This document shows, piece after piece, positions 1-64,000 of a stretch of DNA of 64,000 nucleotides (within the stretch, counting starts at the first letter, position 1; each line of letters opens with the position of its first letter). The translations under genes were made by a program, and so were the position numbers. The notes below the pieces were generated by a model. That model saw only the letters and a program-made list of their open reading frames with translations. It ran no database searches and was not told where the DNA came from. The DNA is from Halobaculum halobium (lineage in GTDB: Archaea > Halobacteriota > Halobacteria > Halobacteriales > Haloferacaceae): the NCBI RefSeq assembly GCF_030127145.1, contig NZ_CP126158.1, positions 1,116,001-1,180,000 of the forward strand, read 5' to 3'.

Positions 1-373
1 CGGCGGCCTCCGCCTGCGCCTCGAGCCCGGCGGCGACGTCCGCGTCGCTCGCTGACATCATCCCGCAGTCGGTGTGGTTCACGACGACGATCTCGTCGGT
101 GTCGAAGAAGTTCGTCGTCAGCGCGGCCGAGCGGATCACGTCGTCAGTGACCTTCCCGCCGGCGTTGCGGTAGATCTGGGCGTCACCCAGTTCGAGCCCC
201 AGCGCCTCCTCCACGGGGATGCGTTCGTCCATGCAGGCGACGACGAGGAGGTTCTCGTCGGTGGGGATCCCCTTCCGTCGCCGTCGCGCCCAGTCGTCGC
301 GGGCGTCGACCGACTCGTCGACTCGCTCGTGGACGTGGCCGTGCTCGTGGTCGTGGTCGTCGGTGTCAGACAT
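1..373 (-). CDS. beta-carbonic anhydrase, C-terminal part outside window
   Basis: This enzyme interconverts CO2 and bicarbonate in the cytoplasm. The visible 124 residues hold the beta-class signature: Cys47-x-Asp49-x-Arg51 in VACMDERI and His100-x-x-Cys103 in NHTDCGM, which supply the zinc ligands and the Asp-Arg dyad. The pattern resembles the short Cab-type enzymes of methanogens. The ATG at 373 is followed by a His/Asp-rich tail (residues 7-15, HDHEHGHVH) before the conserved core, which is unusual and could bind metal. The gene runs off the left edge, so roughly the last third is missing. An AT-rich GTGAAAATT stretch near 450 on the minus strand is a possible promoter. Confidence 0.93.
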   Translation of the reverse strand, partial: MSDTDDHDHEHGHVHERVDESVDARDDWARRRRKGIPTDENLLVVACMDERIPVEEALGLELGDAQIYRNAGGKVTDDVIRSAALTTNFFDTDEIVVVNHTDCGMMSASDADVAAGLEAQAEAA

Positions 374-615
374 CGTCGGATCACACGTGCCGCATCGGGG
401 GGATCGTTGTGCCATGCGAGAGAGCGACCGGTGCTCCGAAGAACCGGCAATTTTCACGCCTTCCCCGCAGAAGGGTTCATGCCACTACCCGTCGGTACCC
501 CGGTGAACGGCGGCGACAGGAACCAGGCACGCTGGAACGACGGCACGAGGACGGCGGTGACTCGGGAGCGAACGGCGACTCGGGGACGAACGACGAACCG
601 CGTCCGCTAGGGTGT

Positions 616-828
616 CTAGCTCTCCGCCGCGTCGACCTGCTCGTGCGTGTGGTGGTAGAACTCCACCAGCGGCGTCCCGTCGTCGCCCGCAACCGGCTCG
701 AAGCACACCCGGCGATAGCGCTCGTTGTCGAGGAGGTTCACCAGCAGCCCGGCGTCGTGAACCGAGACGGAGTCGTAGGCGGCCCCGCAGGCCGGACACG
801 TCGCCGGTGGGTCGGCAGGAACGCGCAC
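616..828 (-). CDS. small conserved hypothetical protein with one CPxCG motif
   Basis: This 70-residue acidic protein has a CPACG knuckle at residues 14-18 and a later single Cys in YRRVCFEP. I do not recognise a named family. The composition and codon use (G/C at third positions, acidic residues) look like a real haloarchaeal gene. A single knuckle could bind zinc only together with other residues or as a dimer. The start used is a GTG at 828, and no closer alternative gives a better product. It stands alone between the carbonic anhydrase and a small membrane protein. Confidence 0.6.
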   Translation of the reverse strand: MRVPADPPATCPACGAAYDSVSVHDAGLLVNLLDNERYRRVCFEPVAGDDGTPLVEFYHHTHEQVDAAES

Positions 829-1080
829 GCCCGATCGTCGGACGCGACGGCCAAAGCGGTGGCGCCGCCGGCGGCGGACCGTGTGAGTGCGTCACGTTCT
901 CGGACCACGCTTTTTGTGTCCACCCACAGACGTGTTGTCGTGTTGATTTCAGTGTTCGACCCACGCCACGCGCGGTAGACCGTCCGTCCCCCGGCGTCGT
1001 TCCGGCGATCCCGGCGTGATGGCGGGCGGTCCCGCGCTCGTTCGCGCACCGCTCATCGACCGCCTTCCACCCACGCCACT

Positions 1081-1317
1081 ATGTACACGCAACACGCACG
1101 CACGCAGTCATCGCACGAACGACACCGACACGACCCCTCGCTCGCGGTCGCGCTCGCGCTCGCCCTGCTCCCGCTGGTCGCACTCGCGGCTCTCCATCGT
1201 CCGATGCTCGCGCTCGGCGTCCTCGCCGGCGCCCTCGGCCCCCGGCTGCTCCGCGCGATCGGTCGACGGCTCCGCACGCACGCCGCCGCCCGGCTCGCGG
1301 TCCGACGGCCGGCGTAG
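1081..1317 (+). CDS. small membrane protein, unknown function
   Basis: The 78-residue product has a polar His/Arg-rich N-terminus (residues 1-20), one or two hydrophobic segments (about 22-55) and an Arg-rich C-terminus. I recognise no family. The hydrophobic stretch is long and clean enough to suggest a real membrane protein rather than chance, but the Arg-rich ends are also typical of spurious frames in high-GC DNA. ATG at 1081. Confidence 0.4.
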   Translation: MYTQHARTQSSHERHRHDPSLAVALALALLPLVALAALHRPMLALGVLAGALGPRLLRAIGRRLRTHAAARLAVRRPA

Positions 1318-1374
1318 CCCGTCGGTCGGATGACCCAGCCACGACCGTCGCCGACGGCCGACGTCGTCGGTTGA

Positions 1375-1875
1375 TCACGACGGCGCTGCCGCATCCGCTA
1401 CCGTCTCGTACTCCTCCTGAGAGTAGGCGATAAACCGGACGTCTCGCAGCGACTGGGGATCGAACGCGCGGATCTCCTCGACGATGATCTCGGCTCCGTC
1501 ACGGAGGCCAAATCCCGCGACGCCGCACCCGAGCGCGGGGATCACGAGCGACTCACAGCCCCGCTCGTCGGCGGCCGCGAGGGCGTTCCGGGTCGCGTCG
1601 CGGATGCTTTCTTCGGTGGCCCGCCCGTCGCCGTAGTGGGGCATCGCGGCCGCGTGGATCACGTACTCCGCGTCGAGGTCGTACGCGTCGGTGACGGCGA
1701 CCGCGCCGAGTTCGACCGGTCCCATCGACATCGCCTCCTCGTTCAGGCCGACCCCCGCCGCCCGGCGGAGCGCGCCGGCGACGCCGCTCCCCATCTTCAG
1801 GCTCGTGCCGGCGGCGTTCACCAACGCGTCGGCCGACTGGCCGGCGATGTCGCCCCGGATCACCTCGAACTCCAT
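1375..1875 (-). CDS. macro-domain protein (ADP-ribose binding / deacetylase-like)
   Basis: This is a single macro domain of 166 residues. Family members bind ADP-ribose or hydrolyse O-acetyl-ADP-ribose and ADP-ribosyl adducts. Visible signatures are the N-terminal VIRGDI strand, DALVNAAG (the Asn-Ala-Ala nucleotide loop), a Gly-rich GSGVAGALRRAAG loop, VIHAAAMPH, and IPALGCGVAGF near the phosphate loop. I chose the ATG at 1875 (MEFEVIRGD) over one nine codons upstream because the domain begins there. The gene lies 73 bases downstream of the S9 peptidase on the same strand, so co-transcription is possible. The substrate cannot be told from sequence. Confidence 0.9.
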   Translation of the reverse strand: MEFEVIRGDIAGQSADALVNAAGTSLKMGSGVAGALRRAAGVGLNEEAMSMGPVELGAVAVTDAYDLDAEYVIHAAAMPHYGDGRATEESIRDATRNALAAADERGCESLVIPALGCGVAGFGLRDGAEIIVEEIRAFDPQSLRDVRFIAYSQEEYETVADAAAPS

Positions 1876-1948
1876 GTTCGGGCGATCCGCGTCGACCCTC
1901 AAATCGTTTGTCCGGCCGCGGTGGCGGCGTGTCCCGCTTGTACCGGCC

Positions 1949-4102
1949 CTACTCCCCGTCGTCGCGCCCGTGGGGGTCGTCGGCGTCGGGGTTGTCGACG
2001 GCGGGGTCGTGGCGCTCGTACCACGCCGTCAGCTCCTCGAGCCGGTGGATCGCGCGGTCGGGCGTGCCGATGTTGTGGTGCTCGTCCTCGTAGACGACGA
2101 GCCGGGCGTCGACGCCCTGTTTCCTCGCAGCCACGTACAGCTGCTCGCTCTGGCTCGGGGGGCAGCGCCAGTCCTCGGCGCCGGCGGTGACGAGCAGGGG
2201 CGTCTCGAGGGCCCCCACGTCGGTGATCGACGACGACGCGTCGATCCCCTCGGGATTCTCCCACGGGAGGCCGTACTCGTTCTCCATCCAGATGTGCGAG
2301 TCGTCGGTGCCGTACGCCGAGCGTAGGTCGTAGATGCCGTGTTCGGGCGCCGCCGCGGTGAAGAGGTCGGGTTCCTGCGTAACGAGGAAACCCTGCGCGA
2401 TGCCGCCGTAGGAGAAGCCGTAGCCGAACACGCGCTCGTCGTCGACCCAGCCGCAGTCGACCACGTCGGCGACGCCGTTGGCGATGTCGGTCACCTCGTG
2501 GGTTCCCCACTGGCCCTTGAGGGCCTCGGCGAACTCGCGGCCGTACGAGGATCCACCGCGGTAGTTCGGCCGGAGCACGACGTAGCCTCTGCTCGTCAGG
2601 GCGGCGTGGTCGAAGCTGAACACGGGCTCGTCGTAGCTGATCGGGCCGCCGTGGATGGCGACGACCAGCGGGTGGTCGCCGTCCGCGAGGTCCACGTCGG
2701 GGTCGTGGTAGACGACCCCCGAGATAGTCTCGCCGTCCGACTCCCACTCGATCCGGCGGGCCTCCGGCATCGCGTACTCGTCGGTGAGGTCGGCGTTCAC
2801 CGCCGAGAGCCGCGTCAGCGATTCGGCCTCGGACTCCTCATCGGCGTCGAGGTCCGCGGCGTCGACGGCGTACACGTCCTGCCCGTCGCTCGGGTGTGAG
2901 AACACGAGGCCGGCGCGCTCGGCGTCGGCCGAGAGATCGAACCCGGCGATCGCGCGGTCGTCGCCCTGGGCCTCGAAGACGCGCTCGGCGGCGTGACCGT
3001 CGGCGGCTGCCGCCTCGACCGCGTCGCTGCCGGCGTCGACGCGCATCAGCCGTGTTCGCGCCTCGTCGCCGAACAGGCAGTACACCGTCTCCTCGTCCGC
3101 CCACACCGGCGCGCCGCCGCGGGCGACCGTGCGGTCCAGGTCGGCCGTCAGCGACGCGTACTCGCCGTCCTCGTACAGGAACACCTGCGTCGGGATGCAC
3201 CAGTTCTCGGGGTCGCCGCCGAGGAACGCGAGGCGGTCGCCGTCCGGCGACCACGTCGGCGCGTTCGCCGAGAGGTCGCCGTCCGTGAGCTTCCGGAGTC
3301 CCGTGCCGTCCGGCGCGATGGTGAACACGTCGCGAACGAGCGTGTCGTCGGGATGTTCCTCGCGACAGGAGGTGAACGCGATGCGGTCGTTCGCGCCCCA
3401 GTCGGGCTGGAGCCCGGAGAGGTCCTGGTAGGCGCCGCCCCCGTGGGCGTCGTCGAGGCGCTCGGCCTCGCCGGTGTCGGCGTCGACGACGTGGAGGTAG
3501 GTGCGGACGGTGTCGGTGTAGCCGACGCCGTCGAGCTTGTGCTGGAGCCGTTCGGTCTCGATCGGCTCGCCCTCCTTCCGGCCATCGAGGTACGCGGTCT
3601 CGGCCTCCGTGGGATCGCGCGCGGCGACGACGAGCCGCTCGCCGTTCGGTCCCCAGTCGAACTCCTCGGCGCCCTCCTCGAGGTCAGTGAGCTGGGTCGC
3701 GTCGCCGCCGAGCGCGAGGTCGAACGCCCACACCTGCTGGGTCGGCTCCTCGTCGTCGGTACCGTCGTTTGCGCCCGGGGCCTCTTCCTCGTCAGCGTCT
3801 TGCTCGCCGTCCGCCTCGTCGTCGCGTCCGACCCGGCGCTCGGCGTCCTCGTCGCGGGCGGCGAGGAACGCGAGGCGGTCGCCGTCGGGCGACCACGCGG
3901 GTGCGGAGGCGCCCGACACCCGGGTGAGGCGGTGCGGCTCGCGGCCCCCGTCGGCCGGCGCGACGAACAGCGACCCGACCGGCTCGTCGGCGTCGTCGTC
4001 GTACTCCGTGGTCGTGAACGCGACCCTGTCGCCCGTCGGTGAGACAGCGACCTCACCGACCTGCGTCAGGTCGTAGAAGGCCGAAAGCGGTAGTTCCGTC
4101 AC
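1949..4102 (-). CDS. S9 family prolyl-oligopeptidase-like serine peptidase
   Basis: The 717-residue protein pairs an N-terminal beta-propeller with a C-terminal alpha/beta-hydrolase domain. The propeller shows repeated WD40/TolB-like SPDGDRLAF blades up to about residue 440. The catalytic residues are Ser564 in GFSYGG, Asp644 in TAGAEDWR and a His at 675/676 in EDEHHN. The layout matches acylaminoacyl-peptidase/dipeptidyl-peptidase relatives, which cleave short peptides in the cytoplasm. No signal peptide is seen. An acidic, low-complexity insert near residues 95-120 (RRVGRDDEADGEQDADEEE) interrupts an early blade and looks like a halophilic loop expansion. The start is a GTG at 4102 (MTELPLSAFYDL). 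Confidence 0.93.
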   Translation of the reverse strand: MTELPLSAFYDLTQVGEVAVSPTGDRVAFTTTEYDDDADEPVGSLFVAPADGGREPHRLTRVSGASAPAWSPDGDRLAFLAARDEDAERRVGRDDEADGEQDADEEEAPGANDGTDDEEPTQQVWAFDLALGGDATQLTDLEEGAEEFDWGPNGERLVVAARDPTEAETAYLDGRKEGEPIETERLQHKLDGVGYTDTVRTYLHVVDADTGEAERLDDAHGGGAYQDLSGLQPDWGANDRIAFTSCREEHPDDTLVRDVFTIAPDGTGLRKLTDGDLSANAPTWSPDGDRLAFLGGDPENWCIPTQVFLYEDGEYASLTADLDRTVARGGAPVWADEETVYCLFGDEARTRLMRVDAGSDAVEAAAADGHAAERVFEAQGDDRAIAGFDLSADAERAGLVFSHPSDGQDVYAVDAADLDADEESEAESLTRLSAVNADLTDEYAMPEARRIEWESDGETISGVVYHDPDVDLADGDHPLVVAIHGGPISYDEPVFSFDHAALTSRGYVVLRPNYRGGSSYGREFAEALKGQWGTHEVTDIANGVADVVDCGWVDDERVFGYGFSYGGIAQGFLVTQEPDLFTAAAPEHGIYDLRSAYGTDDSHIWMENEYGLPWENPEGIDASSSITDVGALETPLLVTAGAEDWRCPPSQSEQLYVAARKQGVDARLVVYEDEHHNIGTPDRAIHRLEELTAWYERHDPAVDNPDADDPHGRDDGE

Positions 4103-4256
4103 GGCAGGTGGTGCCGTCGGCCGTCGGAAATAGCTTCGTCATCCGGTCGTCACGGCCGCATCACCCGCCTCCCGCTCCGCACGCCACGGGGGCGGTGCGC
4201 TCTCCGGGTCCCGGGAGACCGTGTCGTTGAAGCCAAAGAGCGGCCCACATCCGGCA

Positions 4257-5120
4257 ATGAGCGACGATCAGGAGCCACCCGAACACCGGGGCGGCCGCGA
4301 CGCCGCAGACCCCTGGGACGCCCCCGGCGTCCCGCCGGCCGCCGCGCTCGCGGAGACCGCCGAAGCGGCGGTGCGCGCGGCCGGCGACTACCTCGCAGCG
4401 CGGTTCCGCGACGGCGGAACAGTCGGCGAGTACCACACGGACGACGTGAAAGCGGAGGCTGACGAGGCCGCCGAGGCACTGATTTTCGAGCAGATCCGGG
4501 CGGCGTTTCCGACGCACACGCTCCACGGCGAGGAGTCCGGCCGTTCCGGGGACGGGCGCATCGAGTGGATCGTCGACCCGCTCGACGGGACGAACAACTA
4601 CGCCATCGACTACCCGTCGATCGCGACGGCGGTCGCCGCGCAGGTCGACGGCGAGACCCTCGTCGCGGCCGTCTACGAGCCGCTCGTCGGCGACTGTTAC
4701 GTCGCCGTCCGCGACGACGGCGCGAGGCTGAACGGGGAGTCGCTGGCGACGACCCCGCGAGATCGCCCGCTCGACCGCTCGACGGTGTCGCTCGTCGTCG
4801 GACTGCCCGCCGTCCGCGACGACGACCTGCGCGCGGAGGCCGAGACCGTCCGACGGGCGCTGTCCGACCGATGCAAGCGGGTGCTGGAGACGTGGTCGCC
4901 GTGCGTCGACTGGGGACTGCTCGCGCGCGGGAGCATCGCCGGCATCGTCTGCGCGTACCCGGACCCGTTCGAACAAGAGGCCGGCGAACTGCTCGCGAGC
5001 GAGGCTGGCGCCGTCGCCGCCGCCGGCGACGGGTACTACGTCGGCGCCGTCGACGAGGAGACCCTCGCGGCCGTCGCGGAGTCGCTCCCGGCGACGGTGC
5101 AGAAGTCGCTGCAGACGTGA
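4257..5120 (+). CDS. inositol-1-monophosphatase / archaeal FBPase family protein
   Basis: This is a Mg2+-dependent, Li+-sensitive-type phosphatase of 287 residues. The metal-site motifs are complete: GEES (91-94), DPLDGTNN (107-114) and CVDWGLLARG with Asp218. Archaeal members often act on both inositol-1-phosphate and fructose-1,6-bisphosphate, so this enzyme may serve either compatible-solute/lipid metabolism or gluconeogenesis. I took the ATG at 4257 rather than one 36 bases upstream because only this start gives the acidic leader typical of the group. The N-terminal 25 residues are disordered-looking. The gene is convergent with the DUF4349 gene, 43 bases away. Confidence 0.9.
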   Translation: MSDDQEPPEHRGGRDAADPWDAPGVPPAAALAETAEAAVRAAGDYLAARFRDGGTVGEYHTDDVKAEADEAAEALIFEQIRAAFPTHTLHGEESGRSGDGRIEWIVDPLDGTNNYAIDYPSIATAVAAQVDGETLVAAVYEPLVGDCYVAVRDDGARLNGESLATTPRDRPLDRSTVSLVVGLPAVRDDDLRAEAETVRRALSDRCKRVLETWSPCVDWGLLARGSIAGIVCAYPDPFEQEAGELLASEAGAVAAAGDGYYVGAVDEETLAAVAESLPATVQKSLQT

Positions 5121-5163
5121 CGTGCATCCCTGTGGACCGGCCGGTCCGTTCCGGACCGCGGGC

Positions 5164-6068
5164 TCACCCCCGCCAGCGCCCGCGAGCGCGACGGTACCCC
5201 AGCGCGAGCCCGACCGCCGGAACCGCGAGCACGAGCAGGTACGGGAGCGCGTACGCGGTCAGGACGACCGCGCCGCGCCCGAGCACGATCACGCCGTTGA
5301 CGGACTCCAAGAACGCCTCGGTGAGCGGCGTCTCGTACCAGGCGGTTCGTTCGGGCGGCTCGTAGTCGGGCCGGGGTTCGCGGAGTTCGACGGTGATCGT
5401 CGAGTAGGCGACGCGCCGTTCGAGGCTCTGGAGCCGGGCCTCGGTGCGTTCGATCTCCGTTTGCACGTCCGAGAGTTCACGCTGGACCGCGAGCACGTCC
5501 TCGGTGTCGTTGGCCTGCTCGTACAGCTCCCGGAGGCGGTCGCGCTCCGCGCGGAGGCTCTCTAAGCGCGCCTCCAGATCGACGATCTGAGACGTCACGT
5601 CCTGCGTGGACTCGTCGACCGAACGGACCTCTCCGGTCTCGTTGATCGCGTCCATCGCGCCCGAGTAGTTGCCGGAGGGCACGCGGAGGACGAGCTGTCC
5701 GGTGGTCCACGTCTCGTTCCCCTCGCCGCGGACCTCCGTCCGGGAGCTCCCGACGTAGCCGCCGCGCTCGCGCGTCATCTCGGTGAGGGTTGTCCGAGCG
5801 GCGTCGTAGTCATCGACGCGGAGCTCGACGGTCGCCTCGTAGATCAACTGCCGCTCGGCCACCTGCGCGTTCACGTTCGCGCCGCCCCCGTCGTCGCCAG
5901 CGCCGGCGTCGGCGTCCTCGGGGCCGGGCGTCGCCTCGGCGTCCGCCTGCACGGCTGTCCCCCGCTCGCGCCGTCGCCGCCGGCGTCGGCGCCGCCGCCC
6001 GCTCCGGCACAGCCGGCGAGGACGACGAGGAGGACACAACAGACAGTCGCGAGTGAGCCACGTCGCAT
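5164..6068 (-). pseudogene. DUF4349 lipoprotein gene with an apparent single-base frameshift
   Basis: From the ATG at 6068 the frame encodes a classical lipoprotein signal (MRRGSLATVCC, then a lipobox LAGC), but it soon becomes Arg-rich. The rest of the protein lies in another frame ending at 5164: a DUF4349 domain, a coiled coil (LRAERDRLRELYEQ, VQRELSDVQTEIERTEARL), then a C-terminal membrane helix and an RRARGRWRG tail. The two parts join smoothly if the five-C run at 5959-5963 had six C. The restored product is about 300 residues, anchored outside the cell by lipid and by the C-terminal helix. DUF4349 proteins are of unknown function. The break is either a real mutation or a sequencing error in a homopolymer. 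Confidence 0.8.
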
Positions 6069-6155
6069 GCGACACCGTACCCGGGCGGGGTCCCTAACCG
6101 TTCGGTACGCTCAAAGGGCCGTTTGACCCATCCGTGTGCGTCTCGTACGGATCGT

Positions 6156-6911
6156 ATGCAGCGACGCCTGCTGTCGATGCGGTGGCGAGACGCGCTGTTC
6201 GCCCACTGGCGGGTCGACCCCGCGACCGTCGAGGCGCGCCTCCCCGACGCGCTCTCGGTGGCGACGTACGACGGCGACGCCTACCTTGGGGTGGTTCCCT
6301 TCGAGATGACCGACATCCGGCCGCGCTGGTCGCCGGTCGGGCTGTCGTTCCCGGAGCTGAACCTCCGCACGTACGTCACCGATGGCGACACGAAGGGGGT
6401 GTACTTCTTCAACCTGGACGCGGCTGACCCGATCGGCGTCGGCGTCGCTAGGGCGCTGTTCCGACTCCCGTACTACCGAGCGTCGATGGACGTGACCCGC
6501 GACGGCGACCGCGTGACCGTCACCAGCCACCGGATCCACCGCGGCGCGCCCGAAGCGCACTTCGACGCGACGTACGGCCCTGCGGGAGAGACGAGCCCCC
6601 CGGAGCCGGGAAGCCTCGAGGCGTTTCTCGTCGAGAACTACCGCTTTTACACGGAGGGGCGCGACCGGGTCTACTACGGCGATATCGCCCACGAGCCGTG
6701 GCCGCTTGCCGACGCCGACGCACAGATCCGGACGAACACGCTGTTCGATGCGAACGGGTTCGAGGCGCCGTCCGGGGAGCCCATCTGCCACTACTCGCCG
6801 GGGATCGAGGTGACCGCCGACCGGATCCGCCGGCTCGACCCGGAGGCGGCCGACGCCGCCGCCGGGACCGACGGCAGCGATGCTATCGGGATACCCGTCG
6901 AAGAGCGCTGA
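6156..6911 (+). CDS. YqjF/DUF2071 family protein
   Basis: The 251-residue protein belongs to the YqjF-like DUF2071 family (acetoacetate-decarboxylase-like fold). Visible family signatures are the opening WRDALFAHWRVDP, the segment FEMTDIRPRWSP, LNLRTYV, GVYFFNLDA, and the later SLEAFLVENYRFY followed by a His-Glu-Pro-Trp motif. No membrane segments are present. The molecular role of the family is not established. I chose the ATG at 6156 (MQRRLLSMRW) because the 11 upstream codons do not resemble the family start. It is monocistronic and diverges from the DUF4349 gene across an 87-base gap. Confidence 0.88.
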   Translation: MQRRLLSMRWRDALFAHWRVDPATVEARLPDALSVATYDGDAYLGVVPFEMTDIRPRWSPVGLSFPELNLRTYVTDGDTKGVYFFNLDAADPIGVGVARALFRLPYYRASMDVTRDGDRVTVTSHRIHRGAPEAHFDATYGPAGETSPPEPGSLEAFLVENYRFYTEGRDRVYYGDIAHEPWPLADADAQIRTNTLFDANGFEAPSGEPICHYSPGIEVTADRIRRLDPEAADAAAGTDGSDAIGIPVEER

Positions 6912-6984
6912 AGCCGTCGAGACGCGAACGGTGCGGCCGGAGGCAACAGAAAGCACTTCACCACCCCAGCGGATCGCCGACTCG

Positions 6985-7503
6985 ATGCGTCCCCGCACAC
7001 CTCCCCTCCTCGCGTGTGGTGTCGCCCTGCTGCTGGTGACTGCCGGCTGTCTCGGCGCACCGGGCGGCCGCAGCGACGGTCCCACCGGGACGGCCTCCAG
7101 CGTCGGACCTGACGGGTCGGAGACCGGCGTCGCGGACACCGAACTCCCCGGCGACCCCGTTGACTGGCCCGACGGGCCGAAGGAACGTCCCGACCGCCCC
7201 GAGACGCTGAACGAGTCGTCCGTCGGCTCGTTCGCCCGGGCGTACGAGTACCGGTACGTGTACAACAGCCTCTGGTACGACGAGACGAGCGACGTGTCCG
7301 CCGAGTGTGAATCCGACGCAGTCGAGCGCCGCGGCGACGCCTGGCGCGCAGTCGTCACCTGTACCGCCTACTCGAACACCGGCGGCGAGTCGACCGCCGA
7401 CGGCACCGCCACCTCGACGGTCCTCCACGCCGACTGGTTCACACAGACGTACGTCTACTGGATCGACGAGGAGTCGGTCCACCGCGAGCGCGGCGAGGAG
7501 TGA
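6985..7503 (+). CDS. predicted lipoprotein, unknown function
   Basis: The 172-residue product starts with MRPRTPPLL, a hydrophobic core, and a lipobox VTAGC with the lipidated Cys at about residue 21. It should be exported and anchored to the outer face of the membrane. A Gly/Ser/Thr/Asp-rich linker follows, then a compact domain (about residues 75-170) with two Cys residues (SAECESDA and VTCTAYS) that could form a disulfide, and several aromatic residues. I recognise no named domain. The ATG at 6985 was chosen because the signal peptide begins there; a longer frame would overlap the upstream gene. Confidence 0.75.
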   Translation: MRPRTPPLLACGVALLLVTAGCLGAPGGRSDGPTGTASSVGPDGSETGVADTELPGDPVDWPDGPKERPDRPETLNESSVGSFARAYEYRYVYNSLWYDETSDVSAECESDAVERRGDAWRAVVTCTAYSNTGGESTADGTATSTVLHADWFTQTYVYWIDEESVHRERGEE

Positions 7504-7570
7504 GCCGTCGCTTCCGACCACGCTGGAACGGTCGCGGCGAGTTAGGCCCGGTGCATCCGTACCGCGAGCT

Positions 7571-8017
7571 ATGCCCGAGCATGTACTGATCCCGTACGAG
7601 GGCTCGCCCTTGGCACACCGCGCGCTGCGGTACGCCTGCAGCGAGTTCGCCGACAGCCGGATCACCGTCCTCTACGTCGTCGACGAACGCACCGACGACA
7701 CGGCGTCAGCCGGGTGGGGTGACCATCCCGGACAGTGGGAAGAGTGGCTCACCGAGCGTCGCGAGCACGCGACGGACCTGTTCGCCGACGCCGAGGCTGT
7801 CGCTGCGGAGTACGGCGTGTCGATCGAAACCGCCGTCGCCGTCGGCCGCGTCTCCGAGATGACTCTCGCGGTCGCCGACGAGTACGGTGTCGACCTGATC
7901 GTGGTCGGCGCGCACAGTCGATCCCGGTTCGCGGAGTTCCTCATCGGCGACGTTGCCCGCGCACTTGTCCGCCGCTCGCCGATTCCGGTCACGACCGTCC
8001 GCGAACACGGCGAGTGA
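7571..8017 (+). CDS. universal stress protein (UspA family)
   Basis: This is a single Usp domain of 148 residues: MPEHVLIPYEGSPLAHRAL at the start, a central VGRVSEMTLAVADEYGVDLIVVGAH and a C-terminal SPIPVTTV strand. ATP-binding Usp proteins carry G-x2-G-x9-G(S/T). Here the corresponding stretch is GAHSRSRFAEFLIGD, so the second Gly is replaced by Ser and the last Ser/Thr by Asp. This copy may therefore bind nucleotide weakly or not at all. It is cytoplasmic and transcribed alone. The start ATG at 7571 fits the family exactly. Confidence 0.93.
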   Translation: MPEHVLIPYEGSPLAHRALRYACSEFADSRITVLYVVDERTDDTASAGWGDHPGQWEEWLTERREHATDLFADAEAVAAEYGVSIETAVAVGRVSEMTLAVADEYGVDLIVVGAHSRSRFAEFLIGDVARALVRRSPIPVTTVREHGE

Positions 8018-8098
8018 CGGCCCGGCCCGCGGCCGGACCGGCCGGTGTCCGAACCTGCCCGCGACCACGTCGACGCGGCGATCCGGTCCCAGGCGGCG

Positions 8099-8482
8099 TC
8101 ACTCGGGGAGATCGTGGAGGAACGTCTGGAACTCCGCCGCGCGGCCGTCCGGGTCGTCGGCGAAGAACTGGTAGATGTCGTACCGTCCGTTCACGTGCGG
8201 CTGCTCGCGGGCGGCGTCGCCGACGCGGTCGTGCGCCCGGTCGACGCCAGCGCGGTCGGAGTACACGAACGTGAGGATCCCCTCGCTCGCTGCGTCGCCG
8301 TGGTCCGCGTCGTCGCCCGCGTCGTCGGCGTCACAGAAGCCGAATCGGAAGTCGCCGCGCTCGAGGATCGTACAGCCGGGTTGTTCGAGCCACACGTCCG
8401 CGTCGGCGACCTCGCGGTACCAGTCGACGACGCGCTTGCGGTCGGCGGTGCGAAAGAAGACGATGCCAGAAGGGCGGGACAT
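8099..8482 (-). CDS. VOC (glyoxalase/bleomycin-resistance fold) protein
   Basis: The 127-residue protein has the beta-alpha-beta-beta-beta repeats of the vicinal-oxygen-chelate superfamily. It opens with IVFFRTADRKRVVDWYREV and includes FRFGFCD and the closing FFADDPDGRAAEFQTFL. Family members are metal-dependent isomerases, dioxygenases or drug-binding proteins. The exact reaction cannot be inferred, since the usual His/Glu metal ligands are not all evident. The middle carries an acidic insert (DADDAGDDADHGDA). It sits downstream of the KDPG aldolase gene on the same strand, 45 bases away, and may share its transcript. Confidence 0.85.
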   Translation of the reverse strand: MSRPSGIVFFRTADRKRVVDWYREVADADVWLEQPGCTILERGDFRFGFCDADDAGDDADHGDAASEGILTFVYSDRAGVDRAHDRVGDAAREQPHVNGRYDIYQFFADDPDGRAAEFQTFLHDLPE

Positions 8483-8527
8483 ACCGCGTCGCTCGCCCGC
8501 CGACGTGGAATAGGTTTCGTGAGTCGC

Positions 8528-9172
8528 TTACTCGCGGGCCCGCTCGATCACGTCGCGGAACTCCTCCGCGCGCTCGGTGATCGCGTCGAACTCGCCCGCC
8601 TCGACGAGGTCGCGGTCGACGAGCGCGGAGCCGGCGCCGACGCAGACCGCGCCCGCCTCGATGTAGTCGGCGGCGTTGTCCGGGGAGACGCCGCCGGTGG
8701 GCATGATTTCCAAGTGGCCGAGCGGTCCCTTCAGCGCTGCCACGTGATCGGGGCCGACAGTCTTAGCGGGGAACACCTTCACCAGGTCGGCGCCCGCCTC
8801 GTACGCGTTCACGGCCTCGGTCGGCGTCATCACGCCCGGGGCGCACAGCACGCCGTAGCGGTTGCACGTCTCGACGACGCCCTCGTCGAAGGAGGGGCAG
8901 ACGACGAACTCCGCGCCGGCGGCGATCGCCGCGCGGGCCGTCTCGCTGTCGAGGACGGTGCCCGCGCCGACGAGCGCGTCGTCGCCCAACGCCTCGGAGA
9001 GGGTCGCGATCATGTCCGTCGCGCCGGCAGTGTCGGCGGTGACTTCCAGGGCGGTGACGCCGCCGGCGACGAGCGCCTCCGCGGTGTCGACGACGGTCTC
9101 CGGCTGTGCGCCCCGTAGGACGGCGACGACGCCAGACTCGCGCATCGCGGCGAACGCATCGGTGGTACTCAT
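8528..9172 (-). CDS. eda: 2-dehydro-3-deoxy-phosphogluconate (KDPG) / KHG aldolase, bacterial type
   Basis: This is a class I aldolase of 214 residues that splits 2-keto-3-deoxy-6-phosphogluconate into pyruvate and glyceraldehyde-3-phosphate. It acts in the Entner-Doudoroff branch used by halophilic archaea. Key residues are visible: Glu43 in ALEV, the GAGTV loop (69-73), PGVMTPTE, the Schiff-base Lys132 in LVKVFPA, and the phosphate loop PTGGVSP. The family also cleaves 4-hydroxy-2-oxoglutarate, so the physiological substrate is not certain. The ATG at 9172 is well placed. The VOC gene follows closely downstream. Confidence 0.93.
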   Translation of the reverse strand: MSTTDAFAAMRESGVVAVLRGAQPETVVDTAEALVAGGVTALEVTADTAGATDMIATLSEALGDDALVGAGTVLDSETARAAIAAGAEFVVCPSFDEGVVETCNRYGVLCAPGVMTPTEAVNAYEAGADLVKVFPAKTVGPDHVAALKGPLGHLEIMPTGGVSPDNAADYIEAGAVCVGAGSALVDRDLVEAGEFDAITERAEEFRDVIERARE

Positions 9173-9238
9173 ACACGAGTGAACTTCCCCGCGAAGAATA
9201 AAACCGATCGGTGGGACGGCCGGGATTCCTCGGTTGGA

Positions 9239-9258
9239 GGGCCACGGTCCCGTGGCCC
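9239..9258 (-). terminator. 8-bp perfect hairpin downstream of the ABC permease gene
   Basis: The sequence gggccacg-gtcc-cgtggccc forms a perfect 8-bp stem with a 4-base loop. It lies 59 bases beyond the stop of the minus-strand ABC permease gene and ahead of the aldolase start. A transcription stop or RNA-end stabiliser is the simplest reading, but no T-run follows, so the role is inferred. Confidence 0.4.
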
Positions 9259-9316
9259 GATGGGCGCGAGGCCGGCGTCCGAACGCGACGCAGAAGCCGG
9301 TGATGACGGCCTCGGA

Positions 9317-10096
9317 CTACTCCCCGCGCGGCACCGCAGCCGCGCCCACTGCGAACGCGACGCCCGCCAGCGCCGCGAGGATCGCGAGGTTCGCAGTCGC
9401 GCCGAGGCCCGCGATCCCGCCGGACTCGGGCGTCGCGAACGTGAGCGCGCGGACGCCGCGCGAGAAGTACGTGAGCGGCGAGAGGTTCACCGCCGGGAGG
9501 AACCACTCCGGCAGCAACTCGGGGGAGACGAACGTGTCCGAGAGGAACAACAGCGGGAGTGCGATCGAGTTCGAGGCGGCGATGACGCCGTCCTGCGTGT
9601 CTGACACGCGCCCGAGCACCGAGCCGACGCCACAGAACAGCACGACCCCGACGACGATGAACGGCACCAGGAAGAGCAGATCCGCGGAGATGGGAATGGT
9701 CGCGCCGGTGACGAGGACGACAAGCGCGAACACCAGCAGCGATGCGACGCCGATGACGCCGACGTTGACGAGCGTGTGCGCCAGCAGCCACTCGGCGCGC
9801 GTCAGCGGCGTCGTCGCCAACTTCTCGAAGCGGTGACCGTCGCGGTGGCGCGCGATCTCGGAGCCGACTCGAGACAGCGGCGTGAACAGGACGACGGTCG
9901 CGAGATAGCCGGGGAGATAGTAGGCGTCAGGCTGAGAGAACAGCCCGCCACCGCCCGGTTGGGTGCGCACGAGCACGCCGAAGATCAGCACGAGCAGTAG
10001 CGGGAAGAAGAACGTGAAGAACACCGCAGTCCGGCGACGGAGGAACGAGCGCGTCGCCGCGAGCGTCTCCGCGCGGATCCGCCCGGCGCGACTCAC
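9317..10096 (-). CDS. ABC-2 type transporter permease
   Basis: This integral membrane subunit of an ABC exporter has 259 residues and six predicted helices (near residues 22-42, 58-78, 105-130, 137-160, 165-185 and 230-255). The C-terminal ABC-2 motif region reads LPEWFLPAVNLSPLTYFSRGVRAL. The start is a GTG at 10096 that overlaps the TGA of the ATPase gene by four bases (GTGA), which implies translational coupling and a two-gene exporter operon. The exported substrate is unknown; drugs, lipids or small peptides are typical for this type. Confidence 0.92.
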   Translation of the reverse strand: MSRAGRIRAETLAATRSFLRRRTAVFFTFFFPLLLVLIFGVLVRTQPGGGGLFSQPDAYYLPGYLATVVLFTPLSRVGSEIARHRDGHRFEKLATTPLTRAEWLLAHTLVNVGVIGVASLLVFALVVLVTGATIPISADLLFLVPFIVVGVVLFCGVGSVLGRVSDTQDGVIAASNSIALPLLFLSDTFVSPELLPEWFLPAVNLSPLTYFSRGVRALTFATPESGGIAGLGATANLAILAALAGVAFAVGAAAVPRGE

Positions 10097-11112
10097 CGCT
10101 CCGCCCCCGTTGCCCCCGCCGCGTCACCGGCGGATGCGCCCGCGCCAGTCGCGCCCGCGTCGACCTCGGCGTCGGCGCGGTCGACCGCGCTCGCGCCGGG
10201 GGTGAACGCGCCCTCGAACGTCTCGCCGGTCAAGCGGAGATACACGTCCTCCAGAGTCGGTTCGGTCCACGTGAGGGATTCGTAGTCGACATCGGCGTCC
10301 GCGAGCGCGGTCACCGCGTTCGCCAGATCCGACGGCGTCACGTCGCCGAGGACCAACTCGTCGGCGCCGACGTCGACGGCGAACCCCGCCGAACGGAGTG
10401 GCTCGGCGCCGGCGTCCACGTCGGGGCCGGCGATCACGAGGCGGGCGGGCCCGCCGTACTCGGCGACGAGGTCGGCGGGCGTGCCGACGGCGACGAGCGC
10501 GCCGTCGCGAAGCAGGCCGACGCGGTCAGCGAGTCGTTCCACCTCTTCCATCGAGTGACTGGTGAGAAAGACGGTGACACCGCCGTCCGCGAGCGACTCG
10601 ACGAGGCCCCACAGCGACCGCCGGCCCGCGGGGTCGATGCCGGTGGTCGGCTCGTCGAGAAACAGCACGTCCGGGTCGTTGACGAGCGCAGTGGCGACGC
10701 ACGCGCGGCGCTTCTGTCCCCCCGAGAGCTTCTCGTACCACGTGTCGGCGTCGTCGGCCAGCCCAACGTCCGCGAGCACGTCGTCGACCGGGCGCGACTC
10801 GTCGTACAGGCCGCCGTAGTAGGCGACCAGTTCCCGGGCGGTGAGACGCTCGGGCGGGCCGAACTCTTGGGGGAGCAACCCGACGCGCGAGCGGTCCGAC
10901 TCGCGGGTGGGACCGTCGAACAGTTCCAGGCTCCCCTCGGCGTCGATCGTCCCGGTGAGCGCGCGCACGAGCGTCGTCTTGCCCGCCCCGTTCGGGCCGA
11001 TCAGCCCGAACACCTCCCCCTCGCGGACGTCGAGCGAGACGCCGTCGAGCGCGACCGTCCCGTCGTAGGACTTGCGCGCGTCGACGGCGCGTACGGCCGT
11101 CTCGTCGTTCAT
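10093..11112 (-). CDS. ABC transporter ATP-binding protein
   Basis: This is the ATPase partner of the permease encoded just downstream. Walker A is GPNGAGKTT (39-47), the signature is LSGGQ (129-133), Walker B is LFLDEP (150-155), and the switch His is in FLTSHSMEEVERLA. After the nucleotide-binding domain (to about residue 230) comes a DUF4162-like C-terminal region, then an Ala/Gly/Asp-rich tail of about 40 residues (AEVDAGATGAGASAGDAAGA) that looks disordered and is not typical. The gene starts at ATG 11112. A membrane-located efflux function is inferred from the pairing. Confidence 0.93.
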   Translation of the reverse strand: MNDETAVRAVDARKSYDGTVALDGVSLDVREGEVFGLIGPNGAGKTTLVRALTGTIDAEGSLELFDGPTRESDRSRVGLLPQEFGPPERLTARELVAYYGGLYDESRPVDDVLADVGLADDADTWYEKLSGGQKRRACVATALVNDPDVLFLDEPTTGIDPAGRRSLWGLVESLADGGVTVFLTSHSMEEVERLADRVGLLRDGALVAVGTPADLVAEYGGPARLVIAGPDVDAGAEPLRSAGFAVDVGADELVLGDVTPSDLANAVTALADADVDYESLTWTEPTLEDVYLRLTGETFEGAFTPGASAVDRADAEVDAGATGAGASAGDAAGATGAER

Positions 11113-11185
11113 ACTGTCCGGTCGGGGCGTCGCGGAAGTAAGGGTGCCGAAGGCGGCCTCGCCAGCGGCGATCCGCTACGTCCGG

Positions 11186-11446
11186 TTACCACTCGACAGC
11201 ACGCGTCGCGAACAGCGAGACGCCGACAGCCCAGCGGACGACCGCGGCGGCGACGACGACGGCCGCCGCAGCCGTCGGGTCGATCCCCGTTCCGACGAGC
11301 CACTCGTGACACGTCCGGAGCACCCCCGTGGGCGAGAGCGTCGCGCCGAGCGCGAGGAAGCCGCCGAGTTCGCCCGCGAGCGCGTCGCGAACGGGGGCCG
11401 TCCGCGCCGCACGGTCGACCCACGGCTCGATCGGTCCCCCCGACAT
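11186..11446 (-). CDS. small membrane protein, unknown function
   Basis: The 86-residue product has an amphipathic N-terminal half followed by a strongly hydrophobic segment (about residues 57-80, AAAAVVVAAAVVRWAVGVSLF). I know no named family. A TATA-like GAATTATGTCC on the minus strand (about 11472-11483) lies 26-30 bases ahead of the ATG at 11446, consistent with a leaderless transcript, which supports a real gene. It stands 73 bases upstream of the ABC ATPase gene on the same strand. Confidence 0.6.
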   Translation of the reverse strand: MSGGPIEPWVDRAARTAPVRDALAGELGGFLALGATLSPTGVLRTCHEWLVGTGIDPTAAAAVVVAAAVVRWAVGVSLFATRAVEW

Positions 11447-11633
11447 ACCGGGTCGGTTGTGGAACCACCGGACATAATTCCGTCGCCGAAATAATCGATT
11501 TCAATACTGCGAGCGGGCCGTGCGCAGGGAACGGTCGGTCGACGGTCACGGTGGAGGTCCGCGCCGTCGAAGCCGTGCCACCGCGCGCCGAGGGCGGGAA
11601 AGCCTCTTGAGCCCGCTCCCTCATGCGATCGAC

Positions 11634-12296
11634 GTGACCGACGACCCCTCCCCGGATCCGCCCCCGCACGTCCAGCGCGCGGCGGTCCGCGACGGCTACG
11701 ACGGCATGGCGGCGGCGTACTCGCGCGAGCGCGACGCGCCGGAGGCGCCGCTCGTGGCGTCGTTTCTCGACCCGTTGGACGACGGCGACCGCCTCCTCGA
11801 CGCCGGCTGCGGGCAGGGGACGCCGGTGTTGAACCGCGTTCCGGCCGGCGTCGACGCCGTCGGGGTCGACCTCTCGACCTCGATGCTCGGCCTCGCCCGC
11901 CAGCGGGCCGACGCGGCGCTGGTCCGGGGCGACCTGACGCGGCTCCCGGTCGCGGCGGACGCCGTCGACGCCGTCACCGCACTCCACTCGGTGATCCACG
12001 TCCCGGTGTCCGAGCACCCGGCGGTCTTCCAAGAGTTCGCCCGCGTGCTCCGCCCGGGCGGTCGACTCTACCTCACGGCGGCCACGGGCGAAGACGGCTG
12101 GTCGGGCGCGAACGAGGATTGGCTCGGCTCGGGCGAGCTGATGGCGTGGTCGTTCCCCGGCATCGACCGGACCCGCGGTCAGCTTCGCGAGGCCGGCTTC
12201 CGGGTGACAGCCGAGCGCGTGCTCGACGATACTGTTGCGGACGACGACGACGGCGGCGCATGGACCCATCTGTTCGCGCGACTCGCGAAGGAGTGA
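11634..12296 (+). CDS. class I SAM-dependent methyltransferase
   Basis: This is a Rossmann-fold methyltransferase of 220 residues. Motif I is LLDAGCGQGTP, followed by the acidic strand end GVDLSTSMLGLA, a post-motif VRGDLTRLPVAADAVDAV and ARVLRPGGRLYL (motif III), as in methyltransf_11/25 domain proteins. The substrate is unknown; small molecules such as quinones are common for this size. I chose the GTG at 11634 (VTDDPSPDPP) because the frame upstream is Arg-rich and unlike the family. It is convergent with the Rdx gene and 58 bases from it. Confidence 0.88.
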   Translation: MTDDPSPDPPPHVQRAAVRDGYDGMAAAYSRERDAPEAPLVASFLDPLDDGDRLLDAGCGQGTPVLNRVPAGVDAVGVDLSTSMLGLARQRADAALVRGDLTRLPVAADAVDAVTALHSVIHVPVSEHPAVFQEFARVLRPGGRLYLTAATGEDGWSGANEDWLGSGELMAWSFPGIDRTRGQLREAGFRVTAERVLDDTVADDDDGGAWTHLFARLAKE

Positions 12297-12354
12297 TCCC
12301 GCCGCACGGCGTCAAAGCACGGGCTGACCCGCTGAGGTCGGTTGCAGCCGCTTC

Positions 12355-12597
12355 TCAGGCCGTCGCGCCCACGCGGTCGCCCACGGACTCGACGATGGCG
12401 TCCACGTCGAACTCGTCGGACTCCTTGTCGAAGACGACATCGCCGTCCGCACGGACCTCGAAGATCCCGGCGTCGCCGGTGACGAGCGACACCGAGTCGA
12501 CCTCCATACCGAACTCCTCGAGGATCGCAGTCTGGACGGTCTGTGCGCGCTCCAGCATCCCGCAGGGGACGCAGTACTCGATCTCGACGTCGGTCAT
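12355..12597 (-). CDS. Rdx/SelT-SelW-SelH family thioredoxin-like protein
   Basis: The 80-residue protein has a thioredoxin-like fold with the redox motif CVPC at residues 9-12 (IEYCVPCGM), an internal GDAGIFEVRADGDVVF strand pair and an acidic C-terminal helix. In selenoprotein W relatives one Cys is selenocysteine; here both are Cys. The family is thought to exchange thiols with partner proteins in the cytosol, but no haloarchaeal function is known to me. The ATG at 12597 fits the family start. Confidence 0.9.
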   Translation of the reverse strand: MTDVEIEYCVPCGMLERAQTVQTAILEEFGMEVDSVSLVTGDAGIFEVRADGDVVFDKESDEFDVDAIVESVGDRVGATA

Positions 12598-12767
12598 GCG
12601 ACCCCGGCTACGGACTCCGACGGCCTAAGTCCGACGCCCGATTCGCTATCGAGGCCGCTGATGGCGACGGTCGCCGGTCGCGCCGGACGGCGACGCTTCC
12701 AGCTCGGGGACCGACTCTGCAGTGCCCCTCGCAGTGATCCCAAGTGAAGCTGAGTCGACCGGGTTCC

Positions 12768-13007
12768 TCAGGCCGAGTCACTGACTCCCCACGTGATCCG
12801 GTCCCATAACCGCTCGTAACTGTAGTACGTCGCCGTCTTCACCACGTTCGCAACGAGCCCGATGTTCACCGCGTCGTTCACGTCGCCGACGACGGCCCAG
12901 GCGACGAGCACCGTGATCACGACCATCAGTGCACGGTAACAGAGCGTCTTGACGACCGCGCGTTTCCTGTGTTGGAGCGGCGACCGCGGGAGCGTGAGAC
13001 GCGCCAT
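12768..13007 (-). CDS. DUF2061 membrane protein
   Basis: The 79-residue protein has the DUF2061 layout: a basic start (RSPLQHRKRAVVKTLCYR), one helix (about 27-45), the loop GDVNDAVNIGLVANVVKTATYYSYERLWDR and a second short hydrophobic segment. The KT.CYR and YYSYERLWD signatures are characteristic. Function is unknown; bacterial homologues sit near sulfur and transport genes. It ends the ctaB-side minus-strand group, 89 bases downstream of the CxxC membrane protein. Confidence 0.88.
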   Translation of the reverse strand: MARLTLPRSPLQHRKRAVVKTLCYRALMVVITVLVAWAVVGDVNDAVNIGLVANVVKTATYYSYERLWDRITWGVSDSA

Positions 13008-13096
13008 ATTCTCTTACACGACTCCAAGTGTATAACCACTAATGATTTCATATCCGGACAACGTAACTGGAAAGAGTTGTTCTCCGGGGCCGTCGC

Positions 13097-13774
13097 TCAC
13101 CGGAGCAGATCGACGCCCGGACGCCACCACAACAGCGCGACCGTGACGACGAACACGAGCGTCGACGGCCCGTAACCGATCCCGGCGATCGCCGCGGCGA
13201 CGAACGCACCGCCGCCGACGAGCGATGCGGCCACGCCCGCCAGGATCGGAAGCGAGCACGACAGACACGAGAACAGGCCGAGCACGCCCGCGACGCCCGA
13301 GCCGCCGGCATCGACGACCGCACCGTACAGGAGGTACGCCAGCGCGCCGTAGCCGAGCACCTTCGCGGGCATGAGCACCGCGGCGGCGACGCCGACGTTG
13401 ACGATGAGCGCCGGTCCCCACCCAGGCGGGAGCAACGCCAACTCCACGCCCGGCGTCGTCCGCGGCGGCGCGACGCCGACGACGCCGCCGAAGACGGCGA
13501 GCAGCAGCGCGTAGCCGACGGCGACGACGATCGCGCGACGGCGCGTCTTCGCATCTCCGGCCGGTGGTCGATAGCGCGCGCCCACGACGAGCGCGAGGTT
13601 CACCCAGATCAGCCCGTACAGCGTGAACAGCGGGGAGGAGACGCTGGCGTTCGTGAACAGGAAGTACGCGACGACGGCCGCGAGTTCGACGTTGACCGCC
13701 AGCGCCGCGACGAGCAGGTCGCGACGGGAGACAGACAGGTCGACGCCGGCCAGTGGAAACGTGCCCGTGCTCAT
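13097..13774 (-). CDS. polytopic membrane protein with CxxC motif in the cytochrome oxidase locus
   Basis: The 225-residue protein has about seven predicted helices. The most distinctive feature is Cys170-x-x-Cys173 in GLFSCLSCSLPIL at the start of the fifth or sixth helix. The gene ends 89 bases before DUF2061 and lies 24 bases downstream of the ctaA-ctaB fusion gene on the same strand, so it is probably in the haem-O operon. A role in copper or haem handling or thiol redox during oxidase assembly is a reasonable guess from the motif and neighbours, but no family evidence fixes it. Confidence 0.8.
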   Translation of the reverse strand: MSTGTFPLAGVDLSVSRRDLLVAALAVNVELAAVVAYFLFTNASVSSPLFTLYGLIWVNLALVVGARYRPPAGDAKTRRRAIVVAVGYALLLAVFGGVVGVAPPRTTPGVELALLPPGWGPALIVNVGVAAAVLMPAKVLGYGALAYLLYGAVVDAGGSGVAGVLGLFSCLSCSLPILAGVAASLVGGGAFVAAAIAGIGYGPSTLVFVVTVALLWWRPGVDLLR

Positions 13775-13798
13775 GATGGGGAGGGACCTTGCAGGGGG

Positions 13799-15235
13799 TT
13801 ACAGCGCGAGCGCGTCGACGACGACGGCGAGCAGGACGACCCCGAGGTAGGCGTTGGATGCGTGGAACGCCCGGAACGCCGCTGCCTCGTCGCGTTCGTA
13901 GTGGAGGCGCACGATCGCCCAGAGGAACACGGCGCCGACGGCGACGCCGGCGAGGGCGTACAGCCAGTCGAGGCGGCCGAGGCCGACCATGGCGGCCGCG
14001 ACCGCGAGCGTCGCGCCGAAGTACCAGACGATGTGACGCCGCGTCGCCGTCTCCCCCCGGACGACGGGCATCATCGGGAAGCCGCCGCGCTCGTAGTCGT
14101 CCTTGTACGCGAGCGCGAGGTTGTAGAAGTGCGCCGGCGTCCAGAGGAAGATGAGCGCCGCCAGCGCGATCCCGCCGACGCCGATCTCGCCGGTGACGGC
14201 GGCCCACCCGATGAGCGCGGGGAGCGCTCCCGCGGCGCCACCGATGACCGTGTTCTGGACCGTGTTCGGCTTCAGCACGAGGGTGTACACGACCGAGTAG
14301 AACACGATCGCGACGAACCCGAGGACGGCCGCGAGGGGGTTCACCCACGCGAACAGTCCCACCGAGATCACGGTGAGAAGCAGGCCGAACGCAACAGCGT
14401 TGCGAACCGAAACCAGGTCGACCGCGAGCGGCCGGTCGCTCGTGCGTTGCATCCGGCGATCGATGTCGCGTTCGAACACGTGATTGAACGTGCCCGAAGC
14501 GCCGATGGAGAGGGCGCCCCCGGCGAGGGTCGCCGCGACGACCGGCACCGAGAGCCCGGGGCCGCCGGCCAGTGCCATCGCCGCGCTGGCGACGAGACAC
14601 AGCAGCCACATCAGCCGCGGCTTCATCAGCCGGAAGTACGCCGCCGCCGTCAGCCGCGCCCGCCGAACCGGGTCCGCGCGCCAGGAGGGGACCGGCGGGC
14701 GGTCCTCGGAGGTGAGCGGCTCGGCTGCCGGCTCGGGACCGCCGGGGGCGACCGCGGGGTCGTCGTCCGGGTCGCCCGTCCGGTCTTCCAGTTCCCACGC
14801 GAGCGCCGCGAGCAAGCCGAAGAACACCGCCAGTCCGCCCGCGAGGTGGACCGCCGACAGCGCAACCGGCACACCGGCGACGACCGCGAGCGTCTGGCGA
14901 CCGCCGGTCGCGACGTACGCGCCCAGCAGCGATTGAGCCGGGTACAGGAGGAACGCGCCGACAAGGGGAGCCGCGACCCGGCGACTCGGGCGTGCGCGCC
15001 AGGCCGCGACGCCAGTCGCGAGCACGAGCACCCCGACGGCGACCGCCACGGCCCGGTGTCCGAGCGCGACCCAGCCGGCCGGCTCGGTCGGAAGCCCGAA
15101 CCCGTTCCCGCAGGCCGGCCACGCTGTGCACGCCGTTGCGGCGTCCGTGACTGCCGTGGTCGCCCCCACCACGAGCAGCAGATACACGCCCATCGCGCTG
15201 GCCGCGAGCAGGGCCGGGAACCGCTTCGATATCAC
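13799..15235 (-). CDS. ctaB: haem O synthase (protohaem IX farnesyltransferase) with N-terminal CtaA/Cox15-like half
   Basis: This 478-residue fusion makes haem O from protohaem IX and farnesyl diphosphate for terminal oxidases, in the membrane. Residues about 1-155 resemble half of haem A synthase: four helices, CTAWPAC, a His in LGHRAVAV and another in SAVHLAGGL. A Pro/Glu/Asp linker (about 157-190) leads to the UbiA-type prenyltransferase domain with NHVFERDIDRRM as the first Asp-rich motif and YKDDYERGGFPMMP as the second region. I chose the GTG at 15235 because a TTGATATG box lies about 27 bases ahead, and everything upstream overlaps the coxB promoter and gene. Confidence 0.92.
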   Translation of the reverse strand: MISKRFPALLAASAMGVYLLLVVGATTAVTDAATACTAWPACGNGFGLPTEPAGWVALGHRAVAVAVGVLVLATGVAAWRARPSRRVAAPLVGAFLLYPAQSLLGAYVATGGRQTLAVVAGVPVALSAVHLAGGLAVFFGLLAALAWELEDRTGDPDDDPAVAPGGPEPAAEPLTSEDRPPVPSWRADPVRRARLTAAAYFRLMKPRLMWLLCLVASAAMALAGGPGLSVPVVAATLAGGALSIGASGTFNHVFERDIDRRMQRTSDRPLAVDLVSVRNAVAFGLLLTVISVGLFAWVNPLAAVLGFVAIVFYSVVYTLVLKPNTVQNTVIGGAAGALPALIGWAAVTGEIGVGGIALAALIFLWTPAHFYNLALAYKDDYERGGFPMMPVVRGETATRRHIVWYFGATLAVAAAMVGLGRLDWLYALAGVAVGAVFLWAIVRLHYERDEAAAFRAFHASNAYLGVVLLAVVVDALAL

Positions 15236-15395
15236 TGTCAGACCTTGCGACCCGCCACATATCAACCCCGCGCTTTCCAGGTTCAGCGGGTCACCGAGGG
15301 CCCGGCTCAACGGGGGGGGGCGCGGAACTGCAGCGCCCGATCGCCCTCTCTCGAGCGAGTCGCCGCCATCCGGTGTTTCGAGCGACAACAGTAGG

Positions 15396-15403
15396 TATTT
15401 ACG
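15396..15403 (+). promoter_or_regulatory. TATA box of coxB
   Basis: The sequence tatttacg, preceded by purines (aacagtagg), lies about 27 bases before the coxB ATG. This is the spacing expected for a leaderless haloarchaeal transcript. The divergent ctaB promoter (TTGATATG on the other strand near 15262) is about 130 bases away, so the two oxidase genes share one control region. Confidence 0.6.
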
Positions 15404-15427
15404 TGGCCTGCGCCAACCGCGAGTGTA

Positions 15428-16234
15428 ATGACGCGTACGCGACTGGGGAGCCTGCTGGTCGGGCTCGCCGGGTTGATGCTGTTCGCGACGCCGGTCGCGG
15501 CACAGGCATCGACGACGGCCGAGCTGATCAACGGCTTGAACACCGATCTGTTGTACGTCGCGGTTCCGATCACGCTGCTCGTCGAGATCATTCTCATCTA
15601 CACCGTCCTGAAGTTCAAGGACAGCGACGAACCGGCCCCGACGCGGGAGAACCGGCGCCTCGAGATCACGTGGACGGTCGCGACGGCGGTTATCCTCCTG
15701 TTCGTCGGCGTCGCCTCGTACGGCGTGCTGGCGAACCCCGACGTGACCTACACGGGCGGCCCCGAGGAGATCGACGCCGCAGACGGCGACGTGCACGTCG
15801 AGGCCGTCGCCTACCAGTGGAACTGGCGGATGAACTACCAGACCTCGAACATCAGCGAGTTGACCGCGAGCGACGTCGACACGTCGATCGTACCGCAAGC
15901 CGACGGGGTCGAGGGACCGGTGATAGTCGTTCCAGAGGGCCAGGACCTGTACTTCACCACCGCCTCTGACGACGTGATCCACGGCTTCAGCGTGCCCGCG
16001 CTCGGGCTGAAGCAGGACGCCGTCCCCGGCCAGACGAACACGCTCAAGACCGTCGCACAGGAGACCGGGACCTACCAGGGCTACTGTACCGAGTACTGCG
16101 GCGTCGCGCACTCCAACATGTACTTCACGGTAATCGTCGTCGAGCAGGGCACCTACGACGAGTTCGTCGACAGCCAGACCGCCTCGGGCGACGAGAGCGC
16201 CTCGCTGGCCACGCCGGCTGGCCTCGGCGCCTAA
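15428..16234 (+). CDS. coxB: cytochrome c oxidase subunit II
   Basis: This is the CuA-bearing subunit of a haem-copper oxidase, accepting electrons outside the membrane. Residues 1-26 form a signal peptide and two helices follow (about 40-62 and 82-102). The cupredoxin domain carries the aromatic patch WNWRMNY (131-137) and a complete CuA site: His185, Cys220, Glu222, Cys224, His228 and Met231 in GYCTEYCGVAHSNM. A weakly conserved Asp/Ser tail ends the protein. Subunit I is not in the window. It diverges from the ctaB fusion gene, as expected for co-regulated oxidase assembly. Confidence 0.95.
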   Translation: MTRTRLGSLLVGLAGLMLFATPVAAQASTTAELINGLNTDLLYVAVPITLLVEIILIYTVLKFKDSDEPAPTRENRRLEITWTVATAVILLFVGVASYGVLANPDVTYTGGPEEIDAADGDVHVEAVAYQWNWRMNYQTSNISELTASDVDTSIVPQADGVEGPVIVVPEGQDLYFTTASDDVIHGFSVPALGLKQDAVPGQTNTLKTVAQETGTYQGYCTEYCGVAHSNMYFTVIVVEQGTYDEFVDSQTASGDESASLATPAGLGA

Positions 16235-16432
16235 TCGACCGAATCTCCCCGTTCCGTCGGTCGCTTCGCGTTCCGTAATTCCGTTTTATCGGGGGCTCCG
16301 TTGGCTCCCAGTTCCGTTCTGTTCACGACTCCGTTCGTTCCGCGGAGTCCTCCCGTCGAGCCGTCGATCCCCGGAGACGCAGCCCTCTGTGTCGCCCCCG
16401 CGTTCAAGTCGCTGGTGACCGTACGGTCGACC

Positions 16433-16579
16433 ATGCGCGACGAGGCGGAGATCAGAGAGCAGTACGAGTATCTCGCCGAGCAGTTGGACTCCGAGGAGAT
16501 GCGCCACGAGGGGGTCAGACAGCTGTTCACGCATTATAAACGCGCGCTCGGGTGGGCACTCGAAGAAGAGCACATGTGA
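16433..16579 (+). CDS. short conserved acidic protein (48 aa), unknown function
   Basis: The product is MRDEAEIREQYEYLAEQLD plus a second helix rich in Glu, His and aromatics (RQLFTHYKRALGWALEEEH). It looks like a small two-helix protein of the kind common in haloarchaea. I chose the ATG at 16433 because the helix-forming sequence starts there and upstream codons are unlike it. The nearest TATA-like box (ttttatcg at 16284-16291) is about 145 bases upstream, which would give a leader of about 120 bases, unusual for this group. Confidence 0.65.
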   Translation: MRDEAEIREQYEYLAEQLDSEEMRHEGVRQLFTHYKRALGWALEEEHM

Positions 16580-16599
16580 GCGTTCGACCCGCCCGGTAG

Positions 16600-16712
16600 T
16601 TTTATCGCGATACCGAAGGTAGCGATCGGTGACGCTTCGTCTGGAGGGCCGAAGCGTCAGCGGGGACCGATCCGGGCGGCGCGCCGCGGGGGTTTCCGCG
16701 GCGCGCCCCCGT
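16600..16712 (+). ncRNA. candidate small RNA with its own TATA box and two stable hairpins
   Basis: A TATA-like tttatcgcg at 16600-16608 is followed about 20 bases later by two strong stem-loops. The first (16624-16672) has an outer 7-bp stem gatcggt/accgatc and an inner 9-bp stem gacgcttcg/cgaagcgtc. The second (16678-16707) is a perfect 12-bp stem ggcgcgccgcgg/ccgcggcgcgcc with a 6-base loop. No convincing protein is encoded across it on either strand. A bare terminator for the upstream short gene is the main alternative; the promoter placed right before the first hairpin argues for a separate RNA. Confidence 0.4.
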
Positions 16713-16809
16713 TCGTTCTCAACGCCCGCAAAGCTACGTCGCGAGCGGCCGCCACGGTAGGTTCACCGAGCCAACAACGAAGGCAGCGGAGCGTGGCTCC
16801 CCGAGCGGC

Positions 16810-17091
16810 TCACTCGACGCTGAACCCGGAGTCAGCGGCGGCCTCGTCGTCGCCGTCTGCCCACTCGATCTCGAACTCGACGCTCAGTTCGTCGGGTCCC
16901 GACCCGGTCTCGCGCTCGGCTTTCACCTCGAACGTCGCGGTCGCTGGGACGGTCATCGCCACCGAGTCGCCGCCGCCTGCGAGCGTGAGCTCGCCGTCGG
17001 ATTCGAGCTTCGTGGCGACTTCACGGAGGTGAGCGGCGATCTCGGAGCGGTCCTGACGAGTTTCGGATTTGAACAGCACTTCTTCGGGCAT
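16810..17091 (-). CDS. amphi-Trp domain protein
   Basis: The 93-residue protein matches the small amphi-Trp domain: an N-terminal MPEEVLFKSE strand, a helix (RSEIAAHLREVATKLES), a strand GELTLAGGG and the terminal amphipathic strand SVEFEIEW that names the family. The C-terminus is very acidic. Function is unknown. I chose the ATG at 17091 (MPEEVLF), the standard family start. It diverges from the PadR regulator gene, with a 279-base shared upstream region. Confidence 0.85.
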   Translation of the reverse strand: MPEEVLFKSETRQDRSEIAAHLREVATKLESDGELTLAGGGDSVAMTVPATATFEVKAERETGSGPDELSVEFEIEWADGDDEAAADSGFSVE

Positions 17092-17370
17092 GGTACACCA
17101 GTCGTCGGGCGCAGCAAAAAACCAGTCGGCCGGGTCGTCCGCCCCACCGGGCGGTTCACATCGCCGAGACGACCCACGGTCGGCGCACGAACGCGACCGA
17201 CTGAACGGTGGGTTCACATCCGTGATATGATCGGGAAAGCATCCGTTTATCTACACTACTACCGTCTGGTCCACAGGTCCACAAGTGTGCGCCTCACGTG
17301 CGAACGAAGCGATTCTCTCCGCCGGTACGTTTATTTCAATCGAGCAGTAACAGTTTTCCCGACATTACCG
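17092..17370. promoter_or_regulatory. shared upstream region of the amphi-Trp and PadR genes with a tandem 8-base repeat
   Basis: This region has TATA-like boxes at 17244-17251 (cgtttatc) and 17330-17336 (tttattt), both reading toward padR. A perfect tandem repeat ggtccaca-ggtccaca sits at 17268-17283, between the boxes. A repeat placed there is a plausible operator, perhaps for the PadR protein itself. On the minus strand no equally clear box is seen for the amphi-Trp gene. Confidence 0.45.
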
Positions 17371-17649
17371 ATGTACGATCTAACGGGGTTTCAGCGCGAT
17401 CTCATGTACGTGATCGCCGGGCAAGAAGAGCCGCACGGGCTGGCGATCAAAGAGGAGTTGGAGGACTACTACGAGAAGGAGATCCACCACGGTCGCCTGT
17501 ACCCCAACCTCGACACGCTCGTCGAGAAGGGCCTCGTCGAGAAGGGCCAACGCGACAAGCGAACCAACTTCTACACGCTCACGCGTCGCGGCCGCCGGGA
17601 GATCGAGGCCCGCCGCGAGTGGGAGGGGCGCTACGTCGACCTGGAGTGA
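17371..17649 (+). CDS. PadR-family winged-helix transcriptional regulator
   Basis: The 92-residue protein is a compact PadR-type DNA-binding domain: DLMYVIAGQEEPHGLAIKEEL (helices 1-2), the recognition region GRLYPNLDTLVEKGLVEKG, and the beta-wing DKRTNFYTLTRRGRREI. It lacks the C-terminal dimerisation domain of longer PadR proteins, as is common for archaeal short forms. The ATG at 17371 is the family start. It probably controls itself and possibly the divergent amphi-Trp gene; the effector is unknown. Confidence 0.93.
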   Translation: MYDLTGFQRDLMYVIAGQEEPHGLAIKEELEDYYEKEIHHGRLYPNLDTLVEKGLVEKGQRDKRTNFYTLTRRGRREIEARREWEGRYVDLE

Positions 17650-17709
17650 GCCGAGGCCGGTCCCGTCAGGCCCGAGGTGATCGACGCCCGCTGATCGCCA
17701 ACGGCTGGA

Positions 17710-18945
17710 TCACGCATCGTCAGACGAGTCCTCGGGTGTCGGCTCGCCCGGTTTCTCGGCTCCATGGGGCCCGCTACCGTCTTCGACAGCGGCCGGGGCC
17801 GAACCCGGATCAGACGACACAGCACGGGGCTCCTCGTCCGTGAGGTATGTGGGGTCAACCGCGTACGGCCGGAGCGGCTCCCCGGCGAGTAGTTCCGGGA
17901 AGACGATCCGAACGAAGTGCACGATTAACACGAGGAGGACCGGCATGAGGAAGATGCCGTACCAGCCGAACAGCAGCGGTCCGAGCGTGTACGCGAGCAT
18001 CACCGCCCCGACGTGTAGCGAGCGCCCAGAGACGTACGGGCGCAACACGAGGTCGGGGATCGTGTCGACGATGATTAACGAGGCGAGCGCGAACACCAAG
18101 ACGAACGCCAGCCCGCCGGAGACGTCGTTCACAACCGCACGGACCGCCATGAACCCTGTGACCGGGAAGTACACCAGCTTCATCCCGACGATGGGGATCA
18201 AACTCGCAACGCCCGCGAGCAGCCCGACCAGTCCGGCCGCCGGGATGGCGCCGCCGTCGGGCGCGAACACGTTGAGCACCGAGTAAACGATCACGGCGAT
18301 CGTGCCGGTGACGATCGCGTTGAGGATGTTCCCGAAGAAGATCGACTTCAGGTCGCGGTCGACCGCGAGTCCGTACGCGTCGACGATCCCTCCCTGGTCG
18401 GTGAAGCGAACGAGGTAGCGACCGAGCCGACCGCCGTCGCGCAGCAGGTAGAACGCGACCGCCAGCATGACGAAGAGGTGGATCGCGCCGGTGCCGAGAA
18501 ACGCGACGGTGTCCGCCGCCTGCGCCAGCGAATTCAGGGTCCCACTGACCGTGTCGATCGTGACGTACCGCTGCCAGTCGACCGCCGCGATCTGCGACGG
18601 ATCGGTCAACATGTCGAGCGTCTCCTCAGTGAACGGAAGCTGGTCGAGGTAGCCGTTTCCGGCGATGTCGAGCTCGCGGATCTGATTGGCGACGATGAGT
18701 AGGGCGTACCCCGCAAGCAGCAGCGCCGGGAGCGTCATCGCGAAGATTGCGACCGCGGCAGCGACGCTCGACTGCGGGATCCGCTTGCGGACCCGGTTGT
18801 AGAGGGGGCGGGTCGCGTAGTAGATGAACACCCCGAACACGAACGTCCCGACGAACGAGTAGACGACGTACACCAGCGCTGCCCCCAACACCGCGCCGAT
18901 GCCCCACCACGCCGTTCGCGACCAGTCGACATCGGAGAGCGCCAT
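17710..18945 (-). CDS. AI-2E family (PerM/YdiK-like) transporter
   Basis: The 411-residue integral membrane protein has the AI-2E/PerM plan. Three N-terminal helices include GIGAVLGAALVYVVYSFVG and RPLYNRVRKRIP. A soluble-like helical segment (about 75-145) follows, then five helices with FGNILNAIVTGTIAV, GLLAGVASLIPIVGMKLVYFP and a conserved PYVSGRSLHVGAVMLAYTLGPLLFG. The C-terminal 50 residues are acidic and disordered. Proteins of this family export signals, polyamines or sodium; the substrate here is unknown. The ATG at 18945 begins MALSDVDWSR, right at the first amphipathic segment. Confidence 0.9.
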   Translation of the reverse strand: MALSDVDWSRTAWWGIGAVLGAALVYVVYSFVGTFVFGVFIYYATRPLYNRVRKRIPQSSVAAAVAIFAMTLPALLLAGYALLIVANQIRELDIAGNGYLDQLPFTEETLDMLTDPSQIAAVDWQRYVTIDTVSGTLNSLAQAADTVAFLGTGAIHLFVMLAVAFYLLRDGGRLGRYLVRFTDQGGIVDAYGLAVDRDLKSIFFGNILNAIVTGTIAVIVYSVLNVFAPDGGAIPAAGLVGLLAGVASLIPIVGMKLVYFPVTGFMAVRAVVNDVSGGLAFVLVFALASLIIVDTIPDLVLRPYVSGRSLHVGAVMLAYTLGPLLFGWYGIFLMPVLLVLIVHFVRIVFPELLAGEPLRPYAVDPTYLTDEEPRAVSSDPGSAPAAVEDGSGPHGAEKPGEPTPEDSSDDA

Positions 18946-19015
18946 ACCCTGTCCCCTCCGTGCGCCGACAAAAACGTGTCGCGGCGGGTCGCCGCCGGGG
19001 TGAGTCCGCCCGAAG

Positions 19016-19043
19016 CAATATATATCGCTATAGAGTAATATTG
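19016..19043. promoter_or_regulatory. AT-rich promoter with caatat/atattg inverted repeat between divergent transporters
   Basis: The tract contains an overlapping TATA (aatatatat) about 25-30 bases before the ATG of the DUF4010 gene. It is flanked by the 6-base inverted repeat caatat...atattg with 16 bases between. The same tract is 70 bases ahead of the divergent AI-2E-type gene. It is clearly a core promoter; the operator role of the inverted repeat is inferred. Confidence 0.45.
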
Positions 19044-19048
19044 AGCCC

Positions 19049-20335
19049 ATGACTGCGACGGGTGCCGAAGGGATCGTTGGCGACCCGCTGTCGTTGCCGG
19101 TCGCGCGACTCGCGCTGGCGGCGGCGTTGGGGTTGTTCCTCGGGTTGGAGCGCGAGTGGTCCGAGAAGTCCGCCGGGATCCGGACGTTCTCGCTGACGAG
19201 CCTCGTCGCCGCCGTGTTCACGCACCTCGCGGTCGAGACCGACGTGGGCGGCGCGCTGCTGGCGGTCGGCGGGGTGCTCGTCATCGTGCAGGGGGTGTTG
19301 CTGGCGGTCAGCGGACTTCGGTCCGGCGCAGACGGCTCGCTGTCGCTCACCACATCGGTCTCGCTGCTGGCGGCGTACGGCGTCGGGGCGCTCGTCGTCG
19401 TCGGCGCCGTCGTCGAGGGCGTGACCGTCGCGGTGGTGTCGGCGGCGCTGTTGGTGCTGAAGCGGGAGCTCCACTCGTTCGCGGGCGACCTCTCACGGGC
19501 TGAGCTGCGCTCGATGACCGAGTTCGCCGTCCTCGCGTTCGTCGTCTACCCGGTGTTGCCGGCGGGACAACGGGTCGTGTTCGGCGTCCCGTTGGAGCCG
19601 CGCGTCGCGTGGCTCATGGTCGTCACCGTCGCGGGGATCGGCATCGTGAACTACGCGCTGGTGCGGACGTACGGCGGCCGCGGCATCGCCGTCACCGGCT
19701 TCCTCGGCGGGCTCGCGTCCTCGACGGCCGTCGTCGGGACCATGCTCGATCACGCGACCGACCGGGCGGAGTCGGTGTCGTACGCCGTCGCCGGGGTGCT
19801 GTTGGCCGACGCCGCGATGGCGCTGCGCAACCTCGCGATCGCCGTCGCGTTCACCGTCGCCGGCGACGCCCCCGTCCTCGTCGGCGTCGCCGCCCCGCTG
19901 GGCGCGCTCGCGCTCGGCGCCGTCGGGGTGGCAGCGGCGACGGCCGACTGGCGCACGCGGGTCGAACTGGAACTTGACTCGCCGTTCTCGCTGCGCAACG
20001 CGCTGGCGTTCGGCGCGGCGTTCCTCGTCATCCTCGCGGTCAGCAGTCTCGCGCAGGCTCGGTTCGGCACCGCCGGCCTGTACGCGTCGGCGGTCGTCTC
20101 GGGGCTGGTCTCCTCGGCCGGCGCGACGACCTCGGCTGTGTTGTTGTACCGCGGCGGCGCCGTCAGCGCCCACGCCGCCACCGTCGCCGTCCTGCTCGCG
20201 ACGGTCTCCAGCGTCGCGGTGAAGGCGGCGCTGGCGTTCGCGGGCCCCCGGGCGTTCGTCCGCCGCGTGGCCGCCTACAGCCTCGCGATCGTCGCCGGAG
20301 CCGGGGTCGTCGCGCTCGCGGCGACGATGGCGTGA
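19049..20335 (+). CDS. MgtC/SapB-like DUF4010 membrane protein
   Basis: The 428-residue protein has about 12 predicted helices. Its N-terminal third is MgtC/SapB-like (LGLFLGLEREWSEKSAGIRTF, SLTTSVSLLAAYGVG), followed by the DUF4010 part with RTYGGRGIAVTGFLGGLASSTAV and GLVSSAGATTSAVLLYRGG. MgtC relatives are linked to magnesium stress and membrane-potential control in bacteria. The haloarchaeal role is unknown. The ATG at 19049 lies about 28 bases after a strong TATA tract, consistent with a leaderless mRNA. Confidence 0.92.
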   Translation: MTATGAEGIVGDPLSLPVARLALAAALGLFLGLEREWSEKSAGIRTFSLTSLVAAVFTHLAVETDVGGALLAVGGVLVIVQGVLLAVSGLRSGADGSLSLTTSVSLLAAYGVGALVVVGAVVEGVTVAVVSAALLVLKRELHSFAGDLSRAELRSMTEFAVLAFVVYPVLPAGQRVVFGVPLEPRVAWLMVVTVAGIGIVNYALVRTYGGRGIAVTGFLGGLASSTAVVGTMLDHATDRAESVSYAVAGVLLADAAMALRNLAIAVAFTVAGDAPVLVGVAAPLGALALGAVGVAAATADWRTRVELELDSPFSLRNALAFGAAFLVILAVSSLAQARFGTAGLYASAVVSGLVSSAGATTSAVLLYRGGAVSAHAATVAVLLATVSSVAVKAALAFAGPRAFVRRVAAYSLAIVAGAGVVALAATMA

Positions 20336-20537
20336 GCGACGAGGGGGCGACTGCCGACGAACGGAACGACCGACCCGCACACGGGCGGGAGCTCACGGCG
20401 CCGCTGTGACCGAGGCCGCCGCACCCGGGAGCCGCCGCGACCGATTCCGGCGAGTCCGATGGCGGCTCGGCGTACTCGGTTGAATTTCTGATCGACTTTC
20501 GCCGAGATATTCGGACCAACATCGAGCAGACCACTGT

Positions 20538-20542
20538 TTTAT
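20538..20542 (+). promoter_or_regulatory. TATA box of the aminotransferase gene
   Basis: The sequence gttttatcat (core tttat at 20538-20542) precedes the ATG at 20567 by 25-29 bases, the usual leaderless spacing. The 231-base gap before this gene shows nothing else notable. Confidence 0.6.
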
Positions 20543-20566
20543 CATCGACCGTCCGCATCCATAGGC

Positions 20567-21916
20567 ATGGACCGAGACACGGCCGAGGTGAGCGTCACCG
20601 AGATGCCGGGCGCCCGCGCCCGCGAGTGGGCCGCCTACCACCGGGAGGTCGCCGCGACGACGACGTACGTGTACGACTTCGTGTGGGACATCACCGAGGA
20701 CGCGGAGGGACCGTTCTGCACCGACGTCGACGGCAACGTCCTGCTGGATTTCACCTCCCACGTCGCCGCCGCGCCGCTCGGCTACAACAACCCGAAGATC
20801 ACGGACCGGATGGCCGAGTTCGACATGATCGACCCGACGAAGATCGCCGGGCAGGACTTCTACGTCTCCGACGGCGCCGACCCCGGGGAGTCGGCGCTCC
20901 CCGGTCCCGCCGACCTGATGCACGAGCTCGTCGATCGCACGGACCACTACGGCCTCGACACCGTCTTCCTCTCCAACTCCGGCGCCGAGGCCGTCGAGAA
21001 CGCGATCAAGATCTGCTACGACGCCTCCGGCGGCGGGAAGTACGGCGTCACCTTCGACGGCGCGTTCCACGGCCGGACCCTGGGAGCCCTCTCGCTCAAC
21101 CGCTCGAAGTCGGTGTACCGCAAACGGTTCCCCGAGGTGCCCGGCGTCCACGACGTGCCCTACTGCGACGACCGCGGCTGCTCGCCGGAGACGTGCTCGT
21201 GCGGCTTCTTCGTCGACGACGGCGACACGTCGTTGCTGCGGGAGAAGCTCGACCCGAAGACGGGTCACGTCAACCCCGAGGAGACCTCCTACATCGTCAT
21301 GGAGCCGATCCAGGGCGAGGGCGGCTACCGCTTCCCCTCGGAGTCGTTCATGTCGGAGGTCGCCGACCTCGCCGAGACGCACGACATCCCGCTGATCGCC
21401 GACGAGATCCAGTCGGGGATGGGCCGCACCGGCGAGCTGTGGGGCTCGGACCACTACCCGATCGAGCCGGACGTGATCACCGGCGCGAAGGGGATGCGCG
21501 TCGGCGCCACCATCGCCAACGAGGACACCTTCCCGGAGGAGCGCGCGCGCCTCTCCTCGACGTGGGGGGCGGGCGACATCGTCGCCGCGGCCCAGGGCGT
21601 GTTCACCCTGCGCGCCATCGACGAGTACGACCTGCTCGATAACGCGGTCGTCCGCGGCGAGCAGTTCAAAGAGATCGTCCGCGACGCCGCCCTCGACGGC
21701 GTGACCGACGTGCGCGGGAAGGGGCTGATGCTCGCCGTCGAGTTCGAGTCCCCGGACCTGCGCGACGCCGTGCAGGAGGCGGCGCTGCGCCGCGGCCTGC
21801 TCACGCTCGCGTGCGGGTCGGACGTGATCCGGTTCCTCCCGCCGCTGGACGTGACCGAGCGGGAGATCGAGATGGGCGCGTCCCTGCTGATCGAGGCCGC
21901 CGTCGACGCGGTCTAA
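20567..21916 (+). CDS. class III aminotransferase (4-aminobutyrate/acetylornithine-type)
   Basis: This PLP enzyme has 449 residues. Visible are SNSGAEAVENAIK (PLP phosphate loop), FDGAFHGRTLGAL, EPIQGEGGYR, IADEIQSGMGRTG with the pyridine-binding Asp, and the Schiff-base Lys308 in TGAKGM. A Cys-rich insert CDDRGCSPETCSCGFF (about residues 203-218) is not usual in bacterial GABA transaminases and might hold a metal or disulfide. The amino donor cannot be set from sequence; GABA, ornithine, beta-alanine or diamines are possible. The gene appears monocistronic. Confidence 0.92.
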   Translation: MDRDTAEVSVTEMPGARAREWAAYHREVAATTTYVYDFVWDITEDAEGPFCTDVDGNVLLDFTSHVAAAPLGYNNPKITDRMAEFDMIDPTKIAGQDFYVSDGADPGESALPGPADLMHELVDRTDHYGLDTVFLSNSGAEAVENAIKICYDASGGGKYGVTFDGAFHGRTLGALSLNRSKSVYRKRFPEVPGVHDVPYCDDRGCSPETCSCGFFVDDGDTSLLREKLDPKTGHVNPEETSYIVMEPIQGEGGYRFPSESFMSEVADLAETHDIPLIADEIQSGMGRTGELWGSDHYPIEPDVITGAKGMRVGATIANEDTFPEERARLSSTWGAGDIVAAAQGVFTLRAIDEYDLLDNAVVRGEQFKEIVRDAALDGVTDVRGKGLMLAVEFESPDLRDAVQEAALRRGLLTLACGSDVIRFLPPLDVTEREIEMGASLLIEAAVDAV

Positions 21917-21934
21917 CACGCCCGGCGAGGGGGA

Positions 21935-22438
21935 TTACGCAGCCGGGTCGTCGCCGGACTCCCTGGCCTCGGCCTCGCTCTCGCGTTCCTCCTCCTCGGG
22001 GAAAAAGTCGGACTCGGCGTCCTCCTCGTCGCGGCGGAGATAGTCGTTCTCGAGCATCTCCGAGACCGCCCGACCGAGGTCGTCGAGCTCTTCGTCGACG
22101 CCGTCGGCGCCGCGGTCGGGGAACCGCTCCCGGTCCGCCTCGGGGACCGTCGGGGCGCGGTACCCGACCTCGTCGCTGGCGGGGTCCCAGTGGAAGTCGA
22201 ACTCCTCGAACAATTCGAGCCGGTCGACCGTCTCGAACTCCTCGACCGACAGGTAGGTGCTGTCGGCCCACTCATCGAAGGCGTCCCGCCACGCGCCGTC
22301 GTGGAGGGCCGTTCGGATCGTCTCGCGACGGTGGTCGTCCCCGGGGCCGTCCTCGTCGGAGTCGACCGCGTCGTACTCGCCCCGTCCCTGCGGGCCGCGC
22401 AGGCTCGGCGGGTCGGGGGTGTCGACGTCGAGTCCCAT
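21935..22438 (-). CDS. conserved acidic protein, unknown function
   Basis: The 167-residue protein is very acidic. Its central part (about residues 35-95) includes RRETIRTALHDGAWRDAFDEWADST and ELFEEFDFHWDPASDEVGYRAP, which looks folded; the C-terminal 45 residues are Glu/Asp-rich. I recognise no named domain. I chose the ATG at 22438 (MGLDVDTPDPP) because the longer frame adds only a Gly/Arg stretch. It lies 66 bases downstream of the next small gene on the same strand. Confidence 0.7.
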   Translation of the reverse strand: MGLDVDTPDPPSLRGPQGRGEYDAVDSDEDGPGDDHRRETIRTALHDGAWRDAFDEWADSTYLSVEEFETVDRLELFEEFDFHWDPASDEVGYRAPTVPEADRERFPDRGADGVDEELDDLGRAVSEMLENDYLRRDEEDAESDFFPEEEERESEAEARESGDDPAA

Positions 22439-22504
22439 ACCGCCGGGTCGTCCGCCTCGACCAAGGCCCTTCCCCACGTTCCCGCGTGCTGGAGACGGAC
22501 GGAC

Positions 22505-22840
22505 TTACTGCTGGTACCGCCGCTCGTCGCTCCGCTCGGGGTAGCCGCCGGCCCCGCCGCCGGCACCCCCGGTCATCTCGTCGTACGTCATCCCCGAGAG
22601 GTACTCGTCGTACGTCACGTCGAACGCCTGCCGGAGGTGGAAATCGAGGTCGCCGGTGTCGAGCGTCCGCCGGAACAGCGCGTGGATCCCCCGCCGAACG
22701 AGCTCGTCGCGGTCGGTTCCGAGCGCCGCCGCGAGCAGCGACAGTTCGTGTTTCGTCTCGCGGTCCAGTTCGACCCCGATCTCGTCGTCGAGGTTGCCGT
22801 ACTCCGCGGTGATCGCGTCGTCGAGGTCGTCGAGGCTCAC
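22505..22840 (-). CDS. conserved haloarchaeal protein with helical core, unknown function
   Basis: The product is 111 residues from the GTG at 22840 (a TTG at 22906 would add 22 Arg/Pro-rich residues). The core DEIGVELDRETKHELSLLAA, then TDRDELVRRGIHALFRRTLD, resembles a ribbon-helix-helix or helical oligomerisation module. A FDVTYDEYLSGMTYDEMTG segment follows, and then a Gly-rich tail. I cannot assign a function. It is followed on the same strand by the acidic protein gene. Confidence 0.65.
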   Translation of the reverse strand: MSLDDLDDAITAEYGNLDDEIGVELDRETKHELSLLAAALGTDRDELVRRGIHALFRRTLDTGDLDFHLRQAFDVTYDEYLSGMTYDEMTGGAGGGAGGYPERSDERRYQQ

Positions 22841-22930
22841 GGTGGTTCGGTGTCGCGGCCGGCGGAAACCCGTTACGCTCCGGTTCGACCCGCCCGGGTC
22901 GGGCAACTCGAGTTCCGGGCGACCGACGGA

Positions 22931-23230
22931 TCACTCGGGGAGCGTCGCGCCGCAGTACTCACAGCCCGATCCGTCTGCGACGGCGCGGGCGCCGCACTCG
23001 GGGCAGTTCAGTTTCGGGGGAGTCGACGCTCCTGCGGCGCCGTCGGCGCTGGAGTCGTCTGGACGGTCATCGGCGGTATAGGCGAACAGCAGCCCGATAG
23101 CCGTGACGGCCGCGCCGGTCGCGAGCCATACTACCGGTCCGGCAGCGAGATAGAACGCCAATACCCCCGGGAGGACAGCGACACCCATGCCCGCGAGCAG
23201 CGAGGCGAGGACCAGGTCCTGTCGCATCAT
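22931..23230 (-). CDS. two-helix membrane protein with C-terminal zinc ribbon
   Basis: The 99-residue protein has two hydrophobic segments (about 6-28 and 31-51), a polar linker and a C-terminal zinc ribbon with CPECG and CEYCG knuckles (about 76-80 and 90-94). Membrane-tethered zinc ribbons of this type are frequent in haloarchaea and uncharacterised. Two adjacent ATG codons (23230 and 23227) can start it. The cytoplasmic location of the ribbon is inferred. Confidence 0.75.
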   Translation of the reverse strand: MMRQDLVLASLLAGMGVAVLPGVLAFYLAAGPVVWLATGAAVTAIGLLFAYTADDRPDDSSADGAAGASTPPKLNCPECGARAVADGSGCEYCGATLPE

Positions 23231-23361
23231 CGGACTGACGCACGGAACACCACAAAGCCGTTTCGGGGTGACCCTTCGGGGTCGCCGGGCGGCGGCTGGC
23301 CCACCACGATCGGCGACCCGGGACCGTCAGCGCTTTTCGCCCAGCGACCCCCGACCCGGTA

Positions 23362-24276
23362 ATGAGCACACACCTCCCCGACGACCGCGACGCGGTGCGG
23401 GAGGCGTTGATCGAGTGGTACGAGGCCGACCACCGCGATTTCCCGTGGCGGCGGACCGACGACCCCTACCGGATCCTCGTCTCGGAGGTGATGAGCCAGC
23501 AGACGCAGCTCTCGCGGGTCGAAGAGGCGTACGCCGACTTCCTCGACCGCTGGCCCGCCGTGACGAATCTGGCGGCCGCCGAGCGCGGCGAGGTGGTCTC
23601 CTTCTGGTCGAGCCACTCGCTGGGCTACAACAATCGCGCGAAGTACCTCCACGAGGCGGCCACACAGGTCCGCGACGAGTACGACGGGGAGTTCCCGACC
23701 GACCCCGACGAGCTCCAGGAGCTGATGGGCGTCGGGCCCTACACCGCCAACGCGGTCGCGTCGTTCGCGTTCAACAACGGCGACGCGGTCGTCGACACGA
23801 ACGTGAAGCGGGTGCTCCACCGCGCCTTCGGCGTTCCCGACGACGACGCGGCGTTCGAGGGAACAGCGAGGGAGATCATGCCGGCCGGAGAGTCCCGAAT
23901 CTGGAACAACGCGATCATGGAACTGGGCGGGGTCGCCTGCGGGCAGTCCCCTCGCTGCGACGAGGCGGGCTGCCCGTGGCGCCGCTGGTGTCGCGCCTAC
24001 GAGACGGGCGACTTCACCGCGCCGGACGTGCCCGAGCAGCCGAGCTTCGAGGGGAGCAGGCGGCAGTTCCGGGGGAAGGTCGTACGCGCGCTGGGCAACC
24101 ACGACGAACTGACGCTCGGCGAACTCGGCCCGCGGATCCGCGTCGACTACAGCCCGGACGGCGACGGCGAGGGAAGCGAGGACTGGCTTCGCGGGTTGGT
24201 GGGCGACCTCGCGGACGACGGCCTCGTCGAGGTGGCGGACAACGAGGACGAGACGACGGTTCGGTTGCGGCGATAA
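23362..24276 (+). CDS. mutY: A/G-specific adenine DNA glycosylase
   Basis: This enzyme removes adenine mispaired with 8-oxoguanine (base excision repair). In its 304 residues the catalytic Glu42 is in VSEVMSQQTQ, the helix-hairpin-helix is LMGVGPYTANAVASF (121-135), and Asp145 is in VVDTNVKR. Four Cys (193, 199, 204, 210) form the [4Fe-4S] loop, with spacing C-x5-C-x4-C-x5-C rather than the common C-x6-C-x2-C-x5-C. The C-terminal ~85 residues look like a short winged helix (ELGPRIRVDYSP, GLVEVADNEDETTVRL) instead of the Nudix-like domain that reads 8-oxoG in bacterial MutY. Confidence 0.93.
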   Translation: MSTHLPDDRDAVREALIEWYEADHRDFPWRRTDDPYRILVSEVMSQQTQLSRVEEAYADFLDRWPAVTNLAAAERGEVVSFWSSHSLGYNNRAKYLHEAATQVRDEYDGEFPTDPDELQELMGVGPYTANAVASFAFNNGDAVVDTNVKRVLHRAFGVPDDDAAFEGTAREIMPAGESRIWNNAIMELGGVACGQSPRCDEAGCPWRRWCRAYETGDFTAPDVPEQPSFEGSRRQFRGKVVRALGNHDELTLGELGPRIRVDYSPDGDGEGSEDWLRGLVGDLADDGLVEVADNEDETTVRLRR

Positions 24277-24382
24277 CGGGCGTTCGGGGGCGACGAGCGC
24301 GCGGATGACCGGAACGTGCCACCGTCTGACCCGGAGCCCGTCGACCGTAATTCGTTTATTCGAGGTGCCCCGCCGGGGTTGT

Positions 24383-24529
24383 ATGCCCACCTGCCAGAAC
24401 TGCGAATCGTTCGTGACCGAGCGATACGTGAAGGTGTTCGAGCCGGAGGAGATCACCCGGCCCCGCGCGTGCCCCCACTGCGAGGACATGGTCCGGCGTG
24501 GCAAGGAGGTTCGGGCGAAGAAGAACTGA
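24383..24529 (+). CDS. small zinc-finger protein (DUF7563-like)
   Basis: The 48-residue protein has two knuckles, CQNC (residues 4-7) and CPHC (31-34), with the intervening FVTERYVKVFEPEE and a basic tail RRGKEVRAKKN. It resembles the tiny zinc-finger proteins of haloarchaea, some of which affect motility and biofilm. The ATG at 24383 lies 23-28 bases after tttatt (24355-24360), so the mRNA is probably leaderless, which also settles the start. Confidence 0.8.
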   Translation: MPTCQNCESFVTERYVKVFEPEEITRPRACPHCEDMVRRGKEVRAKKN

Positions 24530-24612
24530 GCGGGCCGCCGCCGCGATATCGACCCGCGAACGACGACCGGCCGAGCGCAAGACCGTTGCTGAGCCTGCCG
24601 CCTCGATAGCAC

Positions 24613-25095
24613 GTGTCTCCCGCGGACGACACCTCCACCCTCGGATCGCTGCATCGACTCCTCGAACACTACACGCCGGACGGCACGCTCGGGCGTGTCC
24701 TGTTCGCCGGGTGTGCGGGCCTCGTGTGGCCGCTGTTGCTGTTTGCCGCCGTCACCGCTGGTTCCGGGATCGTCGGGCTGGTCGGAACGGCGATCGCGTT
24801 CGCGCTGCTGCTTGCGACGACGGCGGTCGGTCTCGTTGTTCTGTGGCCGGTGTACCTCTCGCTCATCGGCAACGTCGAGAGCGCGGCAGACTACCCCGAC
24901 GCGGGCGGACGCGACCGCGTCGCCGACTCGGACCGTGACCGGGACGCGACGCCAGTCGACGTGCTGAAGCGTCGATACGCTGCCGGAGAACTCGACCACG
25001 ACGAGTTCGAACGGCGGCTCGACCGCGTCGTTGACGACCCGGGTCGCCCGCGAAACGGGGAGTCACGAACGCGAGAGTCAGAACGCGCCCGCTGA
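24613..25095 (+). CDS. membrane protein with C-terminal SHOCT domain
   Basis: The 160-residue protein has two predicted helices (about 28-55 and 58-85), a charged linker and the short SHOCT domain DVLKRRYAAGELDHDEFERRL (117-138). SHOCT domains are small oligomerisation modules commonly attached to membrane or effector proteins. The start is a GTG at 24613. Function is unknown. It ends 57 bases from the convergent quinone oxidoreductase gene. Confidence 0.85.
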   Translation: MSPADDTSTLGSLHRLLEHYTPDGTLGRVLFAGCAGLVWPLLLFAAVTAGSGIVGLVGTAIAFALLLATTAVGLVVLWPVYLSLIGNVESAADYPDAGGRDRVADSDRDRDATPVDVLKRRYAAGELDHDEFERRLDRVVDDPGRPRNGESRTRESERAR

Positions 25096-25151
25096 GGTCG
25101 GGCCCCGCACCCGAGAACCGGGACGCGTCGGCACCCGTGATCGCGCGAGGG

Positions 25152-26114
25152 TTACGGCTCGATGACCAACTTCCCGAGGAAGCTGTCGGTCATCACCGCC
25201 CGCTGAGCCTCGGCGGCGCCCTCCAAGTCGTAGCTGTGGGCCACCTCGATCGTGATGTCCTCGCCCCATAGGGAGGCGAGATCGTCGAGCGCGTCCGCGA
25301 GGCTCGGCGTGTTGAACATCGACATGAGCTGGAGGTTCAGGTCCTTCCCGCGGGCCGCCGCCGAGACCGGAAACCCGATCTCGGGGTCGTTTTCGCCGAT
25401 GCCGACCACGCGACAGCCCTGCGCGGCGACCTCGGCGTCGAACCCGAGGTACTCGTCGAGTCGGTGGTCGAGGATCACGTCGACGCCGTCGCCGTCGGCG
25501 GCCTCGGTCACGGCCGCCGCGAGGTCCTCACGGGTGTAGTCGAGCACCGCGTCGGCGCCCAGCGCCGCGACCTCGTCGTGGTACCCCTCGGCGGCCGTCG
25601 CGATCGTGTGCGCGCCCGTCGCGGCGGCGACCTGCACGGCGGCGTGGCCGACGCCGCCGGAACCGCCGTGGATCAGGACCGTCTCGGCCGGACGCAGGTT
25701 CGCGTGCTGGACGAGCGCCCGCCACGCGGTGACGGCGGCGACGCCCGCGCCGCCGGCGGCGACGAGGTCGGCGTCGTTGGGGAGCACGGCGATCCGGTCG
25801 TCCGGCACCGCGACGTACTCGGCGTAGCCGCCGGGCATCGCCCCCGAGAGGCCGGTCGCGAACACCCTATCACCCTCGGCGATCCCCTCGACGGCCTCGC
25901 CGATCTCGGCGGCCGTTCCGGCGGCATCGACGCCGGGGATCGCCGGCAGGCCGTACGGTTCGTAGGAGCCCTCGCGGAAGTACGTGTCCACCGGGTTGAC
26001 GCCCGCGGCGGCGACCTCGACGAGCACCTCGTCGGGGGCCGGGTCGGGCCGGTCGACTTCGTCCACCTGGAGCACCGATTCGTCACCGTGTTCGTGGAAG
26101 CGGACTGCGCGCAT
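25152..26114 (-). CDS. NADPH:quinone reductase-like zinc-independent dehydrogenase (MDR superfamily)
   Basis: This 320-residue medium-chain reductase has the GroES-like N-terminal domain with AAAGVNPVDTYFREG and GVDAAGTAAEIG. A Rossmann domain follows with IHGGSGGVGHAAVQVA (NADPH loop). No zinc-binding Cys/His set is present, which places it with quinone or enone reductases (NADPH to quinone or reactive carbonyls). I chose the ATG at 26114 (MRAVRFHEHGD), the family start. It diverges from a small membrane-protein gene; no partner gene is evident. Confidence 0.92.
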   Translation of the reverse strand: MRAVRFHEHGDESVLQVDEVDRPDPAPDEVLVEVAAAGVNPVDTYFREGSYEPYGLPAIPGVDAAGTAAEIGEAVEGIAEGDRVFATGLSGAMPGGYAEYVAVPDDRIAVLPNDADLVAAGGAGVAAVTAWRALVQHANLRPAETVLIHGGSGGVGHAAVQVAAATGAHTIATAAEGYHDEVAALGADAVLDYTREDLAAAVTEAADGDGVDVILDHRLDEYLGFDAEVAAQGCRVVGIGENDPEIGFPVSAAARGKDLNLQLMSMFNTPSLADALDDLASLWGEDITIEVAHSYDLEGAAEAQRAVMTDSFLGKLVIEP

Positions 26115-26262
26115 GGGCGTCACCTCCCGCCGAGGTGACTTAACTCCGGGCGGCGTCGGAACCGCGCCCCTCGCGACGGCAGGCAGCGCGGACCGCCGCG
26201 GTGGCGATCGCTGCCGCCGGCGACCGGTGGAGTGAAACCGTCCGCCCCGGTAGCCGTCGAGT

Positions 26263-26547
26263 ATGTCACTCCGGCACCTCGGCGCGACGGCGTTCGCGGC
26301 CGGGCTGTTCGTGTGTGTCCTCTCTGCGGTGACGTTCGGGGTCGCGTGGGGCGGAACCGAGGTGTTCTGTCCGGGGCCGCGGCGCCTGCTGGAGTACGCG
26401 CTGGTCGGGATCGAAGGGATCCCGCCGACGGTGCGGTACACCGACGGCTGCAACGAGTTCGTGCTCAGTCCGCTGGTCCAGTGGTCGGGCCTCGCGGCGG
26501 CCGTCGGGTTGGTCCTCGCTGCGGCCGGCCAGGCGACCGCCGAGTGA
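26263..26547 (+). CDS. small two-helix membrane protein, unknown function
   Basis: The 94-residue protein has a hydrophobic N-terminal helix (about 5-28) and C-terminal helix (about 70-88). A loop between them contains two Cys (VFCPGPRRL and DGCNEFVLS) that could pair outside the cell. I know no named family. It lies about 100 bases upstream of sucC on the same strand. Confidence 0.6.
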   Translation: MSLRHLGATAFAAGLFVCVLSAVTFGVAWGGTEVFCPGPRRLLEYALVGIEGIPPTVRYTDGCNEFVLSPLVQWSGLAAAVGLVLAAAGQATAE

Positions 26548-26648
26548 GCCGGCGGTCGCCGCCCTCGGGGGTCGCCGCGACTCGGGCCGATGCGAACGCG
26601 AGCGGAATCGGCGGGATTTAACCTCCCCAGTGGCTGCTATCCACACGC

Positions 26649-27794
26649 ATGAAGCTACACGAATATCAGGCGAAGCAGGTCTTCGCCGACGCCGGAATCC
26701 CGACTCCGGACTCGCGGCTCGCGTCCACCGTCGAGGAGGTCATGGACGCGGTCGACGAGATCGGGTACCCGGCGGCGATCAAGGCGCAGGTCCACGTCGG
26801 CGGGCGTGGCAAGGCCGGCGGCATCGAGATAGCCACGAGCGCCGAGGAGGCGCGCGAGGCCGCCGAGTCCATCCTCGGGATGGACCTCAAGGGGTACACC
26901 GTCGAGAAGGTCCTCGTCGAGGCCGGCGTCGACTTCGAGAACGAGCTGTACGTCGGCATCACCATGGACCGCGGCGAGGGCGAGCCCGTCGCGATGGTCT
27001 CCACCGAGGGCGGCGTCGACATCGAGTCGGTCGCCCACGACACGCCCGAGAAGATCGCCCGCGAGCACATCGACCCCGCGTTCGGCCTGCACCCGTACCA
27101 GGCCCGGAAGGTCGTCTTCGAGGCGGGCATCCCGAAGGACGTGGCGATGGACGTGGCGTCCATTCTGGGGACGCTGTACGACCTCTACGAGTCGAAGGAC
27201 GCCTCCGAGATCGAGATCAACCCCGTCATGATCACCTCGAACCGCGAGGTCGTCGCCGCGGACGCGGTCATGAACATCGACGAGGACGCGCTGTTCCGTC
27301 AGCCCGAACTGGCCGAGATGGAGGACGAGGCCGCCGGCGACGAGCTGGAGGCGAAGGCCAACGAGTACGGCTTCGATTACGTCCGCCTGTCGGGCAACGT
27401 CGGCATCATCGGCAACGGCGCCGGGCTCGTGATGACGACGCTCGACCTCGTCGACTACTACGGCGGCTCGCCCGCCAACTTCCTCGACATCGGCGGCGGC
27501 GCCAAGGCCGAGCGCGTCACGCACGCGCTGGACATGGTGTTCGCCGACGAGAACGTCGACAGCGTCGTGTTCAACATCTTCGGCGGGATCACCCGTGGCG
27601 ACGAGGTCGCCAAGGGGATCAACGAGGCGCTGGCGCAGTTCGACGAGATCCCCAAACCGGTCGTCGTCCGCCTTGCGGGGACGAACGCCGCTGAGGGGAT
27701 GGAGATCCTCAACGAAGACCTCGTGCAGGTCGAGGGCACCCTTGAGGACGCGGTCCAACGTGCTGTGAAGAACGCTGAGGAGGTGACCCAATGA
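26649..27794 (+). CDS. sucC: succinate-CoA ligase, beta subunit
   Basis: This is the nucleotide-binding subunit of succinyl-CoA synthetase (TCA cycle, substrate-level ATP/GTP formation), 381 residues. The ATP-grasp half opens [20 protein letters not shown] and has [12 protein letters not shown] and INPVMI. The C-terminal CoA-ligase half carries [28 protein letters not shown] and [17 protein letters not shown]. The stop overlaps the ATG of sucD by four bases (ATGA), so the two subunits are translationally coupled. Confidence 0.97.
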
Positions 27795-28660
27795 GCATTT
27801 TCGTCGACGACGACACCCGGGTCGTGGTGCAGGGCATCACGGGCGGGGAAGGCAAGTTCCACACCGAACAGATGCTGGAGTACGGCACGAACGTCGTCGC
27901 GGGCGCGGTGCCCGGCAAGGGCGGCCAGGAGGTCGCCGGCGTCCCCGTCTACGACACCGTCGACGAGGCAGTCGACGCCGAAGACGCCGACGCCTCCGTC
28001 GTCTTCGTCCCGCCGTCGTTCGCCGGCGACGCCGTCTTCGAGGCGCTCGACACCGACCTCGACCTCGTGGTCGCCATCACGGAGGGCATTCCGACCCAGG
28101 ACATGGCGAAGGTGAACAAGCGCCTCTCGGAGGTCGACACCCGCCTGCTGGGCCCCAACTGTCCCGGCATCATCACCCCCGGCGAGGCGAAGCTGGGCAT
28201 CCTGCCGGGCAACATCTTCGAGTCGGGCGACGTGGGGCTCGTCTCGCGCTCGGGCACCCTGACGTATCAGGTCGTCTCGAACCTGACCGAGCGCGGCATC
28301 GGCCAGACGACCGCCATCGGCATCGGCGGCGACCCGATTATCGGGACCTCCTTCGTCGACGCCCTCGAGGCCTTCGAGGCCGATCAGGACACGAAGGCCG
28401 TCGTCATGTGCGGCGAGATCGGCGGCGAGGACGAGGAGCAGGCCGCCCGCTACATCGCCCAGAACATGGACACACCCGTCGCCGGCTTCATCGCCGGTCG
28501 CACCGCCCCGCCGGGCAAGCGGATGGGCCACGCCGGCGCCATCGTCTCTGGTTCGGGCACCGGTACCGCCGAGTCGAAGATCGGCGCGCTCAACGACGCG
28601 GGCGTCCCCGTCGGCGACACCCCCAACGAGGTCGCCGACCACATCGAAGACTTCCTCTAG
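27791..28660 (+). CDS. sucD: succinate-CoA ligase, alpha subunit
   Basis: This 289-residue subunit binds CoA and carries the phospho-histidine. [19 protein letters not shown] forms the CoA-binding start, [12 protein letters not shown] and [11 protein letters not shown] follow, and the active His247 is in GHAGAIVSG. The final acidic helix is normal. It is the second gene of the sucCD operon. A T-run (28685-28689) 25 bases after the stop may end transcription. Confidence 0.97.
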
Positions 28661-28680
28661 ACGCGTCCGGCCGCTCCGTT

Positions 28681-28691
28681 CGCGTTTTTCG
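28681..28691 (+). terminator. possible T-run terminator after sucCD
   Basis: Five consecutive T (28685-28689) within gcgtttttcgc follow the sucD stop closely. Archaeal transcription often ends at such U-runs without a hairpin. This is the only such tract in the 257-base gap before the next gene. Confidence 0.35.
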
Positions 28692-28917
28692 CAGTCCGTT
28701 GTTCCGTCGACGCAGAGCGCGGCCGATCGCCCCCGAGCACGGCCAATCGCCCTCGAGCGAACCCGACCGTCAGTTGCCGGGACGCGAGCCACGTCTGACG
28801 GCAGCGATCCCCACGCCGTATGCCAACTTTTCGCGTTCGGGAGCGACGGACTCTTTCGTGTGAGCCGTGAACCGCGAGCTAGCTCCGGCGTCACGAACGC
28901 CGCGAGTTCCGCTACAG

Positions 28918-29514
28918 ATGAACGCACGATCCACGCTCCCCGCACTCGTACTGCTCTCCGTGCTGGTCGGCGCCGTCGCCCTCGCGGGCGGCCTCGCCGC
29001 CGGCACCGCGACCGCACAGACAGCCAACGCCACCGCCGACGTGAGCGTCGACGACCAGACCGGCGCGGCGTCGGTAACCGTCGCGGAGGCGACGCTGCCC
29101 GACGGCGGCTACGTCGTCGTGTACAACGTCTCCGGCGGCATCATCGGTACCTCCGAGTACCTCGACGCCGGTACCCACGAGGACGTGACCCTCGAGGTCT
29201 CGCCCGCGCTCTCGCGCAGCCAGGTCGTCGTCGGGGAGGTTCGAACCGACGACGGAAACGAGGCGTTCAACGCCTCCGCCGACGCGCCGTACACGAACGA
29301 GAACGGCCAGCCGATCGGCGAGAGCGCGTACGTGACCGTCGAACAGACCGAGACGGCGACCGCGACGGCGACCGCCACCGCGACGGCGACGGAGTCCGAC
29401 GCGACCGCGACGACCGCCGCGACCGACGAGTCCACCGAGACGAGCGGTCCCGGCTTCGGGATCGCCGCGGCCCTCGTCGCGCTTGTCGGCGCCGCGCTGC
29501 TCGCGCGTCGGTAA
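28918..29514 (+). CDS. secreted PGF-CTERM-anchored surface protein with DUF7282-like domain
   Basis: The 198-residue protein has a signal peptide (about 1-34, ending TATAQ) and a beta-rich domain (ADVSVDDQTGAASVTVAEATL, LPDGGYVVVYNVSGG, GTHEDVTLEVS) typical of DUF7282. A Thr/Ala/Glu low-complexity stalk follows that is probably glycosylated, and then PGFGIAAALVALVGA plus LLARR. That C-terminus is a PGF-CTERM signal, processed in halophiles by the archaeosortase ArtA with lipid attachment. I chose the ATG at 28918 because the signal peptide starts there. Confidence 0.87.
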   Translation: MNARSTLPALVLLSVLVGAVALAGGLAAGTATAQTANATADVSVDDQTGAASVTVAEATLPDGGYVVVYNVSGGIIGTSEYLDAGTHEDVTLEVSPALSRSQVVVGEVRTDDGNEAFNASADAPYTNENGQPIGESAYVTVEQTETATATATATATATESDATATTAATDESTETSGPGFGIAAALVALVGAALLARR

Positions 29515-29644
29515 CGTCCGCGAGCCCGTCGGCGAATCAACGCACCGAACGCGAACCACCCTTTTCGACCCGAATCCGAGCGGGCCGCGAGTCGCGCGCC
29601 CGTCGAACGCGGGATTGAACCCGCGTCGCCGGCTACCGTGAACT

Positions 29645-30283
29645 ATGACTGACGAGACACACGACGGGCCCCGGACGGCGGCGGACGCCGAATCCGCGGC
29701 CGGTGCCGGCGACGGCGGTGACGACGCGGACCACGAGTGGCTCGCCCGCCTGCGGGAGATGCGCGCCGAGAAGGACGAATTCCTCGCGGACGACCCGCAG
29801 TCCCCGCTCGATCCGGCGCTGCGCGACGACTTCGACGGCCTCGACTACTTCGCGCCGGATCCGGCCTACCGCGTCGAGGCCGACGTCGACGTGCACGACG
29901 ACCCCGAGACTGTCGAACTGACGGTTCGAAACGGAACGGCCGAGCGATTCCACCGCGTGGCGACGCTGTCGTTCGTCGTTCCGTCGGCAAGCGGCGGCGA
30001 GGTCGAGGAGTCGCTCGTGGCGCTGCGCGCGGAGGGTTCTGCCGCGTTGTTCCTCCCGTTCCGCGACAAGACAACCGGCCAGCAGACCTACGACGGGGGC
30101 CGGTACATGGACCTACACCCCGACGGCGATCTCGGCGAGGTCGATCGCGTGACGCTGGATTTCAACCTCGCGTACACGCCCTTCTGCGCGTTCGCGGACG
30201 CGTTCGCCTGCCCGCTGCCGCCGACCGACAACTGGCTCGACGTCGCGGTCCCCGCCGGCGAGCGCGATCCGGCGCTGGAGTGA
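29645..30283 (+). CDS. DUF1684 family protein
   Basis: The 212-residue cytoplasmic protein matches DUF1684: an N-terminal LREMRAEKDEFLADDPQSPL helix, DFDGLDYFAPDP, beta-strands with LFLPFRDKTTG and YDGGRYMDL, and the closing LDFNLAYTPFCAFADAFACPLPP. The final Pro-Pro-Thr-Asn-Trp-Leu region is characteristic. The first ~25 residues are a disordered Gly/Asp-rich addition. Function is unknown. ATG at 29645. Confidence 0.92.
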   Translation: MTDETHDGPRTAADAESAAGAGDGGDDADHEWLARLREMRAEKDEFLADDPQSPLDPALRDDFDGLDYFAPDPAYRVEADVDVHDDPETVELTVRNGTAERFHRVATLSFVVPSASGGEVEESLVALRAEGSAALFLPFRDKTTGQQTYDGGRYMDLHPDGDLGEVDRVTLDFNLAYTPFCAFADAFACPLPPTDNWLDVAVPAGERDPALE

Positions 30284-30412
30284 CCGTGTTCCCGCCCGAA
30301 CTCGCGCTCGGGCGACCGCCGGCCTGCTCGCGGTGCGGGCGGGGACCCCGTCTCCGCGACCGCGAACGCCCGAAAAGTAACCCTTAGTACGGGCGAGATC
30401 CCATTGGCGCCC

Positions 30413-30589
30413 ATGCAACGAACGGTCGTTCTCGGCGCGGTTCTCATGCTCGTCGGCACCCTGCTGTTCTTCCCGAGTCTGGCCCCGCAGTCCGGGTCGC
30501 TCGCGAGTTGGGCGCTGGTCCCGGCGGCGGCGCTGCTCACCTACGGGACGTACCTGGTCGGCACGAGCGAACCCGGCCGCGCGGTCTGA
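30413..30589 (+). CDS. small two-helix membrane protein
   Basis: The 58-residue protein begins MQRTVVLGAVLMLVGTLLFF and has a second helix ASWALVPAAALLTYGTYLVG. It has no known family. An AT-rich agtaacccttagtac tract (about 30376-30390) 25-35 bases before the ATG at 30413 is a likely promoter, which supports both the gene and its start. It is convergent with the HpcH/HpaI gene, 13 bases away. Confidence 0.6.
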   Translation: MQRTVVLGAVLMLVGTLLFFPSLAPQSGSLASWALVPAAALLTYGTYLVGTSEPGRAV

Positions 30590-30602
30590 TCGGCCGCCCG
30601 AC

Positions 30603-31412
30603 TCAGTTCTCTTCGGCGTCCGCGTACCGCTCCAGCGCAGCGGTCGCGCCGGCGGCGACGTAGCCGGCGTCGACCCCGACGATCTGGTAGTCGTACCCCA
30701 CCGACGCCCAGTGGTCGATTTCGGCTGGCGACGTGGCGAGCGTGCCGACCGGCACTTCGCTGGCCGCAAGCACCTCCTCGACGGCCGTGAGGAACGGCTC
30801 GGAGTCGTACTCGCCGAAGACGCCCAAGTCGGCCGAGAGGTCCGCCGGCCCGACGAGCAGCGCGTCGAGGCCGTCGACGGCGGCGATGTCGCCTGCGTTC
30901 GCGACCGCCGCTTCGGTCTCGATTTGGGCGATGGTTCCGACGCGGTCGTGTGCCCGCTCGTAGTACTCGTCGAGGTCTCGGCCGTACGCCGAGGCGCGCA
31001 CGCCCGCGACGCCGCGGTGGCCCTCCGGCGGGTACCGCGCGGCCGCGACGAACGCCTCCGCCTCCGCGGGGGTGTTCACCTGCGGCGCCATCACGCCGGC
31101 GGCGCCGGTGTCGAGCGCGCGCTTGATCCGGACGTGGTCGTTCCACGCGACGCGAACCACGGGCGCGGTGTCGCCCGCGTCGCCTTCGCTCCGATTCACG
31201 CCGCTTTGCGCGTTCGCGGCGTCGACGGCGCGGACGCACGCTTCCACGGACTCCGTGTCGGTCGGCGCGTGCTCGGTGTCGATCACGACGAAGTCGGCGT
31301 CGGTGAGCGCGAGCTGTTCGGCGATCTGCGGCGACGGCGTCGACAGCCAGTGGCCGGCGGGGTTCGAGCGAAGCGTCGCGCGCAGGCCCGTGACACCCGG
31401 GTCGTCGGTCAT
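30603..31412 (-). CDS. HpcH/HpaI aldolase/citrate lyase family protein
   Basis: This 269-residue TIM-barrel enzyme breaks C-C bonds of 2-keto-3-hydroxy acids using a divalent metal. Signatures are DFVVIDTEHAPTD (the base and barrel start), AAGVMAPQVNTPAEAEAF, the metal ligand Glu in IAQIETEAAVAN, and LLVGPADLSADLG with the second ligand Asp. The closest relatives are 2,4-dihydroxyhept-2-ene-1,7-dioate and KDR aldolases; the substrate is not fixed by sequence. A hydrophilic insert NAQSGVNRSEGDAGDT lengthens one loop. I chose the ATG at 31412 (MTDDPGVTGL). Confidence 0.9.
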   Translation of the reverse strand: MTDDPGVTGLRATLRSNPAGHWLSTPSPQIAEQLALTDADFVVIDTEHAPTDTESVEACVRAVDAANAQSGVNRSEGDAGDTAPVVRVAWNDHVRIKRALDTGAAGVMAPQVNTPAEAEAFVAAARYPPEGHRGVAGVRASAYGRDLDEYYERAHDRVGTIAQIETEAAVANAGDIAAVDGLDALLVGPADLSADLGVFGEYDSEPFLTAVEEVLAASEVPVGTLATSPAEIDHWASVGYDYQIVGVDAGYVAAGATAALERYADAEEN

Positions 31413-31469
31413 GTGAACCGCTCCTCGCCGACGGGATATCAATCTGGCAGAACCCGCACACCGCTGCCG

Positions 31470-31706
31470 CTACGCCGACGCCGACCGGACGATCCCCGCC
31501 AGTAGCATCCCGCCGGCGAGGGCGACGACCACGACGGCGACGCCGATCACCTGCGTCGGCGACTGGTCGATCCACCGCTGGAGCCACCAGGCCGCGTAGT
31601 GGAGCTGCGTGTACACGAAAAAGCGGTACGGGAAGTGAATCCACCCGAGGAGCGTCACGGCTGCGATCCCCAGATAGTCGACGGCGTCGCGCTCCCGTAC
31701 CCACAT
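31470..31706 (-). CDS. small membrane protein, unknown function
   Basis: The 78-residue product has one hydrophobic stretch near residues 10-30 (DYLGIAAVTLLGWIHFPYRFF), an aromatic-rich middle (YAAWWLQRW) and a C-terminal helix (about 53-75). It could be a two-helix protein. I know no family. ATG at 31706. It lies upstream of the HpcH/HpaI aldolase gene on the same strand. Confidence 0.6.
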   Translation of the reverse strand: MWVRERDAVDYLGIAAVTLLGWIHFPYRFFVYTQLHYAAWWLQRWIDQSPTQVIGVAVVVVALAGGMLLAGIVRSASA

Positions 31707-31800
31707 AGATGCGACTCCCTATCGGGGTCACAAAAGCGTTCGTCTCCGGCTCTCGGGGCTGAGAACGCGGCAGTCGCGGTCGCCCCGGAGGCGCTCTCGG

Positions 31801-32088
31801 TCAGTCCTCGCCCTGCGCGGCCTCGACGCGAGCGGCGTACTTCTCCAGTTCGTCCGCGAGTTCGCGGGCGTCGGCCGCAGAGAGGGAGACGCCCTCCGCG
31901 TGGGGCGGGAGCGCTTCGAGCCCGGTGTTGTCGAGTTCGAGTTCGAGCGTCACCGCCTCGGGGTCCTCACGAGGCGCAGTCACGTTCAACACGGCGACGG
32001 CCTCCTCCTCGAAGTCGTGCCCGCGGGCGAAGCCGTCGAGCAGGTCGAAGGTCGTGTAGGCGTTGACGCGGATGAGCCGATCGGGCAT
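31801..32088 (-). CDS. DUF6360 family protein
   Basis: The 95-residue protein matches the haloarchaeal DUF6360 type: RLIRVNAYTTFDLLDGFARG, a beta-strand run AVAVLNVTAPRED...VTLELELDNT, and a C-terminal helix LSAADARELADELEKYAARVE. Function is unknown. It starts nine bases downstream of the nitrite/sulfite reductase stop on the same strand, so the two are almost certainly co-transcribed, suggesting a link to nitrogen or sulfur assimilation. Confidence 0.85.
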   Translation of the reverse strand: MPDRLIRVNAYTTFDLLDGFARGHDFEEEAVAVLNVTAPREDPEAVTLELELDNTGLEALPPHAEGVSLSAADARELADELEKYAARVEAAQGED

Positions 32089-32097
32089 GGCCGACGC

Positions 32098-33864
32098 TCA
32101 GTCGTCCGACGGGATAGGAGTGCCGTCGGCGCTCGCGGGCGCCGGCGAGGCGTCCATGTCGTCCTCGTCCGCGTACGGGTACCACGTCAGCTTCGTGTTG
32201 TGCATGTACGGGTCCTCGTAGGCGGTCTCCTCGGGTTCGACCAACTCGGCGAGCGTCTCCTCGTCGGTTCGCTCGACGAAATCGCGGAAGGACTCGTCGC
32301 CCCGGCGACGCTCCTCGAAGTTCGCGAGGAGGTTCGCGATGGCGCCGGGCACCTCGTCGGCGGGCACGCGCTGTTCGACCCACTCGGCGAAGCGCGGCTC
32401 CGCGCCGAGGCCGCCACCGAGGCCGATGTCGAGCGCCTCGACCGCCTCGCCGTCCTTGCGGGTCTTCATCCCGCGCAGGCTGATGTCGGCGATCTGCGGC
32501 TGCGCACAGGAGGCCGTACAGCCCGACAGGTGAATGTGGAAGTCCTCGACGCCGTCGGGAACCTCGACGTTGTCCGTGAGCCAGCGGGCGTACCGAACCT
32601 GCCGGTTCTTCGTCTCGACGATCGACAGCGAGCAGAACTCCGTGCCCGTGCAGGCGATGGAGCCGCGCATGAACGGGTGCGGATCCGGCTCGTAGGTGTC
32701 GAGCAGGTCCTCGGCGAGCAGGTCGTCGAGGTCCGCCTCGGGCACGTCGGTGACGATGACGTTCTGGCGCTGGGTGACGCGAACCTCGCCGGATCCGTAC
32801 TCGTCGGCGACGCGGGCGAGTTCGCGGGTGTCGTCGGCGCCCATCCGGCCGACGAGGACGTTCAGGCCGACGTAGTAGTTCCCGTCGTTCTGTTCGTGGA
32901 CGCCGACGTGGTCGTGGTGGCCGTCGTCGTTGCGCCCGGAGTTGTACGAGTATTCGTCGCGGAGGTCCTCGCCCGCGTGCTGGAGTTCGAAATCGACGTA
33001 GTCCTCCTGGAGGACGCGCCGGATCTTCTCGGTGCCCCACTCGTCGGTGAGGAACTTCATCCGGGCGTTGTAGCGGTCCTCGCGGTCGCCGTGGTCGTTG
33101 AACAGCGCGGAGATGCCGCCGGCAACCGCGTCGGCGTCCTCGGGCGGGACGAACACGTCGATGCTCCGGGCCAGTCGCGGTTCGTTGCGAGAGAGACCGC
33201 CGCCGACGCGGACGTTGAACCCCTTGACGCCGTCCTTCTCGGCTGGCTCGAGCGCGAGGTCGTTGATGTCGCCCTGTCCGCAGCCCTCCTCGCAGCCGGT
33301 GACGCTCACCTTCCACTTGCGCGGGAGGTTCGCGTGGTCGTCGTTGCCCGTGAATGTCTCGTTGAGGTCCATCGCGACGGGGAGCGCGTCGACGAACTCC
33401 GCGGAGTCCTTCCCGGCGACGGGACAGCCGACGATGTTTCGCCACGAGTCGCCGCAGGCCTGCTGGGTGGAGAGGCCGTTCGCCTCCAGTTTCTCGAAGA
33501 TGTCGGGGACGTCCTCCAGCCGGATCCAGTGCAGTTGGATCGACTGGCGGGTGGTCCAGTCGACGTACGCGTCGCCGAACTCGGGGTTCTCGGCGGGACC
33601 GCGAGCGTACTCGTCGGCGATGTCGGCGACGACCTCGGTCTGTCCCGGCGTCAACACGCCGTTGGGCGTCCCGATCCGCATCATGAAGTAGCTCTCCTGG
33701 CCGTTCCGCTGGTGGTACAGGCCCCACCACTTGAAGCGCTCGAACCAGGCGTCGTGTTCGTCTTCCGGGATCGACTCCCATCCCTCCTCGGCGAACTCCA
33801 GCAGGTGCTCTCTGATCTCGTTGCCGTACACCTCCGATTTCCAGTTTTCGACGTCCGTCGGCAT
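32098..33864 (-). CDS. assimilatory ferredoxin-nitrite/sulfite reductase
   Basis: This sirohaem/[4Fe-4S] enzyme catalyses a six-electron reduction of nitrite to ammonium or sulfite to sulfide. It has 588 residues in two ferrodoxin-like/NiRD repeats (WTTRQSIQLHWI and VTQRQNVIVTDV). The cluster-sirohaem ligands are Cys405, Cys411, Cys449 and Cys453 (C-x5-C and C-x3-C in SGCTASCAQPQ). Size and motifs match haloarchaeal NirA-type enzymes, but sulfite reductase cannot be excluded. I chose the ATG at 33864 (MPTDVENWKSEVYG); the open frame continues upstream but is unlike the family. Confidence 0.9.
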   Translation of the reverse strand: MPTDVENWKSEVYGNEIREHLLEFAEEGWESIPEDEHDAWFERFKWWGLYHQRNGQESYFMMRIGTPNGVLTPGQTEVVADIADEYARGPAENPEFGDAYVDWTTRQSIQLHWIRLEDVPDIFEKLEANGLSTQQACGDSWRNIVGCPVAGKDSAEFVDALPVAMDLNETFTGNDDHANLPRKWKVSVTGCEEGCGQGDINDLALEPAEKDGVKGFNVRVGGGLSRNEPRLARSIDVFVPPEDADAVAGGISALFNDHGDREDRYNARMKFLTDEWGTEKIRRVLQEDYVDFELQHAGEDLRDEYSYNSGRNDDGHHDHVGVHEQNDGNYYVGLNVLVGRMGADDTRELARVADEYGSGEVRVTQRQNVIVTDVPEADLDDLLAEDLLDTYEPDPHPFMRGSIACTGTEFCSLSIVETKNRQVRYARWLTDNVEVPDGVEDFHIHLSGCTASCAQPQIADISLRGMKTRKDGEAVEALDIGLGGGLGAEPRFAEWVEQRVPADEVPGAIANLLANFEERRRGDESFRDFVERTDEETLAELVEPEETAYEDPYMHNTKLTWYPYADEDDMDASPAPASADGTPIPSDD

Positions 33865-33911
33865 TCGTGGACGAACACAGTCGCCCCACCTGCCTAAAGC
33901 GCGCCTCGCCG

Positions 33912-34280
33912 TCAATCCTCCCCGACGCTTCCGGAAACCGGCAACGCTTGCGAGGCGGCCGGCGCGCCGAGGCCGCCGCCCGGGAACCGGACTGACTCCG
34001 TCGCAAGCGGCTGGAACGCCCCGTCGACGACGCGACCGACGGGTAGGCCCGAAACCCCGGTAGACTGCCCACAGCGGATGCACTGGCCGGATATGTCCGC
34101 AGTCACGGTTCGGCCGTGGGCGCCGACGGCGGTGAACCCCTCGACGACGAAGTCCGCGAGGTCGTCCGGGCAGGCGCACGCGTCGCCGCCGACGCGCCAC
34201 AGTTCGCTGACGCTGACGCGACGCTCGTCGTTCACCGAGACCCACGCGCCGTCGTCGAGCACGCGGAGCGCGACACTCAT
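33912..34280 (-). CDS. conserved protein with putative four-cysteine metal site
   Basis: The 122-residue protein starts MSVALRVLDDGAWVSV and contains CACPDDLADFVVEGFTAVG followed by CIRCGQST, giving four Cys that could form a zinc or iron site. The rest is Gly/Pro-rich. I recognise no named domain. It lies 47 bases upstream of the nitrite/sulfite reductase gene on the same strand, so it may belong to that operon and assist it. Confidence 0.7.
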   Translation of the reverse strand: MSVALRVLDDGAWVSVNDERRVSVSELWRVGGDACACPDDLADFVVEGFTAVGAHGRTVTADISGQCIRCGQSTGVSGLPVGRVVDGAFQPLATESVRFPGGGLGAPAASQALPVSGSVGED

Positions 34281-34464
34281 ACCGTACGCAGCACCGCCAC
34301 AGGCATACCCCCGTCGCCGGTCGCAACCGCCGACGGTTCCGGTGACGGTGGCGCCGCCGAGGATCGGCGGACGCGGGTCGGATCGGCTCGATATCGGCGC
34401 CCCGGATAGCGGCAATTCCGCCCTCAACCGGGGAGTGTCGGCCACGATTGACCGTGCGAGGCGC

Positions 34465-34472
34465 CTTATGAG
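34465..34472 (+). promoter_or_regulatory. TATA box of the 44-residue Cys-rich protein gene
   Basis: The sequence cttatgag lies 24-31 bases before the ATG at 34496, the standard leaderless arrangement. It supports the short downstream frame as a real gene. Confidence 0.5.
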
Positions 34473-34495
34473 GGTAGAGAGCGTGTCCTGTATCG

Positions 34496-34630
34496 ATGGC
34501 AGAACAGACGACCGACGACCGGTACGGCGACGACGAAGTCGACACCTCTCACCTCGACGATCTGGAGGACGGGTGCGGTTGCGCCGAGGTGTGGGAACAC
34601 CTCTCGGAGGACGAAGACGCAGACAGCTGA
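34496..34630 (+). CDS. 44-residue acidic protein with GCGC motif
   Basis: This very short gene encodes MAEQTTDDRYGDDEVDTSHL, then DDLEDGCGCAEVWEHLSEDE and a short acidic tail. Cys27 and Cys29 in GCGC are followed by a well-formed helix (AEVWEHLSE). Third codon positions are G/C-rich and a TATA box sits at leaderless distance, so I consider it real. Small haloarchaeal proteins ending in a similar AEVWEHLSE helix exist, to my recollection. Function is unknown; metal binding is possible. Confidence 0.65.
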   Translation: MAEQTTDDRYGDDEVDTSHLDDLEDGCGCAEVWEHLSEDEDADS

Positions 34631-34776
34631 GCCGTCCGACCGAACTCCCGTTCCGCTCCGTGACTCTGTTCCGTTCGGTCGACACCGGACGATCGATGTC
34701 CGACGCCGAGTTGTGGCAGGATTGGTTAGGCGCCGTCCAGTGTCGTCCGCGAGCAGCCATCGTCCGCCTGGAGCCG

Positions 34777-34812
34777 GTTATCCGAACTCGTAATCGGATG
34801 ATAACAGTTATC
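34777..34812. promoter_or_regulatory. repeated GTTATC/GATAAC motif upstream of the lipoprotein gene
   Basis: GTTATC occurs at 34777-34782, and the near-perfect palindrome GATAAC-A-GTTATC at 34800-34812. Together with tcggat/atccga pieces between them they form an extended dyad. The last copy ends eight bases before the ATG at 34820, overlapping the expected transcription start. This looks like an operator; the regulator is unknown. Confidence 0.4.
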
Positions 34813-34819
34813 TGACGAT

Positions 34820-36112
34820 ATGTGTCCATTGTGGCATGTGAGACGGCGAAAATCACTCGAGTGCGTCGGTGCGGTCGGTCTCGGTCTCCTCGCCGGCTGT
34901 ACGAGTCTCCCCAGCAGACTCGCTGAAGAGCAACGTGGGCCGACAGCGGCTGGAACCGAACAAACAGACGACAACCCGACGCCCGACCCGACACCAACGG
35001 AGACGCCTGAACCGACGGCACCGGAGCCACGGTTCGTCGTCGACGAATCCGGGAATGAGGACTACGAGACGCTTCAGGAGGCGTATCGTGTCGCTCAGAA
35101 CGGGGATGTGATCGGGATCCAGAGCGGGTCCTACGAGGTGACGTTCGGCGGAGACGATCTGGACATCGAGAAGTCGTTGACGCTGGTCGGTGCCGGCCGC
35201 GAGGAGACGACAGTCGCGATCGACGGTCCCCAACAGGAGATCTCGATGAGCGACAACGCCGTCGACTACTGGCACGTCACCGTCGAACCACTCCGCGAGA
35301 ACGGCTTCGTGTACGCCGACTCGAGTTGGTCACTCGCGTATGCCGCGTACAATGTACCCACCCGGGGGTGGAAGGGAGGCGCACAGATCGGGACGACGGT
35401 AGACGCGTACGAGACGGTGTTCGATGCGGCCCCCGTCTCCTCGGACGCGGTTTCGGGGGTCCGAGAAGACCTGAGCGAGTTCACTCTCAAGGTCGGAGTA
35501 CTCGAGGCGGAAGGCTGTACGTTCCGGCGTCCGGTCGACCTACAGGAAGTGACCGTCGGAGACAGTCGATTCGCCTCCGCAGTGCGGCTCAGGAACTCCA
35601 CGTCGTCCTTCTCGGGCGGAGAGATCTCGAACTCGAGGTTCGATGACGGCGTCGCCCTCGTGGACGGCTCGTCGGGCGAGTTCACGATCCGACGCTCGGA
35701 GATATATCCGAACGAAGACGGAGTCGCGGTTACGGCCGCTTCCGGAGGTGCCACCTCGAGCGTACTGAACTCGATGATCTTCGGCCGGATCGTCGACGGC
35801 GGGGACTTCGGTCTGGCCCGCTTGGAGGGGAACGTCTTTCAGGCTGATGAGGTCGATGTCGAACTCTTCATCGACGGATACGGCGCAGATCGGATCAGCG
35901 TGAACGCGTTCCGTGGTGGCGACATCCGTATCGACAGTGGCCAACCGACCGTGTTCGACGGGGATCGGGAGCTTGGGAACTACTACTCGGCCTTCGACGA
36001 GACCGACGAGGACGATGACGGCGTTCTGGATCTGCCACGACCGATACCGGGCGACGGTGGGCTTTCTGACCAGTATCCGCTCGCGACGGACGACCTCTCG
36101 CAATACCGCTAG
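34820..36112 (+). CDS. predicted lipoprotein with right-handed parallel beta-helix
   Basis: The protein has 430 residues. An N-terminal VRRRKSLECVG twin-Arg-like stretch, a hydrophobic core and a lipobox LLAGC (Cys27) indicate an exported lipoprotein, perhaps via Tat. A Thr/Pro/Glu linker (about 50-68) precedes repeats of the pectin-lyase/PbH1 type, starting FVVDESGNEDYETLQEAYRV and continuing with DSRFASAVRL, NSRFDDGVAL and EGNVFQADEV, ending in GDGGLSDQYPL. Beta-helix proteins bind or cleave polysaccharides. The ATG at 34820 could be replaced by the GTG at 34838. G+C is visibly below that of the neighbours, and it lies beside a tRNA 3' end. Confidence 0.75.
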   Translation: MCPLWHVRRRKSLECVGAVGLGLLAGCTSLPSRLAEEQRGPTAAGTEQTDDNPTPDPTPTETPEPTAPEPRFVVDESGNEDYETLQEAYRVAQNGDVIGIQSGSYEVTFGGDDLDIEKSLTLVGAGREETTVAIDGPQQEISMSDNAVDYWHVTVEPLRENGFVYADSSWSLAYAAYNVPTRGWKGGAQIGTTVDAYETVFDAAPVSSDAVSGVREDLSEFTLKVGVLEAEGCTFRRPVDLQEVTVGDSRFASAVRLRNSTSSFSGGEISNSRFDDGVALVDGSSGEFTIRRSEIYPNEDGVAVTAASGGATSSVLNSMIFGRIVDGGDFGLARLEGNVFQADEVDVELFIDGYGADRISVNAFRGGDIRIDSGQPTVFDGDRELGNYYSAFDETDEDDDGVLDLPRPIPGDGGLSDQYPLATDDLSQYR

Positions 36113-36174
36113 AACGGAGACGTGCAGGTGGGAGTGTCGGTCGTCGGACCGAGTTCGGTTTCTTCCGAAAAGGA

Positions 36175-36323
36175 TGCCGGGGGTGGGCTCCGAACCCACG
36201 ATCTCCGCATGACCCAGGTACGAGGCTCGGCGGGCCCCGTTGGGGCGGAGGCTTCCAAGGCGTTCCGCACCGAATCTCGAAACCCTATGAGTGCGGCGCT
36301 ATGTCCAGCTAAGCCACCCCGGC
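36175..36323 (-). tRNA. elongator tRNA-Met (CAU) with intron
   Basis: The 5' exon is 36286-36323 and begins GCCGGGG. The 3' exon is 36175-36210, ending CCCCGGC plus discriminator A; CCA is not encoded. The acceptor stem pairs 7 bp and the T arm reads GTGGG-TTCGGAG-CCCAC. The anticodon stem is CCGCA/TGCGG around loop CTCATAA, giving CAU. The sequence matches haloarchaeal elongator Met tRNA rather than the initiator. The intron lies after position 37, the canonical site for archaeal splicing. Confidence 0.93.
36211..36285 (-). other. tRNA-Met intron (75 bases)
   Basis: This segment interrupts the anticodon loop between A37 and A38 of tRNA-Met. It is removed by the archaeal splicing endonuclease at a bulge-helix-bulge formed with the exons (CTCATA|GGGTTT ... 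ACCTGGGTC|ATGCGG). Boundaries are set by restoring a 7-base anticodon loop and could shift by one or two bases. Confidence 0.8.
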
Positions 36324-36464
36324 TCACGTGGTCGTCGGGCGGTCTCACTCTTGAACCTTCCCATCGCGAATCGGTGCGACACACCGGGGCACACCGCCGC
36401 TCCAGCACGCGTCGGGACCCGCGTACCCGCCGGGTTTAAGCCACGGGGCGGGTGAAACGCTGGT

Positions 36465-37580
36465 ATGACTTTGCCGGACCTGGTCCGGGGGGAGCTGGGC
36501 GAGGAGGACCCCGTCGCCCGCGTTCACCTCGGCGGGGACGACGAGCTGTTCGTCACCCCGACCCGTACGCTGATCTACCGCGCGGAGGGGCTGCTCTCCG
36601 ACGAGTCCACCGAGAAGTTCCCCCACGACGCCGAGCGCGTCGCCGTCTCCGAATCGCGTCGAAAGGCGAAGTTCACCCTCGAGTACGGCCTCGACGGCGA
36701 GCGCAGCTTCGCGGTGCCGCGTGGCTCCCTCGACGAGGTCCTCCATCCCGTGCTCGCGGGCGTCCTCTCGGCGGCCGGGATCACCGAGCCCGGAGAGACC
36801 GTCGAGCGCACCTTCCGCTTCTCAGAGCTCACCCTCGTCGTCACGTCGGCGCGGGTCGTGAAGCACGTCGGCGCCGCCGTCTGGGACGACGACTACGAGG
36901 AGTTCCACTACGACGACGTGACCGACCTCACGTTCGAGGAGGGGAGCGTCGCAACCACCCTCGTGCTCACCGCCGCCGGCCGCCAGGAGCGGTTCAAGGC
37001 GCCAAGCGACAGCGCCCGGGCGATCAAAGAGCGACTGACGAACGCGCTGTTGGCCCACTACGACGTCGGATCGCTGGAGGAGTTCCGCGCGCTCTCGGCG
37101 GCCGCCGAGGGCGAGGAGAACGACGACGAGCCCGTGGACCGAACCGACTTCGGCGGCGGCCCCGATCCGCTGTCTGCCGAGCCCGCAGAGGTCGAGACGG
37201 ACGCGGGAACCCGCGAGGGGCCGCTTGACGACGACAGTGCGACGATGGAGACGGCGACTGCAGACGCCGCGGGAGCCGACCCGTCGGGGGCGGCCGACTC
37301 GACGGACTCGTCGCAGTCGGCCGGCGCCGCGGGGACCGCGGCCGCGACGGAACTGCACAGGGAGCAAGAGCGGGAGGCGGTCGACGCGGGCGCCGGCCGG
37401 GCCGACGCCGCCGGGAGCGACGGCTTCGGCGACTCCGGGTTCGAGCCCGCCGATCCCACCGACGACATCGCAAAGGAGGTTGCGGCGCTCCGGGAGCAGG
37501 TCGAGCGGCAGGGCGAACAGATCGAGCGCCAGACCGAACTCGTCGAACGGCTGATCGAGGAGCTGCGTCGCGGCCGCTGA
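36465..37580 (+). CDS. haloarchaeal DUF7115-like protein with C-terminal coiled coil
   Basis: The 371-residue protein has two PH/bPH-like beta domains at the N-terminus (VARVHLGGDDELFVTPTRTL, RTFRFSELTLVVTSARVV, DDYEEFHYDDVTDLTFEEG) up to about residue 210. A long Ala/Gly/Asp/Glu disordered region (about 220-330) follows, and then a coiled coil of heptads EVAALREQVERQGEQIERQ. No membrane helix is present. PH-like domains with a coiled coil suggest a scaffold or membrane-peripheral role; function is unknown and the DUF label is from memory. ATG at 36465. Confidence 0.8.
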   Translation: MTLPDLVRGELGEEDPVARVHLGGDDELFVTPTRTLIYRAEGLLSDESTEKFPHDAERVAVSESRRKAKFTLEYGLDGERSFAVPRGSLDEVLHPVLAGVLSAAGITEPGETVERTFRFSELTLVVTSARVVKHVGAAVWDDDYEEFHYDDVTDLTFEEGSVATTLVLTAAGRQERFKAPSDSARAIKERLTNALLAHYDVGSLEEFRALSAAAEGEENDDEPVDRTDFGGGPDPLSAEPAEVETDAGTREGPLDDDSATMETATADAAGADPSGAADSTDSSQSAGAAGTAAATELHREQEREAVDAGAGRADAAGSDGFGDSGFEPADPTDDIAKEVAALREQVERQGEQIERQTELVERLIEELRRGR

Positions 37581-37627
37581 GGGCGAGGCCCGCTCGTCTG
37601 CGCTCTCGGACTCCACGCTTTCGCCCG

Positions 37628-37637
37628 TTCTTTTTGC
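37628..37637 (+). terminator. T-run between convergent genes
   Basis: The sequence gttctttttgc contains five T at 37631-37635, about 50 bases past the stop of the plus-strand gene and ahead of the convergent regulator's end. It is a likely U-run transcription stop for the plus-strand gene. Confidence 0.4.
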
Positions 37638-37654
37638 TTCCTCCCGCCCGCTCG

Positions 37655-38044
37655 CTACGGCTCTCGACCGGTCACTTTCCGGATACACGAGGAGCCGAAC
37701 GGCCCGAGTTCGCCCGCGTCGAGGCGGACGAAGTGACCGGTCGTGACCCCCGCACCGCAGCGGCGGCACGAGAACTCGCCCTCTCGCTGGACGACCTGGG
37801 AGTCGAACCGGACGAAGCCGGATCCGTGGACGCGAACGACCGCGTCCTCGCGCTCGATGATCCCGCGCCGCTCGGCCTCCTCGAGCACCTCGCGGGTGAC
37901 CGCCGGGCTCGTCGTCACCGTCTCCAGTCGGTCCAGCAGCTCCGGGAGGGGGAGCTCGTCGTCTTCGAGGTGCTCCAGCAGCGCCACGCCGAGCGCGACC
38001 GTCTCCTCGCGGGTTCGTGCGGGCGGGTCGTCGTCCGGTGTCAC
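37655..38044 (-). CDS. winged-helix protein with C-terminal zinc motif (DUF5830-like)
   Basis: The 129-residue protein has an N-terminal helical, winged-helix-like half (ALGVALLEHLEDDELPLPELLDRLE, REVLEEAERRGIIEREDAVVRV). A C-terminal portion follows with FSCRRCGAGVTTGHFVRL and a lone CIRKVTG, giving a possible Cys3/His zinc site. It resembles haloarchaeal DUF5830 proteins, which look like small transcription factors. The start is a GTG at 38044. The target is unknown. Confidence 0.75.
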   Translation of the reverse strand: MTPDDDPPARTREETVALGVALLEHLEDDELPLPELLDRLETVTTSPAVTREVLEEAERRGIIEREDAVVRVHGSGFVRFDSQVVQREGEFSCRRCGAGVTTGHFVRLDAGELGPFGSSCIRKVTGREP

Positions 38045-38233
38045 GTCGCCCGGGGTTCGCCGCGGGCGCTGTTAAGCGTCTCGGGTGCTCGAGACGCCGG
38101 GACGAGGAGAGGCGGTCCGGGCCAAGGCGGACGGCACGGGCGCGATCGAAAGCGCACAGCGGCGCCACGGCACTGGCGAGTGAGATCGAGCCGCGACCGC
38201 GGCTCTTATTCGCGCGACGACCCCAGTCCCACC

Positions 38234-38917
38234 GTGAATCGCCGAGCGCTCTTCGGCGGCCTCGTCGCCGGTGCGGTGGTGGTCGCCGTCGCCCTCACCT
38301 CCCCGAGCGTCGTGCTCGACCGACTCTCGTGGGTCGTCGCCGAGCCGAGCAGGCTCCTCGCGATGCTCGTCGTGCTCGCGGTCGTCCGCCCGCTGCTCGC
38401 GTGGCCCGTGACCCTGTTGGCAGTCGTCGCCGGCTACGGTTTCGGCCTGTCGGCGGTCCCCCTCTCGCTCGGCGCGATGGTCCTGACGTCGATTCCGCCG
38501 TACCTGTTCGCCCGACGTGGCCGCGGCGCTGGCGACGCGCTCGCCGGCGGTGACCGGATCTCGACGGCCGTCAACGACCTCCTCGACCGCGCGGTCGGCG
38601 CCGGCGAACGCGCCGTCTCCGTCGCCGGCGGCACCCGGTCGGTCGCCGCCTCCCGACTCCTCCCGTTCCCCTCCGACGCCGTCTCTGTCGCCGCCGGGCT
38701 GGCGGGCGTCCGCGCCGGACCGTTCGTCCTCGGAAGCGCGGTGGGAGAGCTTCCGTGGGCGGTCGCCGGAACCGTCGCGGGCGCCTCGGCGGGACGGGTC
38801 GCCGAGGCGGGGCTCGCCGGCGTGATCGACCCGTGGCTGATCGCGACGGCGGGGCTCGCCGGCCTGCTCCTCCTCGCGGGACCGGCGTACCGACACTACC
38901 GGTCGACCGCGGCCTGA
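38234..38917 (+). CDS. TVP38/TMEM64 (SNARE-associated, DedA-like) membrane protein
   Basis: The 227-residue protein has five or six predicted helices. The re-entrant DedA/VTT region reads GYGFGLSAVPLSLGAMVLTSIPPY, with a second half SRLLPFPSDAVSVAAGLAGVRAGPF and GSAVGELPWAVAGTVAGAS. DedA-like proteins include lipid scramblases and undecaprenyl-phosphate flippases, so a lipid-carrier role is thinkable given the nearby cis-prenyltransferases, but this is inference. The start is a GTG at 38234, directly before the first helix. Confidence 0.85.
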   Translation: MNRRALFGGLVAGAVVVAVALTSPSVVLDRLSWVVAEPSRLLAMLVVLAVVRPLLAWPVTLLAVVAGYGFGLSAVPLSLGAMVLTSIPPYLFARRGRGAGDALAGGDRISTAVNDLLDRAVGAGERAVSVAGGTRSVAASRLLPFPSDAVSVAAGLAGVRAGPFVLGSAVGELPWAVAGTVAGASAGRVAEAGLAGVIDPWLIATAGLAGLLLLAGPAYRHYRSTAA

Positions 38918-38938
38918 CCCGCGCTTCTCGGCTCCGTC

Positions 38939-39367
38939 CTACGCGGTCCCGCCGCCCTCGGCCGACTCCCGAGCCAACAGGATGGCGTCCGTGCCGTCGT
39001 CGTAGAACCCCGGGCGCCGCGCTGTCGGCCGAAAGCCGAGTGACTCATAGAGGCGTCTCGCGGCGTCGTTGTCGGCGGCGACGAGGAGGGTGACGCGGCC
39101 GTCGGCGCGGGCGAGGAGCCGCTCGAGGAGTCGGGTCGCCCGGCCCTCACGCCTGTATTCGGGGTTGACGGCGAGTTCAGCGACGTGGACCCCGTCGCCG
39201 GCGACCGGAAGGAGGTAGCCCACAACGACGCCGTCGTGCGTCTCATCGACGAGCGCGGCACCGGTTCGTAGCCCGTGCGAGCGGAGGGCCGGGCTCGGCT
39301 CGCGAAGCAGCGTTTGGAGCGTCCGCACCGCCGGATCGTCGTCCGGTCGGCCGGGTCGGACCGTCAC
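38939..39367 (-). CDS. GNAT family N-acetyltransferase
   Basis: The 142-residue protein has the GNAT fold: the V.VAELAVNPEYRREGRATRLLERLL segment carries the acetyl-CoA pyrophosphate loop (R-x-x-G-x-A), and AADNDAARRLYESLGFRPTARR is the RimI-like C-terminal motif. The product is a small RimI/ArgA-like enzyme of unknown substrate. The start is a GTG at 39367 overlapping the stop of the DUF92 gene by four bases, so the two are translationally linked. Confidence 0.9.
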   Translation of the reverse strand: MTVRPGRPDDDPAVRTLQTLLREPSPALRSHGLRTGAALVDETHDGVVVGYLLPVAGDGVHVAELAVNPEYRREGRATRLLERLLARADGRVTLLVAADNDAARRLYESLGFRPTARRPGFYDDGTDAILLARESAEGGGTA

Positions 39368-40841
39368 GCCAACGGAAGCGGTGTGCTCGCGAGGACGATC
39401 GTCGCGACTGACGCGAGCGCGTCGACGAGCGCACCGAACGTTGCGGGCGACGGGAACGCGGCGGCGCCGGCGACGACCGAGAGGACGACGGCCGCGAGCG
39501 CCCCCGACAGCGTCGCCAAGGTGTTCACCGCCTGATTGCCGATTCGGTCACCCTCGACGCTCGCGCCCAGCAGGCTGTCGACCGTCATGCCCACGAACCC
39601 GGCGCCGGTGACGGCGACCGCCACGGGGACGGCGATCACCGCCTCCGCACTCGTCGGTCCCAGGGTGGTCGCTCCGGCCAGGGGCATCGCGAGTGCCGCG
39701 AGCGCGGCGACCAGCGCGGCGCCGGCGATCCCGGCGACCTCCCCCTGCCACGTGATCGCGCCGTCGGTGCCGGGGGCGACGGGCTGCAGCGTCGTCACCA
39801 GTCTGGGCGTATCGAACAGCCCGCCGAACTCCGAGGAGAGCGTGTCGGCCATCGCCGCCGCGACTGATCCGGCGAACGCGAACGCGATCAGCGTGGGAAC
39901 GGACGTCCCCGGGACGATCGCTCTGGCGGCCGCGTACACGAGGACCGCACACAACGCGATCCCGGCGTTGCCGAGGACGTTGCCGGCGCCGCGGGCGCCG
40001 TCGTTGCCCTCCGCGACGCCGCGGCTGTTCTTCTCGTCGAAGCGGAACTTCGCGGCGAGGCCGCCGATGGCGAAAAACGAGATGAGCACGAGGAACCAGC
40101 CGAGTCCGCCGAGGACGACGGTCGCAAAGGCCAACAGCACCCCCGTCAACATCCCCGAGACGGACGCGGTTTCGAGCACGTACGAGACGACGCCGAGCCC
40201 GACGCTGAGCGCGAGCCCGACGGCGACCAGCGCCGGCGTGACGACGACACCGCCTGCGGCCACGAGCGCGGCGAGCAGCCACAGGAGGACGCCGACTGAG
40301 ACGATCACGATCGGGTCGTCCCGGGGAACAGCACCGACCGGAGGAGCGCGGCGACGAGCGCGGCGGTGGCGGCGAGGAACACGTACGTCGGAAGCGCCGC
40401 GGCGGCGAACGACCCGGCGGCGACGGCGACGGCGGCCTGCCCGAGCGTCGCGGCCGCGAACGCGACGGCGACGAACGCCGCCGTCGTGGCGAACTCGTCG
40501 CTCGTCGACTCGCGGAGGAACTCGCGGCCGAGCACGCCGTACGCCAACGAGAGGACGCTCGCGGCGTACACGGTGACCGGCATCGGCGCCTGCGGGAGCG
40601 CGGTCAACACGCCGAGGGCGGTCGCCGCGAGCGCGAACCCCGCGAGGCCGTTGAGGCGGCGGTCCTCGTAGTCGCCCGGGCGGGCGAACAGTTCGAAGAA
40701 CCGACCCTCCTCGACGACGAACGCCGCGAGGACGGCGACGGCGGCGAACGGCGCGGCGGCGGCCGGCCCCAGCGCCGGCGCGGCCAACACCGCGGACGCG
40801 ACGACGGCGAACGCCCCTGCGCGCCGGAGTCGGTGTCTCAC
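39364..40841 (-). pseudogene. DUF92/TMEM19 family membrane protein gene with apparent one-base frameshift
   Basis: From the GTG at 40841 the frame encodes a five- or six-helix N-terminal half (EEGRFFELFARPGDYEDRRLN, PVTVYAASVLSLAYGVLG) and stops at 40305. The adjacent frame continues with DDPIVIVSVGVLLWLLAALV and the full DUF92 domain (LAAKFRFDEKNSRGVAEGNDG, AGSVAAAMADTLSSEFGGLF, GFVGMTVDSLLGA). Adding one base within 40320-40326 joins them as VLFPRDDPIVIV, giving 492 residues. DUF92 includes plant VTE6, a phytyl-phosphate kinase, so a CTP-dependent isoprenoid kinase is possible. The frameshift may be a sequencing error. Confidence 0.82.
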
Positions 40842-41016
40842 GGCCGGAGGTACCTCCGACGCACACTTAACGGTCCCGGGACGGCGCCCCACCGCGGACG
40901 GCGCCCCGCCGGGAACAGCACCTATCCCCGTCGGGTGCCCGAGCCGGCCGGAACCGCCCGAACCTGAACACCGAGCGGTAACGCTTTCCCGTGCCCTGTT
41001 CGACACACGACCAGCA

Positions 41017-41625
41017 GTGGGACTGTACGACGCGTACCTCGGCGTCCGCCACCGTCGCAACGCGGGCGATCCGCCCGCGCACGTCGCGCTCGTCATCACC
41101 GAGCGCGACCTGCTCGAACAGGGCGCCTACGACACGCTGGAGTCGTTTCTCGGCTGGGCGTTCGAGTACGGCGCCGAGCGCGTCACCGTCTCCGTCTCCG
41201 TGCTCGACGAGGCGGTCGTCGACACCCTCGCGCGCGAACTCGCTGGGATCGACGCCCCTCGATCGATCGCGGTGCGCACGCCCGACGACACCGAGCGCGC
41301 GGACGCGCCGATCCGGGTGAACATCGGCCTCGGGGGCAAGCGCGAGTTCGCCGCCGCCGTCCGCGACATCGCCGGGGCCGTCGAGGCCGGCGACCTCGAC
41401 CCCGACGAGATCGCCGAGGCCGACATCGAGGATCGGCTGATCTTCCCGGAGGAGCCGGATCTGGTGATCAAAACCGGCGCCGAGCGGCTCTCCGATTTTC
41501 TCATCTGGCAGTCGGTCTACTCGGAGCTGTACTTCACCGACGTGAACTGGCGCGACTTCCGGAGGCGGGACTACCTGCGGGCGGTGCTGGACTACCAGAA
41601 CCGCCAGCGGCGGTTCGGGACGTGA
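41017..41625 (+). CDS. non-catalytic cis-prenyltransferase homologue (NgBR-like), keeps C-terminal RRFG
   Basis: This 202-residue UppS-family protein aligns with its neighbour in the C-terminal half: VIKTGAERLSDFLIWQSVYSE matches the diphosphate-binding R/K-T-G-x-E-R-x-S-N-F-L-x-W-Q region, and YQNRQRRFGT matches the RxG tail of bacterial UppS. The catalytic DGNRR segment is absent; the equivalent position reads HVALVITERDLLEQG. It therefore should not make polyprenyl diphosphate alone. In eukaryotes NgBR/Nus1 has just this pattern and activates a catalytic partner. The start is a GTG at 41017. It ends four bases from the end of the catalytic homologue. Confidence 0.85.
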   Translation: MGLYDAYLGVRHRRNAGDPPAHVALVITERDLLEQGAYDTLESFLGWAFEYGAERVTVSVSVLDEAVVDTLARELAGIDAPRSIAVRTPDDTERADAPIRVNIGLGGKREFAAAVRDIAGAVEAGDLDPDEIAEADIEDRLIFPEEPDLVIKTGAERLSDFLIWQSVYSELYFTDVNWRDFRRRDYLRAVLDYQNRQRRFGT

Positions 41626-41629
41626 ACGG

Positions 41630-42571
41630 TCAGTCCGCCGTCTCGCCCGCGGCGCCGGTCTCCAGGGCCTCGCTCAGCTCCTCGTCGGTCGCCTCGCCGG
41701 GCAGTCGCTCGCGTAGCCGGCTCGCGACCGTCCGCGCCTCGTCGAGTTCGACGGCCGCGAGCGACCGCACGAGCGCGGCCGCGCGCTTCGCGCGGGTGCG
41801 GCGCCACGACTCCTCGCGGGACTCGTAGGTGCGGATGGAGCGCAGGAAGTCGACCTTCGAGAACTCCGGCCAGTACGGCGAGCAGAAGTACGCCGCCGCC
41901 TCGTTGCCGTTTGCGTGCCACGGGAGGAAGTTCGAGGTGCGCTCGTCGCCGCCGGTTCGGATAATGAGGTCCACGTCGCGGACGGGGCGGCGGTACAGCC
42001 GCGACTCCACCTCCGCGACGCCCACGTCGTCGGCCGCCAGATCGCCGTCGGCCACGTCGCGAGCGACCGCGCGGACCGCCCCGAGCAGTTCGTTTCGCCC
42101 GCCGTACGCGAGCGCGATGTTGAGCGTGAACTCGTCGTAGTCGGCGGTGCGCTCCTCGGCGTACGCGACCGCGTCGCGGACGCGGTCGGGCAGGCGGTCG
42201 ACTTCGCCGAGCGCGCGGATGCACACGCCCTGCTCGTGGACGCGGTCGGCGTCGGCGAATTCCCGGAGCTTGTCCTCCAGCAGGTCGAACAGCGGGTCCA
42301 GTTCGTCGTCCGGGCGATCGAAGTTCTCCGTCGAGAAGGCGTACAGCGTGAGCTCCTCGACGCCGAGGTCGCCACACCAGTCGAGCACCTGCTCGGTCGT
42401 GTCGGCGCCTGCACGGTGGCCCTCCGGCGCGTCGCCGCCGCGACTGCGGGCGTACCGACGGTTGCCGTCCTGGATGATCGCGACGTGGTCCGGACCGTCG
42501 CCGATCTCACGGCGCAGCACGCGCTCGTAGGTGCTGTCGAACAGGGTCGCGAGTCGCGATCGCAGAGTCAC
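41630..42571 (-). CDS. uppS: cis-prenyltransferase (polyprenyl diphosphate synthase), catalytic type
   Basis: The 313-residue enzyme extends an allylic diphosphate with isopentenyl diphosphate in cis, giving the polyprenyl precursor of dolichol-phosphate carriers. The catalytic Asp35 sits in IIQDGNRRYARSRG, followed by GHRAGADTTEQVLDW, YAFSTENFDRPDDE and LIIRTGGDERTSNFLPWH. The tail after YWPEFSKVDFLRSI reads RTYESREESWRRTRAKRAA, so the RxG motif of single-subunit enzymes is missing, and about 60 extra residues follow. I chose the GTG at 42571. It lies downstream of the MscS gene. Confidence 0.92.
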   Translation of the reverse strand: MTLRSRLATLFDSTYERVLRREIGDGPDHVAIIQDGNRRYARSRGGDAPEGHRAGADTTEQVLDWCGDLGVEELTLYAFSTENFDRPDDELDPLFDLLEDKLREFADADRVHEQGVCIRALGEVDRLPDRVRDAVAYAEERTADYDEFTLNIALAYGGRNELLGAVRAVARDVADGDLAADDVGVAEVESRLYRRPVRDVDLIIRTGGDERTSNFLPWHANGNEAAAYFCSPYWPEFSKVDFLRSIRTYESREESWRRTRAKRAAALVRSLAAVELDEARTVASRLRERLPGEATDEELSEALETGAAGETAD

Positions 42572-42686
42572 TACCGGGTGTGTGTCGGCCGAGGGATATG
42601 TGTCTTGCGAGGAACAGAACGACGGACGACCGCCGCGGAGCCGACGAGAGGGTCTCGGTCGACCGACCTCGAGCGGGGCGCGTCGG

Positions 42687-43622
42687 TCAGTCGCCGTCGC
42701 CGTCACCGTCGACCGCCGTCGGGTCGGCTGTCGCGACGGCGCCGTCGGCGACCGATTCCAGCACCTCCACCTCCCCGGTGAGCTGTCGGTGGACGTACGG
42801 CATGTCGATGCCCTCCTCGTCGAAGCGCTCTTTCACGGCCTGGACGTACGCCGAGCGGACGCGGACGAAGTCGCCGCGGTCGGGGTCGTCGATCCAGAAC
42901 CGGCTCTGGAGCCCGACCGCCGAGTCGCCGAGTTCGGTTACGCGCACTGACGGCGCTGGGTCCGAGAGGATTCCGTCGACGGCATCGGCCTCCTCGATGA
43001 TGCAGTCGGTGGCGTGGTCGATGTCGTCGTCGTAGCCGATGCCGAAGACGAATTTCTGGCGGAGCGTGTCGTACGCGACGGGGTTCGTGATCGCGTTGTT
43101 CGCCAGTTCCCCGTTGGGGACGGTGACGCGCTCGTTGTCGAAGGTGCGGACGCGCGAGACGCGCAGGTCGATGTCCTCGACGCGCCCCGAGTTCCCGTTC
43201 CACTCGATCCAGTCGCCCACCTCGAACGGCTTGTCCTTGATGATGAACACGCCGGCGACGAAGTTGCCGATGAGGTCCTGGGCGGCGAAGCCGATCGCCA
43301 GCGCGAGCGCGCCGCCGAGCGTCGCCACGGCGGTGAGGAACCGCGGGAAGCCGGCGGCCATAAATCCGATCGAGATCGCGAGCACCACCACCAGCGCGGC
43401 CAGCACGCTGTCGGCGAGGCTGAGTACGGTGCGGTCGAACCCGCGACGGTTCAGCACCCGGTGGGCGATCGGGAGCAGGACCAACTTCCCCAGGAGGTAG
43501 GTGAGCACGAACCCGAGGACGAAGCCGATAACGTTCGTCGCGTAGCCGCCCAACCGGGCGACGACCGCTCCGGTGTCGATCTGCAGGGCCAGGGCCGCGA
43601 CCGTCGATGTCACGCCGTACAT
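42687..43622 (-). CDS. small-conductance mechanosensitive channel (MscS family)
   Basis: The 311-residue protein has three helices: about 22-45, 68-92, and the pore helix LTAVATLGGALALAIGFAAQDLIGNFVAGVF. The conserved beta domain follows (PFEVGDWIEWNGNSGRVEDIDLRVSRVRTFDNERVTVPN) and then a C-terminal alpha/beta domain. The Ala/Gly pattern of the pore helix is typical of MscS. It releases osmolytes under hypo-osmotic shock, relevant to a halophile. The C-terminus is acidic. ATG at 43622. Confidence 0.94.
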   Translation of the reverse strand: MYGVTSTVAALALQIDTGAVVARLGGYATNVIGFVLGFVLTYLLGKLVLLPIAHRVLNRRGFDRTVLSLADSVLAALVVVLAISIGFMAAGFPRFLTAVATLGGALALAIGFAAQDLIGNFVAGVFIIKDKPFEVGDWIEWNGNSGRVEDIDLRVSRVRTFDNERVTVPNGELANNAITNPVAYDTLRQKFVFGIGYDDDIDHATDCIIEEADAVDGILSDPAPSVRVTELGDSAVGLQSRFWIDDPDRGDFVRVRSAYVQAVKERFDEEGIDMPYVHRQLTGEVEVLESVADGAVATADPTAVDGDGDGD

Positions 43623-43753
43623 GTACGGATACCGGCTGGGTCGGGCGACGGAAGAGTCTGCTGGCGTCGGCGGCCCTCGCGCGGGTCAAACCACAGTCCG
43701 CAGGCTGACCGCGTCGTCCGGCCGGCTCAAACGCCTTCGCTCCCGCGTGCGGC

Positions 43754-44941
43754 TCACACCGACAGCGGCGCGTCGCGTCGAGCGACTCCTCGGAAGCGCG
43801 CGCCGTGGACGTCCTCGCGGGCGAGCGCGTCAGGGATCCGACCGTGAAGCCAACGCCCTGGAGCGGGGTCGCCGTCAAAGCCGGCGCGCCGGTGTCTCGC
43901 GGGCAGGAAGCGCTCGTGAGTCGGGAGACGCTCGTGGAGGGGGACGCCCCCCGCCTCGGCGACCGCGCGGAGTTCGTCGAGCGCGGGCCACGCGTAGTCG
44001 GGGTTGATGTAGTCGTCCGTCACCGGCGAGACGCCGCCGAGGTCGTCGACGCCGCAGTCGAGCAGGTCGCCGACGGGCGCGAGGTTCGGCGGCGACTGCA
44101 CCGACACCTCCTCGGGGAGCGCCGCCCGCGCCATCGCCGTCACGCGCCGCATCGTCGCCGTCGAGGGCCCCTCGAAGTCGGAGCGTTCGTTGGGCGTCAC
44201 CGGCTGGACGATCACTTCCTGCACGTGGCCGTAGCGCTCGTGGAGCGCGCGGATCGCCAGCAGCGACTCCGCCCGGTCGGTCCACCCCTCGCCGATGCCG
44301 ACGAGGATACCCGTCGTGAACGGCACTCGCGCCTCCCCCGCGGCGCGGATGGTGTTCAGGCGCTGACCGGGGGTCTTCCGCCTCGTTCCGGCGTGGGCGT
44401 CCACGTCTGCGGTCGTCTCCAGCATCACGCCCATCGAGGCGTTCGCCTCGCGGAGCTGGCGGAACTCCGCCTCCGTGAGGTCGCCAGGGTTCGAATGCGG
44501 GAGCAGCCCCTCTTCGAGCGCGATCTCGCAGGCGCGATCGAGATAGTCGACGACGGAGTCGTACCCCCACTCGGATAGCTGGTCCCGGATCGCGGTGTAG
44601 CGCGAATCCGGCTTGTCGCCGAAGGTGAACAGCGCCTCAGTGCAGCCGGCGTCGGCGCCGACGCGACAGCGCTCGCGCACCTCCTCGGGTGACAGCAGGC
44701 TCGCTTCCCCGGGCACGTCGTAGTAGGTGCAGTAGGTGCAGGTGTACCGGCAAGCGGTCGTCAGCGGGACGAACACGTTCCGGGCGAACGTGAGTTCGGG
44801 CGCAGCGGACACGTCCTCGGGTGTGACCGACAGCAGCCGCTCCACGTCGCTGTCGGCGACCGCGATGTCGAGGTCGTACTCCGCCGCGCCCGGGAACACG
44901 TCCGGGAATCGCCGACCGAGGGTCAAAAACGAGTCGGTCAT
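43754..44941 (-). CDS. cofG: 7,8-didemethyl-8-hydroxy-5-deazariboflavin synthase subunit CofG
   Basis: This radical-SAM enzyme works with CofH to build the Fo chromophore of coenzyme F420 from a pyrimidine and tyrosine-derived fragments. It has 395 residues; the [4Fe-4S] site is C64-x3-C68-x2-C71 in CRYTCTYC, preceded by VFVPLTTA. The family segments FGDKPDSRY and ETTADVDAHAGTRRKTPGQRL are present, and also TGILVGIGEGWTDRA. CofH is not in the window. I chose the ATG at 44941 (MTDSFLTLGRRFPD). The gene is followed by the esterase and cofC, which diverge and converge around it, an arrangement seen in haloarchaeal F420 loci. Confidence 0.94.
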   Translation of the reverse strand: MTDSFLTLGRRFPDVFPGAAEYDLDIAVADSDVERLLSVTPEDVSAAPELTFARNVFVPLTTACRYTCTYCTYYDVPGEASLLSPEEVRERCRVGADAGCTEALFTFGDKPDSRYTAIRDQLSEWGYDSVVDYLDRACEIALEEGLLPHSNPGDLTEAEFRQLREANASMGVMLETTADVDAHAGTRRKTPGQRLNTIRAAGEARVPFTTGILVGIGEGWTDRAESLLAIRALHERYGHVQEVIVQPVTPNERSDFEGPSTATMRRVTAMARAALPEEVSVQSPPNLAPVGDLLDCGVDDLGGVSPVTDDYINPDYAWPALDELRAVAEAGGVPLHERLPTHERFLPARHRRAGFDGDPAPGRWLHGRIPDALAREDVHGARFRGVARRDAPLSV

Positions 44942-45111
44942 CGGCAAGCGCGGAAACGCGACGAGGACAGGACCCGCCACGCGGCGCTCGCCGGCACAGC
45001 TCTCGAGGCGATGCAACACGGGACGTCCGACTCGACCCAAAGCGACACGAACGACACGAGCCCGATCCGCCACCACAACCGATACCCCGCCCGGAACCGA
45101 CCGTTCGAGCG

Positions 45112-45780
45112 ATGACCGATATCGACACCAAGAGCGTCGACGGCCCCCACGGCGGCCAGCCCGTGCGCCACGCCGGCGCCGACCTGACCGAGGCGACGGC
45201 GGCGGTCGTGATGGTCCACGGCCGCGGCGCGACCGCCCGCAGCATCCTCGGGATGGCCGGCGAGTTCGGCACCGACTCGGTCGCGTACCTCGCGCCCTCG
45301 GCCGCCCGCAACACCTGGTACCCCCACTCGTTCATGGAGGAGACGAGCAAGAACCAGCCGCACCTCGACTCCGCGCTCGGGTTCGTCGGCAGCGTCGTCG
45401 AGGCCGCCGCCGACGCCGTCGGCGCCGAGAACGTGCTCGTGCTCGGCTTCTCACAGGGCGCGTGCCTCGCCTCGGAGTGGGTCGCCCGCAACGCCCGCCG
45501 GTACGGCGGCCTCGTCGGCTTCTCCGGCGGGCTCATCGGTCCCGAGGGCTCCCCCCGCGAGTACGACGGCGATCTCGACGGGACGCCCGCCTTCCTCGGC
45601 TGCTCGGACGTGGACCCGCACATCCCGCTGGAACGCGTGACCGAGACCACCGAAGTGCTGGAGGGGCTGGGCGCGGAGGTGGACGAGCGCATCTACGAGG
45701 GGATGGGCCACGGCGTCAACGAAGACGAGCTCGCCGCCGCGAAGGGGATGGTGACGAGTCTCGAACTCGGCGGGGAATAG
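45112..45780 (+). CDS. alpha/beta hydrolase, phospholipase/carboxylesterase family
   Basis: The 222-residue protein resembles bacterial and archaeal carboxylesterases (EstB/LYPLA type). The nucleophile Ser is in LGFSQGACLA (about residue 114), Asp in GCSDVDPHIP (about 162) and His in GMGHGVNEDE (about 202). The family hydrolyses short acyl esters or acyl-phospholipids in the cytoplasm; no signal peptide is present. It sits between cofG and cofC, but its link to F420 is only positional. ATG at 45112. Confidence 0.92.
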   Translation: MTDIDTKSVDGPHGGQPVRHAGADLTEATAAVVMVHGRGATARSILGMAGEFGTDSVAYLAPSAARNTWYPHSFMEETSKNQPHLDSALGFVGSVVEAAADAVGAENVLVLGFSQGACLASEWVARNARRYGGLVGFSGGLIGPEGSPREYDGDLDGTPAFLGCSDVDPHIPLERVTETTEVLEGLGAEVDERIYEGMGHGVNEDELAAAKGMVTSLELGGE

Positions 45781-45809
45781 CGCCCCCACCTGTCCGCTTC
45801 CTCTCCGGC

Positions 45810-46445
45810 CTACGCCTGGCGACCGACCGACACCCGACCGCCGCTCGCGTCGACCGCGAACCCCACATCGACCAACCAGTCGCGAGCCGCGCCGTCACCG
45901 TGCACCAGCACCTCGGCGAGGTCGCCGCGCTCGTCGATGTCCGTCGCCAGCAGCCGCGAGTCCACCTCGCGCACCGTCGCGCCAGCGCCGCGTGCGGCGC
46001 GCAGGTGATCGAGGTACGACGCGCCGTGGTAGTCGACCCGGAACCCCGGGTCCCGGGTGAGCAGCGCGTTCGTCCCGCCGCCCAATCCAGCCGCCAGGAC
46101 CACGTCGCCCCGGCCTCGGAGGCGCGCGAGCGACCGCGGCGTTGCCAGCGCGAGATCGGCCATCACGACCGCCAGCGGTGACTCGGGGCCGAGGTCGTGC
46201 GCGTCGAGCGCGGCGTTCACCGCGTCGGTGAGCGGTCGCTCGTCGACCGTCTCCGGCGCGTCCCGGTCGGTCGCCTCGGTGGTGAGCAGTCGCGGCCGGA
46301 AGTCGGCCGCACGGAGGGCCGCGAGTACGTCCGTCAGCATCGCGTCGGCGAACGCCCGCCGCTCATCGGGCGTGAGCGTGTCAGAAAGTCGCGTCTTCGG
46401 GCGATCCGGGGCGAACGGGACGAGCGCGTCGATGGTGTCTGCCAC
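45810..46445 (-). CDS. cofC: 2-phospho-L-lactate guanylyltransferase
   Basis: This nucleotidyltransferase makes lactyl-2-diphospho-5'-guanosine from phospholactate and GTP for coenzyme F420. It has 211 residues. Signatures are VPFAPDRPKTRLSDTLTPDER (nucleotide-binding start with the Lys), VVMADLALATP, VVLAAGLGGGTNALL, and FRVDYHGASYLDHLRAA. The start is a GTG at 46445. It is the second F420 gene in this stretch and precedes the secreted CetZ-linked gene by 25 bases in the opposite reading direction of the esterase. Confidence 0.93.
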   Translation of the reverse strand: MADTIDALVPFAPDRPKTRLSDTLTPDERRAFADAMLTDVLAALRAADFRPRLLTTEATDRDAPETVDERPLTDAVNAALDAHDLGPESPLAVVMADLALATPRSLARLRGRGDVVLAAGLGGGTNALLTRDPGFRVDYHGASYLDHLRAARGAGATVREVDSRLLATDIDERGDLAEVLVHGDGAARDWLVDVGFAVDASGGRVSVGRQA

Positions 46446-46470
46446 GATCGAAATCCGAACTGTCTCGGCG

Positions 46471-47262
46471 TCAGCCGAGCTTGTCGTAGCCGTCCCCGCG
46501 ACCCCGCAGGAACAGCACGGCGGCGCCCGCGATGACCCCGAGCACGACGAGGCCGGCGACGCCGTAGAGGATCAGCTGATTGCGCTGCTGGCTGCTCTCG
46601 GCCTGGTTGGCCTCGGTCTCGGCGCGCTCGGCCAGCGAGGCGGCGTTGTCGAAGTTCCCGGCCTCGTAGGCGTCGACCGCGCTGGCGAACGACTCCTCGG
46701 CGGTGTCGGGGTTGCCGGCGGCGTCGATCGCCGTCCGGGCCGATTCCATCGCCTCGCGCGCCTCACGACTGTCGCTCGTGTAGTGGGTCGCCGACTGGTT
46801 CGTCAGCTCGTTCGACGTGCCGCCCTCCCGAGTCTGATCGAGCGCGAGCAGCGTGAACGACTGCTGCGGGTCGTAGCTGTACGTCTCGACGGCCGGCACG
46901 GTGCCCGTCACGCGGACGCGGACCTCGGAGGTCCCCGCCTCGATGTCGACGGTCGCGCCCGTGAAGTTCTGGCCGTCGTACGACTCCTGGCGCACCTGGT
47001 TGCCCGCCTGGTTCAGGAACGTCACGGTCCACGTCACGTCCTGCAGCCCGGTCTGGCCGGCGAGCTGCCACGTCTCGTAGGTGTCGTACAGCTCAGTCAG
47101 CGTCACTGTCGCCGTCACCTGCGAGTCCACCTCGCCCGTCTCCGGCACGTCGGTCTGTTCGACCGACACCGCCGCCGCCGGCGCGACCGCCGCGACCAAG
47201 AGGGCGAGAACCGCGAGGACCGCAGTGAGCTCAGAACAGCGATTCAAGCTCGTCCTCGTCAT
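46471..47262 (-). CDS. secreted membrane-anchored protein overlapping the 3' end of cetZ
   Basis: The 263-residue protein has a signal peptide (about 1-32), an extracellular beta-rich domain (33-160, TATVTLTELYDTYETWQL and IEAGTSEVRVRVTGTVP), a helical repeat region (165-222, EAREAMESARTAID, FASAVDAYEAGNFDNAASLA), one membrane helix (229-252) and a short cytoplasmic tail RGRGDGYDKLG. I recognise no named family. Its ATG at 47262 is 32 bases inside the cetZ coding region, so translation is coupled. The tail inside the cell could contact CetZ, but this is unproven. Confidence 0.82.
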   Translation of the reverse strand: MTRTSLNRCSELTAVLAVLALLVAAVAPAAAVSVEQTDVPETGEVDSQVTATVTLTELYDTYETWQLAGQTGLQDVTWTVTFLNQAGNQVRQESYDGQNFTGATVDIEAGTSEVRVRVTGTVPAVETYSYDPQQSFTLLALDQTREGGTSNELTNQSATHYTSDSREAREAMESARTAIDAAGNPDTAEESFASAVDAYEAGNFDNAASLAERAETEANQAESSQQRNQLILYGVAGLVVLGVIAGAAVLFLRGRGDGYDKLG

Positions 47263-48412
47263 CGCTGATGAGGCTATCGAGGTTGTCCTGGCTCTCCTGC
47301 TGGATGTCGTCGATGTTGTCCTGGGCCTCGATGGCGACCTGCTGGAGCTCCTTGATCCGTGGGACGTTCGTCACGCCCGACAGCAGGATGACGCTCGCGA
47401 CGAATCCGGAGCCGCTGACGGGGTAGTCGCCCCCGCGCACCTCCATCGATCCGGTCTGCTCTTCGAGCCACTTGCGACCGCGCTCGATCCCCTTGCGGTT
47501 GAGGTGCTGGGGCGGCCCGGCCATGACGAGCAGCGCGCGCTCGGAGCCCTCGATCTCACACGGTAGCGTGAGGCGACCCAGCGCCGCCTTGCGCACGAGC
47601 GATGTGATCCGGTTGGTCGTGTGAGCGGTGTCGAGGTTCTCGTCGTCGCTGTCGCCGGTGAGCCGCGAGAGCAGCCCGCCGCCGCCGGCGGCCTCCTCGA
47701 CCTCCTCGCTGGCGTAGCCGACCGTCGAGACGCCGCCGCCAGACAGCGTGTTGATGATCTCGCTTGAGTCGACGACGGACTCGGCGACCTCCTGCCCTTG
47801 GTCGATCTCGCCGGCGCCGAACAGGATGCCGAACCGCTTGACGATCTCCTCGTTGATCTCGTCGTAGCCGCCGGAGACCGACTCTCCGGTCTTGCGCCAC
47901 GCGTCGTTGTCGAACACCATGAGGTTGTCCACCTCACGGACGAACGTCTGGAACGAGCGGGCCGCGTTCAGCGTGTAGATGCCGCCCTCGTCGGAACCGG
48001 GCAGCACGCCCAGCCCGTAGACGGGTTCGGTGTAGATCCGCTTGAGGTGCTTCGCGAGCACCGGCGCGCCGCCGGAGCCGGTGCCGCCGCCGAGCCCGGC
48101 GATGACGAGGAACGCGTCGACCTCGTGGACCGGGATCGAGTCGATGGCGCCCTGCACCTCGTCGATGTCCTCCTCGGCGACCTCCGCGCCGAGTTCGTTG
48201 TCCGCGCCGACGCCGTGGCCCTTGACCCGCGACTGCCCGATGAGGACCCGCTGGTCCTGCGGAATCTCTTCGAGGCCCATGAGGTCCGCCTTGGCCGTGT
48301 TGACCGCGACCGCCGCACGCACGATGTCGCTTCCCGTGCGCTGGTCGTATTGGACGAACTTATCGACGATTTTTCCCCCCGCCTGACCGAATCCGATGAG
48401 TGCCAGTTTCAT
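47231..48412 (-). CDS. cetZ: CetZ tubulin-like GTPase
   Basis: The 393-residue archaeal tubulin-superfamily protein affects cell shape and motility in haloarchaea. The G-box tubulin signature GGGTGSG (108-114) follows the family start KLALIGFGQAGGK, with AVNTAKADL and DNDAWRKTGESVSGGYDEINEEIV further on. The acidic C-terminal tail (QQESQDNLDSLISDDEDELE) is typical. An SD-like GGAGG just before the ATG at 48412, with a TATA box ahead of it, sets the start. CetZ1 is the most likely subtype, but subtype needs a tree. Confidence 0.94.
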   Translation of the reverse strand: MKLALIGFGQAGGKIVDKFVQYDQRTGSDIVRAAVAVNTAKADLMGLEEIPQDQRVLIGQSRVKGHGVGADNELGAEVAEEDIDEVQGAIDSIPVHEVDAFLVIAGLGGGTGSGGAPVLAKHLKRIYTEPVYGLGVLPGSDEGGIYTLNAARSFQTFVREVDNLMVFDNDAWRKTGESVSGGYDEINEEIVKRFGILFGAGEIDQGQEVAESVVDSSEIINTLSGGGVSTVGYASEEVEEAAGGGGLLSRLTGDSDDENLDTAHTTNRITSLVRKAALGRLTLPCEIEGSERALLVMAGPPQHLNRKGIERGRKWLEEQTGSMEVRGGDYPVSGSGFVASVILLSGVTNVPRIKELQQVAIEAQDNIDDIQQESQDNLDSLISDDEDELESLF

Positions 48413-48792
48413 ACGTCTCCCCTCCTCATTACGCCAGATTCAGAGAGAGGACGGTCATAAACCTTCTGATGGGGCTATCACTGACGAGAGTCCGAGCCCG
48501 TCGGAATCGCCCGGAGATCGCAACCAGGCGTCGGGGTCGAAGAAGCGAACGCTCGGAGAGAGACCCGCGCACCAGACGGTCGTATGACACATTTATACCT
48601 TCCGGCTGGGGCGTTACCCGTGGGAACCAGTTCGGGCGAGCGGGCGGCCCGGCGAGGCTCGGGCGCGGTCTGTGATCCGGCTGATCCCGAACGCCCGTCC
48701 GGCGGATCTCGAGCCCTCGTCCGGCAGATTCGAACACCGGCCCAGCGGACCCGAACGCAGACCTGGAAGTCCCCAAGCGAAGCGCCGATCGC
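48413..48792. promoter_or_regulatory. cetZ upstream region with SD sequence, near TATA box and a distal second promoter
   Basis: On the minus strand an SD-like gaggagggga (about 48417-48426) precedes the cetZ ATG, and a TATA box (GTTTATGA, 48455-48462) implies a leader of about 20 bases. A second strong TATA, GGTATAAATGTG on the minus strand at 48590-48601, would start a transcript about 150 bases from cetZ. Because it is nearly symmetrical (CACATTTATACC on plus) it could serve either strand. The remaining 190 bases show no gene I can support. Confidence 0.5.
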
Positions 48793-49731
48793 TTACACGG
48801 TGGCGGTCGATTCGGCCGTATCTCCGGGCTCCGTCGGTAGTCCGAGGTATTCGTCGAACCGCTTCAGGTCCGTCTCCGCGACGCCGAACGCGCCGACGTC
48901 GTTCTCGCTAACGACGTTGTCGAGCTGGAGCGACCGGTACTGATCGCTCCCCATCGGGAAGCCGACCGACCCGAGGACGGAGAGCCCGACCTTCGCCAGC
49001 CCCATCGGAAGCGGGACGACCGTGATCGACGTGTCCTCCGACTCGAACACCAGCTCGGAGATCTCTCGAAGCGTGAGCACGTCGGGGCCGCCGAACTCGT
49101 ACGTCTGATCGCCGTGCTCGGCGTCGACGACGGCGTCAGCGAGCATCGGGGCGAGGTCGCCGACCCAGATCGGCTGGAAGCGGTTGCGACCGCCGCCGGG
49201 GAGCGGGTACAGCGGGACGCCGGGCGCGAATATCTCTTTCAGCCGCTTCGTGAAGTAGACGAACTCGCCGCCGTCGCCGAAGACGACCGACGGGCGGGCG
49301 ATCACGTGCTCGATCCCGCTCTCGCGGACGGCCTCCTCCGCCTGCCCCTTCGCGCGGATGTAATGGGTCGTGCCGTCCGGGTCGGCGCCGAGCGCCGACA
49401 TCTGCACGAACCGATCGACGCCCGCGTCCTCGGCGACGGCGACGAGGTTCTCCGTCCCGCGGAGGTGGATCCGCTCGTGTTGCTCGTCGCCGCCGTCGGG
49501 CTTGAACAGCGGCGAGAGGGCGACGAGGTTCACGACCGCGTCGGCGTCTTCGACGGCGCCGGCGAGCGAGTCGCGGTCCGTCACGTCGGCCGCCTTCGTG
49601 ATGACGCCGTCAGGGAGCCCGGCGCCGGACGGGTCCCGGGCGAGCGCCACCACCTCGTGGCCGCGCTGGTCGAGTTCCGTACACAGGTGCGTCCCGATGA
49701 AGCCGGTGCCGCCGGCGACGACTACGCGCAT
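48793..49731 (-). CDS. NAD(P)-binding epimerase, complex-I NDUFA9-like (extended SDR)
   Basis: The 312-residue atypical SDR has GGTGFIGTHL (NAD(P) loop, TGxxGxxG) and VVNLVALSPLFKPDG. The usual YxxxK is replaced by HYIRAKGQAEEAVR, with the Tyr and Lys spaced Y-x3-K, followed by IARPSVVFGDGGEFVYF and FEFGGPDVLTLREI-type ends. Such proteins are annotated as NADH dehydrogenase 39-kDa-like or nucleoside-sugar epimerases; the substrate is unknown. I chose the ATG at 49731 (MRVVVAGGTG). Confidence 0.9.
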   Translation of the reverse strand: MRVVVAGGTGFIGTHLCTELDQRGHEVVALARDPSGAGLPDGVITKAADVTDRDSLAGAVEDADAVVNLVALSPLFKPDGGDEQHERIHLRGTENLVAVAEDAGVDRFVQMSALGADPDGTTHYIRAKGQAEEAVRESGIEHVIARPSVVFGDGGEFVYFTKRLKEIFAPGVPLYPLPGGGRNRFQPIWVGDLAPMLADAVVDAEHGDQTYEFGGPDVLTLREISELVFESEDTSITVVPLPMGLAKVGLSVLGSVGFPMGSDQYRSLQLDNVVSENDVGAFGVAETDLKRFDEYLGLPTEPGDTAESTATV

Positions 49732-49755
49732 ACGCTGATACAAGGGCGGACGTAA

Positions 49756-51599
<1,844 letters not shown>

Positions 51600-51600
<1 letters not shown>

Positions 51601-52517
51601 TGGTGAACGTCGAGGAGTTCATCGACGAGGCGACGACCGAGATCAGCGAGGCCGTCGGCGACGCGAACGCGATCATCGCCCTCTCGGGCGGCGTCGACTC
51701 GTCGGTCGCGGCCGCGCTCGCCTACCGCGCCATCGGCGAACAGCTCACCCCGGTGTACGTCGACACCGGCCTGATGCGCAAAGGGGAGACGGATCAGATC
51801 CGCGAGACGTTCTCGTTCATGGAGTCGCTGGAGGTCGTGGAGGCGCAAGGCCGGTTCCTCGACGCGCTCTCGGGCGTCACCGACCCCGAGGAGAAGCGTC
51901 ACGTCATCGGCGAGCAGTTCATCCGCGAGTTCGAACGCGAGGCCACCGAGACCGACGCCGAGTACCTCGTGCAGGGAACGATCTATCCCGACCGCATCGA
52001 GAGCGAGGGGAACATCAAGTCCCATCACAACGTCGGCGGGCTGCCGGACGTGGTCGATTTCGACGGCATCGTCGAGCCCGTGCGCGACCTCTACAAGGAC
52101 GAGGTCCGCGAGGTCGCCCGAGCGCTCGATCTGGAGGCCGTCATCTCCGAGCGCATGCCGTTCCCGGGGCCCGGACTCGCCGTCCGCATCATCGGCGAGA
52201 TCACCGAGGAAAAGCTGGAGGTCGCCCGGAACGCGTGCCACGTGGTCGAGGAGGAGGTCGAAGAACACGAGCCGTGGCAGGCGTTCGCCGCCGTCATCGG
52301 GAAGGCGACGGGCGTGAAGGGCGACAACCGCGTCCACGGTTGGGTCGTCTCCGTGCGCTCGGTGGAGAGCCGCGACGGGATGACAGCGCGGGCGCAAAAC
52401 CTCCCGTGGGAGACGCTCCAGCGCATCCAGTCGCGGATCACCGGCGAGAACGACAACGTCTCGCGGGTGGTGTACGACGTGACGCACAAGCCGCCGGCGA
52501 CGATCGAGTACGAGTAA
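51600..52517 (+). CDS. guaA: GMP synthase, ATP-pyrophosphatase subunit (subunit B)
   Basis: The subunit converts XMP to GMP with ammonia from a separate glutaminase subunit, as is usual in archaea. It has 305 residues; the PP-loop is SGGVDSS (29-35). The dimerisation domain reads [20 protein letters not shown] and the end is KPPATIEYE. The glutaminase partner (subunit A) is not nearby. Its ATG is embedded in the pyrG stop codon, so it is translationally coupled and both purine and pyrimidine amination are expressed together. Confidence 0.96.
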
Positions 52518-52687
52518 CCGGGTCGGATCGGCCGGGTCGGGCCGGTCCGCCGTTTCGGCGCCCACGGCTTCGAACCGCCCGATTCACCCGATCGAACCGA
52601 TTCGCCGATCGAAACGAGCTCCCGAACACGGTCGCGCCGATCGACGAGACACGAAGCTTATCCCCGCAAGCCGACTGACGACCGGTA

Positions 52688-53023
52688 ATGACGGATCTCT
52701 CCGCTGTCGTCGCCGGACCGGACGTCGAGGATCTCGCCGGCGAACTCGAAACGCACGACGTGACCGTCTCCCACATCGACGGCGCCGTCACCGGCGGCAC
52801 CCTCGAGGACGCCGGCATCGACGACGCCGCGCTGTTCGTCCTCACCGACACCGCGGAGGCGACGGGGATCGCTGTCGCGAAGGAACGCAACCCGGAGGTG
52901 CGCGCGGTCGTCTACGCTGCCGAGTCGCTGCCGGAGTTCGCGAGGGGGCAGGTCGATCTCGCGGTCGATCCGGAGCTCCTCTCGGCCGAAGTCGTCGCCG
53001 ACGAACTCGTCGCCGGCCCGTGA
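52688..53023 (+). CDS. small Rossmann-like (TrkA-N type) protein, DUF7126-like
   Basis: The 111-residue protein resembles a truncated TrkA-N domain: VVAGPDVEDLAGELETHDV, a GTLEDAGIDDAALFVLTD strand-loop and AVAKERNPEVRAVVYAAE. The classic GxGxxG is reduced to AGPDVED, so NAD binding is doubtful. Function is unknown. A gcttatcc box (about 52655-52662) lies 26-33 bases before the ATG at 52688, suggesting a leaderless transcript. Confidence 0.8.
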   Translation: MTDLSAVVAGPDVEDLAGELETHDVTVSHIDGAVTGGTLEDAGIDDAALFVLTDTAEATGIAVAKERNPEVRAVVYAAESLPEFARGQVDLAVDPELLSAEVVADELVAGP

Positions 53024-53260
53024 GTCGCCTCGTCGTCCCATCGCCGGGCTCGTTCGGAAGTCGACCGACCGCTGACCGACTGACGATCGCGCGTGATCGA
53101 CGCGGTGGCGCCGAACGGCCGAGCGATCCCGCGTGGGGACGATACCGCTCACCTTGGGTAGTTAATCGGACTTAATTCGGCTTTACAGCGCTTCAAATCC
53201 CGGAACTCGGGTTCGTCGTTTGCCCCCTTCTTTATCCCGGGACGACAGGCGACAGTCGTG

Positions 53261-54172
53261 ATGAACGCGACAAAGCTGCTCGCGGTCGGCCTGGCGGCGC
53301 TCCTCATGAGCGCCGGCGTGGGCGCTGCCGCGACAAGTACCGGAGCAGGAGCGACTGTCGCCGCGACCGACGCGTCCGTCGAGGAGTACGAGGCGGACGC
53401 CGCGTACGACAACGGAACGGTGACCCTCACCGTGACCGCGAACGGGAGCGGCGTCGAGGGGCTGTCGGTGCTTCGCGACGACTCGCTCCTCGGCACCACC
53501 GACGCCGACGGGTCGGTCGCGTTCGACGTGAACGACTCCGAGACCGAGGAGGTCGAACTGGACGTGACCGGCGAGAACGTCTCCGGCGAGGTGGAGCTCG
53601 CCATCGAGAACGGCTCGGTGAGCGTCGAGGAGGCCGAATTCGAGGTCGAGACCGACGAGGAGGAGGCGAACGAGACCGAGGAGAACGAGACTGACGGAAA
53701 CGAGACCGACCGCCGCGGTCCCGCGATCGGCCTGCCCGACGACGCCTCGGACAACGCGAAGGCCGTGCTCTCGGCAATCAACGCGTACCTGGGCGGCGAG
53801 ACGAACGCCAGCACGCTCGGCGAGGCGGTCAGCTCGGTCGCCGGGAACGGCCCCGACGGCGAGCGCGGCCCGCCCGCCGATGTCGGCCCCGACGGTGACG
53901 ACGAGAACGAGACCGACGACGACCGGCGTGGACCGCCCGAGGACGTCGGGCCGAACGCCGACGACGATGACGAGAACGAGACCGACGACGACGAGCGTCG
54001 CGGTCCGCCCGAGGACGTCGGTCCCGATAGCGACGACGAGGACGAGGCCGACGAGGATGACGAAGATGACGACGAGGAAGACGAAGAGGACGACGACGAC
54101 GAGGAAGACGAGGCCGACGACGATGACGACGCTCGTGGCAACAACGGCAACGGAAACGGAAACGACCGGTAA
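53261..54172 (+). CDS. secreted, highly acidic protein with GPPEDVGP repeats
   Basis: The 303-residue protein has a signal peptide (MNATKLLAVGLAALL, cleaved near ATAATDAS) and a beta-rich domain (about 40-150, DNGTVTLTVTANGSGVEGL). A short helix ASDNAKAVLSAINAYLGG follows, then three copies of a GPPxDVGP unit spaced by Asp/Glu/Asn/Thr runs. It ends in a nearly pure Asp/Glu tract and NGNGNGNDR. Many N-x-S/T sites suggest N-glycosylation outside the cell. I know no named family. Start codons are an ATG at 53261 or a GTG three bases earlier. A tttatcc box at 53231-53237 is the likely promoter. Confidence 0.8.
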   Translation: MNATKLLAVGLAALLMSAGVGAAATSTGAGATVAATDASVEEYEADAAYDNGTVTLTVTANGSGVEGLSVLRDDSLLGTTDADGSVAFDVNDSETEEVELDVTGENVSGEVELAIENGSVSVEEAEFEVETDEEEANETEENETDGNETDRRGPAIGLPDDASDNAKAVLSAINAYLGGETNASTLGEAVSSVAGNGPDGERGPPADVGPDGDDENETDDDRRGPPEDVGPNADDDDENETDDDERRGPPEDVGPDSDDEDEADEDDEDDDEEDEEDDDDEEDEADDDDDARGNNGNGNGNDR

Positions 54173-54540
54173 CCGGTACTGACCGGGGACGTCACACGCA
54201 CGTACCGGCCGCGTGGACGGCGATCCCTTCGGGGTTCGACCGGCGCGCGGTCGCAATCGGCCGCCGGCCCCGTGCCGGCACGACACACTGACGCACGCGA
54301 CTGGGGGTCCCCGTACCCCCGGACCGAGGGTGAGAGAGGCACGACGGGACGGCCGACGACCGGGTCGACCCCGCCGGGTCGATCGCGGTCGGATCGCCGA
54401 TCCACGGCGGCGCGACGCCGCCACCGAACGGGACGGATCCGAACAGAACGGGACGGTTCTCGCAAGCGCGGCGTCACCGACGAGAGCGACGGCCGCTGCG
54501 CTCCAGATCGCTTTTTGAGCCTCGAGACCGACGGGGCCGT
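54173..54540. other. 368-base non-coding gap before the cupin gene
   Basis: The stretch contains two copies of gaacgggacgg (near 54425 and 54457) and a short gggggt/accccc dyad near 54303. A gctttttgag box (54508-54517) ahead of the cupin ATG is a probable promoter. The plus-strand frames through it are Arg/Pro-rich and not credible as genes. Confidence 0.4.
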
Positions 54541-54876
54541 ATGACGCTCGAACTCCTCGCGGACGCGCTCGACGACCTCGACCCCGGCGAGGGCGAGGTC
54601 GAGACCGCCGAACTCGTCGTCACCGACGACGTGCTCGTGAAGCTGTTCGCGCTCGGGCCCGACGCCGAACTCGACGCGCACGAACACGCCGACAGCACGA
54701 ACGTCTTCCACGTGCTCGACGGCGAGGTGACGGTCGTCCGCGACGACGAGTCCGAGGCGGTCGCGGCGCCGGGGGTCGTGCTCCACGAGCGGGGCGACGT
54801 GCACGGCGCGCGAAACGAGACCGACGAGGTGGTCGCGTTCACCGCGAGCCTCTGTCCGCTCCCGGGCAGCGGCTGA
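54541..54876 (+). CDS. cupin domain protein
   Basis: The 111-residue single-domain cupin has both cupin motifs. Motif 1 is around DAELDAHEHADSTNVFHVLDGEV, with two His and one Glu as metal ligands, and motif 2 is around PGVVLHERGDVHGARNETDE, with another His. The family includes metal-dependent isomerases, dioxygenases and sensors; no specific reaction is evident. It is transcribed alone from a TATA-like box 25-33 bases upstream. ATG at 54541. Confidence 0.92.
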   Translation: MTLELLADALDDLDPGEGEVETAELVVTDDVLVKLFALGPDAELDAHEHADSTNVFHVLDGEVTVVRDDESEAVAAPGVVLHERGDVHGARNETDEVVAFTASLCPLPGSG

Positions 54877-55004
54877 CCGAGACGGTCACGAGTTCACGGG
54901 CGTCCCCGCTCGCCGTCGCCACCGTCACATCTCGGTGCCGTCGAGCGGGGCAGCGGCTATCGGCTATCGACTGTGGAGCGAGAACAACAACCGCGTCGAC
55001 GGCG

Positions 55005-55382
55005 TTACTCCTCGATGAGGACGGCGTTGACCTGGCCGGTCTGGCCCGGTCGCGACGTGACGCGCGCCTCGCCTTCGCTGGTGGCGATGACGGCGCCCTT
55101 CGTGATGATGTTCCGACGGACGTAGTTCACGTTCGAGGGGTTCTCCGTGACGTCCTCGATGTCGGCCTCGACGGTCTCGCCGCCGGTGGCGACCTGCGCG
55201 ACGTTCGTCGAGAGCGCGCGGGTCTTCTCGTTGGTGCCGCGCGAGTCGATGACGCGGAACCGGGGCTCGCCGACGGTCGTTTCGGCGGGCTCGCGGCCCA
55301 GTTCGTGTCGCTTCTTATTGCTGGAGGGGCGTCGGAGGCCGCCGGTCCGCTTTCGCTTCCTGCGTCCGCTCTGGTCTTTCAT
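55005..55382 (-). CDS. rps8e: 30S ribosomal protein S8e
   Basis: This 125-residue archaeal/eukaryal-type ribosomal protein of the small subunit starts MKDQSGRRKRKRTGGLRRP and has KKRHELGREPAETTVG. The conserved middle reads RVIDSRGTNEKTRALSTNVAQV, followed by NPSNVNYVRRNIITKGAVI and a C-terminal RPGQTGQVNAVL. A TATA-like TTCAAGTAG on the minus strand (about 55405-55413) is 25-30 bases before the ATG at 55382, consistent with a leaderless, highly expressed mRNA. Confidence 0.96.
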   Translation of the reverse strand: MKDQSGRRKRKRTGGLRRPSSNKKRHELGREPAETTVGEPRFRVIDSRGTNEKTRALSTNVAQVATGGETVEADIEDVTENPSNVNYVRRNIITKGAVIATSEGEARVTSRPGQTGQVNAVLIEE

Positions 55383-55538
55383 AGCAGGTGAAACCCCGTG
55401 CGGCTACTTGAATCGCTCGAATCGGACCTCACGGCGCCTCCCGGCCGTCCGCGGCGCCGACGCGGTTCGGGCGAGACCGGCGGGGCTCGCGTTCGCGCCC
55501 CGATCTGTCCCCGGTCTCGTTCCCGTCGCTCGCGCCCG

Positions 55539-56231
55539 CTACCGTTCCTGTGCGTCCTCGACGCCCGCGTCCGTGATCTCGAAGCGCGCGGACTCTCCGG
55601 CCGGCTGCGAGCGGTGTTTCTCCAGGGTTGCCCGCCGGTTGCCGCCGCGAAAGCGCTCCAGTCGGAGAATCACGCCCGTCCAGTGTTCCAAGGTATTTCC
55701 TCCCAGCGGGCGGTCGCGGTCGGCGTCGGGGTCGGTGAACACCTGGTTCGTCACGAGCACCGCGAGGTCGTGCTTGCGCGCCAGCGACAGCAGGTGGGTC
55801 ACGTGGCGCGCGACCTCGCGTACCGACTCCCCGCCGCGGGAGTCTTCCGTGCGCTCCAGCCGGTAGAACCCGGTCGCGGAGTCGAGCACGATCAGGTCGA
55901 CGCCGTCGGCGAGGTCGGCGGCGTCCTTCACTGCCTCCCCCTGCTCCTCGAAGCTCATGGCCTCGCTCACGACGAGGCGACCGGCGACCCGCTCGACCGG
56001 TTCCTCCGAGCGCGCCTCGGCGATGTCGCGAAACCGGGTCATCGAGAGGTCCTCGGTGTCGATGTAGAGGACCGAGCCGCCGTCGGCTGCGACCTCAACC
56101 GCCGCCGTCAGCGCGAGGTTCGTCTTTCCCGACGCCGGCGGGCCGTACAGTTGAGTGACGACGCCGCGCTCGATGCCGCCGCCGATCAGATCGTCGACGG
56201 CCGTGCTACCAGTCGTCAGGAACTCGGACAC
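55539..56231 (-). CDS. radB: DNA repair and recombination protein RadB
   Basis: This is the archaeal RecA/Rad51 paralogue, 230 residues from the GTG at 56231 (a TTG at 56258 would add nine). Walker A is YGPPASGKTNLAL, Walker B ends VDLIVLDSATGF, and LAVLVTNQVF is the polar loop region. RadB lacks the N-terminal helix-hairpin-helix domain of RadA and assists RadA-driven recombination. The short start VSEFLTTGSTAVDDLIGGG matches the family opening, which is why I prefer the GTG. It lies downstream of the chemotaxis transducer gene by 139 bases. Confidence 0.92.
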   Translation of the reverse strand: MSEFLTTGSTAVDDLIGGGIERGVVTQLYGPPASGKTNLALTAAVEVAADGGSVLYIDTEDLSMTRFRDIAEARSEEPVERVAGRLVVSEAMSFEEQGEAVKDAADLADGVDLIVLDSATGFYRLERTEDSRGGESVREVARHVTHLLSLARKHDLAVLVTNQVFTDPDADRDRPLGGNTLEHWTGVILRLERFRGGNRRATLEKHRSQPAGESARFEITDAGVEDAQER

Positions 56232-56369
56232 GGTCGGCTCTGGGTCGTCACCGGGCAAAAACCTCCCGAGTGCCGGGCGGGGGTGGACGGCCGCCGCTGG
56301 CGGGTCGGCACCCCGGCGTCGACATCGAGATCGGTCGTCGCGGACGCGACCGTCGATACAGCCAGGCAG

Positions 56370-58799
56370 TCAGTCGTCGCCCGCGGGACCGCCGCCCTCG
56401 GCAACGTACTCGAAGCCGTCGCCGTCGGTCATCGCAATGTCGGCGCCGCCCCCTCCGCTTCCGCCGGTATCGACTTCGCGACCGGTGGGTGCAGCGTCGC
56501 GGTCGGTTCCGGCGGCAACGTCGCCACCGGCACCGCCGGCCTCCGCGTCGGTGGACACGTCGAATCGGGCGACGAGTTCGCGGAGTTCCTCGACCCGCTC
56601 GGAGAGCGTCTCGGCGGATTCGCTGACCTCGGTGACCGCGGCGGTCTGTTCTTGGGCCGACGCGGCGGCGCTGTCGACGTCCGCGCTGGTGCGTTCGCCG
56701 ATCTCGGTCACTTCCTCGGCCATCGTCACGACCTCCTCGGTGGTCGCCGCCTGGTCGTCGGTGGCCGCGTCGATCGACTCGACGCCGTCGTTCGCGTCGT
56801 CGATTCGCTCGCCAACCGTCTCTACGGCCTCGAGCGCGTCCTCGACGACCTCGACGCCGTCCTCGACGACGGTCTCGGTCGCGGCCATGTCGTCGGCCGC
56901 CGCCGTCGACGCCTCCTGGAGCGTCTCGATCCGAGCGGCGATCTCGTCGGTCGCGGCGCTCGTCTCCTCTGCGAGCGTCTTCACTTCGTCGGCGACGACG
57001 GCGAAGCCGTCGCCCTCCTCGCCGGCCCTGGCGGCCTCGATGGACGCGTTGAGCGCCAGGAGGTTCGTCTGCTCGGCGATCCCGTCGATCAGGTCGACGA
57101 CCTCGGTGATCTCGGCCATCTCGTCGGCGACGCGGTCGACCTCGTCTGCGGTTCGGTCGGTGCGGTCCGCGACCGCGGTGAACGCGTCGAGGGCGTCCTC
57201 GGCGGCCTCGCCGGCGGTGTCGGCGCTTTCGGCGGCCTCCGCCGACAGCGTGGAGACGTCCGCGGCGGTCGCGGCGATCTCTTCGACCGTGGCCGAGAGC
57301 CCGCTCATCTCGCCGCTTACCTCGCTCAGTCGCTCGGCCTGCTCGTCGCTGGCTCCGGCGACGTCGGTCATCGCGCGGCTGACCGAGGCGCTTGCGTCCT
57401 CGATCTGGTCGGCGCCGGCGGCGACGGCCGCGGCGCGCTCGTCGGCCTCGTCTGCGAACGCGCGGACGGTGCCGACCGTGTCCTCGAGGTCGTCGACCAT
57501 CCGGTTGAACGAGCGTGCGATCTCCTCGAGGGCCTCGTTGTCGGCGTTCTCGTCGAGCCTGACGGTGAGGTCGCCGGCGGCGGCCCGCTCCATCGCGTCG
57601 CCGTACTCGGTCGCGCGGCCCTCCAGCGAGTCGGCCAGCGCCTCCGCCTCCGCTCTCGCGTCGGCGGCGCGCTCGCGCTCGGTTTGCGCCTGGTCGACCC
57701 GGTCGGACAGGTCGTCGCGCATGTCGCCGAACGAACCGTACAGCGTGCCGATCTCGTCGATCCGGTCCGTCGAGACGGACACGTCGAGGTCGCCCGAACC
57801 GAGCGCCCGAGCGCGATCGCTCAGATCGTCGAGCGCGTCGCCGGTCGGCTTCGCGATCACCACGCCCGCGAACAGGAATCCGGCGAGGGCGGTGGCGACC
57901 AGCAGGAGGATGTTCTGTCGGACGCCGGCGGCGACCGCGTACGCACCGTCGGCCGGGACGTGAACCGCCATCACCCAGGTAGTTCCCGGGACGCGGGCGT
58001 AGGAAACGACGAGGTCGCGGTTCAGCGCGTCTTCGACCGCCGCGTCCTCGGTGACCACGTCGTTGCCGTCGAGCGCGCGTTGGAACATGTCGCCGGTGGC
58101 ACCGAGGTACGACTGGCTGATCGCGTCGGGCTCGTCCGCCATCACCACGATGCCGTTGCGGTCGACGACGCGGACGAACCCGCCCTCGACGGGCGTCGAG
58201 AAGCCCTCACCGATGGCCCCGGTGTCGGCGACGAGCACCACCGCGCGGTGGGGCGCAGAGGGGACCGCGCTGACGAAGCCGATCATCGGGCCGTCGTTGG
58301 TGCGGTACACCGACGACGTGGCCGTCCGGTCTGCGGAGGCGGGGGCCACCGCCGGCGCCCACGCCAGCGACGCCTCCGCGAGCGACGCGTCCTCGAGATC
58401 CGGGTTGCTGGACGCGAGCACGGTCCGCTCGTCGGTGTCGACGTAGTGGATCGCGTGGACGTCGTTCGGAAGCGCCCGGAGTTCTGTGGTGAACACCGGC
58501 CGGAGCTTCGCGGTGTTCCCCTCGCGCACGTCTTGATACTCGGAGATCATCCGCACAGCCGTGCTCCGCTGGCTCAACCACTCGGAGAGCCCGTCGGCCT
58601 CAGACGTCGTCACCGTCGTCAGGTCGCTCCTGACGTTCTCTTGGAGGTCCGCCGTCGTAGAGGAGACCGCGTACGCGCCGACGCCCCCGGTCGCGAGTAT
58701 CAACACGAGCAACACCGTCGCGAACTTGCGGACGATCCCGCGACGTATCACGTCCGGAACCAGCCGGGCACCCGTCGAGGGCCCAGAACTGTCTGTCAT
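56370..58799 (-). CDS. methyl-accepting chemotaxis protein (haloarchaeal transducer)
   Basis: The 809-residue membrane receptor has helix 1 (about 25-46) and an extracellular Cache-type sensor (about 47-288) with [21 protein letters not shown] and [18 protein letters not shown]-like PAS strands. Helix 2 (about 290-312) is followed by a HAMP linker with [10 protein letters not shown] and a cytoplasmic coiled coil carrying a second HAMP-like segment (GDLTVRLDE). The signalling tip reads [20 protein letters not shown] (about 580-600) and the C-terminus is acidic. Ligand unknown. No methylation enzyme genes are nearby. Confidence 0.93.
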
Positions 58800-58971
58800 C
58801 TTGTCCCGACCTTCTCGATCCCACAGTTAACGGTAGTCCCCCAGGTATCACAAAGGAGAATCAGTCGCGGCGCGACGCCACAGCGATCGGCCCGTCGGCG
58901 TCACCGCGTGTCGTTGCCCGCGCACCGTCGGCGTCACTGTCAAGCCGTCGAGCGCCCTACAGTCGTGGCGA

Positions 58972-59712
58972 GTGATCGTCGTCGTCACGGAGGACTTCGA
59001 GCTGTATCACGCTGCGGTCGCCGAGTTACGCGAGCGCGGCGCGACGTTCACCACTCGGGAACCCGACGTCGCGCTCCCGGAAGGCACAGAGGCCGTGATC
59101 TCGGCGCCGCACGACGGCCTCAGTTTCCGCGGCGAGCCGGTCCAACACGTCACCACGACGGCCGACGACGTCCGCGACGGCGTCGAGGAGGCGCTCGGCG
59201 GCCTCCGCGGCGGCGACGGGCGGACCGTCGTGGGCGTCGATCCGGGCGAGCAGCCGGGGATCGCGGTGCTCTCGGGCGAGACCGTAGTCGCCGCGTACCA
59301 CGTCTCGCTGGCCGATGCCGTCGACACCGTGCTCGCGGAGATCGAGGACGAGCCGGACGCGCTGGTTCGCGTGGGCGACGGGGACCGCCTCCGGAGCGCG
59401 CGGGTCGTGAACGAACTGGAGGGCGCCTCCGTCGAACTCGTCGACGAGTCGGGGACGACGCCGACGCTCGGCCGCGGCGCCGCCGGGAAGGGGATGGCCG
59501 ACGTGCTCGCAGCCGTCAACATCGCCCGCATGAAGGGAGACCCGGTGGAGACCCGCGACGTCGAACCCACCGCCGGAGAGACCCAGCGCATCAAGAACGA
59601 GTCGCGCGACCGTTCGAACGGCGATCTCACCGTGAGCGAGGATCTGGCCCGCGGGGTCGCCCTCGGGGAGTTGACGTTGGAGGAAGCCATCGCCCGACAG
59701 CGCGACGGCTGA
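58972..59712 (+). CDS. RNase H-fold (YqgF/RuvC-like) protein, putative nuclease
   Basis: The 246-residue protein has a DUF-type N-terminal part (1-80) and a RuvC/YqgF-like core: Asp90 in VVGVDPGEQPGIAVL, GDGDR at 135-139, Glu159 within VDESGTTPTLGRGAAG, and Asp177 in KGMADVLAAVNIARMKG. The order D, (VDE..TT), D matches the YqgF active-site pattern. A C-terminal KNESRDRSNGDLTVSEDLA segment follows. YqgF proteins process rRNA or resolve junctions in bacteria; the archaeal role is unproven. The start is a GTG at 58972. Confidence 0.75.
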   Translation: MIVVVTEDFELYHAAVAELRERGATFTTREPDVALPEGTEAVISAPHDGLSFRGEPVQHVTTTADDVRDGVEEALGGLRGGDGRTVVGVDPGEQPGIAVLSGETVVAAYHVSLADAVDTVLAEIEDEPDALVRVGDGDRLRSARVVNELEGASVELVDESGTTPTLGRGAAGKGMADVLAAVNIARMKGDPVETRDVEPTAGETQRIKNESRDRSNGDLTVSEDLARGVALGELTLEEAIARQRDG

Positions 59713-59733
59713 CCGCCGACAGAGGGACCCGAG

Positions 59734-59901
59734 TCAGCGTCGGCCGACGAACACCGTTTTGACTCGCGCGCCGCACGTCGGGCAGCACAGCGTCTGCCAC
59801 GCGTCGCTGTCAAGGGCGCCGATCGTCTCAGTTCGCGTCGCCGCCGAGGCGGCGAACTCGGCGCCGCAGTCGTCGCAGGTGTAGCGATCGGCGTCGCTCA
59901 T
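59734..59901 (-). CDS. small zinc-ribbon protein
   Basis: The 55-residue protein has CDDCG (residues 9-13) and CCPTCG (39-44) knuckles with a hydrophobic spacer (EFAASAATRTETIGALDS). The ATG at 59901 follows the larC stop by 13 bases, so it is probably co-transcribed with larC. Function is unknown; the family of tiny haloarchaeal zinc ribbons is large and mostly uncharacterised. Confidence 0.75.
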   Translation of the reverse strand: MSDADRYTCDDCGAEFAASAATRTETIGALDSDAWQTLCCPTCGARVKTVFVGRR

Positions 59902-59914
59902 CGCGCGTTCGCTC

Positions 59915-61243
59915 TCATCGGTCGGCGGCGCCCCGCTCCTGCCGCTGGCGGACGACCGCCTCCGCGCGGCGAAGCACCTCTCGGACCGGGACGCCGGCCT
60001 CGCGGGCGGCGGCCGCGGCGTTGTCATACTCGGCGCTCACATCGTACACGTCCCCGTCGGTGTCGCTGGCGATTTTGACCGGGATCTCGTAGGCTGCGTC
60101 GCCCTCGCCGAGCGCGATTTCGGCCGTCTCGAAGCGACGATCGGCGATCCAGCGGTGGCTCGCGCCGCCCTCACGGATCCCGAGCGTTCCGGTCTCCTCG
60201 GCGAGCCGCCGGGCGACGCGGTCGGCGTCCTCGGGCGCACAGATCACCTTCACGAGGTGGCCCGGGCGCGACTTCTTCATCGTCGCTGGGAGGATCGACA
60301 CGTCGCGGGCGCCCGCGTCGGCGAGCGTCTCCTGCAGGCCGCCGAGCACCTCCGGTGCGGCGTCGTCGAGGTTCGTCTCCAACACGGCCACGTCGTCGCG
60401 GGCGAGCCCCGACCGCCCGGCCTCGCCGACGACCGCTCGGAGGACGTTCGGGCGGTCGGGGAACGTCCACCCGCCGGCGCCGTAGCCCGACTCCTCGACG
60501 CGGATCGAGGGGAGTCGCTCGACGCCCTCGGCGCGGTGCGCGAGGATCGCCGCGCCCGTCGGCGTGAGCAACTCGGCGTCGACGGGACCGCCGCGAAGCG
60601 ACCAGTCGGCGCGCTCGGCGATCTCGACGACCGCGGGCACCGGAACCGGGTAGACACCGTGGCTGAAATCGACCTCGCCGTCGCCGGTCGCGAGCGGCGT
60701 CGTCACCACGCGGTCGGGATCGAGATCGTCGAACAGCAGGCACGCGCCGACCACGTCGGCGATCGCGTCGTCGGCGCCGACCTCGTGAAAGTGCGTTCCC
60801 TCGAGGTCCGTGCCGTGAACCGACGACTCCGCCTCCCCGAGGAGTTCGAACGTCGCGAGCGCGTCCGCCCGGACCGGTTCCGGGAGGTCCATCTCCTCGA
60901 CGACCTCGACGACCTCGGCGTACGTTCGCTGGGGACCGTGCCCCTCGGCGTTGTGGTCGTGGTCGTGGCTGTGGTCGTGGTCGTGACTATGATCGTGATG
61001 ATTGTGGCCGTCGTGGTGGTCGTGACCTCCGTCGTGTTCAGACCCGTCGTCGCTGCCGACATGTCGCACCCGGGCGCGGGTGCTCGCGATGCCGTTCCGC
61101 TCGGTCGCTTCGAACTCGTAGCGGACCGGAAGCGCGTCTTCCACGGGTGTGAGCACCTTGGAGTCGCCGCCGGCGGCGACGAGCGCGCCGAGGATCATGT
61201 CGCCGGCGGCGCCCATCCGGCCGTCAAAGGCGAGCGTTCGCAT
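59915..61243 (-). CDS. larC: nickel-pincer cofactor biosynthesis protein LarC with histidine-rich insert
   Basis: LarC inserts nickel into the pincer pyridinium cofactor of lactate racemase LarA, using CTP. It has 442 residues. The signatures are MRTLAFDGRMGAAGDMILGAL, EGTHFHEVGADDAIADVVGA, VPVPAVVEIAE, the PTGAAILAH segment and MKKSRPGHLVKVI. A surface insert at residues 70-102 has about 15 His in Asp/His repeats (DHSHDHDHSHDHDH), far beyond the few His of typical members, probably a nickel store. larA, larB and larE are absent from the window. ATG at 61243. Confidence 0.92.
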   Translation of the reverse strand: MRTLAFDGRMGAAGDMILGALVAAGGDSKVLTPVEDALPVRYEFEATERNGIASTRARVRHVGSDDGSEHDGGHDHHDGHNHHDHSHDHDHSHDHDHNAEGHGPQRTYAEVVEVVEEMDLPEPVRADALATFELLGEAESSVHGTDLEGTHFHEVGADDAIADVVGACLLFDDLDPDRVVTTPLATGDGEVDFSHGVYPVPVPAVVEIAERADWSLRGGPVDAELLTPTGAAILAHRAEGVERLPSIRVEESGYGAGGWTFPDRPNVLRAVVGEAGRSGLARDDVAVLETNLDDAAPEVLGGLQETLADAGARDVSILPATMKKSRPGHLVKVICAPEDADRVARRLAEETGTLGIREGGASHRWIADRRFETAEIALGEGDAAYEIPVKIASDTDGDVYDVSAEYDNAAAAAREAGVPVREVLRRAEAVVRQRQERGAADR

Positions 61244-61496
61244 GGTCGGTCGAACGCCCCGGGCCGTGAAGTCGCTACCGCCACGGCGGCGCGACCGCGG
61301 GGCCGGGCTCGCTCGTGACGCCGTCGCCGTCGGCGGTGGTGTTTTCAGTGCGGGCCCCGTATCGTGCGAGTGATTAGCACATCATGCGTCCCCGCCGTCG
61401 GCCCTGGATTCCGACGTCCCAGTGCCATGGCGCGCAACGGAGGGCTTAACAGCCGTCCCAACGGACGTATTGCGAACGAACACCAGTCAATCCATC

Positions 61497-63722
61497 ATGA
61501 ATGAAGTCCAACTCGAAGTCGCGAAGGCGTACCCGAACGACTCCGGCCGAGGGATCGCCCGCCTCGACCCGGACACCCTCCTACACCTGAAGCTCTCTCC
61601 GGGCGACATCATCGAGATCGAGGGAGCCGAGACCACCGCCGCGAAAGTGTGGCGCGCCGACCGACAGGACTGGAACACCGACACGGTCCGTATCGACGGG
61701 TTCACGCGCCAGAACGCCGACGTGGGAATCGGCGAGCGCGTCACGATCCGGAAGGCCGAGGCGAAGAAGGCCGAGTCGCTGACGCTCGCGCCGCCCGAGG
61801 AGGCGTCGGTGCAGTTCGGCTCCGACGCCGCGGGCATGGTGAAACGGCAGATCCTCAAGCGCCCGGTCGTCGAGCGCGACATCGTCCCCGTGATGTCCTC
61901 CACGAACCACCCGTTCATGCGCTCTCCGGGACAGGCGATTCCGCTGATCGCCGTCGACACCGAACCCGACGGCGTCTGTCTGATCACCGAAGACACCGAT
62001 GTCGAACTGCGCGAGGAGCCGATCTCCGGGTTCGAGAAGACCGGCGGCGGCATCACCTACGAGGACATCGGCGGCCTCCAACAGGAGATTCAGCGCGTCC
62101 GCGAGATGGTCGAGCTGCCGATGAAACACCCCCAGATCTTCAAGAAGCTGGGGATCGAGCCGCCACAGGGCGTCCTCTTGCACGGCCCGCCGGGCACCGG
62201 CAAGACGCTGCTGGCGAAGGCGGTCGCCAACGAGACCTCCGCGAGCTTCTTCTCCATCGCGGGGCCCGAGATCATCTCGAAGTACTACGGCGAGTCCGAG
62301 CAGCAGCTCCGGGAGATCTTCGAGGACGCGAAAGACGAGAGCCCGAGCATCATCTTCATCGACGAGTTGGACTCCATCGCGCCCAAACGCGAGGACGTGA
62401 CCGGCGAGGTGGAGCGCCGCGTCGTCGCCCAGCTGTTGACGATGATGGACGGGCTGGAGACCCGCGGGCAGGTGATCGTCATCGCGGCGACGAACCGCGT
62501 CGACTCCGTCGACCCCGCGCTCCGGCGCCCGGGTCGCTTCGACCGCGAGATCGAGATCGGCGTCCCCGACGAGGTCGGCCGCAAGGAGATCCTCCAGATC
62601 CACACCCGCGGCATGCCGCTGTCGGACGACGTGGGGCTGGACCGCCTGGCCGACGAGACGCACGGCTTCGTCGGCGCCGACATCGAGAGTCTCACGAAGG
62701 AGGCGGCGATGAAGGCGCTGCGGCGCTACCTCCCGGAGATCGACCTCGACGAGGAGGACATCCCGCCGAGCCTCATCGACCGGATGATCGTCAAGCGCGA
62801 CGACTTCCACGGCGCGCTGGCGGACGTGGAGCCGTCGGCGATGCGCGAGGTGCTCGTCGAGCTCCCGAAGGTCACCTGGGAGGACGTCGGCGGCCTCGAA
62901 GAGGCCCAACAGCAGGTTGAGGAGGCCGTCGAGTGGCCCCTCACCAGCCCGGAGAAGTTCGAGCGGATGGGCATCGAGGCGCCGAAGGGCGTTCTGCTGT
63001 ACGGCCCGCCCGGCACCGGCAAGACGCTGATGGCGAAAGCGGTCGCCAACGAGACCAACGCCAACTTCATTTCGGTTCGCGGACCGCAGCTGCTGTCGAA
63101 GTGGGTCGGCGAGTCCGAGAAGGCGATCCGCCAGACGTTCAGGAAGGCCCGGCAGGTCGCCCCCACCGTGATCTTCTTCGACGAGCTCGACAGCCTCGCG
63201 CCCAGCCGCGGCCAGGAGATGGGGAACAACGTCTCCGAGCGGGTCGTCAACCAACTTCTCACCGAACTCGACGGGCTGGAGGAGATGGGCAACGTGATGG
63301 TGATCGGCGCGACGAACCGCCCGGACATGATCGACCCGGCGCTGATCCGCTCGGGTCGGTTCGACCGGCTCGTCATGATCGGCCAGCCCGACGAGGAGGG
63401 TCGCGAGCAGATCCTCAAGATACACACCGACGACACGCCGCTGAGCGCCGACGTGAGCCTGCGCGAGCTCGCCGAGCGCACCGACGGCTACGTCGGGTCC
63501 GACTTGGAGTCGATCGCCCGCGAGGCCGCGATCCAAGCGCTTCGCGAGGACGACGACGCCGAGGACGTGAACATGCGCCACTTCGATCAGGCGATGGAGG
63601 CGGTGCGACCGACTATCTCCGAGGAGATCATGAGCTACTACGCCGACATCGAAGAGCAGTTCAAAGGCGGCGGCACAGACAGCCTCCGCACCGACCGCGG
63701 CGGGCGGATCGGCTTCCAGTGA
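61497..63722 (+). CDS. CDC48/p97-type AAA ATPase
   Basis: This hexameric unfoldase has 741 residues: an N domain (1-180, double-psi barrel [21 protein letters not shown]), then two AAA modules. D1 has Walker A GPPGTGKT (230-237) with [15 protein letters not shown]2 has GPPGTGKT (503-510) with [14 protein letters not shown], plus arginine fingers in RRPGRFDR and IRSGRFDR. The pore loops are [12 protein letters not shown] and [12 protein letters not shown]. The C-terminus is short and acidic. It extracts proteins for degradation, probably by the proteasome. I chose the ATG at 61497 ([15 protein letters not shown]). Confidence 0.96.
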
Positions 63723-63772
63723 ACCTCGTTTAACGGGGCGCTCGACCCCCGCCAAAACCCGTTCATGCGAAA

Positions 63773-63792
63773 AAGGCCGCTCGCTCGGCCTT
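63773..63792 (+). terminator. 7-bp hairpin after the CDC48 gene
   Basis: The sequence aaggccg-ctcgct-cggcctt forms a 7-bp stem with a 6-base loop, 50 bases after the CDC48 stop, preceded by a run of A on the plus strand. It is a possible transcription end or RNA stabiliser. Confidence 0.35.
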
Positions 63793-63939
63793 CGACCTCG
63801 CTCGCGGACCAATCGCTGGCGCGAACCGCAACCGCAGGTGATTATCTATTTGTATGCCTGGGAGGATTATTGGAACTCTGTTTCGAGAGCCTCCGGATGT
63901 AATCGCTGATCAGTGTGCCCTGCAAATTGGTTACGTAGT

Positions 63940-64000
63940 TCAGACTATCCCGGCAAACCAGAGAGCTGTATAGGTTACCGTCAGAACGGACAGGACGATG
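63940..64000 (-). CDS. partial gene, C-terminal end of a membrane protein
   Basis: Read on the minus strand, the last 61 bases encode IVLSVLTVTYTALWFAGIV followed by TGA at 63940-63942. The hydrophobic run fits the C-terminal helix of a membrane protein whose start lies beyond the right edge. Its codons use more A/T at third positions than the rest of the window. Since only 20 codons are visible, this could also be chance. Confidence 0.35.
   Translation of the reverse strand, partial: IVLSVLTVTYTALWFAGIV

Follow-up and report, generated by a model that had tools for sequence, protein, structure and literature searches.

The DNA analysed here, called the window below, is a stretch of 64,000 nucleotides from Halobaculum halobium, and all coordinates refer to its numbering and, unless stated otherwise, to its forward strand. 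A predicted small RNA (sRNA) gene spans positions 16629 to about 16715, and its RNA product is expected to be about 85–95 bases long. Upstream of it lies an open reading frame (ORF) of 48 amino acids (16433–16579), and downstream follow an amphi-Trp gene on the minus strand (16810–17091, PF20068) and a gene for a PadR-family winged-helix regulator (17371–17649, Pfam PF03551, E = 1.6e-17); coxB is another local neighbour. A sequence-only reading had placed the element near the oxidase genes, which is correct for coxB as a local neighbour, but this nearness is incidental, the conserved neighbours being the 48-amino acid ORF and the PadR-type regulator.

A BRE-like CGGTA (16594–16598) is found just 5' of TTTATCG (16601–16607), which is the TATA-like box of the sequence-only reading. 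Hairpin 1 (16631–16658) consists of a 9-bp stem, GACGCTTCG/CGAAGCGTC (16631–16639/16650–16658), and the loop TCTGGAGGGC (16640–16649). It is followed by the linker AGCGGGGACC (16659–16668) and by hairpin 2 (16673–16711), a GC-rich structure which includes the perfect 12-bp stem noted before (16678–16689/16696–16707) and is a probable 3' stabiliser or terminator. The region 16600–16712 folds at -69.1 kcal/mol as compared to -53.3 ± 3.8 in dinucleotide shuffles (z = -4.2), and none of 200 shuffles folded as well, in agreement with the two strong hairpins that had been proposed. The bulged 7+9-bp stem of that proposal stands in part. Its 9-bp stem is real and conserved, whereas the outer 7 bp (GATCGGT/ACCGATC, 16624–16630/16666–16672), though present in the window, pair in just 59% of cells over nine copies of the genus and are located at the predicted start or 5' of it. 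This outer stem was therefore rejected as a part of the RNA and probably lies outside it.

For characterisation of the promoter 121 copies of the element were aligned on the stem, the upstream columns having played no part in any selection. CGNTA at -37 to -33, with which the CGGTA of the window agrees, and TTTAAGT at -30 to -24 are conserved in these copies. A T at -29 occurs in all 121, and the best TATA heptamer begins at -30 in 100 of them. The leader from -23 to -12 is mostly near random, T is favoured at -11, and conservation returns at -5 to -1. Judged by these sequences, the sRNA is preceded by a BRE/TATA promoter of the archaeal kind, at a fixed distance. Because this spacing is fixed, transcription is expected to start no more than about two bases away from where hairpin 1 begins, and TATA spacing and onset of conservation together place it at 16629–16631 (± 2 nt), at the base of hairpin 1.

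Conservation of the hairpins was assessed in 70 copies found by similarity of the core and parsed with an intact GACGCTTCG, the most diverged copies being inspected separately. No exact pattern had been used to choose these 70 copies. All of them share one and the same stem GACGCUUCG/CGAAGCGUC, loop part UGGAGGGC and linker AGCGGGGACC, and the stem of hairpin 1 together with TGGAGGGC is likewise invariant. The 5' loop bases of hairpin 1 vary (UC, CU, CUU or AC). Sixty further loci from an exact 51-base pattern, in which the core is identical by construction, were left out of these counts. While hairpin 1 is unvaried in the usual chromosomal copies, paired changes affect it in diverged extra copies of the plasmid type in two genomes (G030 and G106), at two pairs in three cells with all slid controls at zero; loop and linker stay unchanged there. 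Hairpin 2 has 101 different sequences in 120 copies, yet its median folding z is -4.5, and its paired changes within the genus, at two pairs for copy A and five pairs for copy B, exceed slid controls. By these sequence comparisons both hairpins are kept by selection. Three features expected of an autonomous small RNA gene, namely an own promoter at fixed distance, a conserved structure with compensatory changes, and no conserved reading frame, were found, and the gene itself is very probably real. The earlier suggestion of a small structured RNA with a promoter of its own at this site is upheld by the promoter spacing, a class-wide core, the compensatory changes by which pairing survives base changes in relatives, and the lack of a common reading frame.

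The element occurs in all 11 genomes of the genus, each of which has a second copy elsewhere. In Halobaculum halobium the two paralogues are about 114 kb apart, the second at positions 1246925–1247018 of the same contig (G000:C1; L092:8926–9019). This second copy keeps the class-consensus linker (AATTCAGGGCGG), which is lost from the window copy. In G000, G022 and G012 the second copy lies 3' of an oxidoreductase-like gene (HLNLFTMNSVEHVSPG). With a 61-base query 148 of 148 genomes of the Haloferacaceae were positive, usually with two copies, as were 240 of 242 genomes of the class Halobacteria. The exact 51-base pattern matches Haloferax, Halobacterium, Haladaptatus, Halogranum, Halobellus and others. 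The covariance search of relatives that had been proposed beforehand was carried out with a model built from 20 copies and run on a phylum-wide genome sample. It matched 80 of the 81 sampled genomes of the class, with one copy per genome and rare extras outside the Haloferacaceae, and gave no credible match in about 312 other genomes of the Halobacteriota (best 21 bits). An origin outside Halobacteria was rejected, as no match there was credible; those in f14 (19–21 bits) lack the loop. Two small, diverged members of the class (G159 and G285) gave no match even at lax settings. Neither viral contigs, searched for the exact motif, nor phage records contained a copy of the sRNA, and a viral origin was rejected for this reason.

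Among 143 copies with enough flanking sequence, 73 have both the 48-amino acid ORF upstream and the PadR gene downstream, 26 have one of the two, and 44, which are mainly second copies of Haloferacaceae, have neither. The window copy is of the syntenic type. The acidic 48-amino acid protein (MRDExEIREQYEYL...KRALGWxLEEEHM) is conserved beside the sRNA across the class and has no match in Pfam or NCBIfam. Two diverged sRNA copies, located at about 51.4 and 367.9 kb, are carried by plasmid pHLAC01 (NC_012030.1). Each is arranged divergently to a gene for a 325-amino acid protein (phrog_35116, no assigned function), and close to each lies a TRAM-domain gene. Pairs of the sRNA and the 325-amino acid gene occur likewise in G030, G066, G051 and, in another family, G171. 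The 325-amino acid protein is present in 125 of 232 genomes. Most of its checkable loci lack the RNA and only few have it, and a tie of this mobile protein to all copies was therefore rejected. The mobile copies, which often lie near a TRAM-domain gene, are possibly a version of the host RNA that was captured or competes with it.

What such an RNA does can be approached from the parts which do not change. With moderate confidence it is regarded as an independently transcribed non-coding RNA, one of two paralogues, which would act in trans via its loop and linker; for trans action through loop and linker, taken by itself, the chances are about even. The invariant and exposed G-rich loop (UGGAGGGC) and the single-stranded linker (AGCGGGGACC) would form a contact surface, which may pair with a C-rich target RNA or bind a dedicated RNA-binding protein, and hairpin 2, with its freely drifting sequence, would end and protect the transcript. 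As loop and linker show almost no change, one fixed partner or many simultaneous targets may be assumed, which suggests a housekeeping or global regulator and not a niche regulator. Against this reading, pairing in cis with the beginnings of the two adjacent genes, for PadR and for the 48-amino acid protein, gave a mean z of about 0, and complementarity to the rRNA operon was at chance level.

A somewhat unlikely alternative is that the RNA is sequestering or bound by a protein, in the manner of CsrB/RsmZ or 6S RNA, with the invariant loop and linker as putative site for one RNA-binding protein. The near absence of change in loop and linker would suit a fixed protein partner, a GGA is exposed in a hairpin loop as in the bacterial RNAs of the CsrB/RsmZ type and a GGGGA occurs in single strand, and TRAM-domain genes, which are of the RNA chaperone type, are found near two diverged plasmid copies. 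RNAs of the CsrB/RsmZ type have several GGA-loop hairpins, however, whereas the window RNA has a single one, the match to RsmW reached 16.6 bits as compared to a cut-off of 52, and no TRAM gene was seen beside the chromosomal copies inspected.

It has also to be considered that the GGAGG of the loop, which is present in every copy, acts as an imitation Shine-Dalgarno sequence, tuning or parking ribosomes by pairing with the anti-Shine-Dalgarno sequence of 16S rRNA (CACCUCC). The 16S 3' end of the Halobaculum halobium genome reads GGATCACCTCC, and sRNAs which are occupied by ribosomes and yield no protein product, such as sRNA_60 and sRNA_61 (111 nt), are abundant in H. volcanii (PMC12482152). 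The match comprises only 5 bp, however, complementarity to the rRNA operon did not rise above the level of shuffled queries, and the conserved stretch reaches well past GGAGG, which together make such a ribosome-binding RNA distinctly unlikely as compared to the trans-acting RNA preferred here.

A very improbable reading is a leaderless mRNA starting with GUG ACG CUU CG, which would encode a tiny protein. An NTG at -2 to 0, at leaderless distance from the TATA box, is present in 115 of 121 copies, and 102 of 121 frames are free of stop codons over the stretch read, an early stop thus being absent from most copies. Six copies lack the start codon, however, the stop codon is not conserved, all codon positions are equally frozen, and the core occurs in forms of 28 and 29 bases, which would give different peptides after residue 4. 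Because this one-base change in loop length breaks any common reading frame, the RNA is taken to be non-coding, the coding reading was rejected, and the statement of the sequence-only reading that no good protein is encoded here proved sound. An element without a transcript of its own, serving the upstream 48-amino acid gene as terminator or as part of its 3' UTR, would agree with the position of the sRNA 3' of this ORF (median distance 74 bases, 74 copies), but is extremely improbable in view of the own promoter with its fixed spacing and of the second copies, which lack the ORF and retain promoter and core.

Carried furthest, the non-coding RNA preferred here would be a class-wide haloarchaeal housekeeping RNA with its fixed GGAGGG loop and AGCGGGGACC linker as binding site for the ribosome or for a dedicated protein. 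It would have been duplicated in the Haloferacaceae and captured by plasmids, whose diverged copies would be decoys or rivals. This extended version is unlikely. If true, the RNA would have a spread comparable to that of RNase P or SRP RNA. In any case the family yields a covariance model and a testable contact surface, bearing on the question of a conserved global regulatory or ribosome-linked archaeal sRNA.

Search of Rfam 15 at gathering and lax thresholds gave chance matches only, the best being CC1840 with 26.6 bits as compared to a cut-off of 50, and the family described here fills this gap in Rfam. In 16631–16718 there is no ACA as in H/ACA guide RNAs, and neither an RUGAUGA nor a CUGA box as in C/D box guide RNAs. 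Methanosarcina sRNA162 (PMC3510493) is an archaeal intergenic sRNA which acts in trans, an action only inferred for the window RNA; the window RNA matched no Rfam sRNA family and was not found outside Halobacteria. HVO_2908s and H3.2 are sRNAs enriched in extracellular vesicles and common to H. volcanii and Hbt. salinarum (PMC10927574). By description only, they resemble the window RNA in being intergenic and conserved across distant haloarchaea. As a separate observation, the length of sRNA_61 and a stop-free frame of 32 codons would fit the first Haloferax copy, a likeness in length and frame only.

The closest counterpart is found for the second copy in Haloferax (L220:5824, plus strand). 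On its 5' side are located, in this order, a gene recognised by its sequence as cetZ1 and, further along, a TrkA-type gene, an ORF of 80 codons, and a minus-strand ORF of 166 amino acids. An inner start in the 80-codon ORF yields a protein of 78 amino acids, like HVO_2212. As CetZ1 is HVO_2204 (PMC10927574) and HVO_2212 has 78 amino acids (PMC12850539), the second Haloferax copy should lie just after HVO_2213. A different sRNA, H225.2R (HVO_1727s2), was rejected as a candidate for this copy, which is near cetZ1 in a stretch without a tbp gene. Gene order, and not sequence, identifies the second Haloferax copy with hts10 (HVO_2213s), a forward-strand sRNA of 161 nt that was detected by sequencing (Heyer et al. 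2012; PMC3956466). The two agree in genomic place and strand, which applies to this Haloferax copy and not to the window copy. For the first Haloferax copy, which is of the window type, no published name was found. The annotated 161 nt compare with about 85–95 bases predicted for the window RNA, and the text of PMC3956466 describes no two-hairpin core and no paralogue. hts10 was reported from 18 other haloarchaea, and its single deletion had mild phenotypes, namely a prolonged lag phase on acetate and slight changes in yield (PMC3956466). Such a mild phenotype counts against the reading preferred here, yet the second paralogue would remain in that deletion. Of 27 haloarchaeal sRNAs tested, 22 were confined to one model species, and conservation and importance seemed unrelated (PMC3956466). 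The window RNA represents the opposite case, being near-universal in its class with an almost frozen stretch of 38 bases which comprises hairpin 1 and the linker.

Follow-up and report, generated by a model that had tools for sequence, protein, structure and literature searches.

An unnamed archaeal RuvC/YqgF-like protein family, often encoded beside radB, and its unusual start codons

The locus and the spread of the gene

The window, a stretch of 64,000 nucleotides of Halobaculum halobium DNA, carries a gene for a RuvC/YqgF-like protein of 246 amino acids (Table 1). The list of open reading frames and the translation both give it as a single open frame on the forward strand with a GTG start, and its position and motifs are those of the preliminary description, which we confirmed. 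The gene stands between radB and a chemotaxis transducer on one side and larC and a cdc48-type gene on the other; the radB identification is well above threshold (384.8 bits, cut-off 278). An ORF of 97 amino acids (59734-60027, reverse strand) closely follows the gene; it has two CxxC pairs and a zinc-ribbon-like appearance, and it matches nothing in Pfam or NCBIfam.

Table 1. Genes, domains and residues at the locus (positions in the window)
Feature	Position	Strand	Remarks	Basis
radB, recombination mediator	55539..56258	-	divergent upstream neighbor in most relatives	tblastn, profile check
Methyl-accepting chemotaxis transducer	56370..58799	-	between radB and the gene in the window genome	
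RuvC/YqgF-like protein gene	58972..59712	+	246 codons + stop, GTG start, conserved	
GTG start codon	58972..58974	+	GTG in 127/129 distinct haloarchaeal contexts	context comparison
N-terminal alpha/beta domain	58972..59211	+	residues 1-80, invariant T6, D8, F9	alignment, model
RNase H-fold domain	59209..59553	+	residues 80-194	AlphaFold2, structure comparison
D90	59239..59241	+	predicted metal ligand, end of strand 1	conservation, model
E159	59446..59448	+	predicted metal ligand, just past strand 5 (YqgF position)	conservation, model
D177	59500..59502	+	predicted metal ligand, start of helix after strand 5	conservation, model
Helical C-terminal tail	59554..59709	+	residues 195-246, conserved	alignment, model
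larC, nickel-pincer cofactor protein	59915..61243	-	downstream, often conserved	tblastn, profile check
cdc48-type AAA ATPase	61422..63722	+	downstream, often conserved	tblastn, profile check

A homologue search found an orthologue in 43 of the 60 genomes sampled as relatives, and the single-protein query gave matches in 62 of 294 genomes sampled over the phylum. Profile searches for family members, which covered the window's own phylum, matched 134 of 392 genomes at E≤0.001, a part of them through a DUF460 gene only, and a count of the listed rows gave full-length matches at E<1e-50 in 89 of the 392. The named-collection scan took in the best 80 of 315 candidate relatives, all of them titled as haloarchaea or uncultured relatives. 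As a rule there is one match per genome in both the relatives and the phylum samples; the two entries in G008, and the two or more in G250 and G078, appear to be one gene broken into pieces. Natronorubrum bangense has a chromosomal copy and another on an 828-kb plasmid (L124 and L128), which match the window protein over equal lengths and with equal identity (55%), the plasmid copy being annotated as a hypothetical protein.

The gene was found in 4/4 sampled genomes of one class, 7/7 of another and 2/80 of a third, and it is absent from all eight sampled genomes of g13, a genus of the same family as the window organism. Since it is missing from many relatives such as g13, it is dispensable. 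Nor is it confined to halophiles, as had been proposed: we found it at 25 distinct non-halophile loci, some of them presumably in distant methane-cycling archaea. A literature search, with most subscription journals outside it, returned no paper that we recognized as describing a RuvC/YqgF-like family of this kind. The family is real, widespread and unnamed.

Domain organization and predicted fold

The AlphaFold2 model, run with 53 haloarchaeal sequences, has a mean pLDDT of 85.6 and a pTM of 0.51, a value that leaves the relative placing of the domains uncertain. In the model, residues 1-78 form a separate domain (strand-helix-strand-strand-strand-helix) and the RNase H part starts at the strand 85-90, which bears out the earlier view that the first 80 or so residues lie outside the nuclease-like fold. 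That this N-terminal domain is new holds only in part: an extra domain exists, but it resembles ordinary small alpha/beta domains and no specific relative was found. Foldseek with the N-domain alone gave no match under E 0.001, and PurE (Z 9.1), PTS IIB and receiver domains were set aside as generic alpha/beta matches; when the N-domain was modelled alone, from the single sequence, four of five models fell under pLDDT 50. The helical tail, whose conservation had gone unmentioned in the preliminary description, has six invariant residues among 33 members (P199, E203, R212, A226, A230 and A239). A resemblance of the tail to VbhA or to DUF1707/SHOCT-like proteins was faint and below the cut-off, and we rejected it.

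The RNase H fold, which was sought by structure prediction, was found between these two parts with the order beta1-3, alpha, beta4, alpha, beta5, alpha and an Asp on strand 1. Foldseek with the full model retrieved Tex (E 1.1e-6 and 8.0e-6) and nothing else under E 0.001. In the VIA-align comparison, with matches over model residues 80-194, the best rows were Tex 3bzk (Z 11.3, rmsd 4.1, 107 aligned) and Deinococcus radiodurans YqgF 7w89 (Z 11.3, rmsd 2.8, 101 aligned), with the ISCro4 recombinase (Z 10.9), the IS621 recombinase and Spt6 (both Z 10.7), Mycobacterium tuberculosis RuvX 7ess (Z 10.6, rmsd 3.5, 109 aligned), Thermus thermophilus RuvC 6s16 (Z 10.1, rmsd 3.0, 103 aligned) and Escherichia coli YqgF 1nmn (Z 8.9, rmsd 3.1, 97 aligned) also found. 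Rows within 1 Z of one another count as tied, and therefore the branch of the fold is clear while the nearest family is not. Judging from the model, it is nearly certain that the domain has an RNase H fold of the RuvC/YqgF branch.

Conserved residues and the active-site plan

The three motifs noted from the start, GVDPGEQPGIAVL with D90, VDESGTT with E159 and GMADVLAAVNIA with D177, are all present in the window protein. In an alignment of 33 diverse members, in which the other 32 sequences are 33-77% identical to the window protein, D90, E159 and D177 are within 31 invariant columns, and they are invariant also in 53 haloarchaeal sequences. Further invariant residues among the 33 members are G88, P91, G92, R133, G135, G137, R139, E155, V157, T162, P164, A180, A181, N183, I184 and A185. 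Many spurious ORFs arise in high-GC DNA, and the ORF or its motifs might have been a chance product of this kind; the motifs are nevertheless kept by orthologues at 33-45% identity, including those of the 25 non-halophile loci, and because the three acids do not vary in either the 33 or the 53 sequences we give this explanation practically no weight.

In the model D90 ends the strand 85-90, E159 follows the strand 153-157 and D177 is in the helix 175-186. According to the published description of these nucleases, the Glu of RuvC is at the end of strand 4 and that of YqgF at the end of strand 5, and the last helix of YqgF carries a single putative catalytic residue (PMC9601230). When the 33-member alignment was read together with the model, the end of strand 4, where RuvC has its Glu, showed no conserved acid, and D177 is the sole conserved acid in the helix 175-186, in place of the two acids (or Asp and His) that RuvC has on helix 3. 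The location of E159 after strand 5, and not at the end of strand 4, indicates the YqgF plan and not that of RuvC. The YqgF-type order of acids that had been proposed is upheld, the first being on strand 1, the second where strand 5 ends and a single one on helix 3. At position 136, near strand 4, an Asp is invariant in haloarchaea and is replaced by His, Ser or Arg in non-halophiles.

By the end points of the VIA-align match to 7w89 (model 82-188, chain 14-133), D90 would fall on D22 and D177 on D122, provided that the ends are ungapped, and the three acids of the modelled protein may accordingly lie close in space. The RNase activity of the D. radiodurans enzyme (DrYqgF) is reported to be impaired by D22A and blocked by E106A and D122A (PMC9601230).

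Relationship to known families

The preliminary description had likened the protein to YqgF and RuvC. Membership of YqgF/RuvX is not borne out by profile: the RuvX Pfam model (PF03652) did not match the window protein in a scan at E up to 10. The same model found no gene over its cut-off in any of 100 sampled genomes of the phylum, and the gene of our family was not among the matches listed. The accompanying statement that archaea generally lack YqgF and use Hjc agrees with this count and with the presence of a gene for Hjc elsewhere in the same genome. Archaeal Hjc has a fold unrelated to the RNase H-type core; a shared role of the two separately encoded proteins on branched DNA is possible.

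The window protein is YqgF-like by plan and fold, yet its sequence does not place it in RuvX. It shares with YqgF/RuvX the RNase H fold and the placing of the three acids, but it has 246 amino acids with an added N-domain and C-tail, whereas E. coli YqgF has 138 and consists of a single domain of ~140 residues, and where our family has VDESGTTP E. coli YqgF has HDERLST. The comparison of the family profile with the single sequences of E. coli YqgF and Tex was not significant (probabilities of 0.35% and 0.76%, respectively); the E. coli YqgF alignment nonetheless covers the VDE/HDE motif. We rejected the Tex alignment, since it covers residues 20-39 of Tex and the fold match covers 326-454 (3bzk).

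With the YqgF domain of Tex and Spt6 (PF16921) the protein has in common the best Foldseek match and the top VIA-align row. At the sequence level one of 33 members matched PF16921, at 0.013, and the window protein was unmatched at E up to 10; Tex is moreover a multidomain protein of ~730 residues. The place of Tex and Spt6 among the closest folds raises the alternative that the RNase H core of our family does not cut and is a nucleic-acid-binding or scaffolding module like theirs. In a 2014 survey Tex is described as keeping the moved carboxylate without the third acid, and activity of Tex and YqgF was at that time given as unproven (PMC3985635), which would fit an inactive module. However, all three acids of our family are invariant across deep branches, unlike those of Tex, and DrYqgF is active with the same plan (PMC9601230), so that we consider an inactive module improbable.

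Since it goes unrecognized by the RuvX model, we treat the family as separate, with a weak link to the archaeal DUF460. The DUF460 model (PF04312) reached the window protein with E 0.034 and 14.3 bits, under its cut-off of 28 and only around the first motif; its Pfam matches to the family are weak (29 of 33 members, the best at 2e-4), and a profile-profile comparison gave E 5.9e-5 with a probability of 65%. DUF460/COG2433 proteins, unlike the 246-aa window protein, have several regions and mostly some 610-700 residues; their RNase H domain is preceded by a long stretch and followed by another that is long and charged. DUF460/COG2433 has itself been predicted in print to be RNase H-like (PMC3985635). 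The genome of the window has a separate DUF460/COG2433 gene (L055, G000 C1:1601157-1601552), and FGVDI at the N-terminus of its protein may be a further start motif of the RNase H type.

With RuvC the family shares the fold, as the 6s16 comparison shows; it lacks the conserved strand 4 acid and has one acid, not two, on the last helix. PHROG 1770, annotated as a Holliday junction resolvase, matched 23 of 33 members (best 1.3e-5), the window protein not being among them at E 0.01; the NCBIfam scan returned nothing for that protein. A profile search of PDB sequences gave mostly repeat proteins (DARPins) and other chance matches, which we discarded.

Gene neighborhood

We mapped neighbors by direct tblastn at 101 haloarchaeal and 20 non-halophile loci, which are related to one another and a few of which may share a genome. 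The gene radB was found upstream in 94 of the 101 haloarchaeal loci, 90 times divergent (70 within 400 bp, 10 within 1500 and 10 beyond) and four times on the same strand; the other seven gave no upstream match, and for one of them the flank on that side is just 2 bases long. Of the 20 non-halophile loci, 13 have a divergent radB within 400 bp and five have FEN1 upstream in the same orientation; tblastn found neither gene in two. Downstream, larC was found in 61/101 haloarchaeal and 9/20 non-halophile loci and cdc48 in 62/101 and 9/20, respectively, counts that are limited by flank length. Neighbor identities were checked on selected examples (radB at L057 and L059, FEN1 at L069, larC and CDC48). 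A RadB-type match occurs in 293 of 294 genomes (281 over the cut-off), that is in nearly every genome, and the gene therefore accompanies only a subset of radB genes.

Some loci depart from this arrangement. In family f28 (L068-L071, L074, L222) the gene immediately follows FEN1, in the same orientation, and is not beside radB, and at seven distinct loci of f40 and f44 (L215-L221) we found no radB, FEN1, larC or cdc48 within ~3 kb of flank, less in two of them. Most relatives have radB close to the gene; L097 has an 813-aa ORF between the two, at the position of the transducer of the window.

Beyond radB, 54 of 101 haloarchaeal loci have an upstream CBS-domain gene on the same strand, which matches Hvo_2384 by position; Hvo_2384 binds RadA and RadB in vivo, according to a personal communication cited in PMC3820547. 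In Haloferax volcanii, radB is HVO_2383 (PMC7776575), the LarC family protein is HVO_2381 (PMC8305020) and Cdc48a is apparently HVO_2380 (PMC10470531). As these flank its position, the orthologue, which is open to deletion in this model archaeon, should be HVO_2382, which one paper names among uncharacterized proteins of interest.

Start codons

The start codons of the family are the most surprising observation of this study and are absent from the preliminary description. Of 129 distinct haloarchaeal contexts, 123 have GTG at position 1, one has TTG and one ATG, and in the remaining four GTG is the codon just before position 1. At the same loci the nearest canonical codon ahead of the conserved N-terminus of the neighboring genes is ATG in 38/44 cases for cdc48 and 54/54 for larC, a comparison in which the methods used for the gene and for its neighbors were not identical. 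A Shine-Dalgarno-like 5-mer precedes only eight of the 129 contexts.

At 14 of the 25 distinct non-halophile loci the stretch from the in-frame stop to the TxDF motif lacks ATG, GTG and TTG altogether. A purine-rich hexamer of the GGAGGG type is followed after exactly six bases by AGG at 12 of the 25 (one in f23, two in f25, two in f31, four in f40 and three in f44) and by ATA, ATC or ATT at eight (six in f18, two in f25); at the remaining five, all in f28 (L069, L070, L071, L074, L222), the AGG is nine bases on. These five distinct f28 loci also have an ATG six codons upstream of position 1, which argues against a universal avoidance of ATG. At L056, L062, L215 and L217 a stop codon directly precedes the AGG, and in-frame initiation further upstream is thereby excluded. 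Several of the non-halophile genomes are drafts, and some of their contigs are chromosome-sized. Their neighboring genes have mostly ordinary starts, by a rough choice of start that left two cdc48 cases with none.

AGG makes up 26% of the Arg codons in the non-halophile ORFs, and yet it is the only Arg codon used at this position in all 17 loci concerned (those of f23, f28, f31, f40 and f44 and two of f25). Such uniformity would not be expected from coding alone, although the loci are related and do not amount to 17 independent events. By its fixed spacing, the AGG may possibly be the start codon itself. It is also possible that the true start would be an Ile codon (ATA, ATC or ATT) at position 2, with the AGG serving as a second Shine-Dalgarno sequence, and an AGG-N9-ATH spacing is indeed present in most AGG loci too. 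A programmed frameshift was considered for the missing starts and is not supported, as no upstream ORF in another frame is common to the families. To our knowledge there is no precedent for an AGG start codon.

One reading of this pattern, which we put forward tentatively and hold to be possible but short of probable, is that the family is translated from conserved weak starts: GTG in halophiles, and ATA, ATC, ATT or AGG six bases past a strong Shine-Dalgarno sequence in non-halophiles. The weak start would hold the level of the nuclease low and make it depend on how faithfully the ribosome selects start codons, in the way that infC is linked to IF3; in its boldest form, a processing enzyme would be made mainly when immature or error-prone ribosomes build up. 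A conserved non-canonical start used for control is also what is described for infC (ATT) and the Streptomyces sigR (GTC) (PMC5472188), but these genes are bacterial and IF3-dependent, whereas our family is archaeal, unrelated to them and possibly uses AGG. In a 2021 review, non-canonical translation in archaea is presented as shown only for elongation and termination (PMC8211752).

Possible function

The conserved acids and the modelled fold make nuclease activity likely. As to its role, the reading we favor, at a little under an even chance, is that of a metal-dependent nuclease of the RuvC/YqgF branch that acts on recombination or repair intermediates with RadB; here we infer the catalysis, the metal, the substrate and the partnership alike. 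D90, E159 and D177 would hold one or two divalent metal ions, and the metal site would cleave the phosphodiester backbone, while the N-terminal alpha/beta domain and the helical tail may pick the substrate or a partner. The substrate, by a reasoned guess, would be branched or flapped DNA, such as a junction, fork or flap arising in recombination or repair and handled with RadB. The invariant acids, the fold matches, the PHROG 1770 matches and the repair-gene neighbors all favor a nuclease.

Several observations weigh against parts of this reading. There are only three acids, as in YqgF, whose apo site the authors of 7w89 describe as incomplete and too narrow for metals (PMC9601230). The presence of Hjc in the genome, the dispensability of the gene and the f40 and f44 loci without repair neighbors also count against it, and divergent neighbors share a control region but not necessarily a pathway, larC and cdc48 being kept too. 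DrYqgF, with the same acid plan, is reported to be a Mn-dependent RNase without activity on Holliday junctions; the YqgF proteins of Helicobacter pylori and M. tuberculosis are reported to show resolvase activity (PMC9601230).

The protein could be an RNA-processing nuclease, an archaeal analogue of bacterial YqgF acting on pre-16S rRNA or other RNA. The acid plan is that of YqgF, the E. coli enzyme is reported to mature pre-16S rRNA (PMC9601230), and the avoidance of ATG would fit a translation-linked gene, as in the case of infC and IF3 (PMC5472188). However, the recurrent neighbors are DNA-repair genes, and the patchy presence of the gene would be odd for a step of rRNA maturation. Because DrYqgF cuts RNA and not junctions, we retain RNA processing as a candidate, though an unlikely one, and the non-cutting module keeps the slightly lower standing given to it above.

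If the protein does act on recombination intermediates, it would add a RuvC-type player to the archaea, beside Hjc and Hef, the resolvases listed for them in PMC7776575. As it stands, a probable nuclease next to radB is still called a hypothetical protein in at least one public record. The weak-start reading, if true, would give archaea a conserved example of non-canonical initiation under control, and the start-codon pattern offers a simple test ground for controlled non-AUG initiation in archaea.
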